From Kocuria sp. TGY1127_2 (lineage in GTDB: Bacteria; Actinomycetota; Actinomycetes; Actinomycetales; Micrococcaceae): a DNA stretch of 64,000 nt. The position numbers and the translations under genes were made by a program. Within the stretch, counting starts at the first letter, position 1. Every line of letters begins with the position of its first letter. The stretch is from positions 1,426,001-1,490,000 of the forward strand of contig NZ_AP022834.1 of NCBI RefSeq assembly GCF_013394385.1, read 5' to 3'. Positions 1 through 64,000 of the stretch are shown here, piece after piece. Below the pieces are notes generated by a model. The model was not told the origin of the DNA. It ran no database searches and worked only from the letters and a program-made list of their open reading frames with translations.

Positions 1-1634
1 TCGAACCCTCCGAAATAGGTTTCGGCATCATTCGGGTCGCCGCACACCAGCAACAGGTTCCAAGAGAATTGCTCACCCGTGTGGTCATCGTCCACCTCCA
101 GGACCATGCCGTTCTTGTTTTCCTTGACGGGAGCGTACTCGGCAGTGGGAGCGTCGTCCTTGCCGGGGCGATTGGCACCACGGTAGGAGTTGTTGGTCAA
201 GGCGGCGTAGACCTTGCCTGTTTTGGAGCTGGGCTGAATGTCCTCCGGCCGATCCATCTTAGTGGCACCCGCATGGTCGGCAGCCAAGCGAGTGAAGACC
301 AGTACTTCTTCGCCCTCCATTCCGTCCACATGCGATTCGACTTTTCCGTCGGCGGTGCAAGTCGCCAATTTGAGCCATTGGCCGTCCCCGTCGTAAGCAC
401 TGTCTTCCGGAAGCTCACCTTCTACGAAGTCCTCGGAGTTTCCGCTGAACTGCGCAGCGTACAGAGTCCCCTCGTCCAGGGCACGCATGTTTTCCTGCCG
501 GGCATGATCCGAATTCCCGGGGACGATAAGGCGGGAGGAAACGAATTTGTAAATGTATTCGAAGCGGGAGTCATCGCCCGAATAGGCCACGATCGTTCCG
601 TCATCGGTCACGTGAATTGTGGCTGCCTCGTGTTTGAAGCGGCCCAGGGCGGTGTGTTTGATCGGTGTCGACGTGGGGTCCCAAGGGTCGACTTCGATGA
701 TGTAGTTGAAACGGTATGGCTCATTCGGCTCTTTTCGGATGTCGAATCGATCGTCGAAATCCTCCCATCGGCGAGCCGTTTCGGGATCTTCCATGCCGTA
801 ACGCTTGTAACGTTCTTTGGCGCTCTCGTCGTCGACGTCGCCGCCGCCAGCAAAGTACTGGTCGACGTTCTCCTCTCCCGAGAGGACGGTTCCCCACGGG
901 GTGACGCTGCCCGAGCAGTTGTTGAGAGTGCCTCGGACCCTCGTACCGGTCGGGTCCATCGAGGTCTTGAGCAAGTCCGATCCCGCCGCAGGGCCGACTA
1001 ACCGGAACTCGGTCGTCCCGGTGATGCGCCGGTTGTACTTACCCATGACCGGCTCGAGCTTGCCGTCTCGGTCGTTGCCCGCCACCTCGACAATGCTCAG
1101 ACCATGTGACTCCCATTCCGTTCGAACCTGCTCTTCGGTGGGGGCCTCGGCGTCATAACCGGGGAACATCTGCTGGGGAGTGGTGTACTCGTGATTGCTC
1201 ACCAGCAAAAAGCGATGGTCCTGACCTTCAATCGGAATAAGCTCGGCGAAATCGCAGTTGAATCCGAATTGTTGAGCTGCGGACTCCGGGGATTGATGGT
1301 TCAGATCCCATGTGGGCGCCCCGGGGACTACCGGGTCGCCCCATCTGATCACGACGTCGCTCACATATCCTTCCGGGACCGTGATGGCGTCCTCTGTGTT
1401 GGGTGCAACCATCTCAAAACGCAAGCCTTCCGGGGTCTTCGCTCCCATCCCGGCCGAGTTCTCGGTGGAACCACCACCGGCCGCTCCTGATGCCGGCTCT
1501 TGACCGCAAGCAGCCAGAAGACCGGCGCCACCGACCGTCATCGCGGCAGCGCCGAAGCCTTTCAGCATGGACCGACGGTCGAATTTCTGGCGTACGACGT
1601 CGCGGAAATAATCGTTGTTAGAGGTATTGGACAC
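1..1634 (-). CDS. PhoX-family (DUF839) phosphatase, C-terminus cut by window edge
   Basis: The minus-strand reading frame is open from a GTG at 1634 to the window edge, giving about 544 residues without a stop. The N-terminus has a twin-arginine signal: Arg20-Arg21 in DRRSMLKGF, a hydrophobic stretch, then LLAAC with Cys43, suggesting a Tat-exported lipoprotein. The rest reads like the PhoX/DUF839 family, calcium-dependent alkaline phosphatases that act outside the membrane, with long runs such as GTLNNCSGSVTPWGT and LSGEENVDQYF. No PHO box was recognised upstream. The gene could equally be an uncharacterised DUF839 protein. The GTG start is chosen because it gives a normal Tat n-region; no strong ribosome-binding site is visible. 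Confidence 0.8.
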   Translation of the reverse strand, partial: MSNTSNNDYFRDVVRQKFDRRSMLKGFGAAAMTVGGAGLLAACGQEPASGAAGGGSTENSAGMGAKTPEGLRFEMVAPNTEDAITVPEGYVSDVVIRWGDPVVPGAPTWDLNHQSPESAAQQFGFNCDFAELIPIEGQDHRFLLVSNHEYTTPQQMFPGYDAEAPTEEQVRTEWESHGLSIVEVAGNDRDGKLEPVMGKYNRRITGTTEFRLVGPAAGSDLLKTSMDPTGTRVRGTLNNCSGSVTPWGTVLSGEENVDQYFAGGGDVDDESAKERYKRYGMEDPETARRWEDFDDRFDIRKEPNEPYRFNYIIEVDPWDPTSTPIKHTALGRFKHEAATIHVTDDGTIVAYSGDDSRFEYIYKFVSSRLIVPGNSDHARQENMRALDEGTLYAAQFSGNSEDFVEGELPEDSAYDGDGQWLKLATCTADGKVESHVDGMEGEEVLVFTRLAADHAGATKMDRPEDIQPSSKTGKVYAALTNNSYRGANRPGKDDAPTAEYAPVKENKNGMVLEVDDDHTGEQFSWNLLLVCGDPNDAETYFGGF

Positions 1635-2024
1635 TGGTTTGGCGCAAGCATTACCACACTTGTAAACGCAAGTACGGTGCGAGCGACCAGAGGTGAAGTC
1701 GAGAAGGGCCAGTAGTTTACGGCCTTGAGGAGCCAAATTTTCTCCTGTGTGCGATGGATCGGTTAGGCGGACGTGGCACATGCCATAGTTTGAACCTAGG
1801 CGTCTTGGATGACTCCGAACCTGCCGCGCCGTAAAGGGGGTGGCAACGCGAGGTTAACTTGTCCGGGGCGGAAGAGAGTTCCCCGTCTCACGGTGACCAA
1901 GTGGCTGCACAGACACCGCTGTCCCGTAGGATGGAAAGGATGCGTGATTGAGCACCAGGCACGTCGGGAACCAACGACCCGGTCTCACGCTCCGCCGAAT
2001 AGTTTGAAAGGCTCTTGCACTCCA
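1635..2024. other. Intergenic region between divergent phoX-like and ABC-F genes
   Basis: This 390-bp region lies between divergently transcribed genes and must hold both promoters. An open frame continues upstream of the ABC-F gene to an ATG at 1809, but its extra 72 residues do not resemble the family and I do not treat them as coding. TAGGAT at 1927-1932 is a possible -10 for the ABC-F gene. I see no RNA gene or convincing operator. Confidence 0.5.
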
Positions 2025-3623
2025 TTGATTACCGTTTCCAACCTTGAACTGCGCGCCGGCGCCCGTCTTCTCATGGACGAGGTGAATTTCCGTGTGAACA
2101 AAGGCGACAAAATTGGTCTGGTCGGGCGCAATGGTGCAGGCAAGACAACCATGACCAAGGTTTTGGCGGGCCAGGACCTGCCCGCGAGCGGGGAAGTGTC
2201 ACGGAGCGGGAGCATCGGATACCTCCCTCAGGACCCCAAGGTCGAGGACATGGAGCAGACCGCCCAGGACCGAATCTTCTCGGCTCGCGGTCTCGCCGGC
2301 GTCGTCGGACGGATGCGTCAGGCGCAAGAGCAGATGGCTTCGGAAGACCCCGCCGTGCAGGCCAAGGGTATGAGGTCCTATGACCGCTTGGAAGCTGAGT
2401 TCATCTCTGGTGGAGGTTATGCTGCCGAGTCGGAAGCTGCCACCATCACGCACAACCTCAACTTGCCGGACCGGCTTTTGGCTCAGCCTCTCCGTACGCT
2501 CTCCGGTGGCCAACGACGCCGCGTCGAGCTTGCCAGGATTCTGTTCTCGGATGCTGACACGATGCTGCTGGACGAGCCGACCAACCACTTGGACGCGGAT
2601 TCGGTCGAGTGGCTCCGCGAATTCCTCCGCAGCTATCAAGGCGGTCTACTGGTCATCAGCCACGACGTCGAGCTCATGGAGCTCGTGGTCAACAAGGTTC
2701 TCTACCTGGACGCCATGCGATGCGTCGTCGATGTCTACAACATGGACTGGAAGCACTACCTGCAGCAGCGTGAGCAGGATGAACACCGCCGTAAGCGTGA
2801 GCGGGCCAACGCCGAGAAAAAAGCCAACTCCTTGATGGACCAGGCCAACAAGATGCGTGCCAAGGCGACCAAAGCCGTAGCGGCACAGCAGATGATCAAG
2901 CGAGCCGAGCGCCTCATGCGTGAAGTCGAGCCCGAGCAGGCCCATGACAAGGTTGCGGCCATTCGATTCCCAGCACCGGCACCGTGCGGCAAAACCCCTC
3001 TGCGAGCGAGCGGGCTTTCGAAGTCATACGGCTCGCTGGAGATCTTCACCGACGTGGATCTGGCGATCGATCGCGGTTCGCGCGTGGTGGTGCTGGGCCT
3101 CAACGGCGCGGGCAAGACAACCCTGCTGCGTATGCTGGCCGGGGTCACCGATTCGGACTCGGGCCAGGTCGAGCCGGGGCACGGGCTGAAACTGGGATAT
3201 TTTGCGCAGGAGCACGACACCCTCGACGGCGATCGATCCGTCCTGGAGAACATGCGATCCGCCGCTCCGGATCTTCAGGACACCCAGGTCAGAACCATTC
3301 TGGGGTCGTTCCTTTTCCAAGGCGACGACGTCAACAAGCCGGCCAGCGTACTGTCCGGCGGCGAAAAAACGAGGCTGGCGTTGGCTACCCTGGTCGCCTC
3401 GAGCGCGAATGTTCTCTTGCTCGACGAGCCGACGAACAACCTCGACCCAGCCAGCCGCGAGGAAATCCTCAATGCGCTCAAGAATTATGAGGGCGCGATC
3501 GTCATGGTCTCGCACGATGAAGGCGCGGTCGAGGCTCTGGACCCGGAACGGGTTCTGATGCTTCCGGACGGCATCGAAGATCATTGGAACAAGGACTATC
3601 AGGACCTGATTACGCTCGCATGA
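2025..3623 (+). CDS. ABC-F family ATPase (ribosome-associated type)
   Basis: A 532-residue soluble protein with two ABC ATPase domains and no membrane segments. Domain 1 has Walker A GRNGAGKT (34-41), signature LSGGQ (about 159-163) and Walker B ending LLDEPTNHLD. Domain 2 has GLNGAGKT (358-365), LSGGE and LLDEPTNNLD. The charged helical linker, about residues 240-300 and rich in Lys/Arg, is where ABC-F proteins contact tRNA at the ribosome. Members adjust translation or protect ribosomes from antibiotics; the substrate here cannot be told. The TTG at 2025 is chosen because the conserved N-terminus begins with ITVSNLELRAG immediately after it; GAAAGG lies about 13 bases upstream. A terminator follows the stop. 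Confidence 0.88.
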   Translation: MITVSNLELRAGARLLMDEVNFRVNKGDKIGLVGRNGAGKTTMTKVLAGQDLPASGEVSRSGSIGYLPQDPKVEDMEQTAQDRIFSARGLAGVVGRMRQAQEQMASEDPAVQAKGMRSYDRLEAEFISGGGYAAESEAATITHNLNLPDRLLAQPLRTLSGGQRRRVELARILFSDADTMLLDEPTNHLDADSVEWLREFLRSYQGGLLVISHDVELMELVVNKVLYLDAMRCVVDVYNMDWKHYLQQREQDEHRRKRERANAEKKANSLMDQANKMRAKATKAVAAQQMIKRAERLMREVEPEQAHDKVAAIRFPAPAPCGKTPLRASGLSKSYGSLEIFTDVDLAIDRGSRVVVLGLNGAGKTTLLRMLAGVTDSDSGQVEPGHGLKLGYFAQEHDTLDGDRSVLENMRSAAPDLQDTQVRTILGSFLFQGDDVNKPASVLSGGEKTRLALATLVASSANVLLLDEPTNNLDPASREEILNALKNYEGAIVMVSHDEGAVEALDPERVLMLPDGIEDHWNKDYQDLITLA

Positions 3624-3643
3624 TGTGAACCAGCTCAGAGAGG

Positions 3644-3678
3644 AGAGCGCGGAACAACCGTTCCGGGCTCTTTCTATT
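3644..3678 (+). terminator. Rho-independent terminator after the ABC-F gene
   Basis: Arms 3644-3655 and 3660-3671 form a 12-bp stem with one mismatch around the loop AACC, followed by a T-rich tail. It sits between the convergent ABC-F and SURF1 genes and slightly overlaps the SURF1 3' end. Confidence 0.75.
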
Positions 3679-4645
3679 TCCGGAAACGCTGCTCCTCAGC
3701 AGCGTCCAGGTAGGCATCTTCCAACTCCTCGTCGGTCACGCGTTTGCGCTTCTTCTGAGGCTTGGGCCGCACAATGGCCTTCATGTGCGACGGCATGTCG
3801 TCCATCATCTCCATTTGGCGCAGGATGATGGACTCGTCGACGTCACCGATGTATCGGCCTTCTTCGTCGTAGAACGTCCCATAGTAGACGTCGAGTTCGG
3901 CGGCCAACTGGGCATCGAGGCGATCGTTCCTGACCTTTTGGCGTGCGCACCAGGCATATGCCACGTAAACCAGGATCGCGAAGGCGTACCACTGCATCGA
4001 ATACGAAAGGTTGGGGCCGGCATCCTGCTCCGGCTCGCTGAGCCGACTCGGCGAAGTAGCGGGTGCTGGATCTTCCGAGGACATGATCCCGTATCCTGAT
4101 TCCGCCATCGGGTAGGACAACTGTTCTCCGAATTTCTTGAGGTTGATCGAGGCGATTTGGCCTTCGGGAGCGTCCTTACCCGTGTCTGCCTCGCCTTCCT
4201 GCAACCGGGCCGTCACATCCACCTCGCCCGCGGGCGGAGGCGGGACAGCGGAAGCCGGTGATGCGTTCGAATCTCCGGCCCCGACCCAGCCACGGTCGAT
4301 GAGTACCGTATGGCCGTCGGTCGTGGTGAATGGTACGAGCACCTCGAAACCTACGCTACCGTCGTGGGGCCGGTTGCGGACGAGTTTCTGGTCTTCGGGG
4401 TGGTAGGTGCCCTTCATGGAAATCGGGGTCCACTGTTTGTCAGAACTGTAGTCAGAGAAATATTTTCCCGCCTCGTCAAAGGACTCGGGCTCAGCGTTGT
4501 AGTTCTGACTGATCCGGCTGTTGCGGTAGTCGAGGGCTTCCTTGCGATCCATTTGCCAGCCCGCAAGGTAAACACAGATCAGGGAGAACAGAATGCACAG
4601 GGCAAACGCACCGATCCATTTGCCGGACAGTAGGAATTTGTACAC
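3674..4645 (-). CDS. SURF1-family cytochrome oxidase assembly protein
   Basis: A 323-residue membrane protein with the SURF1 layout: one N-terminal transmembrane helix (about residues 10-30, ending LAGWQMDRK), a large external domain (about 40-210) and a second helix (about 215-235, SMQWYAFAILVYVAYAW). Sequences such as VLIDRGWVGAGD match the family pattern. SURF1 proteins help build haem-copper oxidases, which fits the ctaCDEF genes later in the window. The C-terminus carries an extra charged tail of about 90 residues, common in actinobacterial members. The GTG start at 4645 has GAGAGAG upstream. Confidence 0.85.
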   Translation of the reverse strand: MYKFLLSGKWIGAFALCILFSLICVYLAGWQMDRKEALDYRNSRISQNYNAEPESFDEAGKYFSDYSSDKQWTPISMKGTYHPEDQKLVRNRPHDGSVGFEVLVPFTTTDGHTVLIDRGWVGAGDSNASPASAVPPPPAGEVDVTARLQEGEADTGKDAPEGQIASINLKKFGEQLSYPMAESGYGIMSSEDPAPATSPSRLSEPEQDAGPNLSYSMQWYAFAILVYVAYAWCARQKVRNDRLDAQLAAELDVYYGTFYDEEGRYIGDVDESIILRQMEMMDDMPSHMKAIVRPKPQKKRKRVTDEELEDAYLDAAEEQRFRK

Positions 4646-4684
4646 GTAGGATCTCTCTCACGGTGGCCCATATGAGGGGCCTGG

Positions 4685-4921
4685 TCAGTCTTGGGCATCC
4701 TCGAATGGCACGACGTCCTTCAAGAAGCCACGAGCCTTCAGGAAATCCGCAAGCCAGTCACGGTGCTCCGGGCACGCCAGCCATACTTTACGCCTATCAG
4801 GTGTGTGAATTTTGGGGTTGTTCCATTCGACCCGGAAAGCGGCCGGGTGCGAGCAACCCTTGCGTGAGCACAGTGCTCGTTCGGGCTCTTGCGCGGTACC
4901 CAAGAGATCGTCGAGGTTCAC
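4685..4921 (-). CDS. Small conserved protein with possible zinc-binding cysteines
   Basis: A 78-residue protein starting at GTG 4921, with AAGGAG eight bases upstream. It contains CSRKGC (Cys-x4-Cys) and, about 30 residues later, ACPEH (Cys-x2-His), which together could bind one zinc ion. No signal peptide or membrane segment is present. I recognise the pattern as conserved among Micrococcaceae but know no established function. It lies between SURF1 and the DUF3099 gene on the same strand and could be cotranscribed with them. Confidence 0.7.
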   Translation of the reverse strand: MNLDDLLGTAQEPERALCSRKGCSHPAAFRVEWNNPKIHTPDRRKVWLACPEHRDWLADFLKARGFLKDVVPFEDAQD

Positions 4922-4962
4922 TCATGGCTCCTTGTCGTCGAGTGCTCAAAAATGCAGACGAG

Positions 4963-5421
4963 TCATCTTCCCCGTGAATCGTGACCGGGGCGGTATTCTC
5001 CTTCGATGACTTCGTCCTCGTAGATCGGGGAATCCTCGCTTGCGGGACGTTCACGCGGTGGTTCGGCCGGCTCGTCCCCGGAGGGGGACTCGCGTTCCTT
5101 GGCATAGTCCCTGCCCGGGATTAGCTCCCTAGGAGTCGCGCCCGGTACGTAGGAGACATCCTTGACTTCCGCCCTGTCGTTGCCATTGGCCAAAACCACG
5201 GCAATCCAGGGGAGTACGGCGACGCCGACCACAGCGACCCAGCGTATCCACCCGTCGAAGATCACGGCGATGATGAGGCAGACAATACGCAGGCCCATCT
5301 GAAGCGCGTACCGTTTCATCCGATGATCGATGCCCTCGCTGTGCGGGGCTTGGGCCTCCGTGATGGTGTGGAGGTCCTCCGCTTCTTCTTGAGGGACATG
5401 AGGTTGACCGCGTCGAGCCAT
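4963..5421 (-). CDS. DUF3099-type membrane protein
   Basis: A 152-residue protein. The start at ATG 5421 is preferred over a longer frame because GAGAGGAGGG lies just upstream. Order: polar N-terminus, the sequence HRMKRYALQMGLRIVC leading into one or two hydrophobic helices (about residues 50-90), then an acidic, proline-rich C-terminal tail that is probably disordered. This matches DUF3099, a small actinobacterial membrane family without known function. Confidence 0.75.
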   Translation of the reverse strand: MARRGQPHVPQEEAEDLHTITEAQAPHSEGIDHRMKRYALQMGLRIVCLIIAVIFDGWIRWVAVVGVAVLPWIAVVLANGNDRAEVKDVSYVPGATPRELIPGRDYAKERESPSGDEPAEPPRERPASEDSPIYEDEVIEGEYRPGHDSRGR

Positions 5422-5501
5422 GGTGCGTCCCTCCTCTCGAATTCTGTAGTGCGAAGACCTTTCGACTACCCATTCTTCCACCCCGGTCAAGACTTTGTTG
5501 A

Positions 5502-6371
<870 letters not shown>

Positions 6372-6454
6372 CAACAGGCACACCGGCCTGCCTGCGTGGC
6401 CGAGACGAACGAGAACTGGCAACGGCCTACGTTGCACTCAGACGAAAGGACAAC

Positions 6455-7198
6455 ATGGGAAAGTTGGACAACAAGTCCGCTATCGTAACGGGTTCCTCCC
6501 GCGGGGTCGGAGCGGACACCGCGAAGATCCTCGCCGGCGAGGGAGCTGGCGTCGTCGTGAATTACCGGCAGAAGGCCCCCAGAGCCAACAAAGTAGTGAA
6601 GCAGATCGAGGAAGCCGGTGGGCGCGCCGTCGCCGTCGGTGCGGACATCACGGAACATGCTGACGTGCAGAATCTTGTCGATACGGCCGTGGAATCCTTC
6701 GGTGGTCTCGATGTCCTGGTTCTCAACGCGTCGGGCGGGATGGAAACTGACCTGGGGGAGGACTACGCCCTACGCCTGAACCGGGACGCCCAGTTGGATC
6801 TTCTGCGGACAGCAGCAGAGGCCATGAAGCCAGGATCGCGGGTGGTCTACGTGACTTCCCACCAGGCCCACTTCATCAAGGACGTCGAGACAATGCCCGA
6901 ATACGAAGCAGTAGCTCGCTCGAAGCGCGCCGGTGAAGACGCCCTGACGGCCGAGATTCCGGCTCTCACGGAAAAAGGCATCGAGCTGGTCGTCGTATCC
7001 GGGGACATGATCGAAGGAACCGTTACCGCGACCCTCCTCAATCGGGCGCGCCCGGGAACGCTCGAGGAACGACGCAATGAGGCGGGCAAACTGTACTCCG
7101 TCGAAGAATTCGCTCGGGAGGTTGCCAAGATGGTGACGGCCGACGTCGAAACCGGACACGTCGAACTCGTCGGTGGGGCACAGGGCTTCTTGGACTGA
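6455..7198 (+). CDS. Short-chain reductase, candidate FabL-type enoyl-ACP reductase
   Basis: A 247-residue SDR protein starting at ATG 6455 after GAAAGGA. The cofactor motif is TGSSRGVG, as in Bacillus FabL. The active-site region reads EYEAVARSKRAGE: the Lys that follows Tyr is seven positions on (Tyr-x6-Lys), the spacing known from enoyl-ACP reductases FabI, InhA and FabL, not the Tyr-x3-Lys of FabG. Its position directly behind fabG fits the last reduction step of fatty-acid elongation. Some residues typical of FabL, such as NAASG, appear as NASGG. The generic label SDR oxidoreductase is secure; the enoyl reductase role is inference. Confidence 0.85.
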   Translation: MGKLDNKSAIVTGSSRGVGADTAKILAGEGAGVVVNYRQKAPRANKVVKQIEEAGGRAVAVGADITEHADVQNLVDTAVESFGGLDVLVLNASGGMETDLGEDYALRLNRDAQLDLLRTAAEAMKPGSRVVYVTSHQAHFIKDVETMPEYEAVARSKRAGEDALTAEIPALTEKGIELVVVSGDMIEGTVTATLLNRARPGTLEERRNEAGKLYSVEEFAREVAKMVTADVETGHVELVGGAQGFLD

Positions 7199-7220
7199 GC
7201 CACGATCTCACCATGCGTTG

Positions 7221-7260
7221 GGGCGGCCTTGTAATCGAACCGATTCCGGGGCCGCCCTTT
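7221..7260. terminator. Hairpin between convergent fabG operon and serB
   Basis: GGGCGGCC (7221-7228) pairs with GGCCGCCC (7250-7257), and the loop contains a nested AATCG/CGATT pair. A short T-run follows on the plus strand. It probably ends the fabG operon and may also serve serB. Confidence 0.65.
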
Positions 7261-7281
7261 CGCGTTCCACGTTCGAACCGA

Positions 7282-8229
7282 CTAGAGATTCACGAAATGA
7301 CGAACGGCGTCGAGCCGACGGATGTTGATCTGCGCGTCGGCATCCTGGCGCAAAGCTTCTTTCGCGTTGAACGCAACGCCGAGGCCGGCCGCGTCGAGCA
7401 TCAGACGGTCATTGGCTCCGTCACCCACGGCAATCACGTTGTTGGTTTTCACTCCGCACGACTTGGCCCATTCTTTGAGCGAATGCTGTTTGACGTGCGC
7501 GTCGACGACGGTGCCAAGGCAGCTTCCCGTGAGCTGCTCGTTCTCGATCTCCAGCCGGTTCGCCCGGGCGAATTCGAGGTCCAGCTGGCGGGCAATAGGC
7601 TCCAAAACCTGGATGAACCCACCCGAGACGACGCAGACCGGGAAGTCTCGCGCGTGAAAAGCGTCGACGAGCTGTTTGGCACCCGGCGTGAGTGTCAGCG
7701 AGCGAGAGACGGCAGCCAGAACCGAGACTGGCTGACCCTTCAGCGTGGATACTCGGTGTTCCAAGGATTGAGCGAAGTCCAGTTCTCCCCTCATTGCTCG
7801 TTCGGTGACTTCGGCCACCTCGTGGCGGACACCGGCCCGGGCGGCCAACTCGTCGATGGCTTCCTGACAGAGCAGTGTGGAGTCCGCGTCAAGGATCAGC
7901 ATGAGCTTTTCGGCACGTGACAGAGCAGGATCCACGACGTTGATGTCGTAGCCGGGGACTGCCTGCTGCAGGGAATCTGGCCTGAGAGTTTTGCGCAGCT
8001 CCGTGATGTCATTTTTCCACGCGACGTCGACCAGCACCGTGGTGTACATGTGACCGCCAGCCTGGGGGAGGCGCTTGCCGTCCCTGGGTATCTCCGACAG
8101 CGCGGCAGATGTCAGGGGAAGGGCGTTCTTGATGGTGGCGCCGGTGCGCTCAATGAAAGCGTACAGCGACCGGTGATCATCGGTCTGGACATGCTGTGTG
8201 GTCGCGACGACGCGGAGAGTTTTGCTCAT
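7282..8229 (-). CDS. serB: Phosphoserine phosphatase SerB
   Basis: A 315-residue HAD-family protein catalysing the last step of serine synthesis. The catalytic nucleophile motif is LDADSTLL, followed by CVVSGG and GDGANDRLML, the three HAD motifs in order. The N-terminal 110 residues form a regulatory region as in longer SerB proteins. Several starts are possible (ATG at 8241, 8238, 8229). I chose 8229 because a -10-like TATGAT ends seven bases before it, consistent with a very short or absent leader, while the upstream ATGs lie inside that hexamer. Confidence 0.9.
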   Translation of the reverse strand: MSKTLRVVATTQHVQTDDHRSLYAFIERTGATIKNALPLTSAALSEIPRDGKRLPQAGGHMYTTVLVDVAWKNDITELRKTLRPDSLQQAVPGYDINVVDPALSRAEKLMLILDADSTLLCQEAIDELAARAGVRHEVAEVTERAMRGELDFAQSLEHRVSTLKGQPVSVLAAVSRSLTLTPGAKQLVDAFHARDFPVCVVSGGFIQVLEPIARQLDLEFARANRLEIENEQLTGSCLGTVVDAHVKQHSLKEWAKSCGVKTNNVIAVGDGANDRLMLDAAGLGVAFNAKEALRQDADAQINIRRLDAVRHFVNL

Positions 8230-8242
8230 GGTCTCCATCATA
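8230..8242 (-). promoter_or_regulatory. Possible leaderless promoter of serB
   Basis: TATGAT at 8242-8237, read on the minus strand, is followed by seven bases and then ATG 8229. This spacing puts the transcript start at or next to the start codon. Confidence 0.45.
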
Positions 8243-8338
8243 TGGAGGTGCCGCCGCACATCCCAGGGCTTGCCATGACGCGCCGGTGAAAGCGTCACAG
8301 GTAGCCCGAGCCCCCTTGAGTGCCTTAAAGTCGTGACT

Positions 8339-9130
8339 ATGAGTGCTGTTTTGGAGTTGGTCGACGTCTCGGTGGTCCGCGGAGCGGGTAACCGATTGAT
8401 TGATGGAATCACATGGACCGTCAACGAAGGCGAACGTTGGGCGGTGCTCGGCCCGAACGGTGCAGGCAAGTCCACGTTGATGAGCGTTTGTGCGGCTCGA
8501 CTCCACCCCACGACGGGAATGGTCGATATTCTCGACGAAATCCTGGGAGCCGTTGACGTATTCGAACTCAGGCCCCGTATCGGCTTGACCTCCGGAGCCA
8601 TCGCTCAGCAGATCCCCCACGGAGAGAACGTGCGTGACGTCGTGGTGACGGCTGCGTACGGGGTCACCGGCCGCTGGCGTGAGGGATACGACCGGATGGA
8701 TCATGAGAGAGCCGCGGAATTGTTGGACCAGTGGGGAGTCGCCTCATTGGCCGATCGGACTTTCGGGTCCCTTTCAGACGGGGAACGAAAGCGCGTCCTG
8801 ACGGCACGCGCGCTCATGACGGACCCCGAGCTCATGATTCTCGACGAGCCCGGTGCGGGCATGGATATCGCGGGTCGGGAAGATCTCGTGTCACGTCTCA
8901 CCGATTTGGCGCGTGACCCGGATGCTCCCACGACGATTCTGGTGACACACCACATAGAGGAATTGCCGGAGGGGCTCACCCACATGTTGTTGCTCAACCA
9001 CGGACGTGTGGTCGCCAAAGGCCCCATCGATGAGGTTCTGACCAGCGAAAACCTATCCGCAGCGTATGAGACTCCATTGAAGCTGACCAACATCGACGGG
9101 CGGTACGCGGCCTTTTCTGCTCGCTCATGA
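8339..9130 (+). CDS. ABC transporter ATP-binding protein
   Basis: A single ABC ATPase domain of 263 residues: Walker A GPNGAGKS, signature LSDGE (a variant of LSGGQ), Walker B LMILDEPGAGMD and a switch histidine in LVTHH. It resembles the stand-alone YlmA/ModF-like ATPases. No permease is adjacent; instead the stop overlaps the start of a TauE/SafE exporter by four bases, so the two are translationally coupled. The substrate is unknown. A GTG at 8333 is an alternative start; TAAAGT seven bases before ATG 8339 suggests a leaderless start there. Confidence 0.85.
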   Translation: MSAVLELVDVSVVRGAGNRLIDGITWTVNEGERWAVLGPNGAGKSTLMSVCAARLHPTTGMVDILDEILGAVDVFELRPRIGLTSGAIAQQIPHGENVRDVVVTAAYGVTGRWREGYDRMDHERAAELLDQWGVASLADRTFGSLSDGERKRVLTARALMTDPELMILDEPGAGMDIAGREDLVSRLTDLARDPDAPTTILVTHHIEELPEGLTHMLLLNHGRVVAKGPIDEVLTSENLSAAYETPLKLTNIDGRYAAFSARS

Positions 9131-9909
9131 CGTTGCTCGAAATATGCATCATCCTGGTTGCTGGACTGTGGGCTGGTGCGATCAACACGATCGTCGGGTC
9201 CGGAACCTTAGTGACTTTCCCGGTGCTGGTCTCGATGGGCGTTCCGCCGGTTACGGCCACAATCTCCAACGCCATGGGGCTGATCGCCGGGAACTTCACT
9301 GGGGCATGGGGATATCGCAAAGAACTCCGCGGGCTGGGCAAGACCCTATGGAAGCTGCTGCCGTGTTCCCTCGTTGGCGGAATCATCGGTGCGTACCTTT
9401 TGCTGCACTTGCCGGAGAGCGTCTTCGAATCCATCAGCCCTGTTCTGATCGCCGTGGCGCTTCTGTTCGTCATCTTTCAACCGAAGTTGCAAGCGGCCGT
9501 CCGCAAAAGACAGGAACGATCCGGAACGGCGTCCCATGACGATGAGCACCAGCCTTTTACTCTCTACGCTCTGGTCTTCTTCGCAGGAATCTACGGCGGC
9601 TACTTCGTGGCTGCCCAAGGTGTACTCCTCCTGGGGATCCTCGGGGTATTCCTCATGGCGTCACTGCAGGGATCCAATGCGATCAAAACCGTATTGGTCG
9701 CCGCCGTCAATCTCATCGCCGGTATCTCGTACCTGCTCTTCGCGTTCGACCGCATCGATTGGTGGGTCGTCTTGCTTATCGCGATCAGCTCAATGATTGG
9801 CTCTTTCGCGGGGGCAAAGATTGGTCGTCGCCTCAAGCCCGTCGCGTTGCGGACCATCATCGTGATCCTGGGTCTCGCCGCGATCATCAAGATGGTGTTC
9901 TTCGACTGA
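9127..9909 (+). CDS. TauE/SafE-family membrane transporter
   Basis: A 260-residue integral membrane protein with about eight hydrophobic segments and the duplicated TauE/SafE layout: a first half opening with GLWAGAINTIVGSG and a second with AGIYGGYFVAAQGVL. These proteins export sulfite, sulfonates or organic acids; the substrate cannot be read from the sequence. The start overlaps the ABC ATPase stop (ATGA), which suggests coexpression, although the family normally needs no ATPase. Confidence 0.85.
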   Translation: MTLLEICIILVAGLWAGAINTIVGSGTLVTFPVLVSMGVPPVTATISNAMGLIAGNFTGAWGYRKELRGLGKTLWKLLPCSLVGGIIGAYLLLHLPESVFESISPVLIAVALLFVIFQPKLQAAVRKRQERSGTASHDDEHQPFTLYALVFFAGIYGGYFVAAQGVLLLGILGVFLMASLQGSNAIKTVLVAAVNLIAGISYLLFAFDRIDWWVVLLIAISSMIGSFAGAKIGRRLKPVALRTIIVILGLAAIIKMVFFD

Positions 9910-9937
9910 AGACCCGCCGCCTTATCTCCAGGACGTT

Positions 9938-10837
9938 ATGAAGAATCCTCAATACTCCGCCGAAGACCTCGCTCTACGACGAGAACGCGTCAGCGCGATC
10001 CCAAGCGTGGTTCGTGTGACGAGAGAACAGCTGTCCGCTTCGGACGGTCGGGCCGAAGACCGGGTGCTCCGGGACCTTCGATTCTACAGGGGCCTGACGG
10101 ACGTGCGGATGCGCACGTCGCGGGAGTCCGAATGGGGCGTGTACATCGCGGAATCATCCAAGGTGCTTCGCCGGGCGCTCGAGGCCGGCCATGCGCCGCT
10201 GTCATTCCTGACATCGGACAAGTGGGCTGTGGATCTCGAGGACGTGTTGCGCGGTCATCCTGATGTGCCGGCCTACGTGGCCGAGGACGATGTCCTCGAA
10301 CAGCTGACTGGATTTCATCTTCACCGTGGCGCGCTGGCTGTCATGCGCCGGCCCGAGCCGAGACCGTTGGAAGACGTCGTCAGGAACGCACGACGTATCG
10401 CGGTCCTGGAAGACATTGTCGATCACACCAACGTGGGCGCCATTTTCCGATCGGCCGCCGCTCTGGGGGTGGACGCGGTCCTGGTCACACCACGATGTGC
10501 CGACCCGTTGTACCGGCGGTCCATTCGAGTCTCGATGGGAACAGTGTTCCAGGTGCCGTGGGCGCGGCTGGAGAATTGGCCGGAAGATATCGGTGCCTTG
10601 CATCATCACGGGTTCACCACAGCGGCACTCGCCCTGACTGAGGATTCGACTACCATAGATGAGCTCGCCGCCCGCAATCCGGAAAGACTGGCCCTGATAT
10701 TGGGGACGGAAGGGGACGGATTGGCCCGGAAGACTATTGAGGAGGCCGGAGAGGCGGTCATGATCCCCATGGGACACGGAGTCGATTCTTTGAACGTTGC
10801 TGCGGCATCGGCGGTCGCGTTCTACGCGACGAAATAG
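9938..10837 (+). CDS. SpoU/TrmH-family RNA 2'-O-methyltransferase
   Basis: A 299-residue protein with an N-terminal substrate-binding region (about 10-110) and a C-terminal SPOUT domain. The three SpoU motifs are visible: HTNVGAIFRSAA (motif 1, Asn and Arg), LILGTEGDGL (motif 2) and IPMGHGVDSLNVAAA (motif 3). It should transfer a methyl group from S-adenosylmethionine to a ribose in tRNA or rRNA; the target nucleotide cannot be told. It begins 28 bases after the TauE gene. Confidence 0.87.
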   Translation: MKNPQYSAEDLALRRERVSAIPSVVRVTREQLSASDGRAEDRVLRDLRFYRGLTDVRMRTSRESEWGVYIAESSKVLRRALEAGHAPLSFLTSDKWAVDLEDVLRGHPDVPAYVAEDDVLEQLTGFHLHRGALAVMRRPEPRPLEDVVRNARRIAVLEDIVDHTNVGAIFRSAAALGVDAVLVTPRCADPLYRRSIRVSMGTVFQVPWARLENWPEDIGALHHHGFTTAALALTEDSTTIDELAARNPERLALILGTEGDGLARKTIEEAGEAVMIPMGHGVDSLNVAAASAVAFYATK

Positions 10838-11285
10838 ATTCAGATTCTCGTGAGGATGCGCTTCCATGCGTAGGCCCTTGGAGTTCGGGACAGCCGCTCG
10901 CGTTGTGTCTGAACTGGGGTAAGCCGATACTTTCGACGTGAAGGACCAGTTGCCCGTCAGCTCCTGCGCGAATCGCGAGAATGTCACTGGGCCGTCTGAG
11001 GCACGTGAGGTTGTAGACATAGCGACAATTCGCGAATTGCAATACCGATATTGCGCCTTGTGATGACCATGCGTCGGTCCTACCGAAGAGCCCCGCAGGC
11101 CGCTAGACGCACGCCACATGAGAATCGCGCCGGCTTGCTTCCTCGTCATGACGGGGCGTGGTAGCGTAGGCGGGTCGTCGGTCTTCGACGACATGGTTCG
11201 CGTTGGCGCCCAAAGCGCCTGACGAATCTCACAATCCCAAGACCCGAGGCCTGGCAAAATCCAGTCCACAGAAGAGGCACACACT
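10838..11285. other. 448-bp region without a supported gene, upstream of rpmE2
   Basis: No frame here has convincing codon use. A long minus-strand frame runs through it and on into the methyltransferase gene antisense, so it is probably a shadow. The region must contain the rpmE2 promoter; TTGCTT followed about 20 bases later by TAGCGT near 11162 is one possibility. I looked for a Zur-type operator, since type B L31 genes are often zinc-regulated, and did not see one. Confidence 0.4.
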
Positions 11286-11546
11286 ATGCAGACCGATATT
11301 CATCCGGATTACCACCCGGTTCTTTTCCGCGACCTCGCGTCCGGCAAGACCTTCCTGACCCGTTCGACCGCTACCAGCTCCAAGACCGAGACCTGGGAAG
11401 ATGGCAACGAGTACCCGCTGATCGAGGTCGAGATCTCCTCCGAGTCCCACCCGTTCTACACGGGCAAGCAGCGCATCATGGACTCCGCCGGTCGCGTCGA
11501 GCGCTTCAACGCTCGCTTCAAGAACTTCGGCAAGGCCAGCAAGTAA
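11286..11546 (+). CDS. rpmE2: 50S ribosomal protein L31, type B (zinc-free form)
   Basis: An 86-residue protein matching type B L31: it begins [12 protein letters not shown] and contains HPFYTGKQR and RFNARF, and it has no cysteine, so it lacks the CxxC zinc site of type A L31. It is a component of the large ribosomal subunit near the central protuberance. Bacteria with both types use the zinc-free one under zinc limitation; whether a type A copy exists elsewhere cannot be seen. AGAAGAGG lies upstream of the ATG and a strong terminator follows. Confidence 0.95.
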
Positions 11547-11563
11547 GGCCTCATTCCACGAAG

Positions 11564-11601
11564 AGGTGCCGGGAATCATGCTCGATTCCCGGCACCTTTT
11601 T
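11564..11601 (+). terminator. Rho-independent terminator of rpmE2
   Basis: Perfect 14-bp stem (11564-11577 with 11584-11597), 6-base loop, then a run of five T. Confidence 0.93.
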
Positions 11602-11669
11602 GTATACGCGCTGTAAAATCAAACGGAATCTGAAAGCCAGATTGCCTTCAACCCGACGGAGTCAGCCCC

Positions 11670-12701
11670 ATGTCGCTCTCGAACGACCTCATGGACAACG
11701 ACGAACAATCTCCTACGCCTCGTCGCCGCAAAAAGCACCGCAAGGGGCTAATCGCCCTGGGAATCGCCGGAACGCTATTGCTCGTCGCTGTGATCGCCGT
11801 CGGCGCATATTTTGCCAATTTGGCGCATAATTTCGACGCCGGAACACAAAAGTTCAACAACGCCATGCCTGCCGACGATGATGATCGTCCTTCCGAAACC
11901 GGCTCCTACAACGTTCTGATGCTCGGAAGCGACTCCCGAAAGGGGGAAGACGATGAGGCCAAGGTTTCCGGCGAACGTGCCGACACGATCATGCTCCTTC
12001 ACGTCCCGGCAGACGGGGGACAGGCCTACGTCATATCGATCATGCGCGATACATGGGTCGATATCCCCGGACACGGTCAGGCGAAGATCAACGCGGCCCT
12101 GGACGACGGTGGCATTCCGCTCGAGGTCAAAACCATTGAAAATCTTCTCAACACCCGCATCGACAACGTTGTCGGAATCAACTTCGAAGGATTCAGGGAC
12201 CTCACCAACGCATTGGGAGGCGTGACTGTCGATGTGCCGGTCGGATTCACGAATGATCATGGAGAAACCTTCGAACAGGGGCCGCAGAAGATGAATGGCG
12301 ACCGTGCCCTCACGTTCGTGCGCGAGCGGTACAGCTTCACCGACGGTGACTACCAACGCGTACGGGACCAACGGGCCTATATGCGCGGAGTCCTGAAGGA
12401 AATCGGGGACCCGCAGACGTTGGCCAATCCCGCCAAGGTCAACGATCTCGTCAAGGAATTCTCGCCATATATGCAGGTCGACGACTCGATGACCGCTTCT
12501 CGAGCCGCCAAGATCGCCACGAAGATCGGGCCCAGCGGACTCCGCAACATGAAGATGATGACACTTCCGAACTCCGGAACAGGCTGGTCACCGGATGGCC
12601 AATCCATCGTCAACGTCGATCAGAACGCGACCGACAACTTGAGCAAGGCGATGGAAAACGGCACGATGGAGGACTTCGTCAAGACCGCCGACACCGACTG
12701 A
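11670..12701 (+). CDS. LytR-CpsA-Psr (LCP) family cell-wall ligase
   Basis: A 343-residue protein: basic cytoplasmic N-terminus, one transmembrane helix (about 26-48) and an external LCP domain (about 80-235). Conserved LCP elements are visible: LMLGSDSR, ERADTIMLL, SIMRDTWVDIPG and ALTFVRERY, which include the arginines and aspartates that bind the lipid pyrophosphate. LCP enzymes attach glycopolymers to peptidoglycan from undecaprenyl-phosphate carriers, acting outside the membrane. Only 11 bases separate its stop from that of the convergent kinase gene, and its terminator lies within that gene. Confidence 0.9.
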   Translation: MSLSNDLMDNDEQSPTPRRRKKHRKGLIALGIAGTLLLVAVIAVGAYFANLAHNFDAGTQKFNNAMPADDDDRPSETGSYNVLMLGSDSRKGEDDEAKVSGERADTIMLLHVPADGGQAYVISIMRDTWVDIPGHGQAKINAALDDGGIPLEVKTIENLLNTRIDNVVGINFEGFRDLTNALGGVTVDVPVGFTNDHGETFEQGPQKMNGDRALTFVRERYSFTDGDYQRVRDQRAYMRGVLKEIGDPQTLANPAKVNDLVKEFSPYMQVDDSMTASRAAKIATKIGPSGLRNMKMMTLPNSGTGWSPDGQSIVNVDQNATDNLSKAMENGTMEDFVKTADTD

Positions 12702-12712
12702 TCGGATGATCT

Positions 12713-14413
12713 CTAGCGGCTCCGCAAGCTCCGGCGACGTCTGGGGTTGCGGAGCCGCAGTTTTACGGTGCTCAGCAGGTAGCCTCCCAAGAGGCCCGCA
12801 CTGCCCGCACTGCCGCCGATCAGCATTGTCCGCCAATTCTTGAAGCGGTCCGGCTGATAGGAAATAACTTTCGCGGAACCGTTGATCACCGCCGCGAGAA
12901 CGGCCCCGGCGACGAGCCTATTGCCAACCACCTCCACGCGATCGATGAGCTCTTCGAGCTCATCGGCCCGAAGGTGCACGTCAAAACCACCGTTTTCGAC
13001 GACGCCCATGATCTTGCGGAAAGAGCTGGGCACTTCGACGCCGAATTCGACGGCTTCGCGCGTCAGCTTGGACAGACGTTTGGCCAACGCGTCCACGGAA
13101 ATCCTGCTGGTCACGAACGCGGAGGCATACGGAGACAAGACCGCGATAAAGTCAAAATCGGGGTCGATCAGTTCGCCCAGCGATTCGGCCGTCGCGATCA
13201 TCCGAATCAACAACGCCGCTTCGGGCGGGAGGCTCAGCTGGTGGCGGTGCAGCATTCCCATCACGTCGGCCAGAACACGGCCGATATTCAGGTCCTCGAG
13301 GCTCTGGCCGGCGTATTGACGGATGAGACGTGAGACCTCAGGTTCGAGCTCTTGGGGCGTGACGCTACGGCCATGCGAATCCGTGAGGCGGACGATGGCT
13401 CTGCTGCATTGACGTGGGTTCTCGGTGGTGACGCCGATGAAGAGCGGCAGCATATTGTCACGGAATTCTTCGCTGAGCTCTCCGCACATGCCGAAGTCGA
13501 TGAGGTTGATCGTTCCGTCCGGGCGTACGAAAAGATTCCCCGGATGCGGATCCGCGTGGAAGAGTCCGAATTCGAAGACCATGCGGCACATGGCCCCGGT
13601 TGCGTTAACCGCCAAGCGATGCCGGTCGACCCCTTGGGCCTCAAGCCGTTCGACGTCGCTGATCTTGATGCCGCCGACACGTTCCTGGGTCAGGATGCGC
13701 GAGGTCGTGGCTTCCCAGTAGATCTTGGGTATATGCAATTCGGGATCGTCGTCGAAAAAACTTGCGAATCGATCACAATGGGCAGCTTCGACCGTGTAAT
13801 TGAGCTCCTCGCGTAGCGTCCGGGCGAACTGTCGGCTGAGCTCGACGACGTCGTACTGCTTGGCGATCGGTACATAACGGCTCAGCAACGCGGCGATGTC
13901 GGCGATGATGTCCAAATCCTGCTCGACATCCTCGAGGACTCCGGGCTTTCGGAATTTGACCACTACTTTTTCGCCGTGGAGGACTCCGGCGTGCACCTGT
14001 CCGATGGAACCGCTGGCCAGTGGTTCTTCGTCAAGGGAATCGAACTGGTCCAGCATCGCTTCTTCAGGCTGGCCGGCAAGCGTTTCGATCAGACGCTCAA
14101 AAGGAACCTGAGTCGAATCGTCCTGAAGTCTGGCGAGCTCATCGGTATAGGCCGGTGGCAGAAGATCCTGCCGCGTCGAAATCAACTGGCCGACTTTGAT
14201 GAACGTGGGGCCAAGTTCCTCCAAGGCCATGCGAAGGTGCTCGGGCTGAGTGTGACGAGACTGAGGGTCCAGTCGGCGCACCCGTCGCAATGAGCTAGCC
14301 AGCGGCGAGCCCAGACCCTCGACGAGAAAGCCCAGGCCGTGTTTGACGAAGACCTCGCCGATCTGGAGAAATCGATCGGTCCGAGAGCGGGCCCGCTCGA
14401 GCATAGAAATCAA
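12713..14413 (-). CDS. ABC1/UbiB-family protein kinase-like protein
   Basis: A 566-residue protein with the atypical kinase motifs of the ABC1/UbiB family: KVGQLIST (KxGQ), LASGSIGQVHAG (modified nucleotide-binding loop), HADPHPGN (catalytic loop) and IDFGM. The last 60 residues hold a hydrophobic segment near GGSAGSAGLLGGYLL and a very basic C-terminus. UbiB-like proteins support isoprenoid quinone or lipid metabolism; in an actinobacterium the partner would be menaquinone, which is inference. The frame opens with TTG 14413 overlapping the upstream stop (TGATTG) with AGGGA just before; ATG 14404 is the alternative. Confidence 0.87.
   Translation of the reverse strand: MISMLERARSRTDRFLQIGEVFVKHGLGFLVEGLGSPLASSLRRVRRLDPQSRHTQPEHLRMALEELGPTFIKVGQLISTRQDLLPPAYTDELARLQDDSTQVPFERLIETLAGQPEEAMLDQFDSLDEEPLASGSIGQVHAGVLHGEKVVVKFRKPGVLEDVEQDLDIIADIAALLSRYVPIAKQYDVVELSRQFARTLREELNYTVEAAHCDRFASFFDDDPELHIPKIYWEATTSRILTQERVGGIKISDVERLEAQGVDRHRLAVNATGAMCRMVFEFGLFHADPHPGNLFVRPDGTINLIDFGMCGELSEEFRDNMLPLFIGVTTENPRQCSRAIVRLTDSHGRSVTPQELEPEVSRLIRQYAGQSLEDLNIGRVLADVMGMLHRHQLSLPPEAALLIRMIATAESLGELIDPDFDFIAVLSPYASAFVTSRISVDALAKRLSKLTREAVEFGVEVPSSFRKIMGVVENGGFDVHLRADELEELIDRVEVVGNRLVAGAVLAAVINGSAKVISYQPDRFKNWRTMLIGGSAGSAGLLGGYLLSTVKLRLRNPRRRRSLRSR
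12716..12765 (+). terminator. Terminator of the LCP gene, lying inside the convergent kinase gene
   Basis: A perfect 12-bp inverted repeat (12716-12727 with 12747-12758) is followed on the plus strand by a T-run at 12761. It begins 15 bases after the LCP stop and lies within the last codons of the ABC1-type gene on the other strand, so the same bases code for its Arg-rich C-terminus. Confidence 0.7.
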
Positions 14414-15889
14414 TCAGTCCCTGTACTCGCGTTGAGACGCGGAAGAGGACTCCTGGCCGATGGTTTCATAACCGTCCGAGGAATCCAGGCTCGTCTGATC
14501 ATGGAAGTAGCGAGCCGCGTCCAGATGACGTCCGTGCCCGCGATTGGCGTCCGAGACGGCCTCCACGTCGTATTCCTCAGCGGCTTCGGCCTCGAGGTCT
14601 TGTTCGGGGCCGTCTGCCTCCGGCAAGTCCATCGAAGATTCGTCGTCGAACGTGCCCTCGGCATCTGGATACGTAGCCTCGACGTCTTGGTCATGCGGGT
14701 ATTCGGAGTCGTCGTCCTCGGGCTCCTGCTCATCGTCTGAGTAAGGTTCTTCATAGGTGAAGTCCTCGAGCCGCGCGGGCCCTTGAATACGGCCGATGTA
14801 GAGCCCGACGAACGCGATGGAGGCTCCGATCAGAATGCCCAGAACCCCAAGAACTGGTTTGAAGAAGACGAAAACGATACCGAGGATCACCAGGAGAGCC
14901 CCGAGCGCGCCCAAGCCAATCGCCGTCCGGTAATCGCCATGCCGCGACGAACGACCCCCGCTTGCGGCAGTGCTGCCGTGCGTCAACGGATATGCACGGT
15001 AGGGCTCCTCACCGGGCTTGGGAGGACGTTTGAGATCGGGGTCGGCTTCTGCTTCGGTCGGAACGTATGCAGGGTCGAGTTCATAGGTTTCTTGCCGCGG
15101 CTTGAGCTGCGGAACCGAATTCGGCAGGTCAAGATACCAAGAACGTGGAATGTCGTCGGCTCGCACGGCCTGTACAGTCAACGACAACTCGTAAGAGCTA
15201 CCACGGATGGTCCCCCATACGGCGGTCAGCTTGTTGTTCTCGAAAGCGTAGCGGACTACGGGAGCCAGTTGCTCGGACATCTGCGTGCTGAGGCGCCCGA
15301 CGACGCGTCGATCATGGAGGACGTCCACCACATCGACCTCATGGCCGTCAACCATCTTGTGACGGTTCGCTTCGAGTGTCAGAATCACACGCCCTTCCCC
15401 GGAAACAGGCAGAACATCGTGCAAGTACTCGGCATAGTCGTTCTCGTCGAGCACTTTGACGCTCGGGCCTTGGGGGAGGAGGGCGGCACGTACGGGTGAA
15501 GAGTTGATGGGGAACAGCAACTCCGGGCGCGAGACGGAAAGCACGGCTTTGGTCTCGAGGCGGGAATGACCGTTTTCCCTGCGTTGCGTTGCCCAATATC
15601 GAATCGGAGCTACCGGGATGTAGCCGGAGACCACGATCCGGGCCAGAGGCTTCCAATATCGCTCGGAGTCTTCCGGAGTCATACGAGCAACCTTGTGCCC
15701 AGCGACCCAGACGGCGACGCTGCCGGGGAACCATGGGTTGTCCGGTTCCGGCACCAAATGGGCCACGGCGTCCAAGACCTGCTCTCGATCCAAGCGACGA
15801 CCGTCAAACATCCGCAAGATCTCGGCGTCGTAGTAGTCCTCGGTGACAAGCTCCAAGGATCCACGATCATTGAGCGCGTATTCAGTCAC
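14414..15889 (-). CDS. Membrane protein with two HIRAN-like segments (function unknown)
   Basis: A 491-residue protein, start GTG 15889 after GAGGAG. The N-terminal half has two segments resembling HIRAN-like domains of actinobacteria: one around DNPWFPGSVAVWVAGHKVA and one around VVDVLHDRRVVGRLS, each with a stretch coupling a genomic-context HIRAN pattern of valine, glycine and basic residues. Two adjacent transmembrane helices follow (about 325-370, IGLGALGALLVILG onward), then a strongly acidic, probably disordered cytoplasmic or external tail of about 115 residues. Its stop overlaps the start of the ABC1-type kinase, so they form one transcription unit. HIRAN assignment is weak and needs profile comparison. 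Confidence 0.75.
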   Translation of the reverse strand: MTEYALNDRGSLELVTEDYYDAEILRMFDGRRLDREQVLDAVAHLVPEPDNPWFPGSVAVWVAGHKVARMTPEDSERYWKPLARIVVSGYIPVAPIRYWATQRRENGHSRLETKAVLSVSRPELLFPINSSPVRAALLPQGPSVKVLDENDYAEYLHDVLPVSGEGRVILTLEANRHKMVDGHEVDVVDVLHDRRVVGRLSTQMSEQLAPVVRYAFENNKLTAVWGTIRGSSYELSLTVQAVRADDIPRSWYLDLPNSVPQLKPRQETYELDPAYVPTEAEADPDLKRPPKPGEEPYRAYPLTHGSTAASGGRSSRHGDYRTAIGLGALGALLVILGIVFVFFKPVLGVLGILIGASIAFVGLYIGRIQGPARLEDFTYEEPYSDDEQEPEDDDSEYPHDQDVEATYPDAEGTFDDESSMDLPEADGPEQDLEAEAAEEYDVEAVSDANRGHGRHLDAARYFHDQTSLDSSDGYETIGQESSSASQREYRD

Positions 15890-16044
15890 GGCGATACTCC
15901 TCTAATGTCCCTCAATACCCGAAGCAGGTTTTACTAGAATCTCACAACTTCGCGCCGTGGCACCGGTATTGCCTCGTGAGATGCGGGGTCGTGTTGCTCG
16001 TAAAAGGCCCAACGGACGTTTTGGCGTGGCCTGCCTGAGATCTT

Positions 16045-18636
16045 TCAGCCCCATAATGACCGGATCCGAGCTGCCCTCTTGGCGTCCTCGAGCCTTTCGG
16101 TCAGCTCTCGACGCAAAGCCCGTGGCGCGTCGGGGTTTTCTGAAAGCCAAGTCTCCGTCTCGACCTGTGGGTCGACGTCGTCGTCCAGCCCCGGGTACAG
16201 CCCTTTGACGATCCTCGTGGCCATTCCGATCGAATTCTTCTCCCATACGTCCCCCAGCCGTTCGAAGTAGTCGGCAGCGAGGCCATCGCGCAAAGCCGGT
16301 GTTCCCGTGCGAATACCTGCTGCCGTTGCCGACAGGATGTCGTTGGACAGCTCGTTGGTGAAAATGCTGGTCCAGGCTCGATGCTTTTCCTCGATATGAG
16401 GAAGCGCGGCTTTCGAACGGGCCGCACCGATGGCTGCATGCTGGCTTCGGTGGGAATCGAGGGCACGGTCTAGATATTCACCAGACACGACTCCTCGGGC
16501 CGCGAGCGCGGTACGTGCCGACCACACGAGTTCGTCGCTCAGTTCCAAGCCGCCCCACTCGTTGCGACCAGGGTTCTGCTCGGCGAATTCGACGAGCTCT
16601 TGCGCAAAGCCCAGAAGATGCGCATCTTCTCTCGCGAGACGCAGCCCGTGGCGCGTCAGGATACTTTGTCGATCGCTGCCTGGCTCACACAACGGAAGTT
16701 GCTCGGCTACCGCGGTGGAGAACTTGTGAAGGCAATCGCTGCGACCGTCCGGGGACATATAGAGGAAAAGCGCGGTTTCTGCGTGAACCAGTACGGTATC
16801 CAGGAGAGTTGCCGAGGTCTCGACTCCGAGTCCTGCGGCCACGTGATCCGTGTAGACCCGAGGGTCGAGCTCGCCAGCGCGGACCATGTTCCAGAGTGCG
16901 CTGCCGAGAACGGCTCGGTCAATCGGCTCAGCAAGCGTGTGCCCGTAGTTTACTGCGATTCCGATCTCTGCGGAATTGAACGAGGTCAGCGCGTAGGTCT
17001 GATCGTCCTGATTGACCAGTACGATTTCGTCGTCGGCCTGGCCGCGACCGAAGTCGGTGAGCTCTAGAGCGAGTCCTTCGCGACCGGACGGGATATCGGC
17101 CTCTTGCCCTTGTTTCTTCTTGAGAACCCCGTTCTCGAGGACGAATGAGGCCACATTCAGGACGTGGGGGCGGCCGAGGTCTTGAGTCACCGAGTCCGGG
17201 AGACTCTGCTCAAGGACGCCGCGATCCGGGTTGTACTTCAAGGAGGTGACGCCTTGGGACTCGAGCCAGGCCCGAGACCACTGGCCGAGATCCCTGCCGC
17301 ACGATTCTTCGAGGGCGCCCAGAAAATCGGATAGCTCGGCCGTCCCGAATTCGTGGCGGGCAAAATACGATCTGGCCGCGGTGACAAAACGATCAAAGCC
17401 GACGTAAGCAACCAATTGTTTGAGGACCGATGCGCCTTTCGCGTAAGTGATGCCATCAAAATTCTGCTTGGCAGCTTCGACGTCCGGTATCTCGGCCACT
17501 ATGGGGTGGGTCGTCGAGTAAAGGTCTTGAGTGTAGGCCCAGTCCTTGCGACGGTGGGCGAAAGTAACCCACGATTCGTTGAAGCCACCGACTTCTTCGG
17601 CTGCGAGGGCGCCCATGAATTCGGCGAACGACTCCTTGAGCCACAGATCGGACCACCAGCGCATGGTCACGAGGTCACCGAACCACATGTGCGACATCTC
17701 GTGCATGATGACGTTCGCTCGCCCTTCCCGCTGGGCCAGAGTCGAACCGCCGGGGAAAAGGTACGACTCCGTGAACGTCACGAGTCCGGGATTCTCCATG
17801 GCCCCGAGGTTGTATTCGGGCACGAAGGCCTGGTCGTACTTTCCCCACGGATAGGGGTAGGCGAACAGTTCCTGGAAGTAGTCCAGTCCCTTGGCGACGA
17901 GATCGAAGATTGCTTCCGATTCCATGTATTGGGCCATCGACTGCCGGCAATACAAAGTCATGGGAGCGACCGCGGAATTCTCTATCGAGGGCCGGTACAG
18001 CTTGCTGACCGCGTGGTACTGCCCTGCGAGCAATGTGGTGATGTACGTGGACATTCGGCGTGTTGGGGCGAAAATCCTTTTGCTGAAGCCCTCAAGGACC
18101 GGATCTTCCTGGGTGGACACGACCTCGGTATTCGAAGCGACTTCCCAATCGCTCGGCGCCGTTACGGAGAAGCGAAAAACTGCCTTCAGATCAGGCTGTT
18201 CGAAAGTTGGGAAAACGCGTCTACAGTCGCTGGGTTCGTATTGGGTGTAAAGATAAAGGCGGCCGTCTTCGGGATCGATGAAACGGTGGAGTCCTTCCCC
18301 TGAGCGGGAGTACAAAGACCGTCCGTGAATGACCAGACGATTGGTAGGGGCCAGACGGGGCAAAAGAATACGACTGCCTTGGACGACGTCCGAGATCCGC
18401 AGTTTCTGTCCGTTCAGTTCAACGGAATCGACGCTGTGGTGGATGTACTCGATGAACGTTTCGGCTTCACCGGACGTCGGGACGTCGGCTCGGAAGGTTA
18501 CGGTTGTCGTCGTCGGAAAGGCGGGCATGCCGGGGTCCGCTGCATAGGTGAGATCCACGTGGACCTCGTATTGCTCGACATCGAGCATCTGGGACCGTGA
18601 GCGGGCTTCTTCGTCAGTGAGGTTGTCGTTACGCAC
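16045..18636 (-). CDS. pepN: Aminopeptidase N (M1 family zinc metallopeptidase)
   Basis: An 863-residue cytosolic aminopeptidase. The substrate-binding GAMEN motif (LGAMENPGLV) and the zinc motif HEMSH with the third ligand Glu in LKESFAEF, 18 residues later, are intact. The C-terminal half is the ERAP1-like helical domain, and the length is normal. The conserved N-terminus reads DNLTDEEARSR. The frame also opens at TTG 18642 and ATG 18639, but TATACT at 18648-18643 is followed by exactly six bases and GTG 18636, so a leaderless GTG start is preferred. Confidence 0.93.
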   Translation of the reverse strand: MRNDNLTDEEARSRSQMLDVEQYEVHVDLTYAADPGMPAFPTTTTVTFRADVPTSGEAETFIEYIHHSVDSVELNGQKLRISDVVQGSRILLPRLAPTNRLVIHGRSLYSRSGEGLHRFIDPEDGRLYLYTQYEPSDCRRVFPTFEQPDLKAVFRFSVTAPSDWEVASNTEVVSTQEDPVLEGFSKRIFAPTRRMSTYITTLLAGQYHAVSKLYRPSIENSAVAPMTLYCRQSMAQYMESEAIFDLVAKGLDYFQELFAYPYPWGKYDQAFVPEYNLGAMENPGLVTFTESYLFPGGSTLAQREGRANVIMHEMSHMWFGDLVTMRWWSDLWLKESFAEFMGALAAEEVGGFNESWVTFAHRRKDWAYTQDLYSTTHPIVAEIPDVEAAKQNFDGITYAKGASVLKQLVAYVGFDRFVTAARSYFARHEFGTAELSDFLGALEESCGRDLGQWSRAWLESQGVTSLKYNPDRGVLEQSLPDSVTQDLGRPHVLNVASFVLENGVLKKKQGQEADIPSGREGLALELTDFGRGQADDEIVLVNQDDQTYALTSFNSAEIGIAVNYGHTLAEPIDRAVLGSALWNMVRAGELDPRVYTDHVAAGLGVETSATLLDTVLVHAETALFLYMSPDGRSDCLHKFSTAVAEQLPLCEPGSDRQSILTRHGLRLAREDAHLLGFAQELVEFAEQNPGRNEWGGLELSDELVWSARTALAARGVVSGEYLDRALDSHRSQHAAIGAARSKAALPHIEEKHRAWTSIFTNELSNDILSATAAGIRTGTPALRDGLAADYFERLGDVWEKNSIGMATRIVKGLYPGLDDDVDPQVETETWLSENPDAPRALRRELTERLEDAKRAARIRSLWG

Positions 18637-18648
18637 CATCAAAGTATA
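18637..18648 (-). promoter_or_regulatory. Possible leaderless promoter of pepN
   Basis: TATACT (18648-18643 on the minus strand) stands six bases before GTG 18636, with no Shine-Dalgarno sequence in between. Confidence 0.5.
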
Positions 18649-18698
18649 GGTGCCAAAAGTGTTTCAGGTCATTCCCTCGGCCGCGGCCGAGGAGTGAA

Positions 18699-18732
18699 AA
18701 GCGGACCGCCTCAGCAAAAAGACGGTCCGCTT
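18699..18732 (-). terminator. Rho-independent terminator of the acyl-CoA dehydrogenase gene
   Basis: A 10-bp stem (18699-18708 with 18723-18732) is followed on the minus strand by TTTT. It lies 21 bases beyond the acyl-CoA dehydrogenase stop. An 18-bp perfect palindrome at 18675-18692 lies just beyond it. Confidence 0.8.
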
Positions 18733-18752
18733 CACCACCGTGTAGTTCCGGT

Positions 18753-20936
18753 TCAGCGCTTTTTCTTCGAGGAATGCTGAGTCTTCTGTTTGCGCTTCAT
18801 CTTGTTCAAGGTCTTTTCATCAACGGGCGCATCTGATGAAGCCCTGAGCTTCCGGAAGTACTCCGAAGCATCGGACTGGCGCACGGCCTCGATTCCGCTC
18901 GAAATCTCGGCTCGCAAATGTGCCTGTTTGAAGCCGAAAGCCTCGACCAATTGCAACGAAAATGGTTCGATCTTCTCGAGCAGGTGATTGATGTATTCGC
19001 CCAGGGCACGTCCGCGCTGCGTGGAAACCAGGCCGTAGGAAATATACCAACCCAGGTTCTTCTCGATCAGGGTCATTCCGAAGAGATCTCGCAGAGATGT
19101 CATAACTTCGGCAGTCTTGCCCTCGAGTTTGGTCAGGGACTCCGTCATGGCCTCCCACTGAAGCAGCTCCGCGTGCGATCGAGCCGCCTCGATCAATTTG
19201 ACCTGTTGCGTGTTGAAGACTTGGGTCGCCTCCTCGGGGCGCATCTTCTTGGCCGGACGCAACGCATCCGCAGCCTCTGCGATCAACGTGTGGACCCTGT
19301 CGCCCAAGAGATCTCTCTGCAGCTTTGGATCTTTGAGGGCCTTGGCAGACTTCCTCTGGTCTCCCGTGTCCTGAAGTATTTGTGCGGCGCGGCGCAATCC
19401 TGTCCGATTGACCGCGAGATCCTCGGCGCGGGACGACACGTATTTGGTGATGGTCCCGAAATCGAGTGCGGCGAATTCCTTGGAATAATCGCCGAGTAGA
19501 CGCTTGGCAACGAGCTGGAGCAGAACGTGGTTGTCACCCTCGAAGGTCGCGTAGACGTCGAGGTCCTGGTACAGGGATGTGAACCGGTTCTTCGTCATGA
19601 ACCCGGATCCTCCGCAGGCTTCCCGGCACTCCTGGAGAGTTTCCAGGGCATTCCATGTCGACATCGGTTTCAACGCCGCCGCCAAGGTTTCGAGTTCGGC
19701 GCGGTTCTCAGGGGTGTCCTGGCGTCCTGAGAACACTTCGTCGAAAGTCTCCAACAGATCGTGGTGGGCTAATGCTTGCGCGTAGGTCGTGGCCAACAAA
19801 GGCAGGAGTCGGCGACGATGCAGCTGGTAGCTCATGAGCGTGGCTTCCGCATCCCCGCCCGCGGAAAATTGACGGCGTTCGTAGGCGTACCGAATCGCAA
19901 TGCTCAGCCCTATCTTCGCTGCGTTGATCGCCGACCCGTCCAGCGACACACGGCCCTGAACCAAAGTGCCGAGGGTCGTGAAGAAGCGGCGACCTGGCGA
20001 ATCGATGGGGGAGGAGTATGTACCGTCTTCGGCGACGTCGCCGTATCGGTTGAGCAGATTGGTCCGGGGGATTCTGACGTGGTCAAAAGCGAGCCTGCCG
20101 TTGTCCACGCCGTTCAGCCCTCCTTTGCGGCCGTCGTCCTCCGAGGTGATTCCCGGTAGGTTATAGCCCTCCTCATCCCGAATGGGGACGTAGAAAGCGT
20201 GTACGCCGTGGTTCACGCCGCGAGTGATGAGTTGCGCGAAAACCACCGCTGCCTTGCCGTCCTGGGCCGCGTTGCCGAGGTAGTCCTTCCAGGCGGCTTT
20301 GAACGGTGTGTTGATGACGAATTCGCCGCTTTCGGCGTCGAAGGTCGCCGTCGTACCGACGGAGGCGACGTCCGATCCGTGACCGATTTCCGTCATCGCG
20401 AAAACACCGGGTGTCTTCAAGGACATGATGTCCGGAAGCCATTTCCGATGATGCTCTTCCGAGCCGAGTTGATGGACCGCTGCCCCGAACAATCCCCACT
20501 GGACCCCGGCCTTGATCTGCAGAGACGGGTCTGCGGCAACCAATTCCTCGAATCCAGCGATGTTGCCGCCCGGGTTTTCCTGCCCGCCGACGTACTTCGG
20601 GTAGGCGCGGTGAACGACCCCTTTGTCGACAAGGACCTCGAGTTGCCGAGAGACGCGCTTGCGCTGATCCTGGTACGAATCGGTGTCGATCTTGTGAAGA
20701 TCCGGATCCTCGATGATGTCCCGCGTGTACTGACGGATGTCCTTCCACTTGCCCATGAGCTCGTCATGGATCGCTGTGACGTCAATCGTGCCGGCGGCTT
20801 GCGGATCCTGCACGGCCTGAATTTCTTCGACCGGTCCTTGCGAGAGGGGCTCAGGAGAACCTTTGTGTGGCGCGCGCTGCTCCGAGAGGTTGTCTGTTTC
20901 GTTCCCGCCGGTCGAGACGTTTTCGTTGAGGGGCAT
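18753..20936 (-). CDS. Acyl-CoA dehydrogenase (long, acyl-CoA oxidase-like)
   Basis: A 727-residue flavoprotein of the long ACAD/ACOX-like class. It has the FAD-binding region MTEIGHGSDVAS and the middle beta domain, the sequence GFMTKNRFTSLYQD near the active site, and a C-terminal extension of about 200 residues seen in actinobacterial members, ending in a Lys-rich tail. It should catalyse the first step of fatty-acid beta-oxidation, forming a trans-2-enoyl-CoA. ATG 20936 is chosen because CAGGAGGAACC stands immediately before it; the longer frame is not needed. It is the second gene after TetR on the same strand, 56 bases downstream, and likely under its control. Confidence 0.9.
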   Translation of the reverse strand: MPLNENVSTGGNETDNLSEQRAPHKGSPEPLSQGPVEEIQAVQDPQAAGTIDVTAIHDELMGKWKDIRQYTRDIIEDPDLHKIDTDSYQDQRKRVSRQLEVLVDKGVVHRAYPKYVGGQENPGGNIAGFEELVAADPSLQIKAGVQWGLFGAAVHQLGSEEHHRKWLPDIMSLKTPGVFAMTEIGHGSDVASVGTTATFDAESGEFVINTPFKAAWKDYLGNAAQDGKAAVVFAQLITRGVNHGVHAFYVPIRDEEGYNLPGITSEDDGRKGGLNGVDNGRLAFDHVRIPRTNLLNRYGDVAEDGTYSSPIDSPGRRFFTTLGTLVQGRVSLDGSAINAAKIGLSIAIRYAYERRQFSAGGDAEATLMSYQLHRRRLLPLLATTYAQALAHHDLLETFDEVFSGRQDTPENRAELETLAAALKPMSTWNALETLQECREACGGSGFMTKNRFTSLYQDLDVYATFEGDNHVLLQLVAKRLLGDYSKEFAALDFGTITKYVSSRAEDLAVNRTGLRRAAQILQDTGDQRKSAKALKDPKLQRDLLGDRVHTLIAEAADALRPAKKMRPEEATQVFNTQQVKLIEAARSHAELLQWEAMTESLTKLEGKTAEVMTSLRDLFGMTLIEKNLGWYISYGLVSTQRGRALGEYINHLLEKIEPFSLQLVEAFGFKQAHLRAEISSGIEAVRQSDASEYFRKLRASSDAPVDEKTLNKMKRKQKTQHSSKKKR

Positions 20937-20992
20937 GGTTCCTCCTGTGGTCTTGGGGCTGTCTGTGTGTTCGTGGATTGGATGAGTGGGTT

Positions 20993-21694
20993 TCATCGAG
21001 AGTCCTGGAGCGGCATGAGAATCCATTGGGTCAGTCTCTCGACGACGATTTCTCGTGGAGGTCCCTCTCCCAGCGCGTTGGAGCGGCTCCACTTGTCCGT
21101 CACCGAGTTGACCATTCCAACGACCGCGCGGGCCCAGTAATCCAAAACCAACTCATCTTCGATGGATGTTTTGTTCAACCCGTTGGGTATGGAACGGAGG
21201 GAGCCGAGGAGCAGGGTCGCCATGTGGTCGGCGAAATGGCCCAGGGAAGCGGTGGGATTCTCGTCGTCTTCGGCTCGCGTCCAGCCCAATCCCGCCTGAG
21301 TTGTGACGAATTCATGAATGGCGGGTGATCGCTGGACCATCGTCAGGTACACATCGATCATGCGTTGAACAACATCCTGAGGCGTGGAGCCGCTGCGGGC
21401 GGCCTCCGCGATTTTCGGCTCGATTCCGGCCAGAAGGAATTCTCCCAGCGCCTGGCTGAGTCCTGCTTTGTCCGTGAAGTATCTGTAGAACACCGACTTG
21501 GATGTTCCCGAATGCTGTGCAATCTCTTCCATCGAGGCCTGAGGCCCGAGCTTGTGGATCGCCTTTCTGGCCTCACGCAGAAGCTGCCGACGGCGGACAC
21601 GCCGATGCGTGTCCCACCGTGTGACCCTGCCGTCCAGGGAACTTGCCGGAGCGGAATCATCTTTCCGCTCATCAAGGCTCTCTTTGGTATTCAC
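20993..21694 (-). CDS. TetR-family transcriptional regulator of the fatty-acid locus
   Basis: A 233-residue protein. Residues about 33-80 are the TetR helix-turn-helix: SMEEIAQHSGTSKSVFYRYF is the recognition region, with KAGL following. The C-terminal ligand domain is variable; acyl-CoA is the likely ligand by context. It is divergent from thiolase and lies directly upstream of acyl-CoA dehydrogenase, so it probably represses both units and itself. The GTG start at 21694 lies seven bases after TACTCT, which forms one arm of an inverted repeat. Confidence 0.9.
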   Translation of the reverse strand: MNTKESLDERKDDSAPASSLDGRVTRWDTHRRVRRRQLLREARKAIHKLGPQASMEEIAQHSGTSKSVFYRYFTDKAGLSQALGEFLLAGIEPKIAEAARSGSTPQDVVQRMIDVYLTMVQRSPAIHEFVTTQAGLGWTRAEDDENPTASLGHFADHMATLLLGSLRSIPNGLNKTSIEDELVLDYWARAVVGMVNSVTDKWSRSNALGEGPPREIVVERLTQWILMPLQDSR

Positions 21695-21701
21695 GATACG
21701 C

Positions 21702-21742
21702 AGAGTATCAGGTACTCTTGTATTTTGTAACCCCAGTCACAA
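21702..21742. promoter_or_regulatory. Candidate TetR operators in the divergent fatty-acid promoter region
   Basis: Two inverted repeats stand side by side. The first (21702-21718) has perfect 6-bp arms AGAGTA and TACTCT around TCAGG. On the minus strand its TACTCT lies seven bases before the TetR GTG and 17 bases from TTACAA, making a plausible promoter. On the plus strand the other arm could be a -10 for thiolase. The second (21725-21742) is TTGTAAC-CCCA-GTCACAA, 7-bp arms with one mismatch. Binding of TetR here would block both directions. Confidence 0.55.
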
Positions 21743-21835
21743 GGGCGATGCCGAGTGGTATCCGACCGGAGCACGATGACGAGCCATTCGGCCCGTCGCG
21801 GCACGATCGCCCTGCATCTACGATCCGGAGGATCC

Positions 21836-23140
21836 ATGTCTCAGGCCTACGTACTCGGCGGCAACCGAATTCCTTTCGCGCGTTCCAATGGGGCCTATGC
21901 CTCGGCAAGCAACCTCGATATGCTCACCACCACGTTTGACGGGTTGGCCGCTCGTTACGGACTCGCAGGTCAGCAGGTGGGCGAGGTCGCTGCTGGAGCC
22001 GTCCTCAAACATTCGAAGGATTTCAATCTGACCCGTGAGGCCGTGCTCGGTTCGGCGTTCGCCTCGTCGACGCCCGCGTATGACGTCCAACAGGCCTGCG
22101 CAACGGGGTTGGAGACCGTCTGGGGTCTGAGCAATAAGATCAGGCTAGGCCAGATGGACTCCGCGGTTGCCGGCGGCGTGGATTCCGCCTCCGACGCGCC
22201 GATCGTGGTCTCCGAGGGACTCCGTCGCGGGCTCTTGGAGTTGTCTCGGGCCAAAACACTGAAACAGCGTTTGGCTGCCGTATCCAAGATCCGCCCCGCG
22301 GATATCAAGCCTTCCGCCCCGAGCACCGGGGAACCCCGCACAGGGCTGTCGATGGGTGAACACCAGGCGATCACCACGGCCGCCTGGGGGATTTCGCGTG
22401 AAGACCAGGACGAGTTGGCTCTGACCAGTCACAAGAACCTGGCTGCCGCGTACGAGCGGGGATTCTTCGATGATCTCCTGACGGGTTTCCGCGGGCTCAG
22501 CAAGGACAACAATCTTCGTGCGGATTCGACCCTTGAGAAGTTGGGAAAATTGAACCCGGCTTTCGGGCGCAGCCTGCCGGAAGAAGCAACCATGACCGCC
22601 GGAAATTCCACGCCGTTGACCGATGGTGCCTCGGCGGTTCTTCTGGGAAGTTTGGAGTGGGCGGAAGAGCGCCAGCTCACGCCGCTCGCGCGCATCGTCG
22701 ATGCCCAGGCGGCTGGGGTCGACTTCGTCAATGGAGAAGAAGGCCTCCTCATGGCCCCGGCGTACGCCGTCCCGAAGTTGCTCGAGCGGAACAATCTTGA
22801 ACTGGGCGATTTCGACTACTACGAGATACATGAGGCATTCGCCTCGACGGTCCTGTGCCATCTCAAGGCTTGGGAATCGGAAGAGTTCGCCCATGAGAAA
22901 TTGGGCCGCGACTCTGCCGTGGGATCGATCGAGCGGAGCAAGCTCAACGTTAACGGATCCTCCTTGGCCGCCGGGCATCCTTTTGCCGCGACGGGTGGAC
23001 GCATTGTCGCAACACTTGCCAAACAACTACACGACTCGGCCCAAGAGACAGGCAAATCCCAGCGCGGCCTGATCTCGGTGTGCGCCGCCGGAGGTCTCGG
23101 CGTGACCATGATCCTCGAAGCGGATCAGCCTGCCAAGTAG
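21836..23140 (+). CDS. Acetyl-CoA C-acyltransferase (thiolase)
   Basis: A 434-residue thiolase. The nucleophilic cysteine lies in QQACATGLE, the conserved histidine in GHPFAATGGR and the second cysteine in VCAAGGLG. It should cleave 3-ketoacyl-CoA in beta-oxidation, or run in the reverse direction with the following reductase and hydratase. ATG 21836 is chosen because GGAGGATCC precedes it and the protein then begins with the conserved SQAYVLGGNRIPF. The next gene follows 32 bases later. Confidence 0.93.
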   Translation: MSQAYVLGGNRIPFARSNGAYASASNLDMLTTTFDGLAARYGLAGQQVGEVAAGAVLKHSKDFNLTREAVLGSAFASSTPAYDVQQACATGLETVWGLSNKIRLGQMDSAVAGGVDSASDAPIVVSEGLRRGLLELSRAKTLKQRLAAVSKIRPADIKPSAPSTGEPRTGLSMGEHQAITTAAWGISREDQDELALTSHKNLAAAYERGFFDDLLTGFRGLSKDNNLRADSTLEKLGKLNPAFGRSLPEEATMTAGNSTPLTDGASAVLLGSLEWAEERQLTPLARIVDAQAAGVDFVNGEEGLLMAPAYAVPKLLERNNLELGDFDYYEIHEAFASTVLCHLKAWESEEFAHEKLGRDSAVGSIERSKLNVNGSSLAAGHPFAATGGRIVATLAKQLHDSAQETGKSQRGLISVCAAGGLGVTMILEADQPAK

Positions 23141-23172
23141 CCAACCAAAGAATTCTGCGAGGAGACAGCCAA

Positions 23173-24522
23173 ATGATGAAGGATTCATACGCACAGATCG
23201 TGAACTCGTCCGTGGGCAAGAAAGTGGCAGGGGCGTTGGGTCTGCCTCAGCCGGTGGAGCTTCGACGCTACGAGCCGCACCAGGACTTGCTGAAAGACCG
23301 CAAAGTTCTTGTCGTTGGAGGTCAGAGCGTCGATGGGTTGGCCGACAAATTGCTCAATTGGGGCTTGGAGGTTCGCCGACATCCGGAAACGAACACCCGT
23401 TACGGTGCGATCATCGCTGATTTCACCGAGGCAGAGAAGCCTGGTGACCTACAAAAAGGTGCCCTGACGGTCGGCGCTGCCTTGCGAAGCCTCGGCAGTT
23501 CGGGCCGCGTGATCGTGCTCGGTCGATCGACGGAAGGCATCGAGTCCCCGAACGCTGCGGAGATCACTGCAACTCAAGCGGGCGTGGTCGGGTTCATGCG
23601 CTCCTTGGCTCACGAGATGCGCAAGGGCGCGACGTGCAATCAGCTGAATCTCTCGCCGGAGCTCAGGCCCGATGACGAGAGCGTCGAGGGGCCACTTCGA
23701 TTTCTCCTCTCGGCGCGTTCGGCCTACGTCAGTGGTCAACCTGTGAACGTTGAGCCCGCGAAGCCACATACGGTCGACCCCGAAACTCCGGTCAGTGGAC
23801 AGGTCGCCGTGGTCACGGGCGCGGCTCGCGGCATCGGCGAGGCGATCGTGCGTCGACTCCACGATGACGGTGCAAGCATTATCCTGGTCGACGTCCCGGC
23901 CGCGGGGGAGGCGCTGTCCAGAGTCGCCAACAGCGTTGGGGGACTGGCGCTCCAGCTGGATATTACCCAGGACGATGCCGGTGCAAGGATCGCGGAAGCC
24001 GCCAAGAAGCACTTCGGTCGCCTCGACATCGTGATTCATAACGCAGGGATCACCCGCGACAAGATGCTGGCCAATATGGACGAAGCGAAATGGGGATCAG
24101 TCTTGACCGTCAATCTGGCCGCCCAGCTGGCCATGAACCGTCAACTGCTGGACTCGGGCGCCTTGGGGCCCAATCCGCGCGTCGTGTCCTTGGCATCGAC
24201 GAGCGGCATCGCAGGCAACCGGGGGCAGACCAACTACGGGGCATCCAAAGCTGGAATCATTGGCATGGTCTCTGCTCTGGCAGTCGATTTTGCCCAGGCT
24301 GGCGGCACGATCAATGCCGTCGCACCCGGTTTCATCGAAACCGAGATGACCAAGGCGATGCCCACTGTGACCCGTGAAGTTGCTCGGAGGCTCAATTCGA
24401 TGCAACAGGGCGGAAAGCCCGAAGACGTAGCCCAGGCGGTTGGTTTTCTGGCGTCGAATGCTGCGGCCGGCATCAACGGGCAGACTCTGCGCGTCTGCGG
24501 ACAGTCCATGGTGGGTGCGTAA
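23173..24522 (+). CDS. Long (FabG4-type) 3-oxoacyl reductase
   Basis: A 449-residue protein, nearly twice the length of ordinary FabG. The C-terminal half is a full SDR reductase (TGAARGIG, IHNAGITRDKML, STSGIAGNRGQTNYGASKAG with Tyr-x3-Lys, APGFIETEMT). The N-terminal half (about 1-210) resembles a degenerate nucleotide-binding domain, with LVVGGQSV in the place of the cofactor motif. This matches the high-molecular-weight FabG4 of mycobacteria, which reduces 3-oxoacyl-CoA using NADH. GAGGAGACAG precedes ATG 23173. It is sandwiched between thiolase and MaoC, and its last base overlaps the next start. Confidence 0.9.
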   Translation: MMKDSYAQIVNSSVGKKVAGALGLPQPVELRRYEPHQDLLKDRKVLVVGGQSVDGLADKLLNWGLEVRRHPETNTRYGAIIADFTEAEKPGDLQKGALTVGAALRSLGSSGRVIVLGRSTEGIESPNAAEITATQAGVVGFMRSLAHEMRKGATCNQLNLSPELRPDDESVEGPLRFLLSARSAYVSGQPVNVEPAKPHTVDPETPVSGQVAVVTGAARGIGEAIVRRLHDDGASIILVDVPAAGEALSRVANSVGGLALQLDITQDDAGARIAEAAKKHFGRLDIVIHNAGITRDKMLANMDEAKWGSVLTVNLAAQLAMNRQLLDSGALGPNPRVVSLASTSGIAGNRGQTNYGASKAGIIGMVSALAVDFAQAGGTINAVAPGFIETEMTKAMPTVTREVARRLNSMQQGGKPEDVAQAVGFLASNAAAGINGQTLRVCGQSMVGA

Positions 24523-25547
24523 TGAAACTCCCACGCATTTCTGCGAAGCAGCTCATAGGGCGGGACGTGCCCGCGTTGAATCCGAAGTACCTCCGAGACA
24601 AGGCCGGCCCTGCAGGTATGTACTTGAACATACTGGGGAAAGAGCTGGGGAGCGCCGTTGAGAAGCGGCGACCAGGTCACGATTCCGAAGCATCGTCTCC
24701 TCGGCAAGTGCTGCCCAGCCCGTCCGCGTTACCCGCGATCGATCACCGCATCAGACTGGGCTCGGCCGATAATCAGAAATTCTGCGAGGTGGTTGGAGCC
24801 AGCGCTACAGACCACGCGCACGGCGGATATCTACACGCCGTCACGTTCCCGTTGTCGACTGAGCTGATGACGAAGAAATCGTTTCCTCTGCGCCTGCTCG
24901 GCCTGATCCACCTGAAAAATTCTGTGGTCCATCATCGAGCGGTCGCGGTAGACTCGACCGTCAAAATCAGGGTGCAAGTCAAGGGATTCGGAAAACACCG
25001 TCGCGGCACGACCGTCACCATTCTCGCCGAGATCTGGGATGAGTCCGGTGAACTGGCGTTCACGGACGAATCCGTCTACCTGTCCAAGGAGGCTCCCGCG
25101 TCGAACAACCGGAAAAACGGCACCTCAACTTCCGACATTTCGGAAGGTCGAGAGCAACGGCCCGACCCGCGCGACGGATTCACCCTGATCGGAATGTGGC
25201 GCCTGCCCTCGGCGACTGGACGTTCCTACGCGAAAGCCTCAGGTGACGCCAACCCGATCCATCTCAGCAACGCCACGGCCAAGATCTTCGGAATGAAGAG
25301 CGCAATCGCTCACGGCATGTACTGCGCGTCTCGCGCTCTGACTCAGGCGACTCGAGATCCGGCTGCACCCTGCTCATGGAGCGTTGAGTTCGGCTCTCCT
25401 GTCTTCCTGCCGACCAAGGTCGGAATATGGCGCGACCTGGATCATGGGACTCGTTCAGAGGTCGTCCTGCGGGGTATAGGCCAGAAGAACCGCAAGAACT
25501 TCGATTTCTCGTGGCGCGGCCCAGAAGCTCACCCGGACCAGGACTGA
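24522..25547 (+). CDS. MaoC-type enoyl-CoA hydratase with a double hot-dog fold
   Basis: A 341-residue protein starting at ATG 24522, sharing one base with the fabG stop. The C-terminal part has the hydratase-2 motif: YAKASGDANPIHLS, with catalytic Asp and His, then IAHGMYCASRAL. The N-terminal half looks like a second hot-dog domain without the motif, as in two-domain R-specific hydratases. It hydrates trans-2-enoyl-CoA to (R)-3-hydroxyacyl-CoA, which FabG4-type reductases can use. It is the last gene of the three-gene operon. Confidence 0.87.
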   Translation: MKLPRISAKQLIGRDVPALNPKYLRDKAGPAGMYLNILGKELGSAVEKRRPGHDSEASSPRQVLPSPSALPAIDHRIRLGSADNQKFCEVVGASATDHAHGGYLHAVTFPLSTELMTKKSFPLRLLGLIHLKNSVVHHRAVAVDSTVKIRVQVKGFGKHRRGTTVTILAEIWDESGELAFTDESVYLSKEAPASNNRKNGTSTSDISEGREQRPDPRDGFTLIGMWRLPSATGRSYAKASGDANPIHLSNATAKIFGMKSAIAHGMYCASRALTQATRDPAAPCSWSVEFGSPVFLPTKVGIWRDLDHGTRSEVVLRGIGQKNRKNFDFSWRGPEAHPDQD

Positions 25548-25667
25548 CCCCAAACCGGGAGCTTGTGTCGAGCGTCACCGTCCCGCGTGGCCCCAAGGAT
25601 TTGCGCCCAACCGGAGCATCAAGTAAGTTATTACTCGTTGCCCGGAAGCCAGCTTCCGAGGTCACCT

Positions 25668-25753
25668 GCGCGGGTGGCGGAATAGGCAGACGCGCTAGCT
25701 TGAGGTGCTAGTCCTCGTATTAGAGGGTGGGGGTTCAAGTCCCCCCTCGCGCA
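25668..25753 (+). tRNA. tRNA-Leu (anticodon GAG)
   Basis: An 86-nt type II tRNA. The acceptor arms GCGCGGG and CUCGCGC pair (one G-U), followed by discriminator A. The anticodon stem CTAGC/GCTAG encloses TTGAGGT, giving anticodon GAG at 25702-25704 for leucine codon CUC. A long variable arm and the GGTTCAAGTCC T-arm are present. The 3' CCA is not encoded (the genome reads CAA). Confidence 0.95.
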
Positions 25754-25761
25754 CAACAAGG

Positions 25762-25804
25762 TTGGGCCGTGATATCACAGCGATGTCACGGCCCAATTCG
25801 TTTT
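25762..25804 (+). terminator. Terminator after tRNA-Leu
   Basis: Perfect 11-bp stem TTGGGCCGTGA with its complement at 25786-25796, then a T-rich tail ending TTTT. It begins 9 bases after the tRNA. Confidence 0.85.
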
Positions 25805-26144
25805 AAGCGGTCCTACCTCTCGGTCGAGTTTCATTCGGCATGAGTGAGGGCGAGGATAATCGCAACCATTCACACGTTCCGGACCGAAAGCTGATGCAGC
25901 CTAAGCGGCACCTCCACATGGTCTACGCGCGTTCCTGAGGAGAAGACCGCCTCAGGGGCTCGCTCCGATAAGGTCGAGTCCACCTTTTGAGCCTGACGGG
26001 CAATCCTAGGCTCCTATGAAACATGCCTCCCCAAAACCCCTCACAATCCAACATAAAACCACCCAAAGAATCGAAATACGTGGGATACTGGGAGCGGATC
26101 CGGTTCCCGGGAGAAGGGACCGGAATGGCGAAAGGAAATCCATC
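25805..26144. other. Intergenic region upstream of the lactate dehydrogenase gene
   Basis: About 340 bases without a supported gene; an open frame starts at 26016 but its N-terminal 43 residues do not resemble LDH. A weak inverted repeat CCTGAGG/CCTCAGG occurs at 25934-25956. The ldh promoter should lie here but I cannot fix it. Confidence 0.4.
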
Positions 26145-27116
26145 ATGGGATCCGCATCGGAAATGGCACGCACCAAGCTCGGCATCGTCGGTGCTGGTGG
26201 CGTCGGCAGCGCGATGGCTTATGCATCAGTGATACGAAATTCAGCCAGCGAGGTTGTTCTCTACGATGTCGCCGCCGACCGCGCTGAAGCGGAAGCGCTC
26301 GATATCGCTCATGGTTCGATGTTCGCCGGAGGAACACCGGTGGTCGGCGGGGGAGACCTCGAAATACTTCGCGGCTGCGACATGATCATTGTGACCGCGG
26401 GTGCGCGTCAGGCGCCGGGGCAGCCCCGCCTCGAATTGGCTGGCGCAAACGTCAGAATCCTGGAGAGCCTCTTGCCGCAGCTCATGAAGGTCTCGCCCGA
26501 AGCGGTTTACATGTTCGTGACGAACCCCTGCGACGTGCTCACCGTGGTCGGTCAACAGGTCACGGGTCTGCCTCGGGAGCGGGTGTTCTCATCCGGGACC
26601 GTCCTGGACTCCTCCCGTTTGCGGTGGATGGTCGGCCGCGAGGCCGAAGTGTCCACCAGTAGCGTGCACGCGATGATTGTCGGCGAGCACGGAGATTCCG
26701 AATTCCCGTTGTGGTCGCAGGCGAATATCGGGCAGGTTCCTATCGATGAGTGGACCACGGCCTCCGGGGAACAGCTCTTCTCCGAAGAGAAAAAATCCGC
26801 GCTGGCGGAACAAGCCATGCGTGCGGCGTACCGGGTCATCCAGGGAAAAGGGTCAACCAATTACGCGATAGGTCTCTCGGGTGCACGTATTGCCGAGGCC
26901 GTACTCATGGGCCAGAATTCGGTGCTACCCGTCTCAACCGTTCTGGATGACTACTACGGTGTTTCCGATATCGCCCTTTCGGTCCCCACCTTGGTCGGTT
27001 ACGGCGGAGCCCAAAGGACTCTGCAAGTGCCCATGGATGAGCGGGAAATCGAACTTCTACAACGTTCAGCTGAAACATTGGAGTCCTCGCTGCGCAGCCT
27101 CGGCTTCAGCTCTTAG
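26145..27116 (+). CDS. ldh: L-lactate dehydrogenase
   Basis: A 323-residue NAD-dependent 2-hydroxyacid dehydrogenase. The Rossmann motif is GAGGVGSAMAY and the catalytic histidine is in GEHGDSEFPLWS. The substrate loop reads GARQAPGQPR; glutamine at the specificity position (where malate dehydrogenases have arginine) identifies lactate rather than malate. It interconverts pyruvate and L-lactate in the cytoplasm, which is useful under oxygen limitation. ATG 26145 is chosen for AAAGGAAATCC just upstream; ATG 26163 is possible. A GC-rich hairpin follows. Confidence 0.92.
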   Translation: MGSASEMARTKLGIVGAGGVGSAMAYASVIRNSASEVVLYDVAADRAEAEALDIAHGSMFAGGTPVVGGGDLEILRGCDMIIVTAGARQAPGQPRLELAGANVRILESLLPQLMKVSPEAVYMFVTNPCDVLTVVGQQVTGLPRERVFSSGTVLDSSRLRWMVGREAEVSTSSVHAMIVGEHGDSEFPLWSQANIGQVPIDEWTTASGEQLFSEEKKSALAEQAMRAAYRVIQGKGSTNYAIGLSGARIAEAVLMGQNSVLPVSTVLDDYYGVSDIALSVPTLVGYGGAQRTLQVPMDEREIELLQRSAETLESSLRSLGFSS

Positions 27117-27154
27117 CCACACGGATGATGTGAGACTCACCACCGAAGCGGAGT

Positions 27155-27204
27155 CCGGGCGGGTAGGGCAGGGCCGCAGGCTGCCCTGCCGGGCATCCGC
27201 CCGG
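27155..27204. terminator. Two-part GC-rich hairpin between ldh and the acidic-protein gene
   Basis: Outer arms CCGGGCGG/CCGCCCGG (27155-27162, 27197-27204) enclose inner arms GGCAGGGC/GCCCTGCC (27167-27174, 27183-27190). It starts 39 bases after the ldh stop. No T-run follows, so termination may be weak or factor-dependent. Confidence 0.5.
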
Positions 27205-27248
27205 GCACCGGTGTTTCCACGCGGGGGAAAGTCGGATAGTTTAGAGGC

Positions 27249-27569
27249 ATGACTACCGATCCGCGCGTCGCGCTCAACTCGCTCATCCAGGCATTCGAAG
27301 AACACCTCACTGCCTTGGCCGCCAAGCGCGGCGAGCAGGACACCGCCGTCGAAAACGCCTATTTGGGCATCGCGGATGCGTTCGAAGTCTACGAAGACGC
27401 CATCTATGTTGCCTTCAACGAGGTCACTCCTCTCGAAGTATTCGTCGAAGACGAAGATGATGAGGACGAGGAAGACAGCTTCGACGAGGACTATGAAGAT
27501 CTCGAAGAGAACGAAGACGACGACCTCGACGAAGATCTGGACGATATCGAAGGCGAAGATCTCAAATAG
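27249..27569 (+). CDS. Small protein with a very acidic C-terminal half
   Basis: A 106-residue protein. Residues 1-60 form a normal helical-looking domain (NSLIQAFEEHLTALAAKRGE). From about residue 66 nearly every residue is Asp or Glu, with a few Tyr, Leu and Ser. Such proteins are annotated loosely as primosomal proteins in Micrococcaceae, but I know no experimental basis for that. The acidic tail could mimic nucleic acid or bind cations or basic proteins; this is speculation. TAGTTT (27237-27242) ends six bases before ATG 27249, suggesting a leaderless mRNA. Confidence 0.75.
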   Translation: MTTDPRVALNSLIQAFEEHLTALAAKRGEQDTAVENAYLGIADAFEVYEDAIYVAFNEVTPLEVFVEDEDDEDEEDSFDEDYEDLEENEDDDLDEDLDDIEGEDLK

Positions 27570-27682
27570 ACCGGTTGAATGAGACCGGCTGCCCTGTGTA
27601 GCTCCCCCGAGTTGGCTGTAACTTCCCGCACAACCGGGACTGCCTGGAGCGGGTTCACCGCGCCTTTATGTAGAGTCGAACC

Positions 27683-28513
27683 GTGGCATGGTTTCAAGCA
27701 ATTATCCTCGGTCTAGTACAAGGCCTCACAGAGTTCATCCCGATTTCGTCATCGGCACATATCAGCATTGTTGGGCAGTTGCTCCCCAATACGCAGGATC
27801 CGGGCTCCGCATTTACGGCCGTGACCCAGTTGGGCACGGAGGTTGCGGTTCTCCTGTTCTTCTGGCGGGACATTGTCCGCATCATCTCGCGATGGTTCGG
27901 TTCTCTCTTCGGCAAGGTCGAGAAGTCGGATCCGGATGCTCGGATGGGTTGGTTCATCATCATCGGGTCCATTCCGATCGGTGTCCTCGGGCTGCTTCTG
28001 CAGGATTACATCGACACCGAATTTCGTAGCCTGTGGATTACCGCGACGATGCTGATCGTCTTCGGCGTATTCCTGGCGATTGCGGACCGCATCGGCAGAG
28101 AACAGCTCGAGGTCAAGGACCTCACGATCAAACACGGTATTTTCTACGGTCTGGGTCAGGCACTGGCCTTGATACCCGGCGTTTCCCGTTCGGGCGGAAC
28201 CATTATGACGGGCCTCTTCATGGGATACACCCGTGAAGCTGCCACACGGTATTCCTTCTTGCTGGCCATCCCGGCCGTCTTTTTGTCCGGCCTGTACAAA
28301 CTGGCGAAGTCGCTCTCGGGGGGCTTCGATGACTTCTATTCCTTCGGGCCGACTCTCCTCGCGACAGTCATCGCCTTCGCGGTGGGCTACGTCATGATCG
28401 GTTGGCTGCTGAAGTTCATCTCCTCCCACAGCTACAACGTCTTCGTCTGGTACCGCATCGCGGCCGGCGCCATCGTCTTTGTTCTGCTGGGAACCGGCGT
28501 CATCGCAGCCTAA
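27683..28513 (+). CDS. uppP: Undecaprenyl-diphosphatase UppP (BacA type)
   Basis: A 276-residue membrane protein with seven or eight hydrophobic segments. The two active-site signatures are present: [14 protein letters not shown] near the N-terminus and [10 protein letters not shown] at about residue 165. It dephosphorylates undecaprenyl diphosphate to recycle the lipid carrier of peptidoglycan synthesis and gives low-level bacitracin resistance. The GTG start is supported by TAGAGT (27671-27676) six bases before, typical of leaderless transcripts. mshC follows 42 bases later. Confidence 0.93.
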
Positions 28514-28555
28514 TGAGCTCGCCTCACCACACACGTCTTCACTTGAAAGGTACCT

Positions 28556-29860
28556 ATGCGCGCCTGGTCCGCCCCCAACATCCCAGCGCTCGACGATCAC
28601 GCTCCAGTTCCGTCGATCTTTGACTCCCGCCTCAACGAGATAGTTCAGCTTCCTCGAGAACGCTCCTCGGCCTCCTTGTACGTCTGTGGGATCACTCCCT
28701 ACGACGCAACCCATATGGGTCATGCCGCAACCTACGTTGCTTTCGACCTCTTGAACCGTGCGTGGCGCGACGCCGGTTTTGACGTGAACTACGTACAGAA
28801 CGTGACCGACGTCGACGATCCGCTGCTCGAACGGGCCGAACAGACCGGAGTCGAATGGGAGGCATTGGCGGAAGGTCAGACCGACCTTTTCCGTGCCGAC
28901 ATGGAAGCGCTCGAGGTGATCCCTCCGCAGCATTACATCGGCGCCACTGAATCGGTCGACTGGATTGTTCCGTGGGTCGAACAAATGCTCGCCGACGATT
29001 TGGCGTATCGAGTCGAAGGCTACGTCGACGACGAAGGCAACGAGCACCCCGGCGGAGACGTCTACTTCAGCGTGCGGAAGGCCGCAGACACTCGCAACGA
29101 TCCTGCCCGATGGTTCCTTGGATATGTTTCCAACTATTCGGAACGCGAGATGGCGCCGCTCTTTGCCGAACGCGGGGGAGACCCGGATCGGCCCGGCAAA
29201 CATGACCCGTTCGACGCCTTGTTGTGGCGTGCGCACCGTGATGGTGAACCACAATGGAATGGCGGATCCCTCGGGCCAGGCAGGCCCGGGTGGCACATCG
29301 AATGCACCGTGATCGCCGAACGCTATCTCGGCATGCCGTATACGGTGCAAGGAGGCGGTAACGACTTGCGGTTCCCCCATCATGAGATGGGTGCCGGACA
29401 CGCATTTGCAATGACGGGCGATCTCATGGCCGAGCATTACGCTCATACCGGAATGGTGGGGCTCGACGGCGAAAAGATGAGCAAGTCCAAAGGCAATCTG
29501 GTGCTCGTTTCGGCATTGCGCCAGCAGGGTGTCGACCCCGCAGCAATTCGTATGGCTATCCTGGCCAATCATTATCGATCCGACTGGTCCTGGAGCGACG
29601 AACTCTTGAACGAGTCGACTCGACGACTCGAGTCCTGGAGAAAAGCGCTTCGAACATCCGGTTCAACTGCTCCAGAAGACACCGGACCCAGTGACAAGTT
29701 GGTCGATGAAGTACGTCAGGCCTTGTCGCAGGATTTGGATGCACCGACCGCGCTACGGGCCGTTGACAACTGGGCTTCGAAGGCACTGGCCGGGGAGCCT
29801 TCCGGTGATCCAGAGGCCGTATCTGACTTGATTCGGGCGCGTCTCGGCGTAGCAGTCTGA
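28556..29860 (+). CDS. mshC: Cysteine:1D-myo-inositol 2-amino-2-deoxy-alpha-D-glucopyranoside ligase MshC
   Basis: A 434-residue class I aminoacyl-tRNA-synthetase-like enzyme. It has ATP motifs THMGHA (HIGH type) and KMSKS, zinc-ligand cysteines in YVCGITPYD and HIECT, and HHEMG. It ligates cysteine to GlcN-Ins in mycothiol biosynthesis and is distinguished from cysteinyl-tRNA synthetase by its shorter length and the [11 protein letters not shown]-terminus. Mycothiol is the main low-molecular-weight thiol of actinobacteria. GAAAGG precedes the ATG. Confidence 0.93.
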
Positions 29861-29865
29861 GAACC

Positions 29866-30972
29866 ATGAATTCAGCTGAAGGGCTCTTCATCGGGCGAAT
29901 TGCGGGAATACCCGTGCGTCTTTCTCGCTCCTGGTTCGTTCTCACGCTTCTGATCGTTTTCGGCTACGGAAGCTACCTTACGAATCGTTTCTCGTGGCTG
30001 GGACCCGGAGCCTACCTCGCGGCCCTGGCCTTTGCCGTTCTCCTTGCGGTGTCGGTCCTGATCCACGAACTCAGCCATGGCCTGACGGCGAAGTCGTTCG
30101 GCTGGTCCGTCGGTGGCATCAACCTGACGCTGATGGGCGGACACACGACTTTTCAGTCGGGACGTTCGGACGCAGGCCGATCCGCCCTGGTATCTCTGGC
30201 CGGGCCAGTCGCGAATCTGATACTCGCTGGTATCGGTTGGGCCGCGATGGCCTGGACCGGAGTCAGCGGTTGGCCCGCCCTCGTGCTCTACCTTCTCACC
30301 ACATCCAATGGATTCGTCGGGGTATTCAACCTGCTCCCGGGCATTCCGCTCGACGGTGGTTACGCCGTCGAAGCCATCGTGTGGAAAATGACGGGCAAGA
30401 GAGACACCGGGACCCGCACAGCGGTGTTTTTCGGGTTCCTGACGGCCGCCGCACTTCTGGCGTGGCTTGTACTCTCTGGGGCTTGGCATAGCGTCGGAAT
30501 GGTCGTCCTGACGTTCATGGTTGCATTCATTGTGATGACCGGATCTATGCAGGCCTACCGCAGTATCAAGGTACGGCAGGCAGTCGGAGGCTTGTCGGTT
30601 GCGGCTCTCGCCCGCCCGACCACGCCCGTCGCCGCGTCCCTGCCGCTCAGCGAGTTCCCGCCCCTTCCCAATGCCAGGGGCGTCTTCGCTGTAACTGATC
30701 AGGACGGTCGGGGGCTCGGAGTCGTGGACGGTCAAGCGATGATGGCCGCCGATGCCGCCGGAGACGCTTCGGCCACGGCAGAGACCCTGATGGTCGCCGT
30801 TGCCTGGGACCGTCCCGTACCGGCCGGACTCAACGGGCAGGCACTTGTGTCGCACATTGCTCAGCTTCCCGGAAGAATCTGGCCTGTGGCCTCGTGGAAC
30901 GGTCAGAACGCTGTCCTGTTCGAGTCCGATGTCATCGACGCCGTCAAAAGAGCGCAGCCAGGTCAGCAGTAG
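29866..30972 (+). CDS. Site-2-protease-like membrane metalloprotease (M50 family)
   Basis: A 368-residue membrane protease. The zinc motif HELSH lies in an early helix (about residue 66) and the third ligand in FNLLPGIPLDGG (about 152-163). There is no PDZ domain; about six transmembrane helices are followed by a C-terminal soluble domain of about 130 residues, possibly a degenerate CBS pair. It cleaves membrane proteins within the bilayer, but the substrate is unknown. It follows mshC by five bases and precedes the pupylation cluster, a position typical of actinobacteria. Confidence 0.88.
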   Translation: MNSAEGLFIGRIAGIPVRLSRSWFVLTLLIVFGYGSYLTNRFSWLGPGAYLAALAFAVLLAVSVLIHELSHGLTAKSFGWSVGGINLTLMGGHTTFQSGRSDAGRSALVSLAGPVANLILAGIGWAAMAWTGVSGWPALVLYLLTTSNGFVGVFNLLPGIPLDGGYAVEAIVWKMTGKRDTGTRTAVFFGFLTAAALLAWLVLSGAWHSVGMVVLTFMVAFIVMTGSMQAYRSIKVRQAVGGLSVAALARPTTPVAASLPLSEFPPLPNARGVFAVTDQDGRGLGVVDGQAMMAADAAGDASATAETLMVAVAWDRPVPAGLNGQALVSHIAQLPGRIWPVASWNGQNAVLFESDVIDAVKRAQPGQQ

Positions 30973-31072
30973 AACTCTGGGGCTGCGACAGGCGACATCG
31001 GTCGGAACCAAGCGTGAGAGAATGTTGCTCGATCTTCAATGACTTACCCCCAACTGAAGGAGTCGCACTTTC

Positions 31073-32116
31073 ATGGCCTCAGGAACCTCGGAATACCACG
31101 GAGAAATGGCTACCGGCGCTCAGAACCGGCGAGGTCCATTCAGACCCGGAGAGCGCGTCCAGCTGACGGATGAACGCCGCCGTATGAACACCATTACCCT
31201 GGTGGACGGTGGGGAATTCCATACTCACCGAGGCGTTCTGGCGCACGACGACCTGATAGGCCAGCCGGAGGGCACCGTGATCGCCAACTCGGCCGGTATC
31301 CAGTACCAGGCTCTACGGCCATTGCTCAAAGACTTTGTCCTTTCGATGCCCCGTGGCGCCGCGGTGGTCTACCCCAAAGACGCGGGACAGATCATCACCA
31401 TGGCCGACGTTTTCCCGGGCGCCCGGGTCATCGAGGCGGGCGTCGGATCGGGAGCACTCAGCATTTCTCTTCTTCGCGCGATCGGCGATTCCGGACATCT
31501 GCGTTCTTTCGAAAGGCGGGAAGAGTTCGCTCAGATCGCTCAAGGAAACGTGGAAACCATGTTCGGCGGCGCCCATCCGGCATGGGAATTGACCCTGGGC
31601 GATCTGGCGGAACAGTTGGGTGAATACGAATCTCCGGGTACCGTCGACCGCGCGATCCTGGACATGTTGGCACCGTGGGAATGCGTTTCGACGGTCGCTA
31701 CGGCTCTGGTTCCCGGAGGCGTCATGATGTGTTATGTGGCGACCGTGACGCAATTGTCGCGTGTAGCCGAGGCCATTCGGGCCGATGGTCGCTTTACGGA
31801 GCCCGAATCATTCGAAACCATGGTTCGAGGTTGGCACGTCGAAGGTCTCGCGGTCAGGCCGGACCACCGCATGGTCGCACACACCGGATTCTTGATCTCT
31901 GCCCGTCGCCTAGCGGATGGGTCTCAGAGGCTGGCCCCGAAACGGCGCGCGTCGAAGACTGACTTCACCGAGGAAGACATGAATGCGTGGACTCCAATGG
32001 CGTTGGGTGAAAGAAATGTATCCGATCGGAAGCTTCGGCGTGCCGCTCGGGACGCCCAGAATCTTGCGGAACGTTCAGCCGAAAGCGGCCACGATGCGGA
32101 CCCGAGTGGAGAGTAG
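31073..32116 (+). CDS. trmI: tRNA (adenine-N1)-methyltransferase TrmI
   Basis: A 347-residue methyltransferase. The SAM-binding motif is IEAGVGSGALS; upstream, RRGPFRPGERVQLTD is typical of the N-terminal domain. It should methylate A58 of tRNA to m1A58. The reading frame carries N-terminal and C-terminal polar extensions of about 30 and 60 residues. AAGGAG lies 11 bases upstream of the ATG. Actinobacteria commonly place this gene immediately before arc/mpa, as here (26 bases). Confidence 0.9.
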   Translation: MASGTSEYHGEMATGAQNRRGPFRPGERVQLTDERRRMNTITLVDGGEFHTHRGVLAHDDLIGQPEGTVIANSAGIQYQALRPLLKDFVLSMPRGAAVVYPKDAGQIITMADVFPGARVIEAGVGSGALSISLLRAIGDSGHLRSFERREEFAQIAQGNVETMFGGAHPAWELTLGDLAEQLGEYESPGTVDRAILDMLAPWECVSTVATALVPGGVMMCYVATVTQLSRVAEAIRADGRFTEPESFETMVRGWHVEGLAVRPDHRMVAHTGFLISARRLADGSQRLAPKRRASKTDFTEEDMNAWTPMALGERNVSDRKLRRAARDAQNLAERSAESGHDADPSGE

Positions 32117-32142
32117 CCTTGCCTCAGTGCAATGCTTAAGCC

Positions 32143-33852
32143 ATGGCCGAGTCTGACTCAACAATTAACCCGCGAGATTTCGAGATGACGTTGCGACAGG
32201 TGAACACGCTGCGTGACCAGCGCATAGAGCTCAATAAGCAGCTCAAAGACACCAACGTGCGCAATGAGAAGCTCGTCCACGCTCTCCAGACCGCACGAGG
32301 GGATATTCAGCGCCTCAAGCAGGTCATCTCCCAGGACCTTGAGGCCCCTATGAACCAGGCTCAGGTTCTCAGGGTGAACAAACGGAATCTATCGGCAGCT
32401 TCGTTGACGGAAGAAGCCCCGCCGCTCGTGACAACTCAAGCGAGCCTCGACGTCGTCATGGGCGGAAGGACAGTCAGAGTACCGGTCAGCCCGGTGCTGA
32501 ATATCGACGACGTCCAAGTAGGCATGACGGTTCTGTTGACCGAAACCGTGGGCGCCTGCGCATGTGTCGGTTATCGGCAGACCGGTGAGATTGCGAGCGT
32601 TCGCGAACTCATCGGATCCGACCGTCTGGTCCTGGGAACCGGTGCCAACACTCAGATCGTGGTGCTGCGCTCCGGTCAACTCGCGGGTCAGGACATCAAG
32701 ATCGGCGATGCCGTTGCCTATGATTCCAGCAGCGGGGTTGCATTGACCTTAGTGCCGAAGACGGAGGCCGAAGAGCTGGTACTCGAAGAAACACCGGACG
32801 TTTCTTACGAGAACATCGGCGGGCTCTCAGCTCAGATCGAGCAGATCCGCGATGCCGTCGAACTGCCTTTCCTGCACCCCGAGCTGTATCGGGAACACGA
32901 TCTCAAGCCGCCCAAAGGGATCCTGCTGTACGGCCCGCCCGGAAATGGCAAAACCTTGATCGCCAAAGCGGTAGCCAAGGCACTAGCGGATCGTATGACC
33001 AGCGAACAACCGGACGGCAAACTCAGGGGTTACTTCCTCAATATCAAGGGCCCCGAGTTACTGGATAAGTTCGTGGGAGAGACGGAACGTCAGATTCGCG
33101 CGATCTTTTCCAGAGCCCGAGACAAAGCCACGGCGGGCAATCCCGTGGTCATTTTTTTCGATGAGATGGAATCCCTGTTCCGCACGCGCGGTGCCGGTAA
33201 GTCCTCGGACGTCGAGACCACCATCGTCCCGCAGCTGCTGGCCGAGATCGATGGCGTCGAATCCTTGGACAACGTGATTGTCATCGGGGCAACCAACCGT
33301 GAGGACATGATTGATCCGGCCGTCCTGCGTCCCGGTCGGCTGGACGTCAAAGTTCGGATCGACCGTCCGGATTACCGCGGTACAGGGGAAATCTTCGGTC
33401 TTTACGTCCACGCTGGCCTGCCGCTGGGTGAACACGAAGTGGCACAGCACGATGGTGATCGAAAGGCCACGGTTGCCTCGATGATCCAAGATCTCGTTGC
33501 GGACGTTTTCACTCGTGACGAGGAGCACCGCTACCTTGATGCGGTCCTGACGGATGGCCGCCGAATTCAGACGTACTGGTCCGATTTCCTCTCGGGTGCG
33601 CTCATTCGGAATATCGTGGATCGAGCCAAGAAGCTTGCCATCAAGAATTACTTGGATCATGGATACAAGGGCTTGACCTCTGAGCACCTGAAGGAAAGCG
33701 CTCGGGACGAATTTGAACAACAGCGTGACTCCGCCTCCCGCGGGGACGTCGAGGACTGGCTGAGCTATATCGGTTATTCCGTGCCGCTTGCGGGCATCGA
33801 ACCGCCGGAATCGGCGACCCGAGCGCGCGAGGACGAGAGGGCGGCATCGTGA
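32143..33852 (+). CDS. arc: Proteasome-type AAA ATPase ARC/Mpa, lacking the GQYL docking tail
   Basis: A 569-residue ATPase. N-terminal coiled coil (about 10-70, NTLRDQRIELNKQL), which binds Pup; two OB-like domains; then one AAA domain with Walker A GPPGNGKT (about 264-271), Walker B VIFFDEME and YFLNIKGPELLDKFVG near the pore. In Mycobacterium the C-terminus ends GQYL, which docks on the 20S proteasome. Here it ends [14 protein letters not shown] with no such motif. The stop overlaps the dop start by four bases (GTGA). A role as Pup-dependent unfoldase without a proteasome is inferred. Confidence 0.93.
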   Translation: MAESDSTINPRDFEMTLRQVNTLRDQRIELNKQLKDTNVRNEKLVHALQTARGDIQRLKQVISQDLEAPMNQAQVLRVNKRNLSAASLTEEAPPLVTTQASLDVVMGGRTVRVPVSPVLNIDDVQVGMTVLLTETVGACACVGYRQTGEIASVRELIGSDRLVLGTGANTQIVVLRSGQLAGQDIKIGDAVAYDSSSGVALTLVPKTEAEELVLEETPDVSYENIGGLSAQIEQIRDAVELPFLHPELYREHDLKPPKGILLYGPPGNGKTLIAKAVAKALADRMTSEQPDGKLRGYFLNIKGPELLDKFVGETERQIRAIFSRARDKATAGNPVVIFFDEMESLFRTRGAGKSSDVETTIVPQLLAEIDGVESLDNVIVIGATNREDMIDPAVLRPGRLDVKVRIDRPDYRGTGEIFGLYVHAGLPLGEHEVAQHDGDRKATVASMIQDLVADVFTRDEEHRYLDAVLTDGRRIQTYWSDFLSGALIRNIVDRAKKLAIKNYLDHGYKGLTSEHLKESARDEFEQQRDSASRGDVEDWLSYIGYSVPLAGIEPPESATRAREDERAAS

Positions 33853-35435
33853 TTTTCGACCGAATCATGGGAACCGAAACCGAATTCGGGGTGATCTGTC
33901 CGGCCAAACCGGCGGCGAATGAATCGGTGCTCTCTACCCTCGTGGTGGACAGTTACCCGAACGCGGCGGCCGACGCAGGGTGGGATTACGAGTCGGAGAG
34001 TCCTCTCGAGGACGCCCGCGGTTTCCACATGGGTGCTTCCGAGGCGCATCCAAGCCAATTGACTCATCAAGGTCACGTGTTGACCAGTGAAGACGTCGCT
34101 CGGGAACTGTACGAGGAATCGCCGGACATGCTCAGTCCGGCCTTCTGGGACAGGGCAGTTATGAACCGCATACTGCCCAATGGGGCCCGGTTCTACGTGG
34201 ATCACGCGCATCCTGAGTATTCAGCGCCCGAAACGACTAATCCGTGGGCCGCCACGAGATGGGACCTCGCGGGAGACAAGATCGCCGCGGCCGCGGCGGG
34301 GTCCGTTGCTCAGAGATACGCCAATACGTGGCCTGAAGCGATCCATCTGTACAAGAACAACACGGACAATAAGTCAGTCTCCTATGGTGCCCATGAGAAC
34401 TATCTCGTTCCTCGGAGCCAGGATTTTCAGGTTCTGGCCCGGGAATTCATCCCTTACCTGGCCACCCGTCAGGTCATGACGGGTGCGGGCAGAGCCGGCA
34501 TCGGGGCGGACAGCGTGCGCCCGGGCTACCAAATCAGCCAGCGTGCGGATTTCTTCGAACGTGAAATCGGCCTGGAAACCACCATCCGGCGTCCCATCGT
34601 CAATACGCGGGACGAGCCACACGCAGATCCCGAAAGGTACCGTCGACTTCATGTGATCACGGGTGATTCCAACCTTGCCCACACATCGATTCTGCTCAAG
34701 CTCGCCAGCGCAGCCGCCGTACTGACATTGATCGAACACAGAGCGCTGCCCGATCTCCAGCTCGCGCGACCTGTCGAAGCCATGAAACTGGTCAGCCACG
34801 ACCTGGAACTGACCACATTGCTCGAACTTCGCGACGGTCGGCGCATGAGCGCGGTTCAAATCCAACGGACCTATGCGGAAGCCGCCCATAACCTGGCCGA
34901 CAGGGAAGGTTGGCGTTCGGAGAAATCCGCAGCAACGTTCCGAATATGGTTCGAAGTTCTGGAAGCACTTGAAACGAATCCCATGTCCCTCGCAGATCGG
35001 CTGGACTGGGTCGCGAAATTGGCGCTGATACACCAGTACGAGGGGAGGGGAATCGGCGTGGACCACCCCAAAATCCAGGCCTTGGACCTCCAATATGCCG
35101 ACCTCAGACCGGAAAAGAGCTTGTATTCCAAATTGGTCGCCCTCGGCCGTATCAAGACGCTGGTAGATTCCGAACACGTCGACGAGGCCGTGACTACGCC
35201 GCCGGAAGACACACGAGCCTACCTCCGCGGCAAATTGACCGCTCGCTGGCCGCATCAGGTATCGGCCGCGGGTTGGGAAGTTCTGTCCGTGACCGACCCC
35301 GCCACGGATCGAACTCATCGGTGGCTCATGGACGAGCCCGCCGACTGCACCAAAGCCCGCGTACAAAGGGCGCTCGAATCGAGCGACAACGCTCATCAGG
35401 CCTTGAACAAAATCGGCCTCCGTAGAATCCCGTGA
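33849..35435 (+). CDS. dop: Pup deamidase/depupylase Dop
   Basis: A 528-residue enzyme of the carboxylate-amine ligase fold, starting at GTG 33849. It begins [15 protein letters not shown] and carries the catalytic aspartate in [11 protein letters not shown] (about residue 115), plus NTRDEPHAD and HVITGDSN, the nucleotide-binding elements. It deamidates Pup Gln to Glu and removes Pup from proteins. Between WDYESESP and the catalytic motif it is about 20 residues longer than the mycobacterial sequence I recall. pup follows 19 bases later. Confidence 0.94.
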
Positions 35436-35454
35436 CCCGAAAGGAACCTTTGAC

Positions 35455-35655
35455 ATGGCGCAATTCCGCGATTCATCGCAAGAAACGCACAAGGAACAGA
35501 GCAACCAGCAGGAACAGGAACTGATCCGGAATCAGCAGCCCGTCGACCAAGGACTGGTTGGCGAGACCGACGACATTCTGGATGAGATCGACAGCGTTCT
35601 CGAGGAGAACGCGGAGGACTATGTGCGCGGTTTCGTTCAGAAGGGCGGACAGTAA
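35455..35655 (+). CDS. pup: Prokaryotic ubiquitin-like protein Pup
   Basis: A 66-residue, polar, disordered-looking protein ending [10 protein letters not shown]. The C-terminal GGQ means it must be deamidated by Dop before ligation to lysines by PafA. The coiled-coil-binding segment ([15 protein letters not shown]) contacts the ARC N-terminus. AAAGGAAC precedes the ATG. Only five bases separate it from pafA, with no prcB or prcA between. Confidence 0.96.
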
Positions 35656-35660
35656 GCTTC

Positions 35661-37094
35661 ATGCAACGAAGAATCTTCGGTATCGAAACCGAATTCGGTA
35701 TTCGGTACTCGATGAGCAGCTTAGGCCACCTTGGCCCTGAAGAAGCAGCGCGCAAGTTGTTTCGGCCGGTGGTGGAGTGGGGCCGTTCCTCGAACGTATT
35801 CCTGGAGAATGGGTCCCGGTTGTATCTTGACGTCGGGTCGCACCCTGAATACGCGACCGCCGAGTGCTCGGATCTCACGGACCTTGTCCGTCAGGACAAG
35901 GCCGGTGAACGACTTTTCGAGAAACTCGCGGTTCAGGCCGAGGACGCACTCAACCAGCAAGGCATGAAGGGCAAACTGCATCTCTTCAAGAACAACGCCG
36001 ATTCGGCCGGCAACTCGTTCGGTTCTCACGAGAACTACCTTTTGTCCCGCAAAGCAGAGTTCTCCCGGCTTGTTCGCTTCCTCGTCCCTTTCCTGGTGAG
36101 TAGACAACTCGTCGTAGGTGCAGGACGCGTCCATCCGACCGGCCCACCGCAGACCAACGGCGCGCCGGGGGATGGGGAGGCCACATATTCCTTCTCCCAG
36201 CGCGCCGATTACGTGTGGGAAGCGGCGTCGTCAGCCACGACCCGTTCTCGTCCACTGATCAATACCCGCGACGAGCCGCATGCAGATGCCTCCCTTTACC
36301 GCCGTCTCCATGTGATCGTCGGGGATTCGAATATGTCGGAGACGACGACGCTGGCCAGAGCCGGTATGACGGACATCATTCTGCGAATGATCGAGGACCA
36401 TCAAGGGCTCGAGGACCTCGAATTGGCTAATACCGGCCAGGCGTTGCGCACGTTGTCCCATGACATGACCGGACGTACGCCGGTCGACTTGAAGGACGGG
36501 CGACACATGTCCGGTCTGGAACTTCAATGGCACTACCTGGACGCTGCGTCGAAATACATTGATGACGCCGGCTCGTCCCGGCCGGAGACCGAATACATCC
36601 TGGATCTGTGGGAAAGAACGCTGGACGCGATCGAAATCCAGGACACCTCGTCGATCGATACGGAGATTGATTGGGCTATCAAGAAGAAGCTCCTTGACCG
36701 CTCGGCGGACAAGCTCGGAACCGACTATGCACATGCACGAATTGCTCAGCTCGACCTTGCTTATCACGACATCAAAAGAGATCGCGGCGTGTATTACCTT
36801 CTTGAACGCAAGGGGCTTGCACGACGTTGGGTTGACGAGGAGTCTGTGACGCAGGCGCAGTCCGAGCCTCCCCGAACAAGGGCAGCATTGCGGGGACGCT
36901 TCATCGAAGCTGCGCGTGGGGCCGGCCTCGATTACACGGTTGACTGGGTTCATTACAAAATCAACCAACAGTTGGCCTTGTCGCATGTATGCCAGGATCC
37001 CTTCGCTACGACCGATGAGGACATCGAAGAGTCCATTCGCGTCATGCGGGGTGCGACGCGCCGGGCCCAACCGGCCATGCCGCCTTTGATTTGA
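35661..37094 (+). CDS. pafA: Pup-protein ligase PafA
   Basis: A 477-residue paralogue of Dop that ligates Pup Glu to substrate lysines with ATP. N-terminus RRIFGIETEFGIR with its glutamates, catalytic aspartate in SRLYLDVGSHPEYATAE, then HLFKNNADSAGNSFGSHENY and NTRDEPHAD. It lacks the loop that is longer in Dop. Its presence beside pup and dop shows an intact pupylation cycle. Confidence 0.95.
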   Translation: MQRRIFGIETEFGIRYSMSSLGHLGPEEAARKLFRPVVEWGRSSNVFLENGSRLYLDVGSHPEYATAECSDLTDLVRQDKAGERLFEKLAVQAEDALNQQGMKGKLHLFKNNADSAGNSFGSHENYLLSRKAEFSRLVRFLVPFLVSRQLVVGAGRVHPTGPPQTNGAPGDGEATYSFSQRADYVWEAASSATTRSRPLINTRDEPHADASLYRRLHVIVGDSNMSETTTLARAGMTDIILRMIEDHQGLEDLELANTGQALRTLSHDMTGRTPVDLKDGRHMSGLELQWHYLDAASKYIDDAGSSRPETEYILDLWERTLDAIEIQDTSSIDTEIDWAIKKKLLDRSADKLGTDYAHARIAQLDLAYHDIKRDRGVYYLLERKGLARRWVDEESVTQAQSEPPRTRAALRGRFIEAARGAGLDYTVDWVHYKINQQLALSHVCQDPFATTDEDIEESIRVMRGATRRAQPAMPPLI

Positions 37095-37192
37095 TCCGTA
37101 TCTGGCACCCACGGGTGCCTGTAATAGAGTCGGTGCGGTGTCTCGACAAAGGATGCACGCACCGCCCACTCACGACAGCGAGGAATACAGAA

Positions 37193-38161
37193 GTGCGCAA
37201 ATCTCTCAAACTTTCGGCCGCGGCCGTCGTTCTCACCCTGGCCTTGGCAGGCTGCGGGGGAGGCAAAGACCTGGATTCCGTGGATTTCAAGGACCAGGGC
37301 GCGGGCAAGGCCCCCTCAGTCTCCTTTGATACTCCTTTGTCGGTCAATGACGACGAGACTCGGATTCTCAAAGACGGTGATGGCGATGAGGTCCATGAAG
37401 GCGACACGGTCTTGGTGGATGCTGCCGTCTTCAACGGCGCCGATCAGAAGAGCGAAGGCGATACGTACTCGGGTTCTCCGATTACCATTACGGTCAACGA
37501 CCAGCTCAAGGAGAAACTGCCCAAGGTCTATGACATTCTCAAGGACACCAAGGTAGGCACCAGCTTCGCCTATGCGAAGAAACCGAGTGACGAAGCTTCG
37601 GGCGGGGCCTCAGGCAGCTCCGAGGATGCCAGCGCCGTCGAGGTCTACACTGTGTCCAAGAAGTTGCCCAAGTCGGCCGAGGGGGATGCAGTACCGCCGC
37701 AGGAGGGCTTGCCGAACGTCACGATGAAGGACAGCGGCCCCGAAATCAAAATCCCGGAAGGACAGGACGAGCCCAAGAGCATCACGGCCCAGAACCTCAT
37801 CAACGGCAAGGGCGATGAGATCAAGGACGATCAAAAAGTCTACGTTCATTACTCGGGCGTGAAATGGTCCGACGGGCAGCAATTCGATTCCAACTGGACC
37901 AAGGACCCCACCGGGTTCCAAATGGATCAGGTCATCAAGGGTTGGTCCGAGGGTCTCAAGGGGAAGAAGGTCGGTGACCGCGTATTGCTCGAGGTCCCCA
38001 CGGACAAGGCGTACGGAACGCAGGAACAGCTAGGGTCGGATTCCCAGCAACCGGCGGGACCTCTGGTCTTCGTCGTCGACATTCTGGGCACATCCAAGGC
38101 CGACCCGCCACAGAGTTCGCAAGGCGGGACCGGGGCCCAGCAAGGCAACCCCCAACAATAG
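37193..38161 (+). CDS. FKBP-type peptidyl-prolyl isomerase lipoprotein, two FKBP-like domains
   Basis: A 322-residue secreted lipoprotein. Signal peptide with lipobox LALAGC (Cys about 19), then two FKBP-like units. The C-terminal unit is canonical: VYVHYSGVKWSDGQQFDSNW, QVIKGWSEGLKGKKVGDRVLLEVP, YGTQEQ. The N-terminal unit (about 45-140) keeps the fold pattern (HEGDTVLVDAAVF, KVGTSFAYAKKP) but not the active-site set, so it may be inactive. The start is GTG 37193 after GCGAGGAA. It acts on extracytoplasmic proteins. Confidence 0.88.
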   Translation: MRKSLKLSAAAVVLTLALAGCGGGKDLDSVDFKDQGAGKAPSVSFDTPLSVNDDETRILKDGDGDEVHEGDTVLVDAAVFNGADQKSEGDTYSGSPITITVNDQLKEKLPKVYDILKDTKVGTSFAYAKKPSDEASGGASGSSEDASAVEVYTVSKKLPKSAEGDAVPPQEGLPNVTMKDSGPEIKIPEGQDEPKSITAQNLINGKGDEIKDDQKVYVHYSGVKWSDGQQFDSNWTKDPTGFQMDQVIKGWSEGLKGKKVGDRVLLEVPTDKAYGTQEQLGSDSQQPAGPLVFVVDILGTSKADPPQSSQGGTGAQQGNPQQ

Positions 38162-38234
38162 GAACTACCCACGCGGTGCCCAGAAGCCTGGTCACGCAAT
38201 TCCAACACCAGCTTGAACTTCCGAGAGGAAAACC

Positions 38235-38630
38235 ATGTCATTTGGACAGCGAAACCTTGATCGTACAAAGCCTGAAGTCGACTTCCCCGAAGGGCCGGTT
38301 CCGGAAGAACTGCGCATCACCGACATCATCCAAGGGTCCGGGCGCGCGGTTGAACGCGGCGACCAAGTGCAGTGCCATTACGTCGGCGTGACCTTTGAAG
38401 ACGGCGAGGAATTCGACGCCTCGTGGAATCGCGGAGAGCCATTGGCATTCCAAGCCGGCGTCGGCCAAGTGATTCAGGGATGGGATGAAGGTTTAATCGG
38501 CATGAAGGTCGGTGGCCGTCGTCGGCTCGAAATCCCGTCCGAGCTGGCCTACGGGAAAAGGGGTGCCGGCAGCGTTATCGGCCCGGATCAGGCGCTGGTC
38601 TTCGTCGTGGATCTCGTTGACGCACGCTGA
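38235..38630 (+). CDS. FKBP-type peptidyl-prolyl cis-trans isomerase
   Basis: A 131-residue single-domain cytoplasmic FKBP with no signal peptide. It has the core motifs VQCHYVGVTFEDGEEFDASW, QVIQGWDEGLIGMKVGGRR, IPSELAYGKRGAG and LVFVVDLV. The substrate-binding Tyr, Phe, Asp, Trp and Tyr are all present, so it is probably active. It follows the lipoprotein FKBP by 73 bases. GAGAGGAA precedes the ATG. Confidence 0.92.
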   Translation: MSFGQRNLDRTKPEVDFPEGPVPEELRITDIIQGSGRAVERGDQVQCHYVGVTFEDGEEFDASWNRGEPLAFQAGVGQVIQGWDEGLIGMKVGGRRRLEIPSELAYGKRGAGSVIGPDQALVFVVDLVDAR

Positions 38631-38674
38631 AGGACGCGCACGGTGACTGAACCTCTCGATCCCAGGTAGCTCGA

Positions 38675-40702
38675 ATGCCAGCTACGGTCCCTGAACGTCT
38701 ATTCGCTCTCTACAGCTTTTTGCTCTCGCGTGAACGACCGGTTACCAAGGACCGGATCCGTGAGGGCATAGAAGCGTATCGGCGTGCCGGGTCGGATGCA
38801 GCATTCGAGCGCACCTTCGAGCGAGACAAGGCGGCTTTGCGCAGCCTCGGCATGCGCCTGGCGACAACCCAAGACTTCGGCGAGACCGTCTATCAGATTG
38901 AGCGCGAGAACCTGTGGCTCACGAATGACGAGTTCACCCCGGCCGAGCGCCTGACCCTGGGTATCGCCGCACGGCTCTGGTCGGATCCTAGTTACGCGCG
39001 CGACGTCGAGCGAGCGGTCCGGCGTCTGGGCTACGGCGAAAGCGACGTCGTTGGCTCCGGAGGACTCGAACACCTGACGCCGCGGCTCAGCTCCGGGGGA
39101 GAGCAGTTGGAAACCATTCTTGGTGCCTTGGCCCAGGGCGCCGAGATGACGTTCGACTACCGGGCGTCGACGTCACTAGTTTCGGTACCAAGGCGCCTCC
39201 GGCCGTGGGGCGTCGGACAACGGTTCGGCCATTGGTACGTCAGCGGGTGGGACGCCGACCGAAAGGCCTTCAGGAATTTTCGACTGTCCCGTATGACAGG
39301 TATCTCCACCAAGGACAGCGATCTACCGAGAGCACCCCGTGAGTTTTCGATGAGCAAGGCGCTCGAGAGTGTCTCCGAGGCTCCGGCGCCGTCGGTACAA
39401 CTGGAGTTCCCTTCCGGAGCTTTGCCCGTGGTTCTGGATTGGTCCGAAGCGGGGACAGGAGTACGTATCCACTCCGAAGCCTTCCCCGCCGGAAACGGTT
39501 CGACGCTGATGAGCGCCGAGGCAACGGTTCCGGACGTGCATGAACTGGTCCGGTGCCTCGCCGAGCTGGGGTCTGGCGTCGCTCTCGGTATTCCCCGGGC
39601 GCAGGGCCTGGACGCCGAGGGTATCCAGCAGGCAGTCGACCGAGCGGTCGCGACAGCAATGAGCCTTCAGGACGACGTCTCGGCTTTGGTTGCCAGCGAC
39701 ACGGCGCGCATCGTCGAACCCAAACGCGCCAGAAACCGGGAGTCCAATGATCGCCGCTTCGTGCGCCTCGTGGACCTCGCCTCCTTTCTGGGCAGTCATC
39801 CAGGCTGCGGAACCCGTGAAATCGCTCGTCATCTCGGAGTGTCGGCAGGTCAGGTTCGCCAGGACCTCGAAGCGATTGCCAACGCTGGCGAGGAGCTTCT
39901 CGGCAGCGCATATTTGCGGATCGACGCTTACGAGGACGAAGTCTTTGTGCAATTGCCAGAAGAACTGGAGCAACCACTCAACCTCGCTCCGGATCAAATC
40001 ATTCGTCTGCTCCTGGCCGTTCAGATGCTCGAGCAGATATCTCATCAGCATGCCCAAACCGCCTCCGATATCTCCCGCAAACTGGTTCGGATGGCCAACG
40101 GTGCCGGGGTATCGGTGGATCAGTTCTCGATTCGCCTGGAACCGCACCTTGCTGAAATCGTTGACAAGCTCAGGCAAGCCGCAAGCGAACGGCAAGCGGT
40201 CTCGATGACTTACAGGTCTCGGGGGCAGGCGTCCGCAACCGAACGGAAAGTTTTACCGCTGGACGTGTACTCGAGCGGTAATACCTGGTACCTCGGGGCG
40301 GAGAGCCTGGAGCACCGTCAGGTGCGGACCTACCGGATGGAAGCAATCCGCGACGTCCGTCCGTTGCACGCCCCGGCAGCACAGCTCTCCATGGGCGCCG
40401 AAATCAATGAGCATTCAGAGCCGTCACGGACGACCGTGTGGGTTGCCGACCGCGCGAGGGCGCTGGCGGCGGCGCTGGGCGGAGAGGTCGTCGGGCACGT
40501 GGATGTGCCGCGTCACGCAGAGTGCGAAGGCCAACAGGTATCGGGGCAACTGCTCGAAGTCTCGGTGATCGATTGGTTCGGCTTATACCGACTCATGCTC
40601 CATCACGCCGGATCGATGGCCTTGTGGCAGTCGGCATCGTGGCAGACCGACTGGGCAGACACCGCACGACGCCGTGGGATCGACATCGGAGACTCCAGGT
40701 GA
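38675..40702 (+). CDS. pafBC: PafBC, fused WYL-domain transcriptional regulator of DNA damage response
   Basis: A 675-residue fusion of PafB and PafC. Each half has an N-terminal winged helix-turn-helix (about 1-70, RLFALYSFLLSRERPVTKDRI; about 360-430, LVDLASFLGSHPGCGTREIARHLG), a WYL domain (about 130-215 and 490-575, with RRLRPWGVG and YSSGNTWYLGAE) and a C-terminal WCX extension. In mycobacteria PafB and PafC are separate and activate LexA-independent DNA-damage genes; the Arthrobacter form is fused, as here. It sits two genes downstream of pafA. Its stop overlaps a possible GTG start of the next gene. Confidence 0.92.
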   Translation: MPATVPERLFALYSFLLSRERPVTKDRIREGIEAYRRAGSDAAFERTFERDKAALRSLGMRLATTQDFGETVYQIERENLWLTNDEFTPAERLTLGIAARLWSDPSYARDVERAVRRLGYGESDVVGSGGLEHLTPRLSSGGEQLETILGALAQGAEMTFDYRASTSLVSVPRRLRPWGVGQRFGHWYVSGWDADRKAFRNFRLSRMTGISTKDSDLPRAPREFSMSKALESVSEAPAPSVQLEFPSGALPVVLDWSEAGTGVRIHSEAFPAGNGSTLMSAEATVPDVHELVRCLAELGSGVALGIPRAQGLDAEGIQQAVDRAVATAMSLQDDVSALVASDTARIVEPKRARNRESNDRRFVRLVDLASFLGSHPGCGTREIARHLGVSAGQVRQDLEAIANAGEELLGSAYLRIDAYEDEVFVQLPEELEQPLNLAPDQIIRLLLAVQMLEQISHQHAQTASDISRKLVRMANGAGVSVDQFSIRLEPHLAEIVDKLRQAASERQAVSMTYRSRGQASATERKVLPLDVYSSGNTWYLGAESLEHRQVRTYRMEAIRDVRPLHAPAAQLSMGAEINEHSEPSRTTVWVADRARALAAALGGEVVGHVDVPRHAECEGQQVSGQLLEVSVIDWFGLYRLMLHHAGSMALWQSASWQTDWADTARRRGIDIGDSR

Positions 40703-40758
40703 CGAGATCGACCGGAATTCGAGGTCAGGGAATCGTTATCGATGCTTATAATGAGATT

Positions 40759-41130
40759 ATGCCTTGGTGGTTTTGGATACTTTTGTGGACGGTGCTCGTC
40801 TTGGTATCTGCGGCGATTCTGGCTTGGTTGGCCTGGCGAACCGTTCGACGGTTTTTCGGCGCTCTCAACGAGGTCGGCACACTCGGGGAAGATATGACCA
40901 ATCGGTGGGATAAATCATCGAGTTCCGTGGCCACAGGCATCCGAAAGGCGCCGGTGCCGGGAATTCTCATCCCCATCCACCAAGCTCGCGAGGATTATCT
41001 TCGCGAACGCTCGACGCGACAACAACGCAAAGTCGCCCAGCGCATCGCGCGGCGTGACCGCCTCGGTCAGCCCCAGAACATCAGGGATCTGATACGAGGC
41101 GACAAGAAAGGAAGAACTCATGTTCGGTAG
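40759..41130 (+). CDS. Small single-pass membrane protein
   Basis: A 123-residue protein from ATG 40759 (MPWWFWILLW): one N-terminal transmembrane helix (about 3-25) followed by a basic, helical cytoplasmic region, ending KGRTHVR. A longer frame from GTG 40699 overlaps the pafBC stop and has GGAG upstream, but its extra 20 residues look uncharacteristic. I do not know its function. It overlaps tatA by 11 bases, suggesting cotranslation. Confidence 0.65.
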   Translation: MPWWFWILLWTVLVLVSAAILAWLAWRTVRRFFGALNEVGTLGEDMTNRWDKSSSSVATGIRKAPVPGILIPIHQAREDYLRERSTRQQRKVAQRIARRDRLGQPQNIRDLIRGDKKGRTHVR

Positions 41131-41410
41131 GCTCTTTGACCATCCTATTTATCTCTTGATCCTGCTGGTGATCATTCTGTTGCTCTTCGGTGCTCCGAAG
41201 CTTCCGGGCATGGCCCGCAGCCTCGGCCAGTCGATGAGGATCTTCAAGTCCGAGGTCAAGGAAATGAAGGACGACAAGGACGAGGCGTCCAACAAGAAAC
41301 ATGTTGTCAATGGTGAGGTCGTTGACAACGGCAACAGCAGCGGCTCGCACAGTGCCGATGGTGCGGCTGGGGATTCAGATGTCCGCGATCAGGGCAAGAC
41401 AAAGAATTAG
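41120..41410 (+). CDS. tatA: Sec-independent protein translocase TatA
   Basis: A 96-residue protein with a short N-terminal transmembrane helix (PIYLLILLVIILLLFGAP), the FGAPKLP hinge and an amphipathic basic helix (RSLGQSMRIFKSEVKEMK), then a disordered tail. It forms the pore-like element of the Tat pathway for folded proteins. AAAGGAAG precedes the ATG. tatC follows in the same direction. Confidence 0.93.
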   Translation: MFGRLFDHPIYLLILLVIILLLFGAPKLPGMARSLGQSMRIFKSEVKEMKDDKDEASNKKHVVNGEVVDNGNSSGSHSADGAAGDSDVRDQGKTKN

Positions 41411-41508
41411 CCGCTGTTTCTTCGGCCGCCAGGGCCTGCCTGTGATGACTCGCAGGGCTGCCTTGGGCGGCCGGAATTTCTTGCTGACTCGAGGACACGG
41501 ACCGAAGC

Positions 41509-42351
41509 ATGGCAACTAAGTACAGCCGGAAAGGCAACCCACAGGCGCAGATGGCGTTGCGGGAGCACTTGAGAGAGTTCCGCAATCGGCTCATCAAGGC
41601 CGCCATAGCAACCGTGATCGGTGCTGTTGCCGGATTCTTTTTCTATTACCCGGTCATGGGCGCCATCACCAGCCCCATAGCCGATATTGCGCGTGATCAC
41701 GGGCGGAATGCGACCATCAATTTCAATGGTGTCGCGTCAGCCTTCGACATCATGGTCCAGGTCTCGCTCGCCATCGGTTTGGTCCTGGCATCACCGGTAT
41801 GGCTCTACCAGTTGTGGGCCTACATCATGCCGGCCCTGCACAAGAAGGAAAAACTCTACGCCGCGAGTTTCTTGTGCGTATCCGTGCCGCTTTTCCTCTT
41901 GGGCATCTGGATCGCTTGGCTGTGCATGCCGGCTGCCGTCAAGACCCTGACGGCATTCACCCCCGAGGGGGAATCCAACTTCATCGAGGCGAAAACGTAC
42001 ATTTCCTTCGTGGTGAAGCTGATCCTTTCCTTCGGTATTTCATTCGTCATCCCGGTCGCTCTGGTCGGCGTCAACATGATGGGGCTGATTCGTGGCCGTA
42101 CCATCTTGAAGTCTTGGCGCTGGGTCGTGGTGATCGTTGCATTGCTGGCCGCAATGACCGCCCCCGGCACGGATGTCATGACGATGTTCTACCTCATGGC
42201 GCCCCTCCTCGTTCTCTTCTTCCTGGCCATTGCCATCTGCATGTACAACGACAAGCGGCGGGACAAGAAGCGCGCGAAATTGGCGGAAACATACAGCACC
42301 GAAGCCGACGAAGCCACTCGGAGCGACCAATTGGAAGGCTTGGGCCGATAA
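41509..42351 (+). CDS. tatC: Sec-independent protein translocase TatC
   Basis: A 280-residue membrane protein with six hydrophobic segments and TatC signatures: LREHLREFRNRLIKA near the N-terminus (signal-recognition region with Glu and Arg), SPVWLYQLWAYIMPALHKKEK and later PGTDVMTMFYLMAPLLVLF. It recognises twin-arginine signal peptides, such as those of the PhoX-type protein or Rieske protein in this window. No ribosome-binding site stands out. Confidence 0.94.
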   Translation: MATKYSRKGNPQAQMALREHLREFRNRLIKAAIATVIGAVAGFFFYYPVMGAITSPIADIARDHGRNATINFNGVASAFDIMVQVSLAIGLVLASPVWLYQLWAYIMPALHKKEKLYAASFLCVSVPLFLLGIWIAWLCMPAAVKTLTAFTPEGESNFIEAKTYISFVVKLILSFGISFVIPVALVGVNMMGLIRGRTILKSWRWVVVIVALLAAMTAPGTDVMTMFYLMAPLLVLFFLAIAICMYNDKRRDKKRAKLAETYSTEADEATRSDQLEGLGR

Positions 42352-42441
42352 AACGTAGGGGCTCGTGGCCTCGTAATGGTCCGGTGCGGCGCAGAGCTGA
42401 ATCGACAGTCTATGCTCAGCCGCGGCGGCTAGGCTGGTGTC

Positions 42442-45291
42442 ATGCCCAGTTACGCCGATAAGTATCAAGCGGCTAAGGCCCGCAATCAGTATCTCAAGAG
42501 TCCTTTAGGGCTCTTCGAGAGCACGTTGGATTTCCCTCTCGACGAATTCCAACGGGAAGCCTGCGAAGTCCTTCAGGAAGGGGACGGCGTTCTGGTGGCC
42601 GCTCCGACGGGCGCAGGCAAAACCGTTGTCGGCGAATTCGCGGTGTTCTTGGCCCAGCGCCAAGGCAAGAAAGCGTTCTACACCACGCCGATTAAAGCCC
42701 TGTCTAACCAGAAATTCCACGACTTGGGGCGCATCTACGGTTCGGAGAACGTCGGTCTGTTGACGGGGGACATTTCCGTCAATTCCGAGGCACCGATCAT
42801 GGTCATGACGACCGAGGTCTTGCGCAACATGTTGTATGCGCAATCCTCGACGCTGGACAAGCTCGGCTTCGTCGTCATGGATGAGGTGCACTACCTCGCC
42901 GATCGATTCCGCGGCGCTGTATGGGAAGAGGTCATGATTCACCTCCCCGAGTCGGTCGCCGTTGTGTCCTTGTCGGCGACCATCTCCAATGCCGAAGAAT
43001 TCGGTCAGTGGCTGGACACCGTCCGCGGGTCTACCGAAGTGGTGGTTTCGGAACATCGGCCCGTACCCCTGTGGCAGCATGTTATGGCCGGGCACAGACT
43101 TTACGATCTCTTTGCGGACAACACGACGATCTCCAAGGCCGCGGACATAGTGCGCCGAAGCGGCACCGAGAAGATCAAGGTCAATTCAGAGCTCCTCAAG
43201 GCCACTTCTCGCCGTGGCGCTCCGCCTCGTCGCGGCCGACGGCCGGGAAAAGGGCAAGGAAAAGGGCGCTCCGGCTCGCCGGCCATGCGTCGCGCCCCTC
43301 GTCCCGTCGTCTTGCATTCGCTCGACGAAGACGGGCTCCTGCCAGCGATTTACTTCATCTTTTCCAGGGCCGCCTGCGACGACGCCGTTCTGCAGTGTAT
43401 CGACGCGGATATCCGGCTGACCGATCAGCGGCAGGCGCAGCTGATCCGAGCCTATATCGCTGAAGCGACGGCAAAAGTCGATCTCAAGGACCTGAGGGTC
43501 CTAGGGTTTGACGACTGGCGCGAAGGCCTTTCGAGGGGCGTCGCTTCGCACCATGCGGGTATGCTTCCGCTCTTCAAGGAAATCGTGGAGCATTTGTTCA
43601 CGCAGGGACTCGTCAAAGTCGTGTTCGCGACCGAGACGCTTGCGCTGGGCATCAATATGCCTGCACGAAGCGTCGTAATAGAAAAGCTCTCCAAGTTCAA
43701 CGGCGAACAACACGTGGACATCACCCCCGGTGAATACACCCAGTTGACCGGCCGGGCCGGGCGGCGGGGGATCGACGTCGAAGGACATGCCGTTGTCCTG
43801 TGGAACGACGGAATGGACGCGAAGGCCATCGCCGGCCTGGCTTCTCGACGAACATATCCTCTCTACTCGAGCTTCAAGCCGACGTACAACATGTCGGTCA
43901 ACCTTCTGGACCAGTTCGGCGCCGATCGGGCCATGAGCATTCTGGAATCATCGTTTGCCCAGTTCCAAGCGGACAAGTCGGTCGTGAGCCTCGCGTCGAA
44001 AGTGCGCAAGCAAGAGAAGGCCCTCGCCGGTTACGAAGAGTCCATGACATGCCACCTCGGGGACTACGTCGAATACGCCAACTTGAAGTACAAGTTGAAT
44101 CAAACCGAAAAGCGGTACTCTCGGGATCGCAAACGGGTCAGCCGCTCCGCAGTCGAATCCACGATGCAGCTCTTGGTCCCGGGGGACGTTGTCGATATAC
44201 CTCGTGGGCGAAACTCGGGACCGGCCGTGGTGGTGGGAAAGCCCCAAGGCGGCTTCGAGACACGAATCGGGGTTGTGACGACTTCCGCGCATTTGCGTGT
44301 GATCGGCCCGTCCGACTTTGATGGGCCCATTCAACCTGTTTCGAAGGTCAAGGTCCCTAAGCACTTCACGGGCCGGACTCCGCAGGACCGCCGTGATATG
44401 TCTGCTCGGATTCAATCTGCCCTGGACGAGGGAAAGCCTCCGCGAACCGTCAAGCCTCCGCGAACACCCGATTTCGAAGCCCCGAACCGAGAAAAGCAGG
44501 AAATCGGCGATCTGCGACGTGCTGTTGAATCTCATGCCTGTCATGGTTGCTCGGAAAGGGAAGACCACGCTCGCTGGTTCAATCGTTGGGTGAAGTTGAA
44601 GAAGGAGACCGATTCGCTGCGGCAGCAGATCGACTCGCGGACCAATACGATTGCAAAGAGGTTTGCCAATATCCTCGAGCTCTTGGCCGATTACGACTAT
44701 GTGGCCCCCGACGCCGGAGGCGAACCTCGGCTCCTTCCCCGTGGCGAGTCGCTGCGAAAAATATATGGTGAGCGCGACTTACTGGTGTCCCTCGCGTTGA
44801 GAGACGGCTACTTCGAGGGGCTGGATCCGGCGGCGATGTGTGCGGCTGTCTCTCCTCTGGTGTTCTCTGGTAAGCGCGATGAAACCGTATTCCTAAGGAC
44901 TTACCCGGCTGGTTTGGAAGACAAGGTGACAAGGCTGCACGGTGTGTGGACGGAGTTGACCGGACGTGAGCGACATCATCGTCTGCCGGAGACCCCTGTT
45001 CCCGATGTCGGCCTCATGTGGTCCATTTATCGGTGGGCGAGGGGCGAGTCTCTCTCGAAGAGCCTGGAGGGTTCGGGCCTTGTTGCGGGAGACTTCGTGC
45101 GAGCCACGAAGCAGGTGATCGACGCCTTGGACCAGCTGGGACACGCGGTTGACGATCCCATGTGGCGTACCGGATGCGAAGCAGCGATCAACTTGATCAA
45201 ACGCGGGGTCATCATTCACGAATTGGACACGCCCGTGGGTACCGAGAACGACTCCTCGGGCATCGACTACGAAGAATCGGAAGAGGTATGA
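42442..45291 (+). CDS. helY: HelY/Ski2-type DEVH RNA helicase
   Basis: A 949-residue superfamily 2 helicase. Walker A APTGAGKT, DEVH box (MDEVHYL), SAT motif, and helicase C motifs including FATETLALGINMPAR and QLTGRAGRRGID. The C-terminal region resembles DSHCT, as in Ski2/Mtr4 enzymes, which remodel structured RNA for decay. A very basic insertion (RRGAPPRRGRRPGKGQGK) occurs at about 255-275. TAGGCT at 42430-42435 ends six bases before the ATG, suggesting a leaderless message. The stop overlaps the next start (ATGA). Confidence 0.9.
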   Translation: MPSYADKYQAAKARNQYLKSPLGLFESTLDFPLDEFQREACEVLQEGDGVLVAAPTGAGKTVVGEFAVFLAQRQGKKAFYTTPIKALSNQKFHDLGRIYGSENVGLLTGDISVNSEAPIMVMTTEVLRNMLYAQSSTLDKLGFVVMDEVHYLADRFRGAVWEEVMIHLPESVAVVSLSATISNAEEFGQWLDTVRGSTEVVVSEHRPVPLWQHVMAGHRLYDLFADNTTISKAADIVRRSGTEKIKVNSELLKATSRRGAPPRRGRRPGKGQGKGRSGSPAMRRAPRPVVLHSLDEDGLLPAIYFIFSRAACDDAVLQCIDADIRLTDQRQAQLIRAYIAEATAKVDLKDLRVLGFDDWREGLSRGVASHHAGMLPLFKEIVEHLFTQGLVKVVFATETLALGINMPARSVVIEKLSKFNGEQHVDITPGEYTQLTGRAGRRGIDVEGHAVVLWNDGMDAKAIAGLASRRTYPLYSSFKPTYNMSVNLLDQFGADRAMSILESSFAQFQADKSVVSLASKVRKQEKALAGYEESMTCHLGDYVEYANLKYKLNQTEKRYSRDRKRVSRSAVESTMQLLVPGDVVDIPRGRNSGPAVVVGKPQGGFETRIGVVTTSAHLRVIGPSDFDGPIQPVSKVKVPKHFTGRTPQDRRDMSARIQSALDEGKPPRTVKPPRTPDFEAPNREKQEIGDLRRAVESHACHGCSEREDHARWFNRWVKLKKETDSLRQQIDSRTNTIAKRFANILELLADYDYVAPDAGGEPRLLPRGESLRKIYGERDLLVSLALRDGYFEGLDPAAMCAAVSPLVFSGKRDETVFLRTYPAGLEDKVTRLHGVWTELTGRERHHRLPETPVPDVGLMWSIYRWARGESLSKSLEGSGLVAGDFVRATKQVIDALDQLGHAVDDPMWRTGCEAAINLIKRGVIIHELDTPVGTENDSSGIDYEESEEV

Positions 45292-46145
45292 GAATCTCAA
45301 CTCAGAATCGCGGTCAGGAGACCGTCATGTACCGGAACGGATCCGTGTACAGTCCTGCGGACCCGTTTGCGACGGCCGTGCTTGTCCAAGGCGACCGCGT
45401 GGTTTGGGTCGGTGAAGAGGCCGGTGCCGATTCCCTGACTGATAACAAGGTCACAACGGTGGATTTGGACGGGCTCGTCCTCGTACCCGGTTTTGTTGCT
45501 CGCGGTGGGGGAGATGCCCCCGCCGAGGACGAGACCAGGGCCTTGGTTTCTGCCGGCTACACCGCCTGTATTGTGGGCGAAGGAGACGAGAAGCCGGCTT
45601 TTCATTCATTTGCGGAAGACTTCGGCCATGACTTGCCGGCGGGGGTCGAAGTCCGCCGTGCCTCGGACACAAAATTTTCACATTCCGAGGCTGGTCTATT
45701 GGTCGAGGCGAGTCTCGAGGATCAAGGTTGGATCGACGTGATACGCGAAGAATTGCGCGCAGGCACAGCGGTCGGCCTCGTCCCTGCTGAAAAATCCACG
45801 CAAGAGGACCCGATTATCAACCCGTGGGCATGGGCTACCCAGGGGCTCCGGTTGCTCTCGGATGAGACAGGCCTGCCGACTCGGGCGACTTTCACAGCTC
45901 AGACGAGAGGTCTCAGGAGGCTTTTCCGCGTCGGCGGGCCCTTGGGCGGGCAGATCGTTCCGGATGCCAATGCCGACTTCGTGGGGTGGCGTGCAGAAGC
46001 TCTCATGGTTCAAACCGCGGATTCGCGAATAGCAGCGTGGAGCACCGATCCTCGTGCTCGTACTCCGTTGCTTCCAGAGCTCGCAGGGGAGAAGTACCCC
46101 CAGGCCGAAATCGCAAGGATTGGCACCCTGGAATACGGGTTGTAG
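45288..46145 (+). CDS. Degenerate amidohydrolase-like protein
   Basis: A 285-residue protein coupled to helY by a four-base overlap. The first 65 residues match the N-terminal composite domain of amidohydrolases: YRNGSVYSPADPFATAVLVQGDRVVWVG and VDLDGLVLVPGFV. In active members PGFVD is followed by HxH, two metal ligands. Here the text reads PGFVARGGGDAP: the Asp and both His are gone. The protein is also much shorter than the usual 450-550 residues, while the C-terminal composite half (DFVGWRAEALMVQ) remains. It is therefore a catalytically dead relative with the barrel shrunk; no frameshift is visible. Confidence 0.75.
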   Translation: MRISTQNRGQETVMYRNGSVYSPADPFATAVLVQGDRVVWVGEEAGADSLTDNKVTTVDLDGLVLVPGFVARGGGDAPAEDETRALVSAGYTACIVGEGDEKPAFHSFAEDFGHDLPAGVEVRRASDTKFSHSEAGLLVEASLEDQGWIDVIREELRAGTAVGLVPAEKSTQEDPIINPWAWATQGLRLLSDETGLPTRATFTAQTRGLRRLFRVGGPLGGQIVPDANADFVGWRAEALMVQTADSRIAAWSTDPRARTPLLPELAGEKYPQAEIARIGTLEYGL

Positions 46146-46279
46146 GGGCGTCCGCCAAGTCACTGCCGCGCTCGAGAAATCCCGAAAGAGTTGGGATAGG
46201 GTAGCGCCGGTACTATTAAACCGATAAGCGTCATGAGGACAACCTGAGTGACTTCAAGATCTCCGCAGGAGCATTCACA

Positions 46280-47035
46280 GTGGAACTAAAGACCCTGACA
46301 GTGATACCCACGTACAACGAGCTCGAGGCTCTTCCCGTGGTGATCAAGCGACTGCGAGCCGCGCAACCGGAGGTACACGTCCTCATCGTGGACGACAACA
46401 GCCCGGACGGCACCGGAGATTTGGCCGACGGGCTGGCAGCGCAGGACAGCAAGATCCATGTGCTTCACCGCAAGGGCAAGGGCGGACTCGGAGCAGCGTA
46501 TATTGCGGGATTCAAATGGGGCCTGGACCGCGATTACGAAGTCCTCGTCGAGATGGACGCGGATTCTTCGCACCAGCCGGAGCAATTGGGCCGGCTTCTC
46601 GAAGCGGTGGATAACGGCGCCGATCTGGCCATTGGATCCCGTTATGTACCCGGCGGCCAGACCATCAATTGGCCGTGGCATCGCCAGTTCCTGTCCCGGG
46701 GTGCAAATTTCTACGCGCAGACGATCCTCGGAACCAGTGTCAAGGACATCACGGCCGGATACAGAGCGTTTCGTCGGGGGACCCTTGAGCGCATTGATCT
46801 CGATACCATCGAGTCCGTCGGATACTGTTTCCAGATCGATTTGGGCTGGCGAACCGAGCTGGCCGGACTGACCATAACGGAAGTGCCAATCACGTTTGTC
46901 GAGCGTGAGCTGGGGGATTCCAAGATGGACTCGGGCGTCATCCTCGAGTCCATGTTCAAGGTTGCCCGCTGGGGTCTCGGGGCTCGCGCCAAGACCCTGA
47001 GCAATAAGGCACGGGCTTTAGGCTCAAACCTCTAG
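46280..47035 (+). CDS. Polyprenol-phosphate mannosyltransferase (Ppm1/DPM1-type)
   Basis: A 251-residue GT2 glycosyltransferase. N-terminal VIPTYNE and [10 protein letters not shown] bind the nucleotide sugar; [13 protein letters not shown] is the DxD-containing motif; [23 protein letters not shown] follows. It transfers mannose from GDP-mannose to polyprenyl phosphate, the donor for external mannosylation. No acyltransferase domain is fused, unlike some mycobacterial Ppm1. It begins at GTG 46280 after GCAGGAGC. Confidence 0.85.
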
Positions 47036-47052
47036 ACCTAGGGAAGAGGCCA

Positions 47053-47098
47053 AAAAGGACCGGGGCAACACCTCACAAGGTGTTGCCCCGGTCCTTTT
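47053..47098. terminator. Bidirectional terminator between ppm1-type gene and rbpA
   Basis: A perfect 21-bp inverted repeat (47053-47073 with 47078-47098) around the loop CACA, with A-rich and T-rich ends so that it works in both directions. It lies between two convergent genes. Confidence 0.95.
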
Positions 47099-47141
47099 GC
47101 CTCGGGTCATCATTTCCCGACTCCGATAGGCGCGCTATCGA

Positions 47142-47495
47142 CTAGCTTTCCTGCTCCGCCGGAAGCTCGTGGCGTTCCCGGTAGTACTCGATGCGCTTCT
47201 GGAGCGTTTCTTCCAGCTCTTCCATCGAGCGGCGTTCGAGGAGCATGTCCCAGTGCGTGCGAACAGGCTTTTCGTTGCCGACCTCAGGCTTGGATCCGTC
47301 CATGAGAACGGCTTCCTTGCCCGATTTGGCGGTCCAGGTGGACGGAATCTCGGCCTCGGCGGCGAAGGTCACGAAAACCTGTTCGCCGTCCTCGGTACGG
47401 TATTCGACGCGCTGACGCGGGGCGGGCTGGACACCCTGCTCGGATTCCATGGACTGCGAGCCGAGGCGCATGCCTCGAAGGCTACGGTCACTCAT
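47142..47495 (-). CDS. rbpA: RNA polymerase-binding protein RbpA
   Basis: A 117-residue actinobacterial transcription factor that binds the sigma factor and RNA polymerase and stabilises open promoter complexes. Typical sequences are visible: RGMRLGSQSMESE, RVEYRTEDGEQVFVTFAAEAEIP and, at the C-terminus, RTHWDMLLERRSMEELEETL, the sigma-interacting helix. GAAGGAAT precedes the ATG. Confidence 0.95.
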   Translation of the reverse strand: MSDRSLRGMRLGSQSMESEQGVQPAPRQRVEYRTEDGEQVFVTFAAEAEIPSTWTAKSGKEAVLMDGSKPEVGNEKPVRTHWDMLLERRSMEELEETLQKRIEYYRERHELPAEQES

Positions 47496-47647
47496 TGATT
47501 TATTCCTTCCCAGGTGAAAGCGCGGTCACGACACATGATTCAGCGCCAACGCACTCACAATTATTCCCACCTATGTTCTCATCCTCAGTAGCCGGACTCG
47601 AAATCCGTCACCGCCGTTGGCGAGACTCGTCGAAGCCTGAAGCCCAC

Positions 47648-47686
47648 GGCGCCGCACCCACCCGGTTACGGTGTGCGTGCGGCGCC
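47648..47686. terminator. GC-rich hairpin downstream of the SPFH gene
   Basis: GGCGCCGCAC (47648-47657) pairs with GTGCGGCGCC (47677-47686) across 19 bases. It lies 40 bases beyond the SPFH stop. Without a T-run it is only a tentative terminator. Confidence 0.45.
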
Positions 47687-47725
47687 GCAAGAGTCAGGGA
47701 AGAGCCGCTAGGGGCTTGGTTCCTG

Positions 47726-48898
47726 CTACTTCTGACCGGGAATCCCGTAGGTGCGTCCGTTGTCGTTATTCTCACGCTCGGGTGATGGCTCATCTGCCTG
47801 CTCGGACAAATCCGAGTCAGGTTGAAGCGGTTCATCGGGATCGATGCTCGACGGAGGCATCTCGAATTCGTCGGGATCCACGCTGGTCTGATTGATATTG
47901 GGTTTGAGGTCCTCTTCAGTAACCTTCAGATCCGGCGTATCGACGATCGGGCCGTCATCGTCAGGAACATCCGGGGCGGGCTCTTCGTCCGCGGAATTCG
48001 GCGTGAATGGGTTCATGGGGTCGACACCTTGGCCGTCTCCAAAAGCCTTTCCGATTCCGCGCAATGCGTCACCGAGCTCGGTCGGCACGAACCACAGTTT
48101 GTTGGAATCGCCCTCGGCCAGTTTCGGCAGGGTTTGCAGATACTGATAGCTCAACAGCTTCTGCGTCGGATTTGCCTTGTGAATGGCGGAAAAGACCTTG
48201 TGGATGGCCTGAGCCTCGCCATCGGCACGCAAGATTGCCGCTTTCGCGTCGCCTTCGGCGGAAAGAATGGATGCCTGACGCTCGCCCTCGGCCGTGAGGA
48301 TTGACGACTGCTTGGCGCCTTCCGCCGTAAGAATCGCCGCACGGCGATCACGTTCGGCGCGCATCTGCTTTTCCATCGAGTCCTGGATCGACAGGGGCGG
48401 CTGGATCTCCTTGATGTCCACGCGTGATACCCGCAGACCCCAGCGGCCGGTCGTGCTGTCCAGAACACCCCTGAGTTCGGCGTTGATCTGGTCTCGCGAG
48501 GTCAGAGCTTCCTCGAGATTCAGCCCGCCGACGACATTGCGCAACGTTGCGCTCGTCAGCTCATCGACGGCGTGAATGTAGTTGGTGATCTCGTAGGTCG
48601 CTGCCCGAGGATCCGTGACCTGGAAGTACACGACGGTATCGATACCTACGACGAGGTTGTCCTCAGTGATGACGGACTGCGAGGGGAACGAGACGACTTG
48701 TTCGCGCAAGTCAATGAGCGGAAGGACGCGGTCAATGAAGGGGACCACGAAATGCAGCCCGGGGTTCAGGGTGGTCTGGTACTTTCCGAGTCTTTCGACG
48801 ATACCTGCCTTAGCCTGAGGGATGATGCGCACAGCCTTGAATAGCGCGATCACCACGAACAGGATCAGGAGTACCAGCACAACAATAAGTGCTGTCAT
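47726..48898 (-). CDS. SPFH/Band 7 (stomatin-like) membrane protein
   Basis: A 390-residue protein: one N-terminal transmembrane helix, an SPFH domain (about 25-190, KAGIVERLGKYQTTLNPGLHFVVPF) and a coiled coil made of four 11-residue repeats of the type AILTAEGAKQS (about 190-235). After LLSYQYLQTLPKLAEGDSNKLW comes an acidic, proline-rich tail of about 110 residues. Such proteins form large membrane scaffolds. The start is ATG 48898 because AAGGAAGG stands eight bases upstream; the longer frame from GTG 48907 is less likely. It is paired with an NfeD gene. Confidence 0.9.
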   Translation of the reverse strand: MTALIVVLVLLILFVVIALFKAVRIIPQAKAGIVERLGKYQTTLNPGLHFVVPFIDRVLPLIDLREQVVSFPSQSVITEDNLVVGIDTVVYFQVTDPRAATYEITNYIHAVDELTSATLRNVVGGLNLEEALTSRDQINAELRGVLDSTTGRWGLRVSRVDIKEIQPPLSIQDSMEKQMRAERDRRAAILTAEGAKQSSILTAEGERQASILSAEGDAKAAILRADGEAQAIHKVFSAIHKANPTQKLLSYQYLQTLPKLAEGDSNKLWFVPTELGDALRGIGKAFGDGQGVDPMNPFTPNSADEEPAPDVPDDDGPIVDTPDLKVTEEDLKPNINQTSVDPDEFEMPPSSIDPDEPLQPDSDLSEQADEPSPERENNDNGRTYGIPGQK

Positions 48899-48940
48899 TT
48901 TCTGCACCTTCCTTGGTGGTTCTTGGGTCGGATGGGCTTT

Positions 48941-49435
48941 CTAGGATTCTCGGTCGATACCGGGAGAGTCCGCTGCCTCGACCATGGCCGTGGCGCCAGC
49001 AATACTGCGTACAACGGCAAACGAGCCCGCGGGAATAGAACCCTCGTGGTTAACCATACGTGCTGTCCAATGGTCACCTTCGAGTCGAATCAGCCCCGAG
49101 GTATTGGAGATCGTCTCGAGAACCTCAACCCGCTGGCCCAGGAGCCGATCCACATTGCTCGAGCTCTGAGGCGCGTTGCGACCCAAACGTCGCACGATAA
49201 TGGGCCTCACGACGAAGATCAGCAGAACAGATGCCACAGCGAATACGACGACTTGAATCGTCCAGCTGTGTGTTATCAAAGCCGTGATCGTTGCGGCGAG
49301 ACTGCCGCCCGAAAGCATGAGGCAAAAGAAATCGAGAGACAGCATTTCGATCACTGCGAGCACGATGACGGCAATCAGCCACACCGCAAATGGATTTTCT
49401 GCGATCCAGGTCAGCACGAGTGAGATTCCTTCCAT
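48941..49435 (-). CDS. NfeD-family membrane protein
   Basis: A 164-residue protein with three or four transmembrane helices (about 12-80) and a C-terminal OB-fold domain (about 95-150, GQRVEVLETISNTSGLIRLEGDHW). It is the short NfeD form without a protease domain. NfeD and SPFH proteins are often encoded together and work together in membrane microdomains. Here the stop is 42 bases upstream of the SPFH start, so they form an operon. Confidence 0.88.
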   Translation of the reverse strand: MEGISLVLTWIAENPFAVWLIAVIVLAVIEMLSLDFFCLMLSGGSLAATITALITHSWTIQVVVFAVASVLLIFVVRPIIVRRLGRNAPQSSSNVDRLLGQRVEVLETISNTSGLIRLEGDHWTARMVNHEGSIPAGSFAVVRSIAGATAMVEAADSPGIDRES

Positions 49436-49596
49436 AGGTTGTATTCACCATGGTGCCCGCAAAGTTCTATAGGGCCAAGGAATCCACGGTCGGCTGAACA
49501 TACATATAACGCCGATAATCTACATTATGTAAAGTAAACGACTTGGCCGCTGCCCCGTCGTGGATTGCATGGCCGCTCCTCGACTAGATTCGAAGC

Positions 49597-50016
49597 ATGA
49601 CTCAGAATGCCAGCGTCAATCGCAATAATGCCTCAAGCCACCCTCGCATGCACAAGGCCCCGGTGTGGCTGTTCCTCGTGGCCGATATCGTCCTCGTCGT
49701 TGTCTTTGCGGCCATTGGCAGAAGCTCTCACGGTGAGAACCTCTCAGGCACGTTCTCCACAGCCTGGCCGTTTCTCGCGGGTGCAGTCATTGGCTGGCTG
49801 ATCGTCCGCGCTTGGCGAGCCCCTCAGGCGGTTTTCCCGACTGGTATTACGGTGTGGCTGGCCACGGTCATTGTGGGAATGGTCCTGAGGGCCATAGTCG
49901 GCGAAGGAACGCATTGGTCCTTTATCCTCGTTGCAACCATTGTCAACGCTGTATTTCTCATCGGCTACAGGTTGCTGGTGAAGCTTTTGACCAGAAGGGC
50001 GGCAACTCGCCACTAG
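49597..50016 (+). CDS. DUF3054 membrane protein
   Basis: A 139-residue integral membrane protein with four hydrophobic segments and the family sequence RSSHGENL after the first. The DUF3054 family has no known function. TAGATT (49585-49590) ends six bases before the ATG, consistent with leaderless transcription. Convergent with trpD. Confidence 0.8.
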   Translation: MTQNASVNRNNASSHPRMHKAPVWLFLVADIVLVVVFAAIGRSSHGENLSGTFSTAWPFLAGAVIGWLIVRAWRAPQAVFPTGITVWLATVIVGMVLRAIVGEGTHWSFILVATIVNAVFLIGYRLLVKLLTRRAATRH

Positions 50017-50042
50017 GAGTCCAAGAATAAGAGAACTCCCCC

Positions 50043-50083
50043 AAAAAAAACTCACGTAACTTTAACCTTTACTTTAGGGTTAA
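50043..50083 (-). terminator. Possible terminator of trpD
   Basis: On the minus strand, GGTTAA/TTAACC arms (50078-50083, 50062-50067) overlap the trpD stop and are followed about ten bases later by eight T (50050-50043). The stem is short and the run distant, so this is tentative. Confidence 0.4.
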
Positions 50084-51135
50084 CCCATGAGGAATTCAAT
50101 CCATTTGGTCAATACCTTCTGGGCACCCCCCGAGTCGATCGATTCCTGCGCACGACCTATTGCGTGATTAATTCGCTCGATCAGCGGTGAAGAAGTGTCG
50201 TCGGAGGCGGCCACCAGTCCGGCTGCGGCGTTCAGAACAACGGTGTCGCGAATTGGGCCGCCCTCCCCTGCTACAAGGCGGCGAATGACGTCTGCATTGA
50301 ATTCCGGATCCTTGCCAGTGATGTCCGCGAGGGTGTTGGAAGGCAGGTTGATATCTGCGACTTCGATGACACTCTCTTCCAGTGTTCCGTCATGGGCCTC
50401 CCACATCTGAGTGGGTCCGATCAGACTGAGCTCATCCAAATTCAACGGGCCGGTGAAAACGAGGGCGTGATTTCCGCGACGTGCGAAGACGTCCGCCATG
50501 AGAGGCGCTATGCGGGCACTTGATACGCCGATCACCGAGGAAACCACGCGTGCAGGGTTGGCGAGGGGGCCCAGATAGTTGAAGACGGTAGGGACTCCTA
50601 GAGTCCGGCGAATCGGACCTATGTATCGCATGGCTGGGTGGTACGTGTTGGCGAAGAGGAATGAAATGCCCACTTCGCCCACTGAGGCCTCAACCCGGTC
50701 GGCTGGTGCGTCAAGAGGCAGGCCTAGTCGCTCGAGGGCGTCAGCAGACCCTGTCGAGGAGGACGAAGCCCGGTTTCCGTGTTTGACCACCTTGACCCCG
50801 GCCCCCGCCATGACCAACGAAGCCATCGTGGAGATGTTCACCGTGTTGTGCTGATCCCCTCCGGTGCCGACGATGTCCACCGCTTCGCGAGGGCCGCTGT
50901 ATGGCTCTGCCATGTCGAGCATCTGCTCCGAGAGCCCGTGCAGCTCCTCGGCTGTCTCCCCCTTGGTGTGAAGACCCACCAGGAACGCAGCAACGTGAAC
51001 CGGATCTGCGGCCCCGCTCATCATCTCCCGCATGGCCCATGCGGCCTCATCGTAATTCAGGTCTTCGTGACGCTCGATCGCGTTGATGAGGCTCTTCCAG
51101 GTGGGCTGATTCGTGGGGTCTTGGGTGTTGCTCAT
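50080..51135 (-). CDS. trpD: Anthranilate phosphoribosyltransferase TrpD
   Basis: A 351-residue enzyme of tryptophan synthesis. PRPP-binding VGTGGDQHNTVNIST and the KHGNRASSS loop, plus the metal-binding region NLDELSLIGPT, are present. No other trp genes are close; instead it lies beside the cytochrome genes. The start ATG 51135 has TAGGGT (51147-51142) six bases upstream, a leaderless arrangement. Confidence 0.94.
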   Translation of the reverse strand: MSNTQDPTNQPTWKSLINAIERHEDLNYDEAAWAMREMMSGAADPVHVAAFLVGLHTKGETAEELHGLSEQMLDMAEPYSGPREAVDIVGTGGDQHNTVNISTMASLVMAGAGVKVVKHGNRASSSSTGSADALERLGLPLDAPADRVEASVGEVGISFLFANTYHPAMRYIGPIRRTLGVPTVFNYLGPLANPARVVSSVIGVSSARIAPLMADVFARRGNHALVFTGPLNLDELSLIGPTQMWEAHDGTLEESVIEVADINLPSNTLADITGKDPEFNADVIRRLVAGEGGPIRDTVVLNAAAGLVAASDDTSSPLIERINHAIGRAQESIDSGGAQKVLTKWIEFLMG

Positions 51136-51147
51136 AGGGCAACCCTA
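51136..51147 (-). promoter_or_regulatory. Possible leaderless promoter of trpD
   Basis: TAGGGT (51147-51142 on the minus strand), six bases, then ATG 51135. No ribosome-binding site is present. Confidence 0.45.
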
Positions 51148-51351
51148 AGCGATAAAACCCTCCCCCCTGTGACCCCTAGACCCGGAACCTGACTACAAGC
51201 TGTGAATAGCCTGGGGGGATAATTGTGGTGATCGTCCCACCATTACGTGACTTTAAAAGCCAAGAAGTCCTATCTGCCCTGGAAAACCGCGGATGAGCGG
51301 GGTTTTGTGGATCGTCTCGTGACACGCCGGGAGCCTCAGAGGGCGTTGCTG

Positions 51352-51388
51352 TTGGTTCGGCGAGAGTTTTACAGACATAATGTCTATG
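51352..51388 (+). promoter_or_regulatory. Promoter of the ctaE-qcrCAB operon with leaderless start
   Basis: TTGGTT (51352-51357), an 18-base spacer and CATAAT (51376-51381) form a plausible promoter. The GTG start codon begins seven bases after the -10, so the mRNA would begin at the start codon. CATAAT is contained in a near-perfect palindrome AGACAT-A-ATGTCT (51373-51385) where a regulator could bind. Confidence 0.55.
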
Positions 51389-52026
51389 TGACAACTGCAA
51401 CCCATACTCCCAGTAAGTCGGCACAACCGACGCTCAATCGTCCCAACATCGTGTCCGTAGGCACGGTGGTCTGGTTGGCGAGTGAGCTGATGTTCTTTGC
51501 CGGACTGTTCGCCATGTACTTCACCCTGCGCGCCACAGCGCCTGACGTGTGGGCGGAAAACACTCATCATCTCGAAGTGCCATTGGCTCTGGCGAACACA
51601 ATTGTGCTCGTCCTGAGTTCAGTGACCTGCCAGTTCGGCGTATTCAAGGCCGAGCAGCTCAAGGCCCGCCGCACCGGCTCCATCTGGCAGGTCGGCAAAT
51701 GGGGCATGACCGAGTGGTTCCTGCTGACCTTCGTCATGGGCGCTGTTTTCGTCAGCGTCCAGGCAATGGAGTACGCGACCCTCGTCTCAGAAGGCGTGTC
51801 CATCGCGGCGAGTGCCTACGGTTCAGCGTTCTACATCACGACGGGCTTCCACGCCCTGCACGTGACCGCTGGCCTGATTGCATTCCTGTTCATTATCGGA
51901 CGCGCGTACGTCGCAAAACGATTCGGCCACTATGAGGCGACTTCTGCAATCGTGGTGTCTTACTACTGGCACTTCGTCGATGTCGTCTGGATTGTGCTGT
52001 TCATCGTTGTTTACTTCGTGAAGTAG
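51388..52026 (+). CDS. ctaE: Cytochrome c oxidase subunit III (CtaE)
   Basis: A 212-residue membrane protein with five transmembrane helices of haem-copper oxidase subunit III. Typical motifs are [14 protein letters not shown], the Glu-rich region around [13 protein letters not shown], and [17 protein letters not shown] 51388 is the start because the conserved N-terminus begins there and a -10 precedes it. It leads the qcrCAB genes, the usual actinobacterial arrangement. Confidence 0.93.
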
Positions 52027-52081
52027 ACACGAGGATCGCCGGCCCACACATCAATCACACACAGACAAAGGAACTCTTGAC

Positions 52082-52876
52082 GTGAAGGCACTTTCCCAGA
52101 AGCGGCGTCATCCGCTGGCGGCCATCATTCTTTTGGCTGTCGCCCTCGTCCTGACTGGCGGCCTCTATGCAGTTGCCTCCGCCACCAATCAGGCCAAGGC
52201 CGACTCCAATCAGAGCTATACGGCCGATGACATCGCCGCTGGACAGAAGCTGTTCCAGTCGAACTGCGCTACCTGTCACGGAACTAATGCCGAGGGAACC
52301 GAGAACGGACCCTCGTTGGTCGGCGTCGGCGCAGCCGCAGTCGACTTCCAGGTCGGCACCGGCCGTATGCCCATGCAGATGCAGGGGACTCAGGCTCAAC
52401 TCAAGCCCGGCCAGTTCAACGAAGACCAGACCAAGCAGCTTTCTTCCTACGTCGCCTCGCTCGGCGCTGGCCCCGGTGTCCCCGATGAGGAGTCACTGGA
52501 CACCAGCAAGGGTGATGCCGCGAATGGCGCCAAGGTGTTCCTCGCCAACTGTGCAATGTGCCACAACGCAGCCGGTTCGGGCGGTGCGTTGACGCGGGGC
52601 AAATTCGCCCCGACTCTCATGGGTGTTTCAGAGCAGCACATTTATGAGGCCATGGAGACCGGCCCGCAGAACATGCCTGTCTTCAACGATGCCAACATCA
52701 CCCCCGATGAAAAGCGAGATGTCATCACCTATCTGAAGGCGCAGGACACCAACGGCTCCCCCGGTGGGTTGGCCCTTGGCTCCCTCGGACCGGTTTCAGA
52801 GGGGTTGTTCATCTGGACCATCGGCTTGGGCCTTGTCATCGGTTTCACCGTTTGGCTGACCTCGCGGTCCGCGTAA
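52082..52876 (+). CDS. qcrC: Cytochrome bc1 complex dihaem cytochrome c subunit QcrC
   Basis: A 264-residue protein with an N-terminal transmembrane helix, two cytochrome c domains with haem motifs CATCH and CAMCH, and a C-terminal membrane helix (EGLFIWTIGLGLVIGF). The two haems allow direct electron transfer from bcc to aa3 within a supercomplex, so no soluble cytochrome c is needed. Methionine ligands may lie at GRMPMQM and NMPVF. The start is GTG 52082. Confidence 0.95.
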   Translation: MKALSQKRRHPLAAIILLAVALVLTGGLYAVASATNQAKADSNQSYTADDIAAGQKLFQSNCATCHGTNAEGTENGPSLVGVGAAAVDFQVGTGRMPMQMQGTQAQLKPGQFNEDQTKQLSSYVASLGAGPGVPDEESLDTSKGDAANGAKVFLANCAMCHNAAGSGGALTRGKFAPTLMGVSEQHIYEAMETGPQNMPVFNDANITPDEKRDVITYLKAQDTNGSPGGLALGSLGPVSEGLFIWTIGLGLVIGFTVWLTSRSA

Positions 52877-52934
52877 GCTCGCTCGAGCATCACACACCTA
52901 CCAGCAGCTCGTACCAAGGAAGTTAGAGGATCAC

Positions 52935-54026
52935 ATGGGCAACCATCGTGACGGAGCACCGGAGCGTTCCGGCGCCGTTGCTACCTCAGGAGACCAGAAC
53001 CAGGAACAGTTCCCGGATCCGGGTCTACCGCATCACGAACCGCGTCTGACCGACCTGGATCCCAAGCGCGCGAAGCGTGCTGAGCACCAGGTTTCCTGGC
53101 TCTTCGTTCTCTCCATCGTCGGAGCGTTCGTGTTCTGGATCGGATTTTTCGCGATCAAGGCCAGCGGCGACATGTACAACGTCAATAACCCGGACCCGAC
53201 CAGCAATCTGCGTCTGCAGAATCTGTTGCTCGGATTGGGTATTGCCTGCACGATGTTCGGCATCGGTATCGGGATCGTTCAGTGGGCCAGAACTCTGATG
53301 CCCGACCACGAGATGGTCGAGATGCGTCACGAGATCAGCTCGGAGGATTCCCGGGCGGAGGCCCAAGAGATCGTCGAGACCATCATCGACGAGTCCGGGA
53401 TCAAGCGTCGTCCCTTGCTTCGCAACACGATGATCGGGGCGATCATTCTTGCGCCGCTCACCTTCATCACCTTGTTCCGCGAGTTGGGTCCGATCGATAC
53501 GAAGGTTCTCTCGCACACGCTTTGGGACAAAGGTATTCGTCTGGTGCGTGACCCGTCCGGGACGCCTATCAAGGCAGCGGACGTCACGATGGGTTCTGCG
53601 TACCACGTTCTGCCGGAGAATATCTTGGACATCTCTCACGAGGACGGGTACCTCGAGGAGAAGGCCAAGGCCGTGGTCCTGTTGATGCGTATGGATCCCG
53701 AAGAACTGCACGTTTCAAAGGATCGCGAAGACTGGAACGTCGACGGCATCATTGCTTATTCCAAGGTCTGCACCCACGTTGGTTGCCCCATTGCTCTCTA
53801 CGAGCAGCGCACCCATCACCTGCTGTGCCCTTGTCACCAGTCCACGTTTGATGCCGCCAACGAATGCGCCGTCGTGTTCGGTCCCGCAGCACACGCGCTG
53901 CCCCAGTTGCCGATTACGGTCGATTCAGAGGGCTACCTCGTGGCCCGCAGCGATTTCCACGAGCCGGTCGGTCCGGCTTACTGGGAACGCGGCAAGCAGA
54001 AGCAAGAGATGGCGAGTGAGGCCTAA
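52935..54026 (+). CDS. qcrA: Cytochrome bc1 complex Rieske iron-sulfur subunit QcrA
   Basis: A 363-residue protein. Three transmembrane helices in the N-terminal part (actinobacterial feature) precede the Rieske domain, with the 2Fe-2S ligands in CTHVGCP and CPCHQS. The N-terminus lists many prolines and acidic residues before the first helix. It passes electrons from menaquinol to QcrC. qcrB starts two bases after the stop. Confidence 0.95.
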   Translation: MGNHRDGAPERSGAVATSGDQNQEQFPDPGLPHHEPRLTDLDPKRAKRAEHQVSWLFVLSIVGAFVFWIGFFAIKASGDMYNVNNPDPTSNLRLQNLLLGLGIACTMFGIGIGIVQWARTLMPDHEMVEMRHEISSEDSRAEAQEIVETIIDESGIKRRPLLRNTMIGAIILAPLTFITLFRELGPIDTKVLSHTLWDKGIRLVRDPSGTPIKAADVTMGSAYHVLPENILDISHEDGYLEEKAKAVVLLMRMDPEELHVSKDREDWNVDGIIAYSKVCTHVGCPIALYEQRTHHLLCPCHQSTFDAANECAVVFGPAAHALPQLPITVDSEGYLVARSDFHEPVGPAYWERGKQKQEMASEA

Positions 54027-54028
54027 AC

Positions 54029-55657
54029 ATGTCTAATGCTGTAAACGAATACCAGGCCTCGACAACGCCGGGGCGTATCGCTAATTTTGTCGACACCCGC
54101 GTCGGTCTTTCCGGAATAGTCCGTGAATTCGGCCGGAAGATCTTCCCGGACCACTGGACGTTCATGTTCGGCGAGGTCGCTCTTTATAGCCTCGTCATTC
54201 TTATCCTTTCCGGCACGTATCTGACGTTTTTCTTCGACCCGTCCATGACCTCCAAGGTCTACGACGGCAGCTATGTGCCGATGAAGGGCGTCGAGATGTC
54301 GGCTGCCTACGCATCCACGCTGCACATCTCTTTCGATATCCGCGGTGGCCTATTTATGCGCCAGGTCCATCACTGGGCCGCGCTGATGTTCGTCGTGGCA
54401 ATCGCCGTGCACATGATGCGTGTGTTCTTTACCGGCGCGTTCCGGCGTCCGCGTGAGCTCAACTGGGTCGTCGGTGGGATGCTCTTCGTCCTCTCCATGG
54501 CGGCAGGCTTCACCGGCTATTCGCTTCCCGACGACGTTCTTTCGGGCAACGGCCTGAGGATTATCGACGGGGTGATGAAAGCCATCCCCTTGGTCGGTAC
54601 GCACCTCTCCCTCTTCTTCTTCGGTGGAGAGTTCCCGGGACATGCTGTCATTGGACGCTTGTACACCCTGCACATCATGATCATCCCGGCATTGATCTTG
54701 TTGACGGTTGCGATCCACTTGTTCATGGTCGTCGTCCACAAACATACGCAGTACCCCGGCCCGGGACGCACCGAGAAGAACGTTGTCGGTTTCCCCGTGG
54801 GGCCGGTCTACGCTGCCAAAGCAGGCGGCTTCTTCTTCATCGTCTTCGGCATCATTGCGATCATGGCCGGCACGGTCACGATCAACGCGATCTGGAACTA
54901 CGGCCCCTATGATCCCTCCCCTGTGCAGGCTGGTACCCAGCCTGACTGGTACATCGGCTGGGTCGATGGCGCGCTTCGCCTGATGCCTGGGGCATGGCCC
55001 TGGCATTGGCAGGTGCAAGCCGGTGGAACTTGGGTCCTGGCCGTCCTCCTTCCCATGGTCCCCGCTGCGATCTTGCTCGGATTGTTCTTCACCTGGCCCT
55101 GGCTTGAACGCTGGGTCACCAAGGACAATCGCGAACACCACATTCTGGATCGCCCGCGTAACGCTCCGTTCCGTACCGGCGCCGGGGCCGCAGGCGTGAC
55201 TTGGTATTCCATCATGATGATGGCCGCCAGCTCGGACTTGATTGCGACCCACTTCCATGTGGCTCTCAATGACGTGGCATACGTACTCCGTTTCTTCTTC
55301 TTCTTTGGTCCGTTCATCGCATTCGAGATAACGCGACGAATCTGCTTGGCCTTGCAACGGAAGGACCGGGAACTCGTACTCCACGGCATCGAGACCGGAC
55401 GTGTTGTCCAGTTGCCTCACGGTGAATTCATTGAGGTTCACGAACCCCTCAATGAATACGACCGGTATCGCCTCGTCAACTTCAACGCGCCCCAGGTTCA
55501 GCCTGCTGAGCCGAATAAGAAGGGCAAGGTTACCGGAAGCGAGAAGATTCGTGGCCGGATTTCCCGCCTATTCTTCGAGGACCGGGTTGCCCCGGTCTCG
55601 CCGGCAGAGCTGGAGGCAGCGCATGAGCACCACGAGTTGGAATCTGGTGACCACTAA
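54029..55657 (+). CDS. qcrB: Cytochrome bc1 complex cytochrome b subunit QcrB
   Basis: A 542-residue membrane protein with about eight or nine helices. Haem-ligand histidines lie in QVHHWAALMFVVAIAVH and in the HIMIIPALILLTVAIHLF helix. It oxidises menaquinol. The C-terminal tail (about 110 residues) is cytoplasmic and charged. A strong terminator follows, ending the ctaE-qcrCAB operon. Confidence 0.95.
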   Translation: MSNAVNEYQASTTPGRIANFVDTRVGLSGIVREFGRKIFPDHWTFMFGEVALYSLVILILSGTYLTFFFDPSMTSKVYDGSYVPMKGVEMSAAYASTLHISFDIRGGLFMRQVHHWAALMFVVAIAVHMMRVFFTGAFRRPRELNWVVGGMLFVLSMAAGFTGYSLPDDVLSGNGLRIIDGVMKAIPLVGTHLSLFFFGGEFPGHAVIGRLYTLHIMIIPALILLTVAIHLFMVVVHKHTQYPGPGRTEKNVVGFPVGPVYAAKAGGFFFIVFGIIAIMAGTVTINAIWNYGPYDPSPVQAGTQPDWYIGWVDGALRLMPGAWPWHWQVQAGGTWVLAVLLPMVPAAILLGLFFTWPWLERWVTKDNREHHILDRPRNAPFRTGAGAAGVTWYSIMMMAASSDLIATHFHVALNDVAYVLRFFFFFGPFIAFEITRRICLALQRKDRELVLHGIETGRVVQLPHGEFIEVHEPLNEYDRYRLVNFNAPQVQPAEPNKKGKVTGSEKIRGRISRLFFEDRVAPVSPAELEAAHEHHELESGDH

Positions 55658-55677
55658 GCCGGTCTGTCACTGACCTG

Positions 55678-55716
55678 AAACCCCCGGCCCTCGATTGTGA
55701 GGGCCGGGGGTTTTCT
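55678..55716 (+). terminator. Terminator of the ctaE-qcrCAB operon
   Basis: Perfect 15-bp stem (55678-55692 with 55699-55713), 6-base loop GATTGT, then a T-run. Confidence 0.95.
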
Positions 55717-56796
55717 CTGCCCGGAGGCCCCCCGTAGCCCCTCCGCCTGTTGTACTGGGCCAGGAATTGATTCTCTGGGTTGTGTGAAGAACGTGTTCTT
55801 CTCAATACGGTTCATGGGGTGGGTCCCACCCTGGGCGCGTTCCCGGCTCTGCCCTGCGGCGTTCTTACATCCATGAGTGTTCACGGCGGTATGAGGCTCA
55901 TCTGTCCCTAGCCGCGAAAGAGCACTAGCCCATGGCCGCCCCTCAACCTGTGTCCGCGGTCTGCGTGCCGGTGCGCGGGCTATTACGGTATTTCCATACC
56001 TGCGTTGCGATCTGAGTGCTTTCTGGTCGGCTACTTCCTCGAGCAGGGAACTCTCCCCCACTCGCCACGATTTCGTTCAATAGCGTCCGCGCCACCCTTA
56101 TTAAGGCGTTCCCGGAAGCGCGTTGAGAGCCGACACCTCATATGCGGTTTGGGGGTGAAAAACATAGCGGCCATAGAAGGGCGATGTGGTGCAATCAAGG
56201 CTCAGGGCTACGCACGTTCGACACGGCGTCGCGAGGCTCAAATTCATCGTTGGGAACGTAACGAGATCATGATGCACGGCGTTGCTGCTTGGTCGCCGCG
56301 TTATCATCAAGCGGCAGAGGATCAGGGGGATGCCTCTCCTGTTTCGGCTGCTGCCGACACCAGCTACGTACGAGAGGGGAATATGGAGTCCTCCTACGTG
56401 GCGGGGAGGGTCCCCAGTGTCCTCTGCCGTTGTCTTTCCACAGGGCCGCCTGAGTTCTGTGCTCAAACCATCCTGGCGGCATCCCGCGTGTTGTGGTGGG
56501 GCTCTCTATCGGCTTCCGGTGGGGTTCGGTCTTGCAGCGTCAGCCTTGAGCTGCCTCCTCGTGCACTGTTCTAACGCAATACGCCGCCTGAGGATGAGCG
56601 GGTCTTCTGGTTGGTGCAGAATGGTTCTCTGTCTGTACCGGCGCCTACCCCATGCGTTGCTACATGTGGCGCTATGAGCACCAAAGCTAGGTCCCTTTCG
56701 TCTTGTGAGAACGGCTAGGGCAGCCAGGGGTCCATCGGGTCATAGATCCGTCGACCTCCATCAGGATTGAAGGATTCGTCCTGGATGATTTCGATC
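55717..56796. other. About 1.1 kb without a supported gene between the two cytochrome operons
   Basis: This DNA lies between terminators of two convergent operons. Open frames exist on both strands, the longest 189 codons from TTG 56005 on the plus strand, but they use rare ATA and TTA codons and match nothing I recognise. Near the left end are two palindromes: GAAGAAC-GT-GTTCTTC (55786-55801) and GGGTGGG-T-CCCACCC (55817-55831). I see no tRNA, 6S, SRP or RNase P RNA motif. It could be a decayed gene or an untranslated RNA. Confidence 0.5.
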
Positions 56797-56845
56797 AGAA
56801 AAAAGAAGGGCCCCAATCCTCTCCTTGAGGATTGGGGCCCTTCTT
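56797..56845 (-). terminator. Terminator of the ctaCDF operon
   Basis: A perfect 19-bp stem (56803-56821 with 56827-56845) with a 5-base loop; on the minus strand six T follow. It lies 25 bases beyond the ctaF stop. Confidence 0.95.
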
Positions 56846-56870
56846 CCGCTGGGAGTGCGACGCTCGCAGT

Positions 56871-57272
56871 CTAGTGAGCGTGGCTTCCGCGGCTGTATTC
56901 GTAGACCCAACCGACCAGACCAATCATGGCAAGCGGGAACGCGAGCATGAGGAGCCACCAGCCGATGGCCATGGCCACAACACCGATCGCCGCTGCGATG
57001 GCGATGAGGAGAGGCCACCAACTCCAGGGTGAATAGAAGCCGTAATCGCCAGCGGCGTCGACGATTTCGCCGTCCAAGTTATCCGAGGGCTGGTTGGGGT
57101 GCTTCTTCGAAGTGAAGCTGAAGAAGAAGCCCAAGAACGCCGACATCAAGGCGGTCAACAGGAGGGCCGGGAATCCGACCCATTCGGTGAATCCCGTCAT
57201 GAAACCGTAGACCAGTGTCACCGGGATCAGGAAGATGAACAGGGCCCAAAAAAGAATGCCATTTTCGCGCAT
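56871..57272 (-). CDS. ctaF: Cytochrome c oxidase subunit IV (CtaF), actinobacterial
   Basis: A 133-residue membrane protein with four hydrophobic segments, typical of CtaF. The sequence AGDYGFYSPWSWWPL and the YEYSRGSHAH C-terminus match the family. The start is ATG 57272, seven bases after AGGAGG; the longer upstream frame is antisense-like noise overlapping ctaD. It follows ctaD by 11 bases. Confidence 0.92.
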   Translation of the reverse strand: MRENGILFWALFIFLIPVTLVYGFMTGFTEWVGFPALLLTALMSAFLGFFFSFTSKKHPNQPSDNLDGEIVDAAGDYGFYSPWSWWPLLIAIAAAIGVVAMAIGWWLLMLAFPLAMIGLVGWVYEYSRGSHAH

Positions 57273-57283
57273 CTGCTTGCCTC

Positions 57284-58987
57284 CTAGGAATTGACCGTGG
57301 CGGCCTTGCGGGCGGCCGACGCGACGTCGTGGTTGGTGGACAGCTCGGGATGGTGCAGATCCAGTGCAGGCCGTTCCGAGCGGATTCGCGGCAGGGCCGT
57401 GAAGTTGTGACGCGGCGGCGGGCAGGATGTCGCCCATTCCAGGGAGCTTCCAAAGCCCCACGGATCATCGACTTCAACCTTTTTGCCGTTGCGGGTCGTG
57501 ATGTAGACGTTCCAGAAGAACGGCAACATCGACACCGCCAGAATCATGGCGCCGACGGTCGAGAACTGGTTCATCCAGGTGAAACCGTCCTCGGGCATGT
57601 AATCAGCATAACGACGCGGCATTCCGTCCACACCCAGCCAGTGCTGGATCAGGAAGGTCGTGTGGAAACCGATGAACAGCAACCAGAAGTGGATTTTGCC
57701 CAGTCGTTCGTTGAGCATCTTGCCGGTGAACTTCGGCCACCAGAAGTAGAGGCCACCGAACATGCAGAACACGACCGTTCCGAAGACCGTGTAGTGGAAG
57801 TGCGCGACCACAAAGTAAGAATCCGAGAGATGGAAGTCCAGCGGAGGAGTAGCCAGGATAATACCGGTCACGCCGCCAAACAAGAAGGTCAACAGGAATC
57901 CGAAGACCCATAAGAGTGGCGTCTCGAAAGTTATGGATCCCTGCCACATCGTGCCAATCCAGTTGAAGAACTTCACGCCCGTAGGGACACCGATCATCAT
58001 CGTCATGAACGAGAAGAACGGAAGCATAACAGCACCGGTGACGTACATGTGGTGGGCCCACACGGTCACGGACAGCGCAGCAATGGCGATCGTCGCGTAG
58101 ACGAGTCCCTTGTACCCGAAGATCGGTTTGCGTGAGAACACCGGGATAATCTCAGAGACGATACCGAAGAACGGTAGGGCCAGAACGTAGACCTCGGGGT
58201 GCCCGAAGAACCAGAAGAGGTGTTGCCACAGGATCGCACCACCATTTTCGGCGTCGAAGATATGACCGCCCAGCCTACGATCCATACCCAAGGCAAACAG
58301 CGCGGCTGCCAACGGCGGGAAGATCATGATGAGGAGGATCGCCGTAATCAACGTGGTCCAGGTGAAGATTGGCATGCGCCACATGGTCATGCCCGGAGCA
58401 CGCATGCAGAGGATGGTGGTCAAGAAGTTGACGCCGCCCATGATGGTGCCGAAGCCCTGTAGGGCAAGGCCGAAGACCCACAGGTCTCCGCCTACGCTTG
58501 GACTGTACGTGGTGGAGTTCAACGGCGCATAGGCGAACCAACCGAACGATGCCGCGCCTTGGGGCGTGATGAAGCCGGAAATGGCGACCAGGGAGCCGAA
58601 CAGGAAGAACCAGAAGGCAAGCGCGTTAAGTCGCGGGAAAGCGACGTCGGGAGCGCCGATCTGCAGGGGCACGATCACGTTGGCGAAGCCGATGAACATG
58701 GGGGTACCAAACATCAGCAACATCAGGGTGCCGTGCATGGTGAACAGCTGGTTGAACTGCTCTTTGGTCTCCAGGATCTGCATGCCGGGCTCGAATAGCT
58801 CGAGGCGCATCACGAGGGCCATGATGCCGGCCAGCAAGAAGAAGATGAAGGACGCGATCAGATACATGTATCCGATGGTCTTGTGGTCGGTCGAAGTCAA
58901 CCAGCTGACGACGATCCGTCCCCGAGACCGGGGAACGGTGCGTTGCGCAACCGTTGTTTCTTCAGCTGAATACTCGAATGTAGACAC
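57284..58987 (-). CDS. ctaD: Cytochrome c oxidase subunit I (CtaD)
   Basis: A 567-residue protein with about twelve transmembrane helices, the catalytic subunit of aa3 oxidase. [13 protein letters not shown] carries the CuB His and the Tyr linked to it, and [10 protein letters not shown] holds the haem a3 and haem a ligands. Family sequences [14 protein letters not shown] and [13 protein letters not shown] are intact. It follows ctaC by ten bases. Confidence 0.96.
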
Positions 58988-58997
58988 CGGTACTCCC

Positions 58998-59855
58998 CTA
59001 CTTCGATTCGTTCATGTTGGGATTGCGGTTGTACTCATCGCCGAGGCGTCCGTTATTGCCCTGGTTCTTGAGGTCCTGCATGTGCTTGTCATAGTCGTCC
59101 TGGGAGACGACCTTTACGTTGAAGAGCATTTCTGAGTGGTACTCACCGCAAAGCTCGGCGCATTTGCCCTGGTAATCACCGGGGCCACCAGTCTTGAAGT
59201 CCATGTAGTTGGTCTGACCGGGGATGGTGTCGATCTTCTGCAGGAATGCGGGCACCCAGAATGAGTGGTTCACGTCGCGAGACTTGAGCTGGAGCTCAAC
59301 CTCGGTATTCTCCGGCAGGTAGAGGGTCGGAAGCTTATCCTCCCGGCCAGACTGGCCGTCGAGACGAGCCTGCGTACCTGACGTGTAGGTATCACTGTCC
59401 AGGTAATTGAAGTCCCAGGCCCACTGCTTGCCATAGACCTCGACCGTGACGCCTGGCTGATCCCAGCGACTGTCGACCGAACGCTCTGCTTTGTCGGAAA
59501 ACGCAAAGAGGCTCACGATCAAAACGATCGGGATGAGCGTGTACATGATCTCGAGAGGAAGGTGATATCCCAGCTGGCGCGGGTAGCCAGTTTCTCCCTT
59601 GCGGCGACGATAGGCGATGATGCACCAGAGCATCAGACCCCAGGTCACCAGACCGACTGCGAGTGCAGCGATCCAGGAGCCGATCCAAAGATCCATGATC
59701 GTGTCGACGTTGTCGGTCGTGCCGCGCTTGGTCGGCAAGAATCCGACCTCGGCGCTATCCGAACAACCCGTCAACAGCAGCGTGGCGGCCGCCGTCGCAC
59801 CGATGGCGACAATGCCCTTGGCGCGACTGCTACCGGTTCGTTTCTGCGAACTCAC
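58998..59855 (-). CDS. ctaC: Cytochrome c oxidase subunit II (CtaC)
   Basis: A 285-residue lipoprotein: lipobox LLLTGC after a signal peptide, two transmembrane helices (about 50-120), then a cupredoxin domain with the CuA ligands in [12 protein letters not shown] and a histidine in VNHSFWVPA. It accepts electrons from QcrC for the aa3 oxidase. GTG 59855 follows AGAGGAAGGG. Confidence 0.95.
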
Positions 59856-59948
59856 AGACTGCCCTTCCTCTAATTTCCGTGCGTGTGATGAACGCTGAGC
59901 CGTTCCACCGTTTCCCGTGTGGTCGTGCGACAGCGTTCTGGTCTTAAT

Positions 59949-59998
59949 ACGAGCTTACTCGTCCCTGCGGATTTCCGCTGACACTGTGTCACCACAGT
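59949..59998. promoter_or_regulatory. Inverted repeats upstream of ctaCDF
   Basis: Three palindromes lie 94-143 bases upstream of ctaC: ACGAG-CTTA-CTCGT (59949-59962), TGACAC-T-GTGTCA (59979-59991) and ACTGTG-TCAC-CACAGT (59983-59998), the last two overlapping. On the minus strand TATTAA follows the first and could be a -10. They may be operators for the oxidase operon; the regulator is unknown. Confidence 0.4.
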
Positions 59999-60079
59999 AC
60001 CCCGAAAGTCGGAACAGATTCAGCTCCGACATAACGGCTAGGGGCGAGTTGGAGCCCGAACTTTCGACCTTAACAAGAC

Positions 60080-60120
60080 TATGGCCCGATCCTCCCCAAA
60101 GCGGGAATGACCGGGCCATA
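60080..60120 (-). terminator. Possible terminator of erpA
   Basis: TATGGCCCG (60080-60088) pairs with CGGGCCATA (60112-60120) around 23 bases. It lies 32 bases beyond the erpA stop. The T-tail is weak. Confidence 0.5.
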
Positions 60121-60151
60121 TTACGCGCCGACTGGACGCGATCTATATCAC

Positions 60152-60514
60152 TTAGTTGAAAGAATCACCACAGGCGCAGGAACCCTGCGCATTCGGATTG
60201 TCGATCGAGAAACCCTGTTTCTGAATGGTGTCCTCGAAGTCGATCGTCGAGCCTTCCAGGTAAGGAGTGCTCATCCGATCAACGATGACCTCGACGCCGT
60301 CGAACTCGCGCAGAGCATCTCCATCGAGAACGCGCTCGTCGAAGTACAACTGGTAGATCAAACCTGAGCAACCACCGGGCTGAACCGCAACACGGAGACG
60401 CAAGTCTGTTCGCCCCTCCTGTTCCAGAAGGGTGCGCACCTTCTCGGCTGCTCCTTCGGTGAGAGTCACGCCGTGAGTCGGCATCTCGGTCTTCATTTCG
60501 GGTGCAACAGTCAT
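60152..60514 (-). CDS. erpA: Iron-sulfur cluster insertion protein ErpA
   Basis: A 120-residue HesB/IscA-type protein with the three cluster-binding cysteines: one in PGGCSG and two in SCACGDSF at the C-terminus. It carries Fe-S clusters to target proteins; the Rieske protein encoded nearby is a possible client. AAAGGCAGG precedes the ATG. Confidence 0.93.
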   Translation of the reverse strand: MTVAPEMKTEMPTHGVTLTEGAAEKVRTLLEQEGRTDLRLRVAVQPGGCSGLIYQLYFDERVLDGDALREFDGVEVIVDRMSTPYLEGSTIDFEDTIQKQGFSIDNPNAQGSCACGDSFN

Positions 60515-60665
60515 ATCGCGACCTGCCTTTCTGCTCGCCTCAAGCCTAGCTATTGCTCTCGCGTCAGTGTAACCCTATTACTACTCTCGTTATTCCTCCG
60601 CCGACCGAACCGTTGCCCACGTTGGATGCTCACCACACACCGTGGCGAGGCCGCGTAGGGCGTCG

Positions 60666-62087
60666 TCAGCGAGATTGATTCATACGGACCATGAAGAACG
60701 CTTCGGATTCTATGGCGCGCTGGAAATCCGGAATGAAGAGAGACTCATTGGCACTGTGTGCGCGAGTGTCCGGATCCTCGATGCCCGTGATGAGGATCGC
60801 CGCATCAGGGAACGTCTGCGTCAACGATGCTACGAACGGAATCGATCCGCCCATGCCCATGAGAACGGGCTCGGTGTTCCAAGCGTCCTTCATTGACTCC
60901 AAGACAGCCTGAGCAGGACCGCTGGTCACATCCGATTCGAAAGGCTGACCGGCTTCGCCGCCGTCGTATTCGACAGTGGACCCCCAAGGAGCGTTCTGAG
61001 TCAGGTGTTCTTCCAGAAGTCGATGGGCCTCATGAGGGTCTTGCCCCGGCGCAAGACGGAGGCTAACTCGAGCTCGGGCCGTGGAGGCCATGGTGTTGGA
61101 GGATTGATCGACCGAAGTGATATCCATCCCGATGATGGACAGCGCCGGCTGGTTCCAGAGCCGGGACGAGATGCTCCCTTTGCCGGTGAGGCGGAAATCT
61201 TCGAGCGCCCCCGCATCGGTGCGGAAATCTTCTTCCGCGTAGTCGAGCTCAGGATCCGGGCCACGAACCAGACCGTCGACCGCTACCGACCCCTCGTCAT
61301 CGTGCAAGGATGCCAGGACGCGCACCATGGCGGTATTCGCATCGACCAAGGGACCTCCGAACATTCCTGAGTGAAGGGCATGATCCAGGGTCCTCACCGT
61401 GACGGTTCCTGAGATGACACCGCGAAGGCTCGTGGTCAGCGCGGGAACTCCAGCGCGCCAGTTGGAAGAATCCGCGACCACGATTGCGTCAGCCTGAAGT
61501 TTGTCTTGATAAGTAGCGAGAAAATTCCCGAAGCTCGGTGAGCCGGCCTCTTCCTCACCTTCGATGAACAAAGTAATGCCGATCCCAAGTTCCTCGCCCA
61601 GGACGCTGTGAAGCGCATCGACCGATGCAAGGTGAGTCATCAAACCGGCTTTGTCGTCCGCGGCGCCACGTCCGTACAGGCGGTCGCCGACCTCGGTTGC
61701 AACCCAAGGATCCGTATCCCAGTCGGCTACGTCGCCAACCGGTTGAACGTCGTGGTGAGCGTAGAGAAGAACTGTCGGGTATCCAGGGCGAGGATGCTTT
61801 CGGGCGACGACGGCCGGCATCCCCTGGCCCCCATCAGGCTTGTCGGCAGTGAGGATTTCGACGTCGTCGAAGCCGGACTCGCGGGCCAGCTCTGCGACCC
61901 GTTCGGCGCTTTCGCGCACCCGGGACAGATCGTGACTTTCCCATGCCACCGAGGGAATCGAGACGAGCTCCTTGAGAGTTGCCAGAGTGTTCTGGAACGT
62001 CTTCTCGACACGAGCTTTAATCTCAACCTCAATCGAAGGTTCTGCGTTTCGACCGTCATTGACGCTAGTTACATCGTTGTTCGTCAT
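60666..62087 (-). CDS. M20-family dipeptidase/metallopeptidase
   Basis: A 473-residue zinc hydrolase. Metal ligands are visible in order: YAHHDVQPVGD, GRGAADDKAG, EGEEEAGS (Glu-Glu), VADSS and the C-terminal RAHSANE. A dimerisation domain is inserted at about 210-330. It probably cleaves dipeptides; acetylornithine- or succinyl-diaminopimelate-type activity is less likely from the overall form. ATG 62087 is preferred to the upstream GTG 62096: AAGGTGG precedes it, and TAAGGT ends seven bases before. Confidence 0.88.
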   Translation of the reverse strand: MTNNDVTSVNDGRNAEPSIEVEIKARVEKTFQNTLATLKELVSIPSVAWESHDLSRVRESAERVAELARESGFDDVEILTADKPDGGQGMPAVVARKHPRPGYPTVLLYAHHDVQPVGDVADWDTDPWVATEVGDRLYGRGAADDKAGLMTHLASVDALHSVLGEELGIGITLFIEGEEEAGSPSFGNFLATYQDKLQADAIVVADSSNWRAGVPALTTSLRGVISGTVTVRTLDHALHSGMFGGPLVDANTAMVRVLASLHDDEGSVAVDGLVRGPDPELDYAEEDFRTDAGALEDFRLTGKGSISSRLWNQPALSIIGMDITSVDQSSNTMASTARARVSLRLAPGQDPHEAHRLLEEHLTQNAPWGSTVEYDGGEAGQPFESDVTSGPAQAVLESMKDAWNTEPVLMGMGGSIPFVASLTQTFPDAAILITGIEDPDTRAHSANESLFIPDFQRAIESEAFFMVRMNQSR

Positions 62088-62153
62088 AGGCGCCACCTTA
62101 TGCTTCTGGCGCGGTGGAAAGTAACAGGGCGCGCCATCAAGTATCCTGGACGG
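62088..62153. promoter_or_regulatory. 66-bp divergent promoter region between the M20 peptidase and DUF3043 genes
   Basis: On the minus strand TAAGGT (62100-62095) stands seven bases before ATG 62087; on the plus strand TATCCT (62142-62147) stands six bases before GTG 62154. Both genes may be leaderless and share this short promoter region. Confidence 0.45.
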
Positions 62154-62753
62154 GTGTTCGGAAGCAAGAAGAAATCCTCAGCTGAAAGCGTTGCCACAGA
62201 AGAGTCGTCGGAGTCGATGAACTCTTCAGAGGCCGCAAGGGCCCAAGGCAAGGGCCGCCCTACTCCAACTCGTAAAGAGAGAGAGGCCGCCCGCAAACGT
62301 CCCCTTGTGCCTGACGATCGCAAGATGGCCAAGCAGAAGGAACGCGAGGCCGCCAGGGAAGCGCGAGTACGGCAGAACCAGGCGATGCAGACGGGCGATG
62401 ATCGTTACTTGCCTGTTCGTGACCGTGGCCACCAGCGTCGTTTCATCCGGGATTATGTCGATGCAAGGTTCAATATCGGTGACTACTTCATCGTCATTTT
62501 GCTCGTCATCTTCATTCTCGGCCTGGTGATGCCCCTCCACATCCAGCAGTTCACGATCTACGTCATGTGGATCTTTATTGCAATCTGGCTCCTGGACTTC
62601 TTCATCCTGTGGAGAAAACTCAAGAAGCTTGTGATCGAGAAATTCGGTTCCGCCGAAGCGGGATCCGGGATGTATGTATTCAACCGGGTCATGATGATCC
62701 GTCGTTTGCGGATGCCCAAGCCGCAGGTCAAGCGAGGGGAATTCCCTTCCTAA
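62154..62753 (+). CDS. DUF3043 membrane protein
   Basis: A 199-residue protein. The N-terminal 100 residues are very basic and polar (PTPTRKEREAARKRPLVPDDRK), followed by RRFIRDYVDARFNIGDYF and two transmembrane helices (about 115-160), and a basic C-terminus. This is the actinobacterial DUF3043 pattern; the function is unknown. GTG 62154 is chosen because the conserved FGSKKK N-terminus begins there and TATCCT precedes it by six bases. Confidence 0.85.
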   Translation: MFGSKKKSSAESVATEESSESMNSSEAARAQGKGRPTPTRKEREAARKRPLVPDDRKMAKQKEREAAREARVRQNQAMQTGDDRYLPVRDRGHQRRFIRDYVDARFNIGDYFIVILLVIFILGLVMPLHIQQFTIYVMWIFIAIWLLDFFILWRKLKKLVIEKFGSAEAGSGMYVFNRVMMIRRLRMPKPQVKRGEFPS

Positions 62754-62777
62754 ACCCTGCGCGGTAGTTTACTGAAG

Positions 62778-62817
62778 TGAGGACGGCAGGCCACTCCTTG
62801 GTGGCCGGCCGTCCTCA
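62778..62817. terminator. Hairpin between convergent DUF3043 and pyrD genes
   Basis: TGAGGACGGC (62778-62787) pairs with 62808-62817, and GGCCAC with GTGGCC inside it, separated by one mismatch. Flanking T-runs are weak, but the site between convergent genes fits a terminator. Confidence 0.65.
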
Positions 62818-62840
62818 ATCGTTAATACGGTCTGCTGAAG

Positions 62841-63929
62841 TCAGCTGCGTCGGCGCCTCATTTTCTTCAGGCCACGGTTGATTCGGGCAGCCCAGAACGG
62901 GCCTTCGTACAGGAAAGCGGTATACCCCTGAACCAGATTGGCTCCGCGTTGCAGACGCTCCTCCACATCGCCGGCCGAGGTGACTCCCCCGACCGAGATG
63001 ATGGTCATATCTGCCCCGACACGAGCCCGAACAGCAGAGAGAACTTCGAGCGATCTCTTCCGTAACGGTTCGCCGGATAGGCCCCCTGTCCCGCATTCTT
63101 CGATGTCGGTCGGAGAAGATTGCAAGCCCAAACCTTCGCGCCGAATCGTGGTGTTGGTGGCGATGATGCCGTCAAGTTCCAGCTCAACCGCGAGATCGGC
63201 GATCGCCGCGACCTCGGTGTCCGAAAGGTCGGGGGCTATTTTCACCAGTACCGGAACGTGCCGACGCGCGGCCTGTTCCGCTTCGCGTACGACGGCGCTC
63301 AGCAGTGGCCGGAGCGCATCGATGTGCTGCAGATCCCGGAGCCCGGGCGTGTTGGGTGAGCTCACGTTGACCGCAAGGTAGTCCGCCTGGGGAGCAAGCG
63401 TCCGCGTGCTGTGCACGTAGTCCTCGATCGCATCCTCGACGGGCACGACCTTCGTTTTGCCAATATTCACGCCGACGATCGGACGCGTGCGTTCCTTGTA
63501 GTCGTGCCACAGGTCGGCATGAGCCGAAGCCAAACGCGGTCCGATCTGGTCGGCGCCGTCATTGTTGAACCCCATGCGATTGATCACCGCGTGATCTCGG
63601 ACGAGCCGGTGCAACCTGGGCTTGGGGTTGCCGGATTGCGGTTGGCCGGTGACCGTTCCCACCTCCACGTGACCGAAGCCCAGGTCGGTCAGCGCATTGA
63701 TCCCTGTGGCGCCTTTGTCGAAACCGGCTGCCAAACCGAAAGGGGAAGGGAAGACGCGACCGAGTGCTTCCGTGCGCAAAGATTTGTCCGGCGCCGTCAA
63801 CATACGGAGAGCCTTGGAAACTCCCGATTGCCGGCATGCCTTGATTGCTGCGAAACCGATCGCGTGTGCTCTCTCCGCGTCCATACCGGAGAAGGCGATC
63901 TTGAAAAATGTTGGATAGAACCTGACCAC
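62841..63929 (-). CDS. pyrD: Dihydroorotate dehydrogenase (quinone), class 2
   Basis: A 362-residue flavoprotein of pyrimidine synthesis. The N-terminal helix region (MVRFYPTFFKIAFSGMDAERAH) binds the membrane and quinone, typical of class 2 enzymes, which here would use menaquinone. Substrate and FMN residues lie in INRMGFNNDGAD, the catalytic serine in NVSSPNTPGLRDLQ, and IISVGGVTSAGDV binds the FMN phosphate. The GTG start follows CAGGAGAATCC. Confidence 0.95.
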   Translation of the reverse strand: MVRFYPTFFKIAFSGMDAERAHAIGFAAIKACRQSGVSKALRMLTAPDKSLRTEALGRVFPSPFGLAAGFDKGATGINALTDLGFGHVEVGTVTGQPQSGNPKPRLHRLVRDHAVINRMGFNNDGADQIGPRLASAHADLWHDYKERTRPIVGVNIGKTKVVPVEDAIEDYVHSTRTLAPQADYLAVNVSSPNTPGLRDLQHIDALRPLLSAVVREAEQAARRHVPVLVKIAPDLSDTEVAAIADLAVELELDGIIATNTTIRREGLGLQSSPTDIEECGTGGLSGEPLRKRSLEVLSAVRARVGADMTIISVGGVTSAGDVEERLQRGANLVQGYTAFLYEGPFWAARINRGLKKMRRRRS

Positions 63930-64000
63930 GGATTCTCCTGGGCCTTCGTTTTTAAATATGAATTTGAGGTTGAGGGTTACGATTTGAGGTTAAACTGCAG
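63930..64000. repeat. Direct repeat in the AT-rich pyrD upstream region
   Basis: ATTTGAGGTT occurs at 63962-63971 and 63982-63991, exactly 20 bp apart (two helical turns), with TTGAGGGTT between. On the minus strand the repeats read AACCTCAAAT and lie 33-62 bases upstream of the pyrD start. They could be protein-binding half-sites. The window ends here. Confidence 0.4.

Follow-up and report, generated by a model that had tools for sequence, protein, structure and literature searches.

A FabL-sister SDR in the operon position of FabI, candidate enoyl-ACP reductase of Kocuria and related Actinomycetota

Introduction

Enoyl-ACP reductase (ENR) is an essential enzyme that catalyses the last step of fatty-acid synthesis and is the target of isoniazid, triclosan, and the newer FabI drugs. 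Several SDR proteins other than the classical FabI serve in this step. One of them is FabL, a second ENR beside FabI, for which Asn-Ser-Tyr-x6-Lys has been given as the active-site pattern (review PMC9260719). FabL2, which is epsilonproteobacterial and 7-alpha-HSDH-like, and FabI2, which has a Tyr-x7-Lys spacing, are further alternatives of this kind (Khan et al. 2018, 2019; PMC9260719). The PRK07806 protein described here resembles them in being a candidate SDR-type ENR beyond the classical FabI but is neither of the two. The soil-metagenome ‘FabG-like’ ENRs pD-1-7 and pAM1-4 are weakly FabL-like SDRs which, as in PRK07806, have Val in place of FabG Tyr151. They complement an E. coli fabI(ts) strain but not a fabG(ts) one (Khan et al. 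2016; PMC5006077), so that SDRs with this replacement can be ENRs. Compared by description only, they differ from PRK07806 in that they reportedly do not have the Asn of FabL and occur most often in Streptomyces (PMC5006077). Some gene in Arthrobacter sp. H-02-3 and in Kocuria indica DP-K7 carries the PATRIC label ‘FabL-like’ (PMC6978705, PMC7090119), a k-mer pipeline label in a gene list that leaves the gene unspecified and says nothing on FabI loss or function. The literature that we searched, most subscription journals being outside its reach, contained no mention of PRK07806, nor did it say which ENR is used by genera of the Kocuria, Rothia, and Arthrobacter type.

The gene behind fabG and its active-site motifs

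The window, that is, the whole stretch of 64,000 nucleotides that we analysed, comes from a Kocuria strain whose nearest public genome is that of Kocuria sp. 36 (99% protein identity), its other relatives belonging to Rothia, Kocuria, and Arthrobacter. The host is therefore a member of the Micrococcaceae of the Kocuria/Rothia type, and a mycobacterial origin was rejected; mycobacteria had entered the sequence-only reading as a point of comparison. An intact PRK07806 open reading frame (6455-7198, +) begins 83 bp downstream of fabG (5625-6371), and a scan of the gene pair for promoters and terminators yielded nothing above chance. The gene and its main signals are the following:

6445-6450, + strand: AAAGGA, probable ribosome-binding site just 5' of the PRK07806 ATG (sequence)
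6455-7198, + strand: PRK07806 (NF005868) gene, 247 aa, FabL-sister SDR and candidate sole enoyl-ACP reductase (ORF, profile score, FabI exclusion, tree)
6488-6511, + strand: TGSSRGVG dinucleotide-binding motif, residues 12-19 (T12-G17 and G19 invariant; identical to TGSSRGVG of B. subtilis FabL)
6779-6781, + strand: Asn109, in the SDR/FabL catalytic Asn column (invariant in 28 members; Asn in B. subtilis FabL, Arg in actinobacterial FabI)
6857-6859, + strand: Ser135, in the SDR/FabL catalytic Ser column and first residue of the family-specific SHQAHF block (invariant in 28 members; Ser in B. subtilis FabL)
6902-6904, + strand: Tyr150, proposed catalytic Tyr of Tyr-x6-Lys (invariant; same column as FabL Tyr151 and the FabI Tyr)
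6911-6913, + strand: Val153, at the classical-SDR catalytic Tyr column (Val also in B. subtilis FabL, Tyr in the adjoining fabG)
6923-6925, + strand: Lys157, catalytic Lys (invariant; same column as FabL Lys158)

A sequence-only reading of the window had singled out this gene for its TGSSRGVG motif and for a Tyr-x6-Lys active site within EYEAVARSKR, and both observations are correct: the former occupies residues 12-19 and the latter is formed by Tyr150 and Lys157. The invariant positions (T12-G17, G19, N109, S135, Y150, V153, and K157) are shared by 28 PRK07806 members, aligned down to 57% identity, that come from four families of the order, Micrococcaceae and Dermabacteraceae among them. Because of this invariance, and because alignment places Y150 and K157 on Y151 and K158 of B. 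subtilis FabL, the motifs are not a product of chance. The Tyr-x3-Lys of classical SDR ketoreductases such as FabG is absent from the protein, which has V153 in the Tyr column. Tyr-x6-Lys without Tyr-x3-Lys is found in two of the 23 SDR frames detected in the genome, the PRK07806 protein and a second SDR, L004, considered below.

Relationship to FabL

The protein scores 406.9 bits over residues 1-246 with the PRK07806 profile (NF005868; curated cut-off 162) and is thus a member of a family that NCBIfam names only ‘SDR family oxidoreductase’. Its second-best NCBIfam model is FabL (NF005975), with 99.6 bits against a cut-off of 328 that is not reached, so that it is FabL-like but not FabL. The FabL-type identity proposed from the sequence therefore holds for the motifs and for the sister relation found in the tree, whereas assignment to FabL itself fails at the curated cut-off. 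In alignment with B. subtilis FabL (3OIC), N109, S135, V153, Y150, and K157 fall on the FabL Asn, Ser, Val, Y151, and K158 columns, and the protein thus has the complete Asn-Ser-Tyr-x6-Lys pattern of FabL without the internal Met of FabI. The two families (FabL represented by the B. subtilis protein, NF005975, and 3OIC/3OID) have in common the SDR fold, TGSSRGVG, this pattern, and Val at the classical Tyr column; they are about 30% identical over their full length. PRK07806 differs from FabL by an SHQAHF insertion before the active site, a shortened loop after residue 96, and LNRDAQ and SGDMIEGT blocks.

In a tree that took in PRK07806, the other SDRs of the genome, actinobacterial FabI, fabG, and FabL, PRK07806 grouped with B. 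subtilis FabL, L004, and L158 in one clade (support 97/93) with a long stem of 1.89. Judged from these sequences, the PRK07806 family is the sister of FabL, closer to it than to FabG, FabI, or other SDRs. The AlphaFold model of the protein (pLDDT 92.9) matches FabL 3OID with a TM of 0.85 and a Z of 28.9, but many other SDRs score alike, so that the match confirms the SDR fold and makes no statement on function. The comparison with actinobacterial FabI and mycobacterial InhA (NF005908, NF040631) gives a mixed picture: PRK07806 shares with them Tyr-x6-Lys, the operon slot after fabG, and a complementary distribution, but has TGSSRGVG in place of the FabI-type glycine loop and keeps the Asn and Ser that are absent from FabI.

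Operon position and neighbourhood

The genes around the fabG-PRK07806 pair are:

1809-3623, + strand: ABC-F ATPase gene, conserved left flank (PF00005 twice, PF12848; synteny)
3674-4645, - strand: SURF1-family gene, conserved left flank (PF02104; synteny)
4963-5490, - strand: DUF3099 gene, conserved left flank of the fabG-ENR slot (PF11298; synteny)
5625-6371, + strand: fabG, 3-ketoacyl-ACP reductase (MabA/FabG1-like, classical YxxxK), first gene of the pair (TIGR01830, 298.9 bits, cut-off 297.75)
7282-8229, - strand: serB-like HAD phosphatase, conserved right flank, start uncertain (PF00702/PF12710; synteny)

Genomes with FabI have, whole or in large part, the order ABC-F, SURF1, DUF3099, fabG, FabI, serB. 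In the window this order is kept for ABC-F, SURF1, DUF3099, fabG, and serB, and PRK07806 stands where FabI stands elsewhere, directly behind fabG in the DUF3099-fabG-ENR-serB arrangement. Of 67 Micrococcaceae-type loci, 66 show the same adjacency to fabG, which was not seen in any of 13 loci from Dermabacteraceae. Twelve PRK07806 genomes of Dermabacteraceae (our family f11) and of families f14 and f19 possess the fabG locus without FabI, PRK07806 being encoded elsewhere. Unrelated genes hold the slot after fabG in some genomes of f19 and f11 (L178, 5313-6290, -; L182, 5252-5770, +; L183, 5284-5808, +); by eye, they are an aldo-keto reductase gene and a gene resembling phosphohistidine phosphatase. 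A metagenome-assembled genome labelled Acidobacteria also contains the full Micrococcaceae arrangement fabG-PRK07806-serB, with 74% protein identity, on a contig (L081, JABBNV010000205.1) that is probably a binning contaminant.

Other enoyl reductases and fatty-acid synthesis genes in the genome

Screening of the whole genome with the FabI/InhA profile NF005908 gave a best match of 73.9 bits, against a cut-off of 299; the PRK07806 locus is not among the 17 genome matches to this model at E 0.001, and a FabI protein query had no match in the genome at 1e-25. FabK had no match in a search that covered the Kocuria genome alone, no FAS-I was found in the genome, and FabV (PF12241) was likewise unmatched there in a search run without a positive control. 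This screen for fabI, inhA, fabK, and fabV was the check that the sequence-only reading had proposed. The FAS-II genes are grouped near 1.295 Mb of the genome contig (C1) in the order fabD-fabH-acpP-fabF, with fabF, acpP, and fabH above their cut-offs and fabD the best match yet below its cut-off.

L004, the second Tyr-x6-Lys SDR, lies on the same contig outside the window (1561823-1562563, -; 1432-2250, -, in its own locus), overlapping the end of an apparent acyl-CoA dehydrogenase gene and with no adjacent fabG. It is the closest FabL relative of the genome: its score with the FabL model is 224 bits (cut-off 328), more than twice that of the PRK07806 protein, and its best PDB match is 3OIC. 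Over 39 genomes, the FabL model produced no match above the cut-off and exceeded 200 bits in two, L004 and one other. An L004-type protein was rejected as a general ENR since it is present in only two of these 39 genomes; in the Kocuria strain it may, from its sequence, be an accessory or second ENR. Two other SDRs deserve mention. L015 has neither Tyr-x3-Lys nor Tyr-x6-Lys at the scanned positions and by eye looks like a relative of 2,4-dienoyl-CoA reductase, and L009 (window positions 23818-24498, +) is a further FabG-like SDR with the classical Tyr-x3-Lys, within a 522-aa open frame that by eye resembles the long 3-oxoacyl-ACP reductase type.

Distribution of PRK07806 and FabI

Among 297 genomes of the order, in all of which both proteins were counted (PRK07806 when above its profile cut-off), 73 have only PRK07806, 175 only FabI, none both, and 49 neither. 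Most of these last (41 of 49) belong to families f3 and f4, in which all three genomes tested have FAS-I, and the remaining eight, from f7, f15, and f20, are assemblies of 67-95% completeness. Fisher's test of the exclusion gives a p of 8e-37, a value that ignores shared ancestry and is not to be taken at face value. The exclusion extends below the family level: Dermabacteraceae have PRK07806 in 21 of 22 genomes and FabI in the other one, and f14 is divided 6 to 6, its genus g24 being split 6 to 5. In the gene tree, the Dermabacteraceae copies are nested among Micrococcaceae (Kocuria/Rothia) copies with a support of 97/97, which suggests a transfer of PRK07806 coupled to FabI loss, and the f14 copies are nested, more weakly (82/87), among those of f19. 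Such nesting points to few independent replacements of FabI by PRK07806, perhaps three to four.

A wider sample of the phylum revealed seven genomes of another order (family f22) that have PRK07806-family proteins beside an InhA-type FabI, the latter 50-55% identical to FabI_G062. Exclusivity consequently holds for the order studied here and does not extend to the family at large. The f22 proteins are 44-53% identical (five compared), retain the Tyr and Lys, and form their own clade in the tree; they may have another role or be second ENRs. Two of them (L198 and L199) have a gap of about 23 residues, lying between the SGD and the C-terminal portion at the expected site of the substrate-binding helix, and are possibly decaying or repurposed copies.

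Proposed function and implications

From the comparison of sequences, the PRK07806 protein is very probably an SDR enoyl reductase of the FabL type, and we hold with considerable confidence that it is the enoyl-ACP reductase that displaced FabI. The proposal that this organism uses a FabL-like enoyl reductase is thus very probably right, because PRK07806 and FabI exclude each other across the 297 genomes and because the slot of FabI behind fabG is filled by PRK07806; the absence of FabI, FabK, and FAS-I and the presence of FAS-II genes in the genome agree with it. PRK07806 would then apparently be the only ENR of its bearers, unlike FabL. We infer its reaction, cofactor, and residue roles as follows. 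The protein would, as FabL does, transfer a hydride from NAD(P)H to enoyl-ACP and in this way reduce its trans-2 double bond. Tyr150 would be placed for stabilisation of the enolate and Lys157 would hold the ribose of the nicotinamide, whereas Asn109 and Ser135 would be retained from the FabG-type SDR active site. In evolutionary terms, PRK07806 would have displaced the ancestral actinobacterial FabI; in Micrococcaceae it stands in the FabI position after fabG, and three other groups encode it at another site and have an empty FabI slot.

Three other readings have to be weighed. The PRK07806 protein might catalyse another step or be a partner, for instance an additional ketoreductase, or an enoyl-CoA reductase of branched-chain or degradation metabolism, that merely tracks lineages without FabI and leaves the ENR to another enzyme. 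The f22 genomes, where relatives of PRK07806 coexist with InhA, lend this some weight, and phylogenetic profiles do measure association and not activity; yet the exclusion is strict across the order, splits within a single genus included, and PRK07806 occupies the very slot of FabI, has the complete FabL active-site pattern and a sister relation to FabL, and has lost the classical ketoreductase Tyr, all of which makes this reading improbable. It is more doubtful still that L004 is the true ENR of the genome and the PRK07806 protein an accessory SDR. The Tyr-x6-Lys of L004, its higher FabL score, and 3OIC as its top PDB match would fit such a role, but a protein so rarely present cannot be the ENR of the remaining PRK07806 genomes, where FAS-II occurs and FabI does not, and its neighbour is the apparent acyl-CoA dehydrogenase gene and not fabG. 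Least probable of all, to the point of being very hard to credit, is an ENR of the FabV, DECR, or another divergent type that escaped the profile searches. FabV was indeed sought without a positive control, and L015 does look like a relative of 2,4-dienoyl-CoA reductase, but an enzyme of this sort leaves both the exclusion of FabI and the takeover of its slot unexplained.

The sequence-only reading had also expected an altered susceptibility to triclosan. As far as resistance is meant, this is not supported: Rothia mucilaginosa, which carries PRK07806 behind fabG (locus L036), did not grow overnight, in either of two strains, at 0.31-5 ug/ml triclosan, that is, at all concentrations tested (PMC5679531). 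Such inhibition argues against high-level resistance and does not indicate which target triclosan hits. Triclosan clones from an oral metagenome carried FabK and not Rothia genes. The susceptibility of PRK07806 bacteria to FabI inhibitors is a matter for measurement and not for prediction from FabI.

Beyond this strain, we consider it likely that PRK07806, as the sister of FabL, constitutes an undescribed ENR class. In this view it has taken the place of FabI more than once in Actinomycetota (in Micrococcaceae, in Dermabacteraceae, and in two more families of the order), partly by horizontal transfer and in one lineage in FabI's own slot, and whole environmental, skin, and oral genera depend on it. 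The interest of PRK07806 comes from the fact that an essential, drug-targeted enzyme has apparently been exchanged in entire genera and has gone unnamed. If true, this would give a function to a family still called ‘SDR family oxidoreductase’ by NCBI and would supply the missing ENR of Arthrobacter, Kocuria, Rothia, Brachybacterium, and their relatives, bacteria of soil, skin, and mouth. It would also provide a natural series of replacements of FabI by a FabL-type enzyme in which the exchange of an essential enzyme could be studied.
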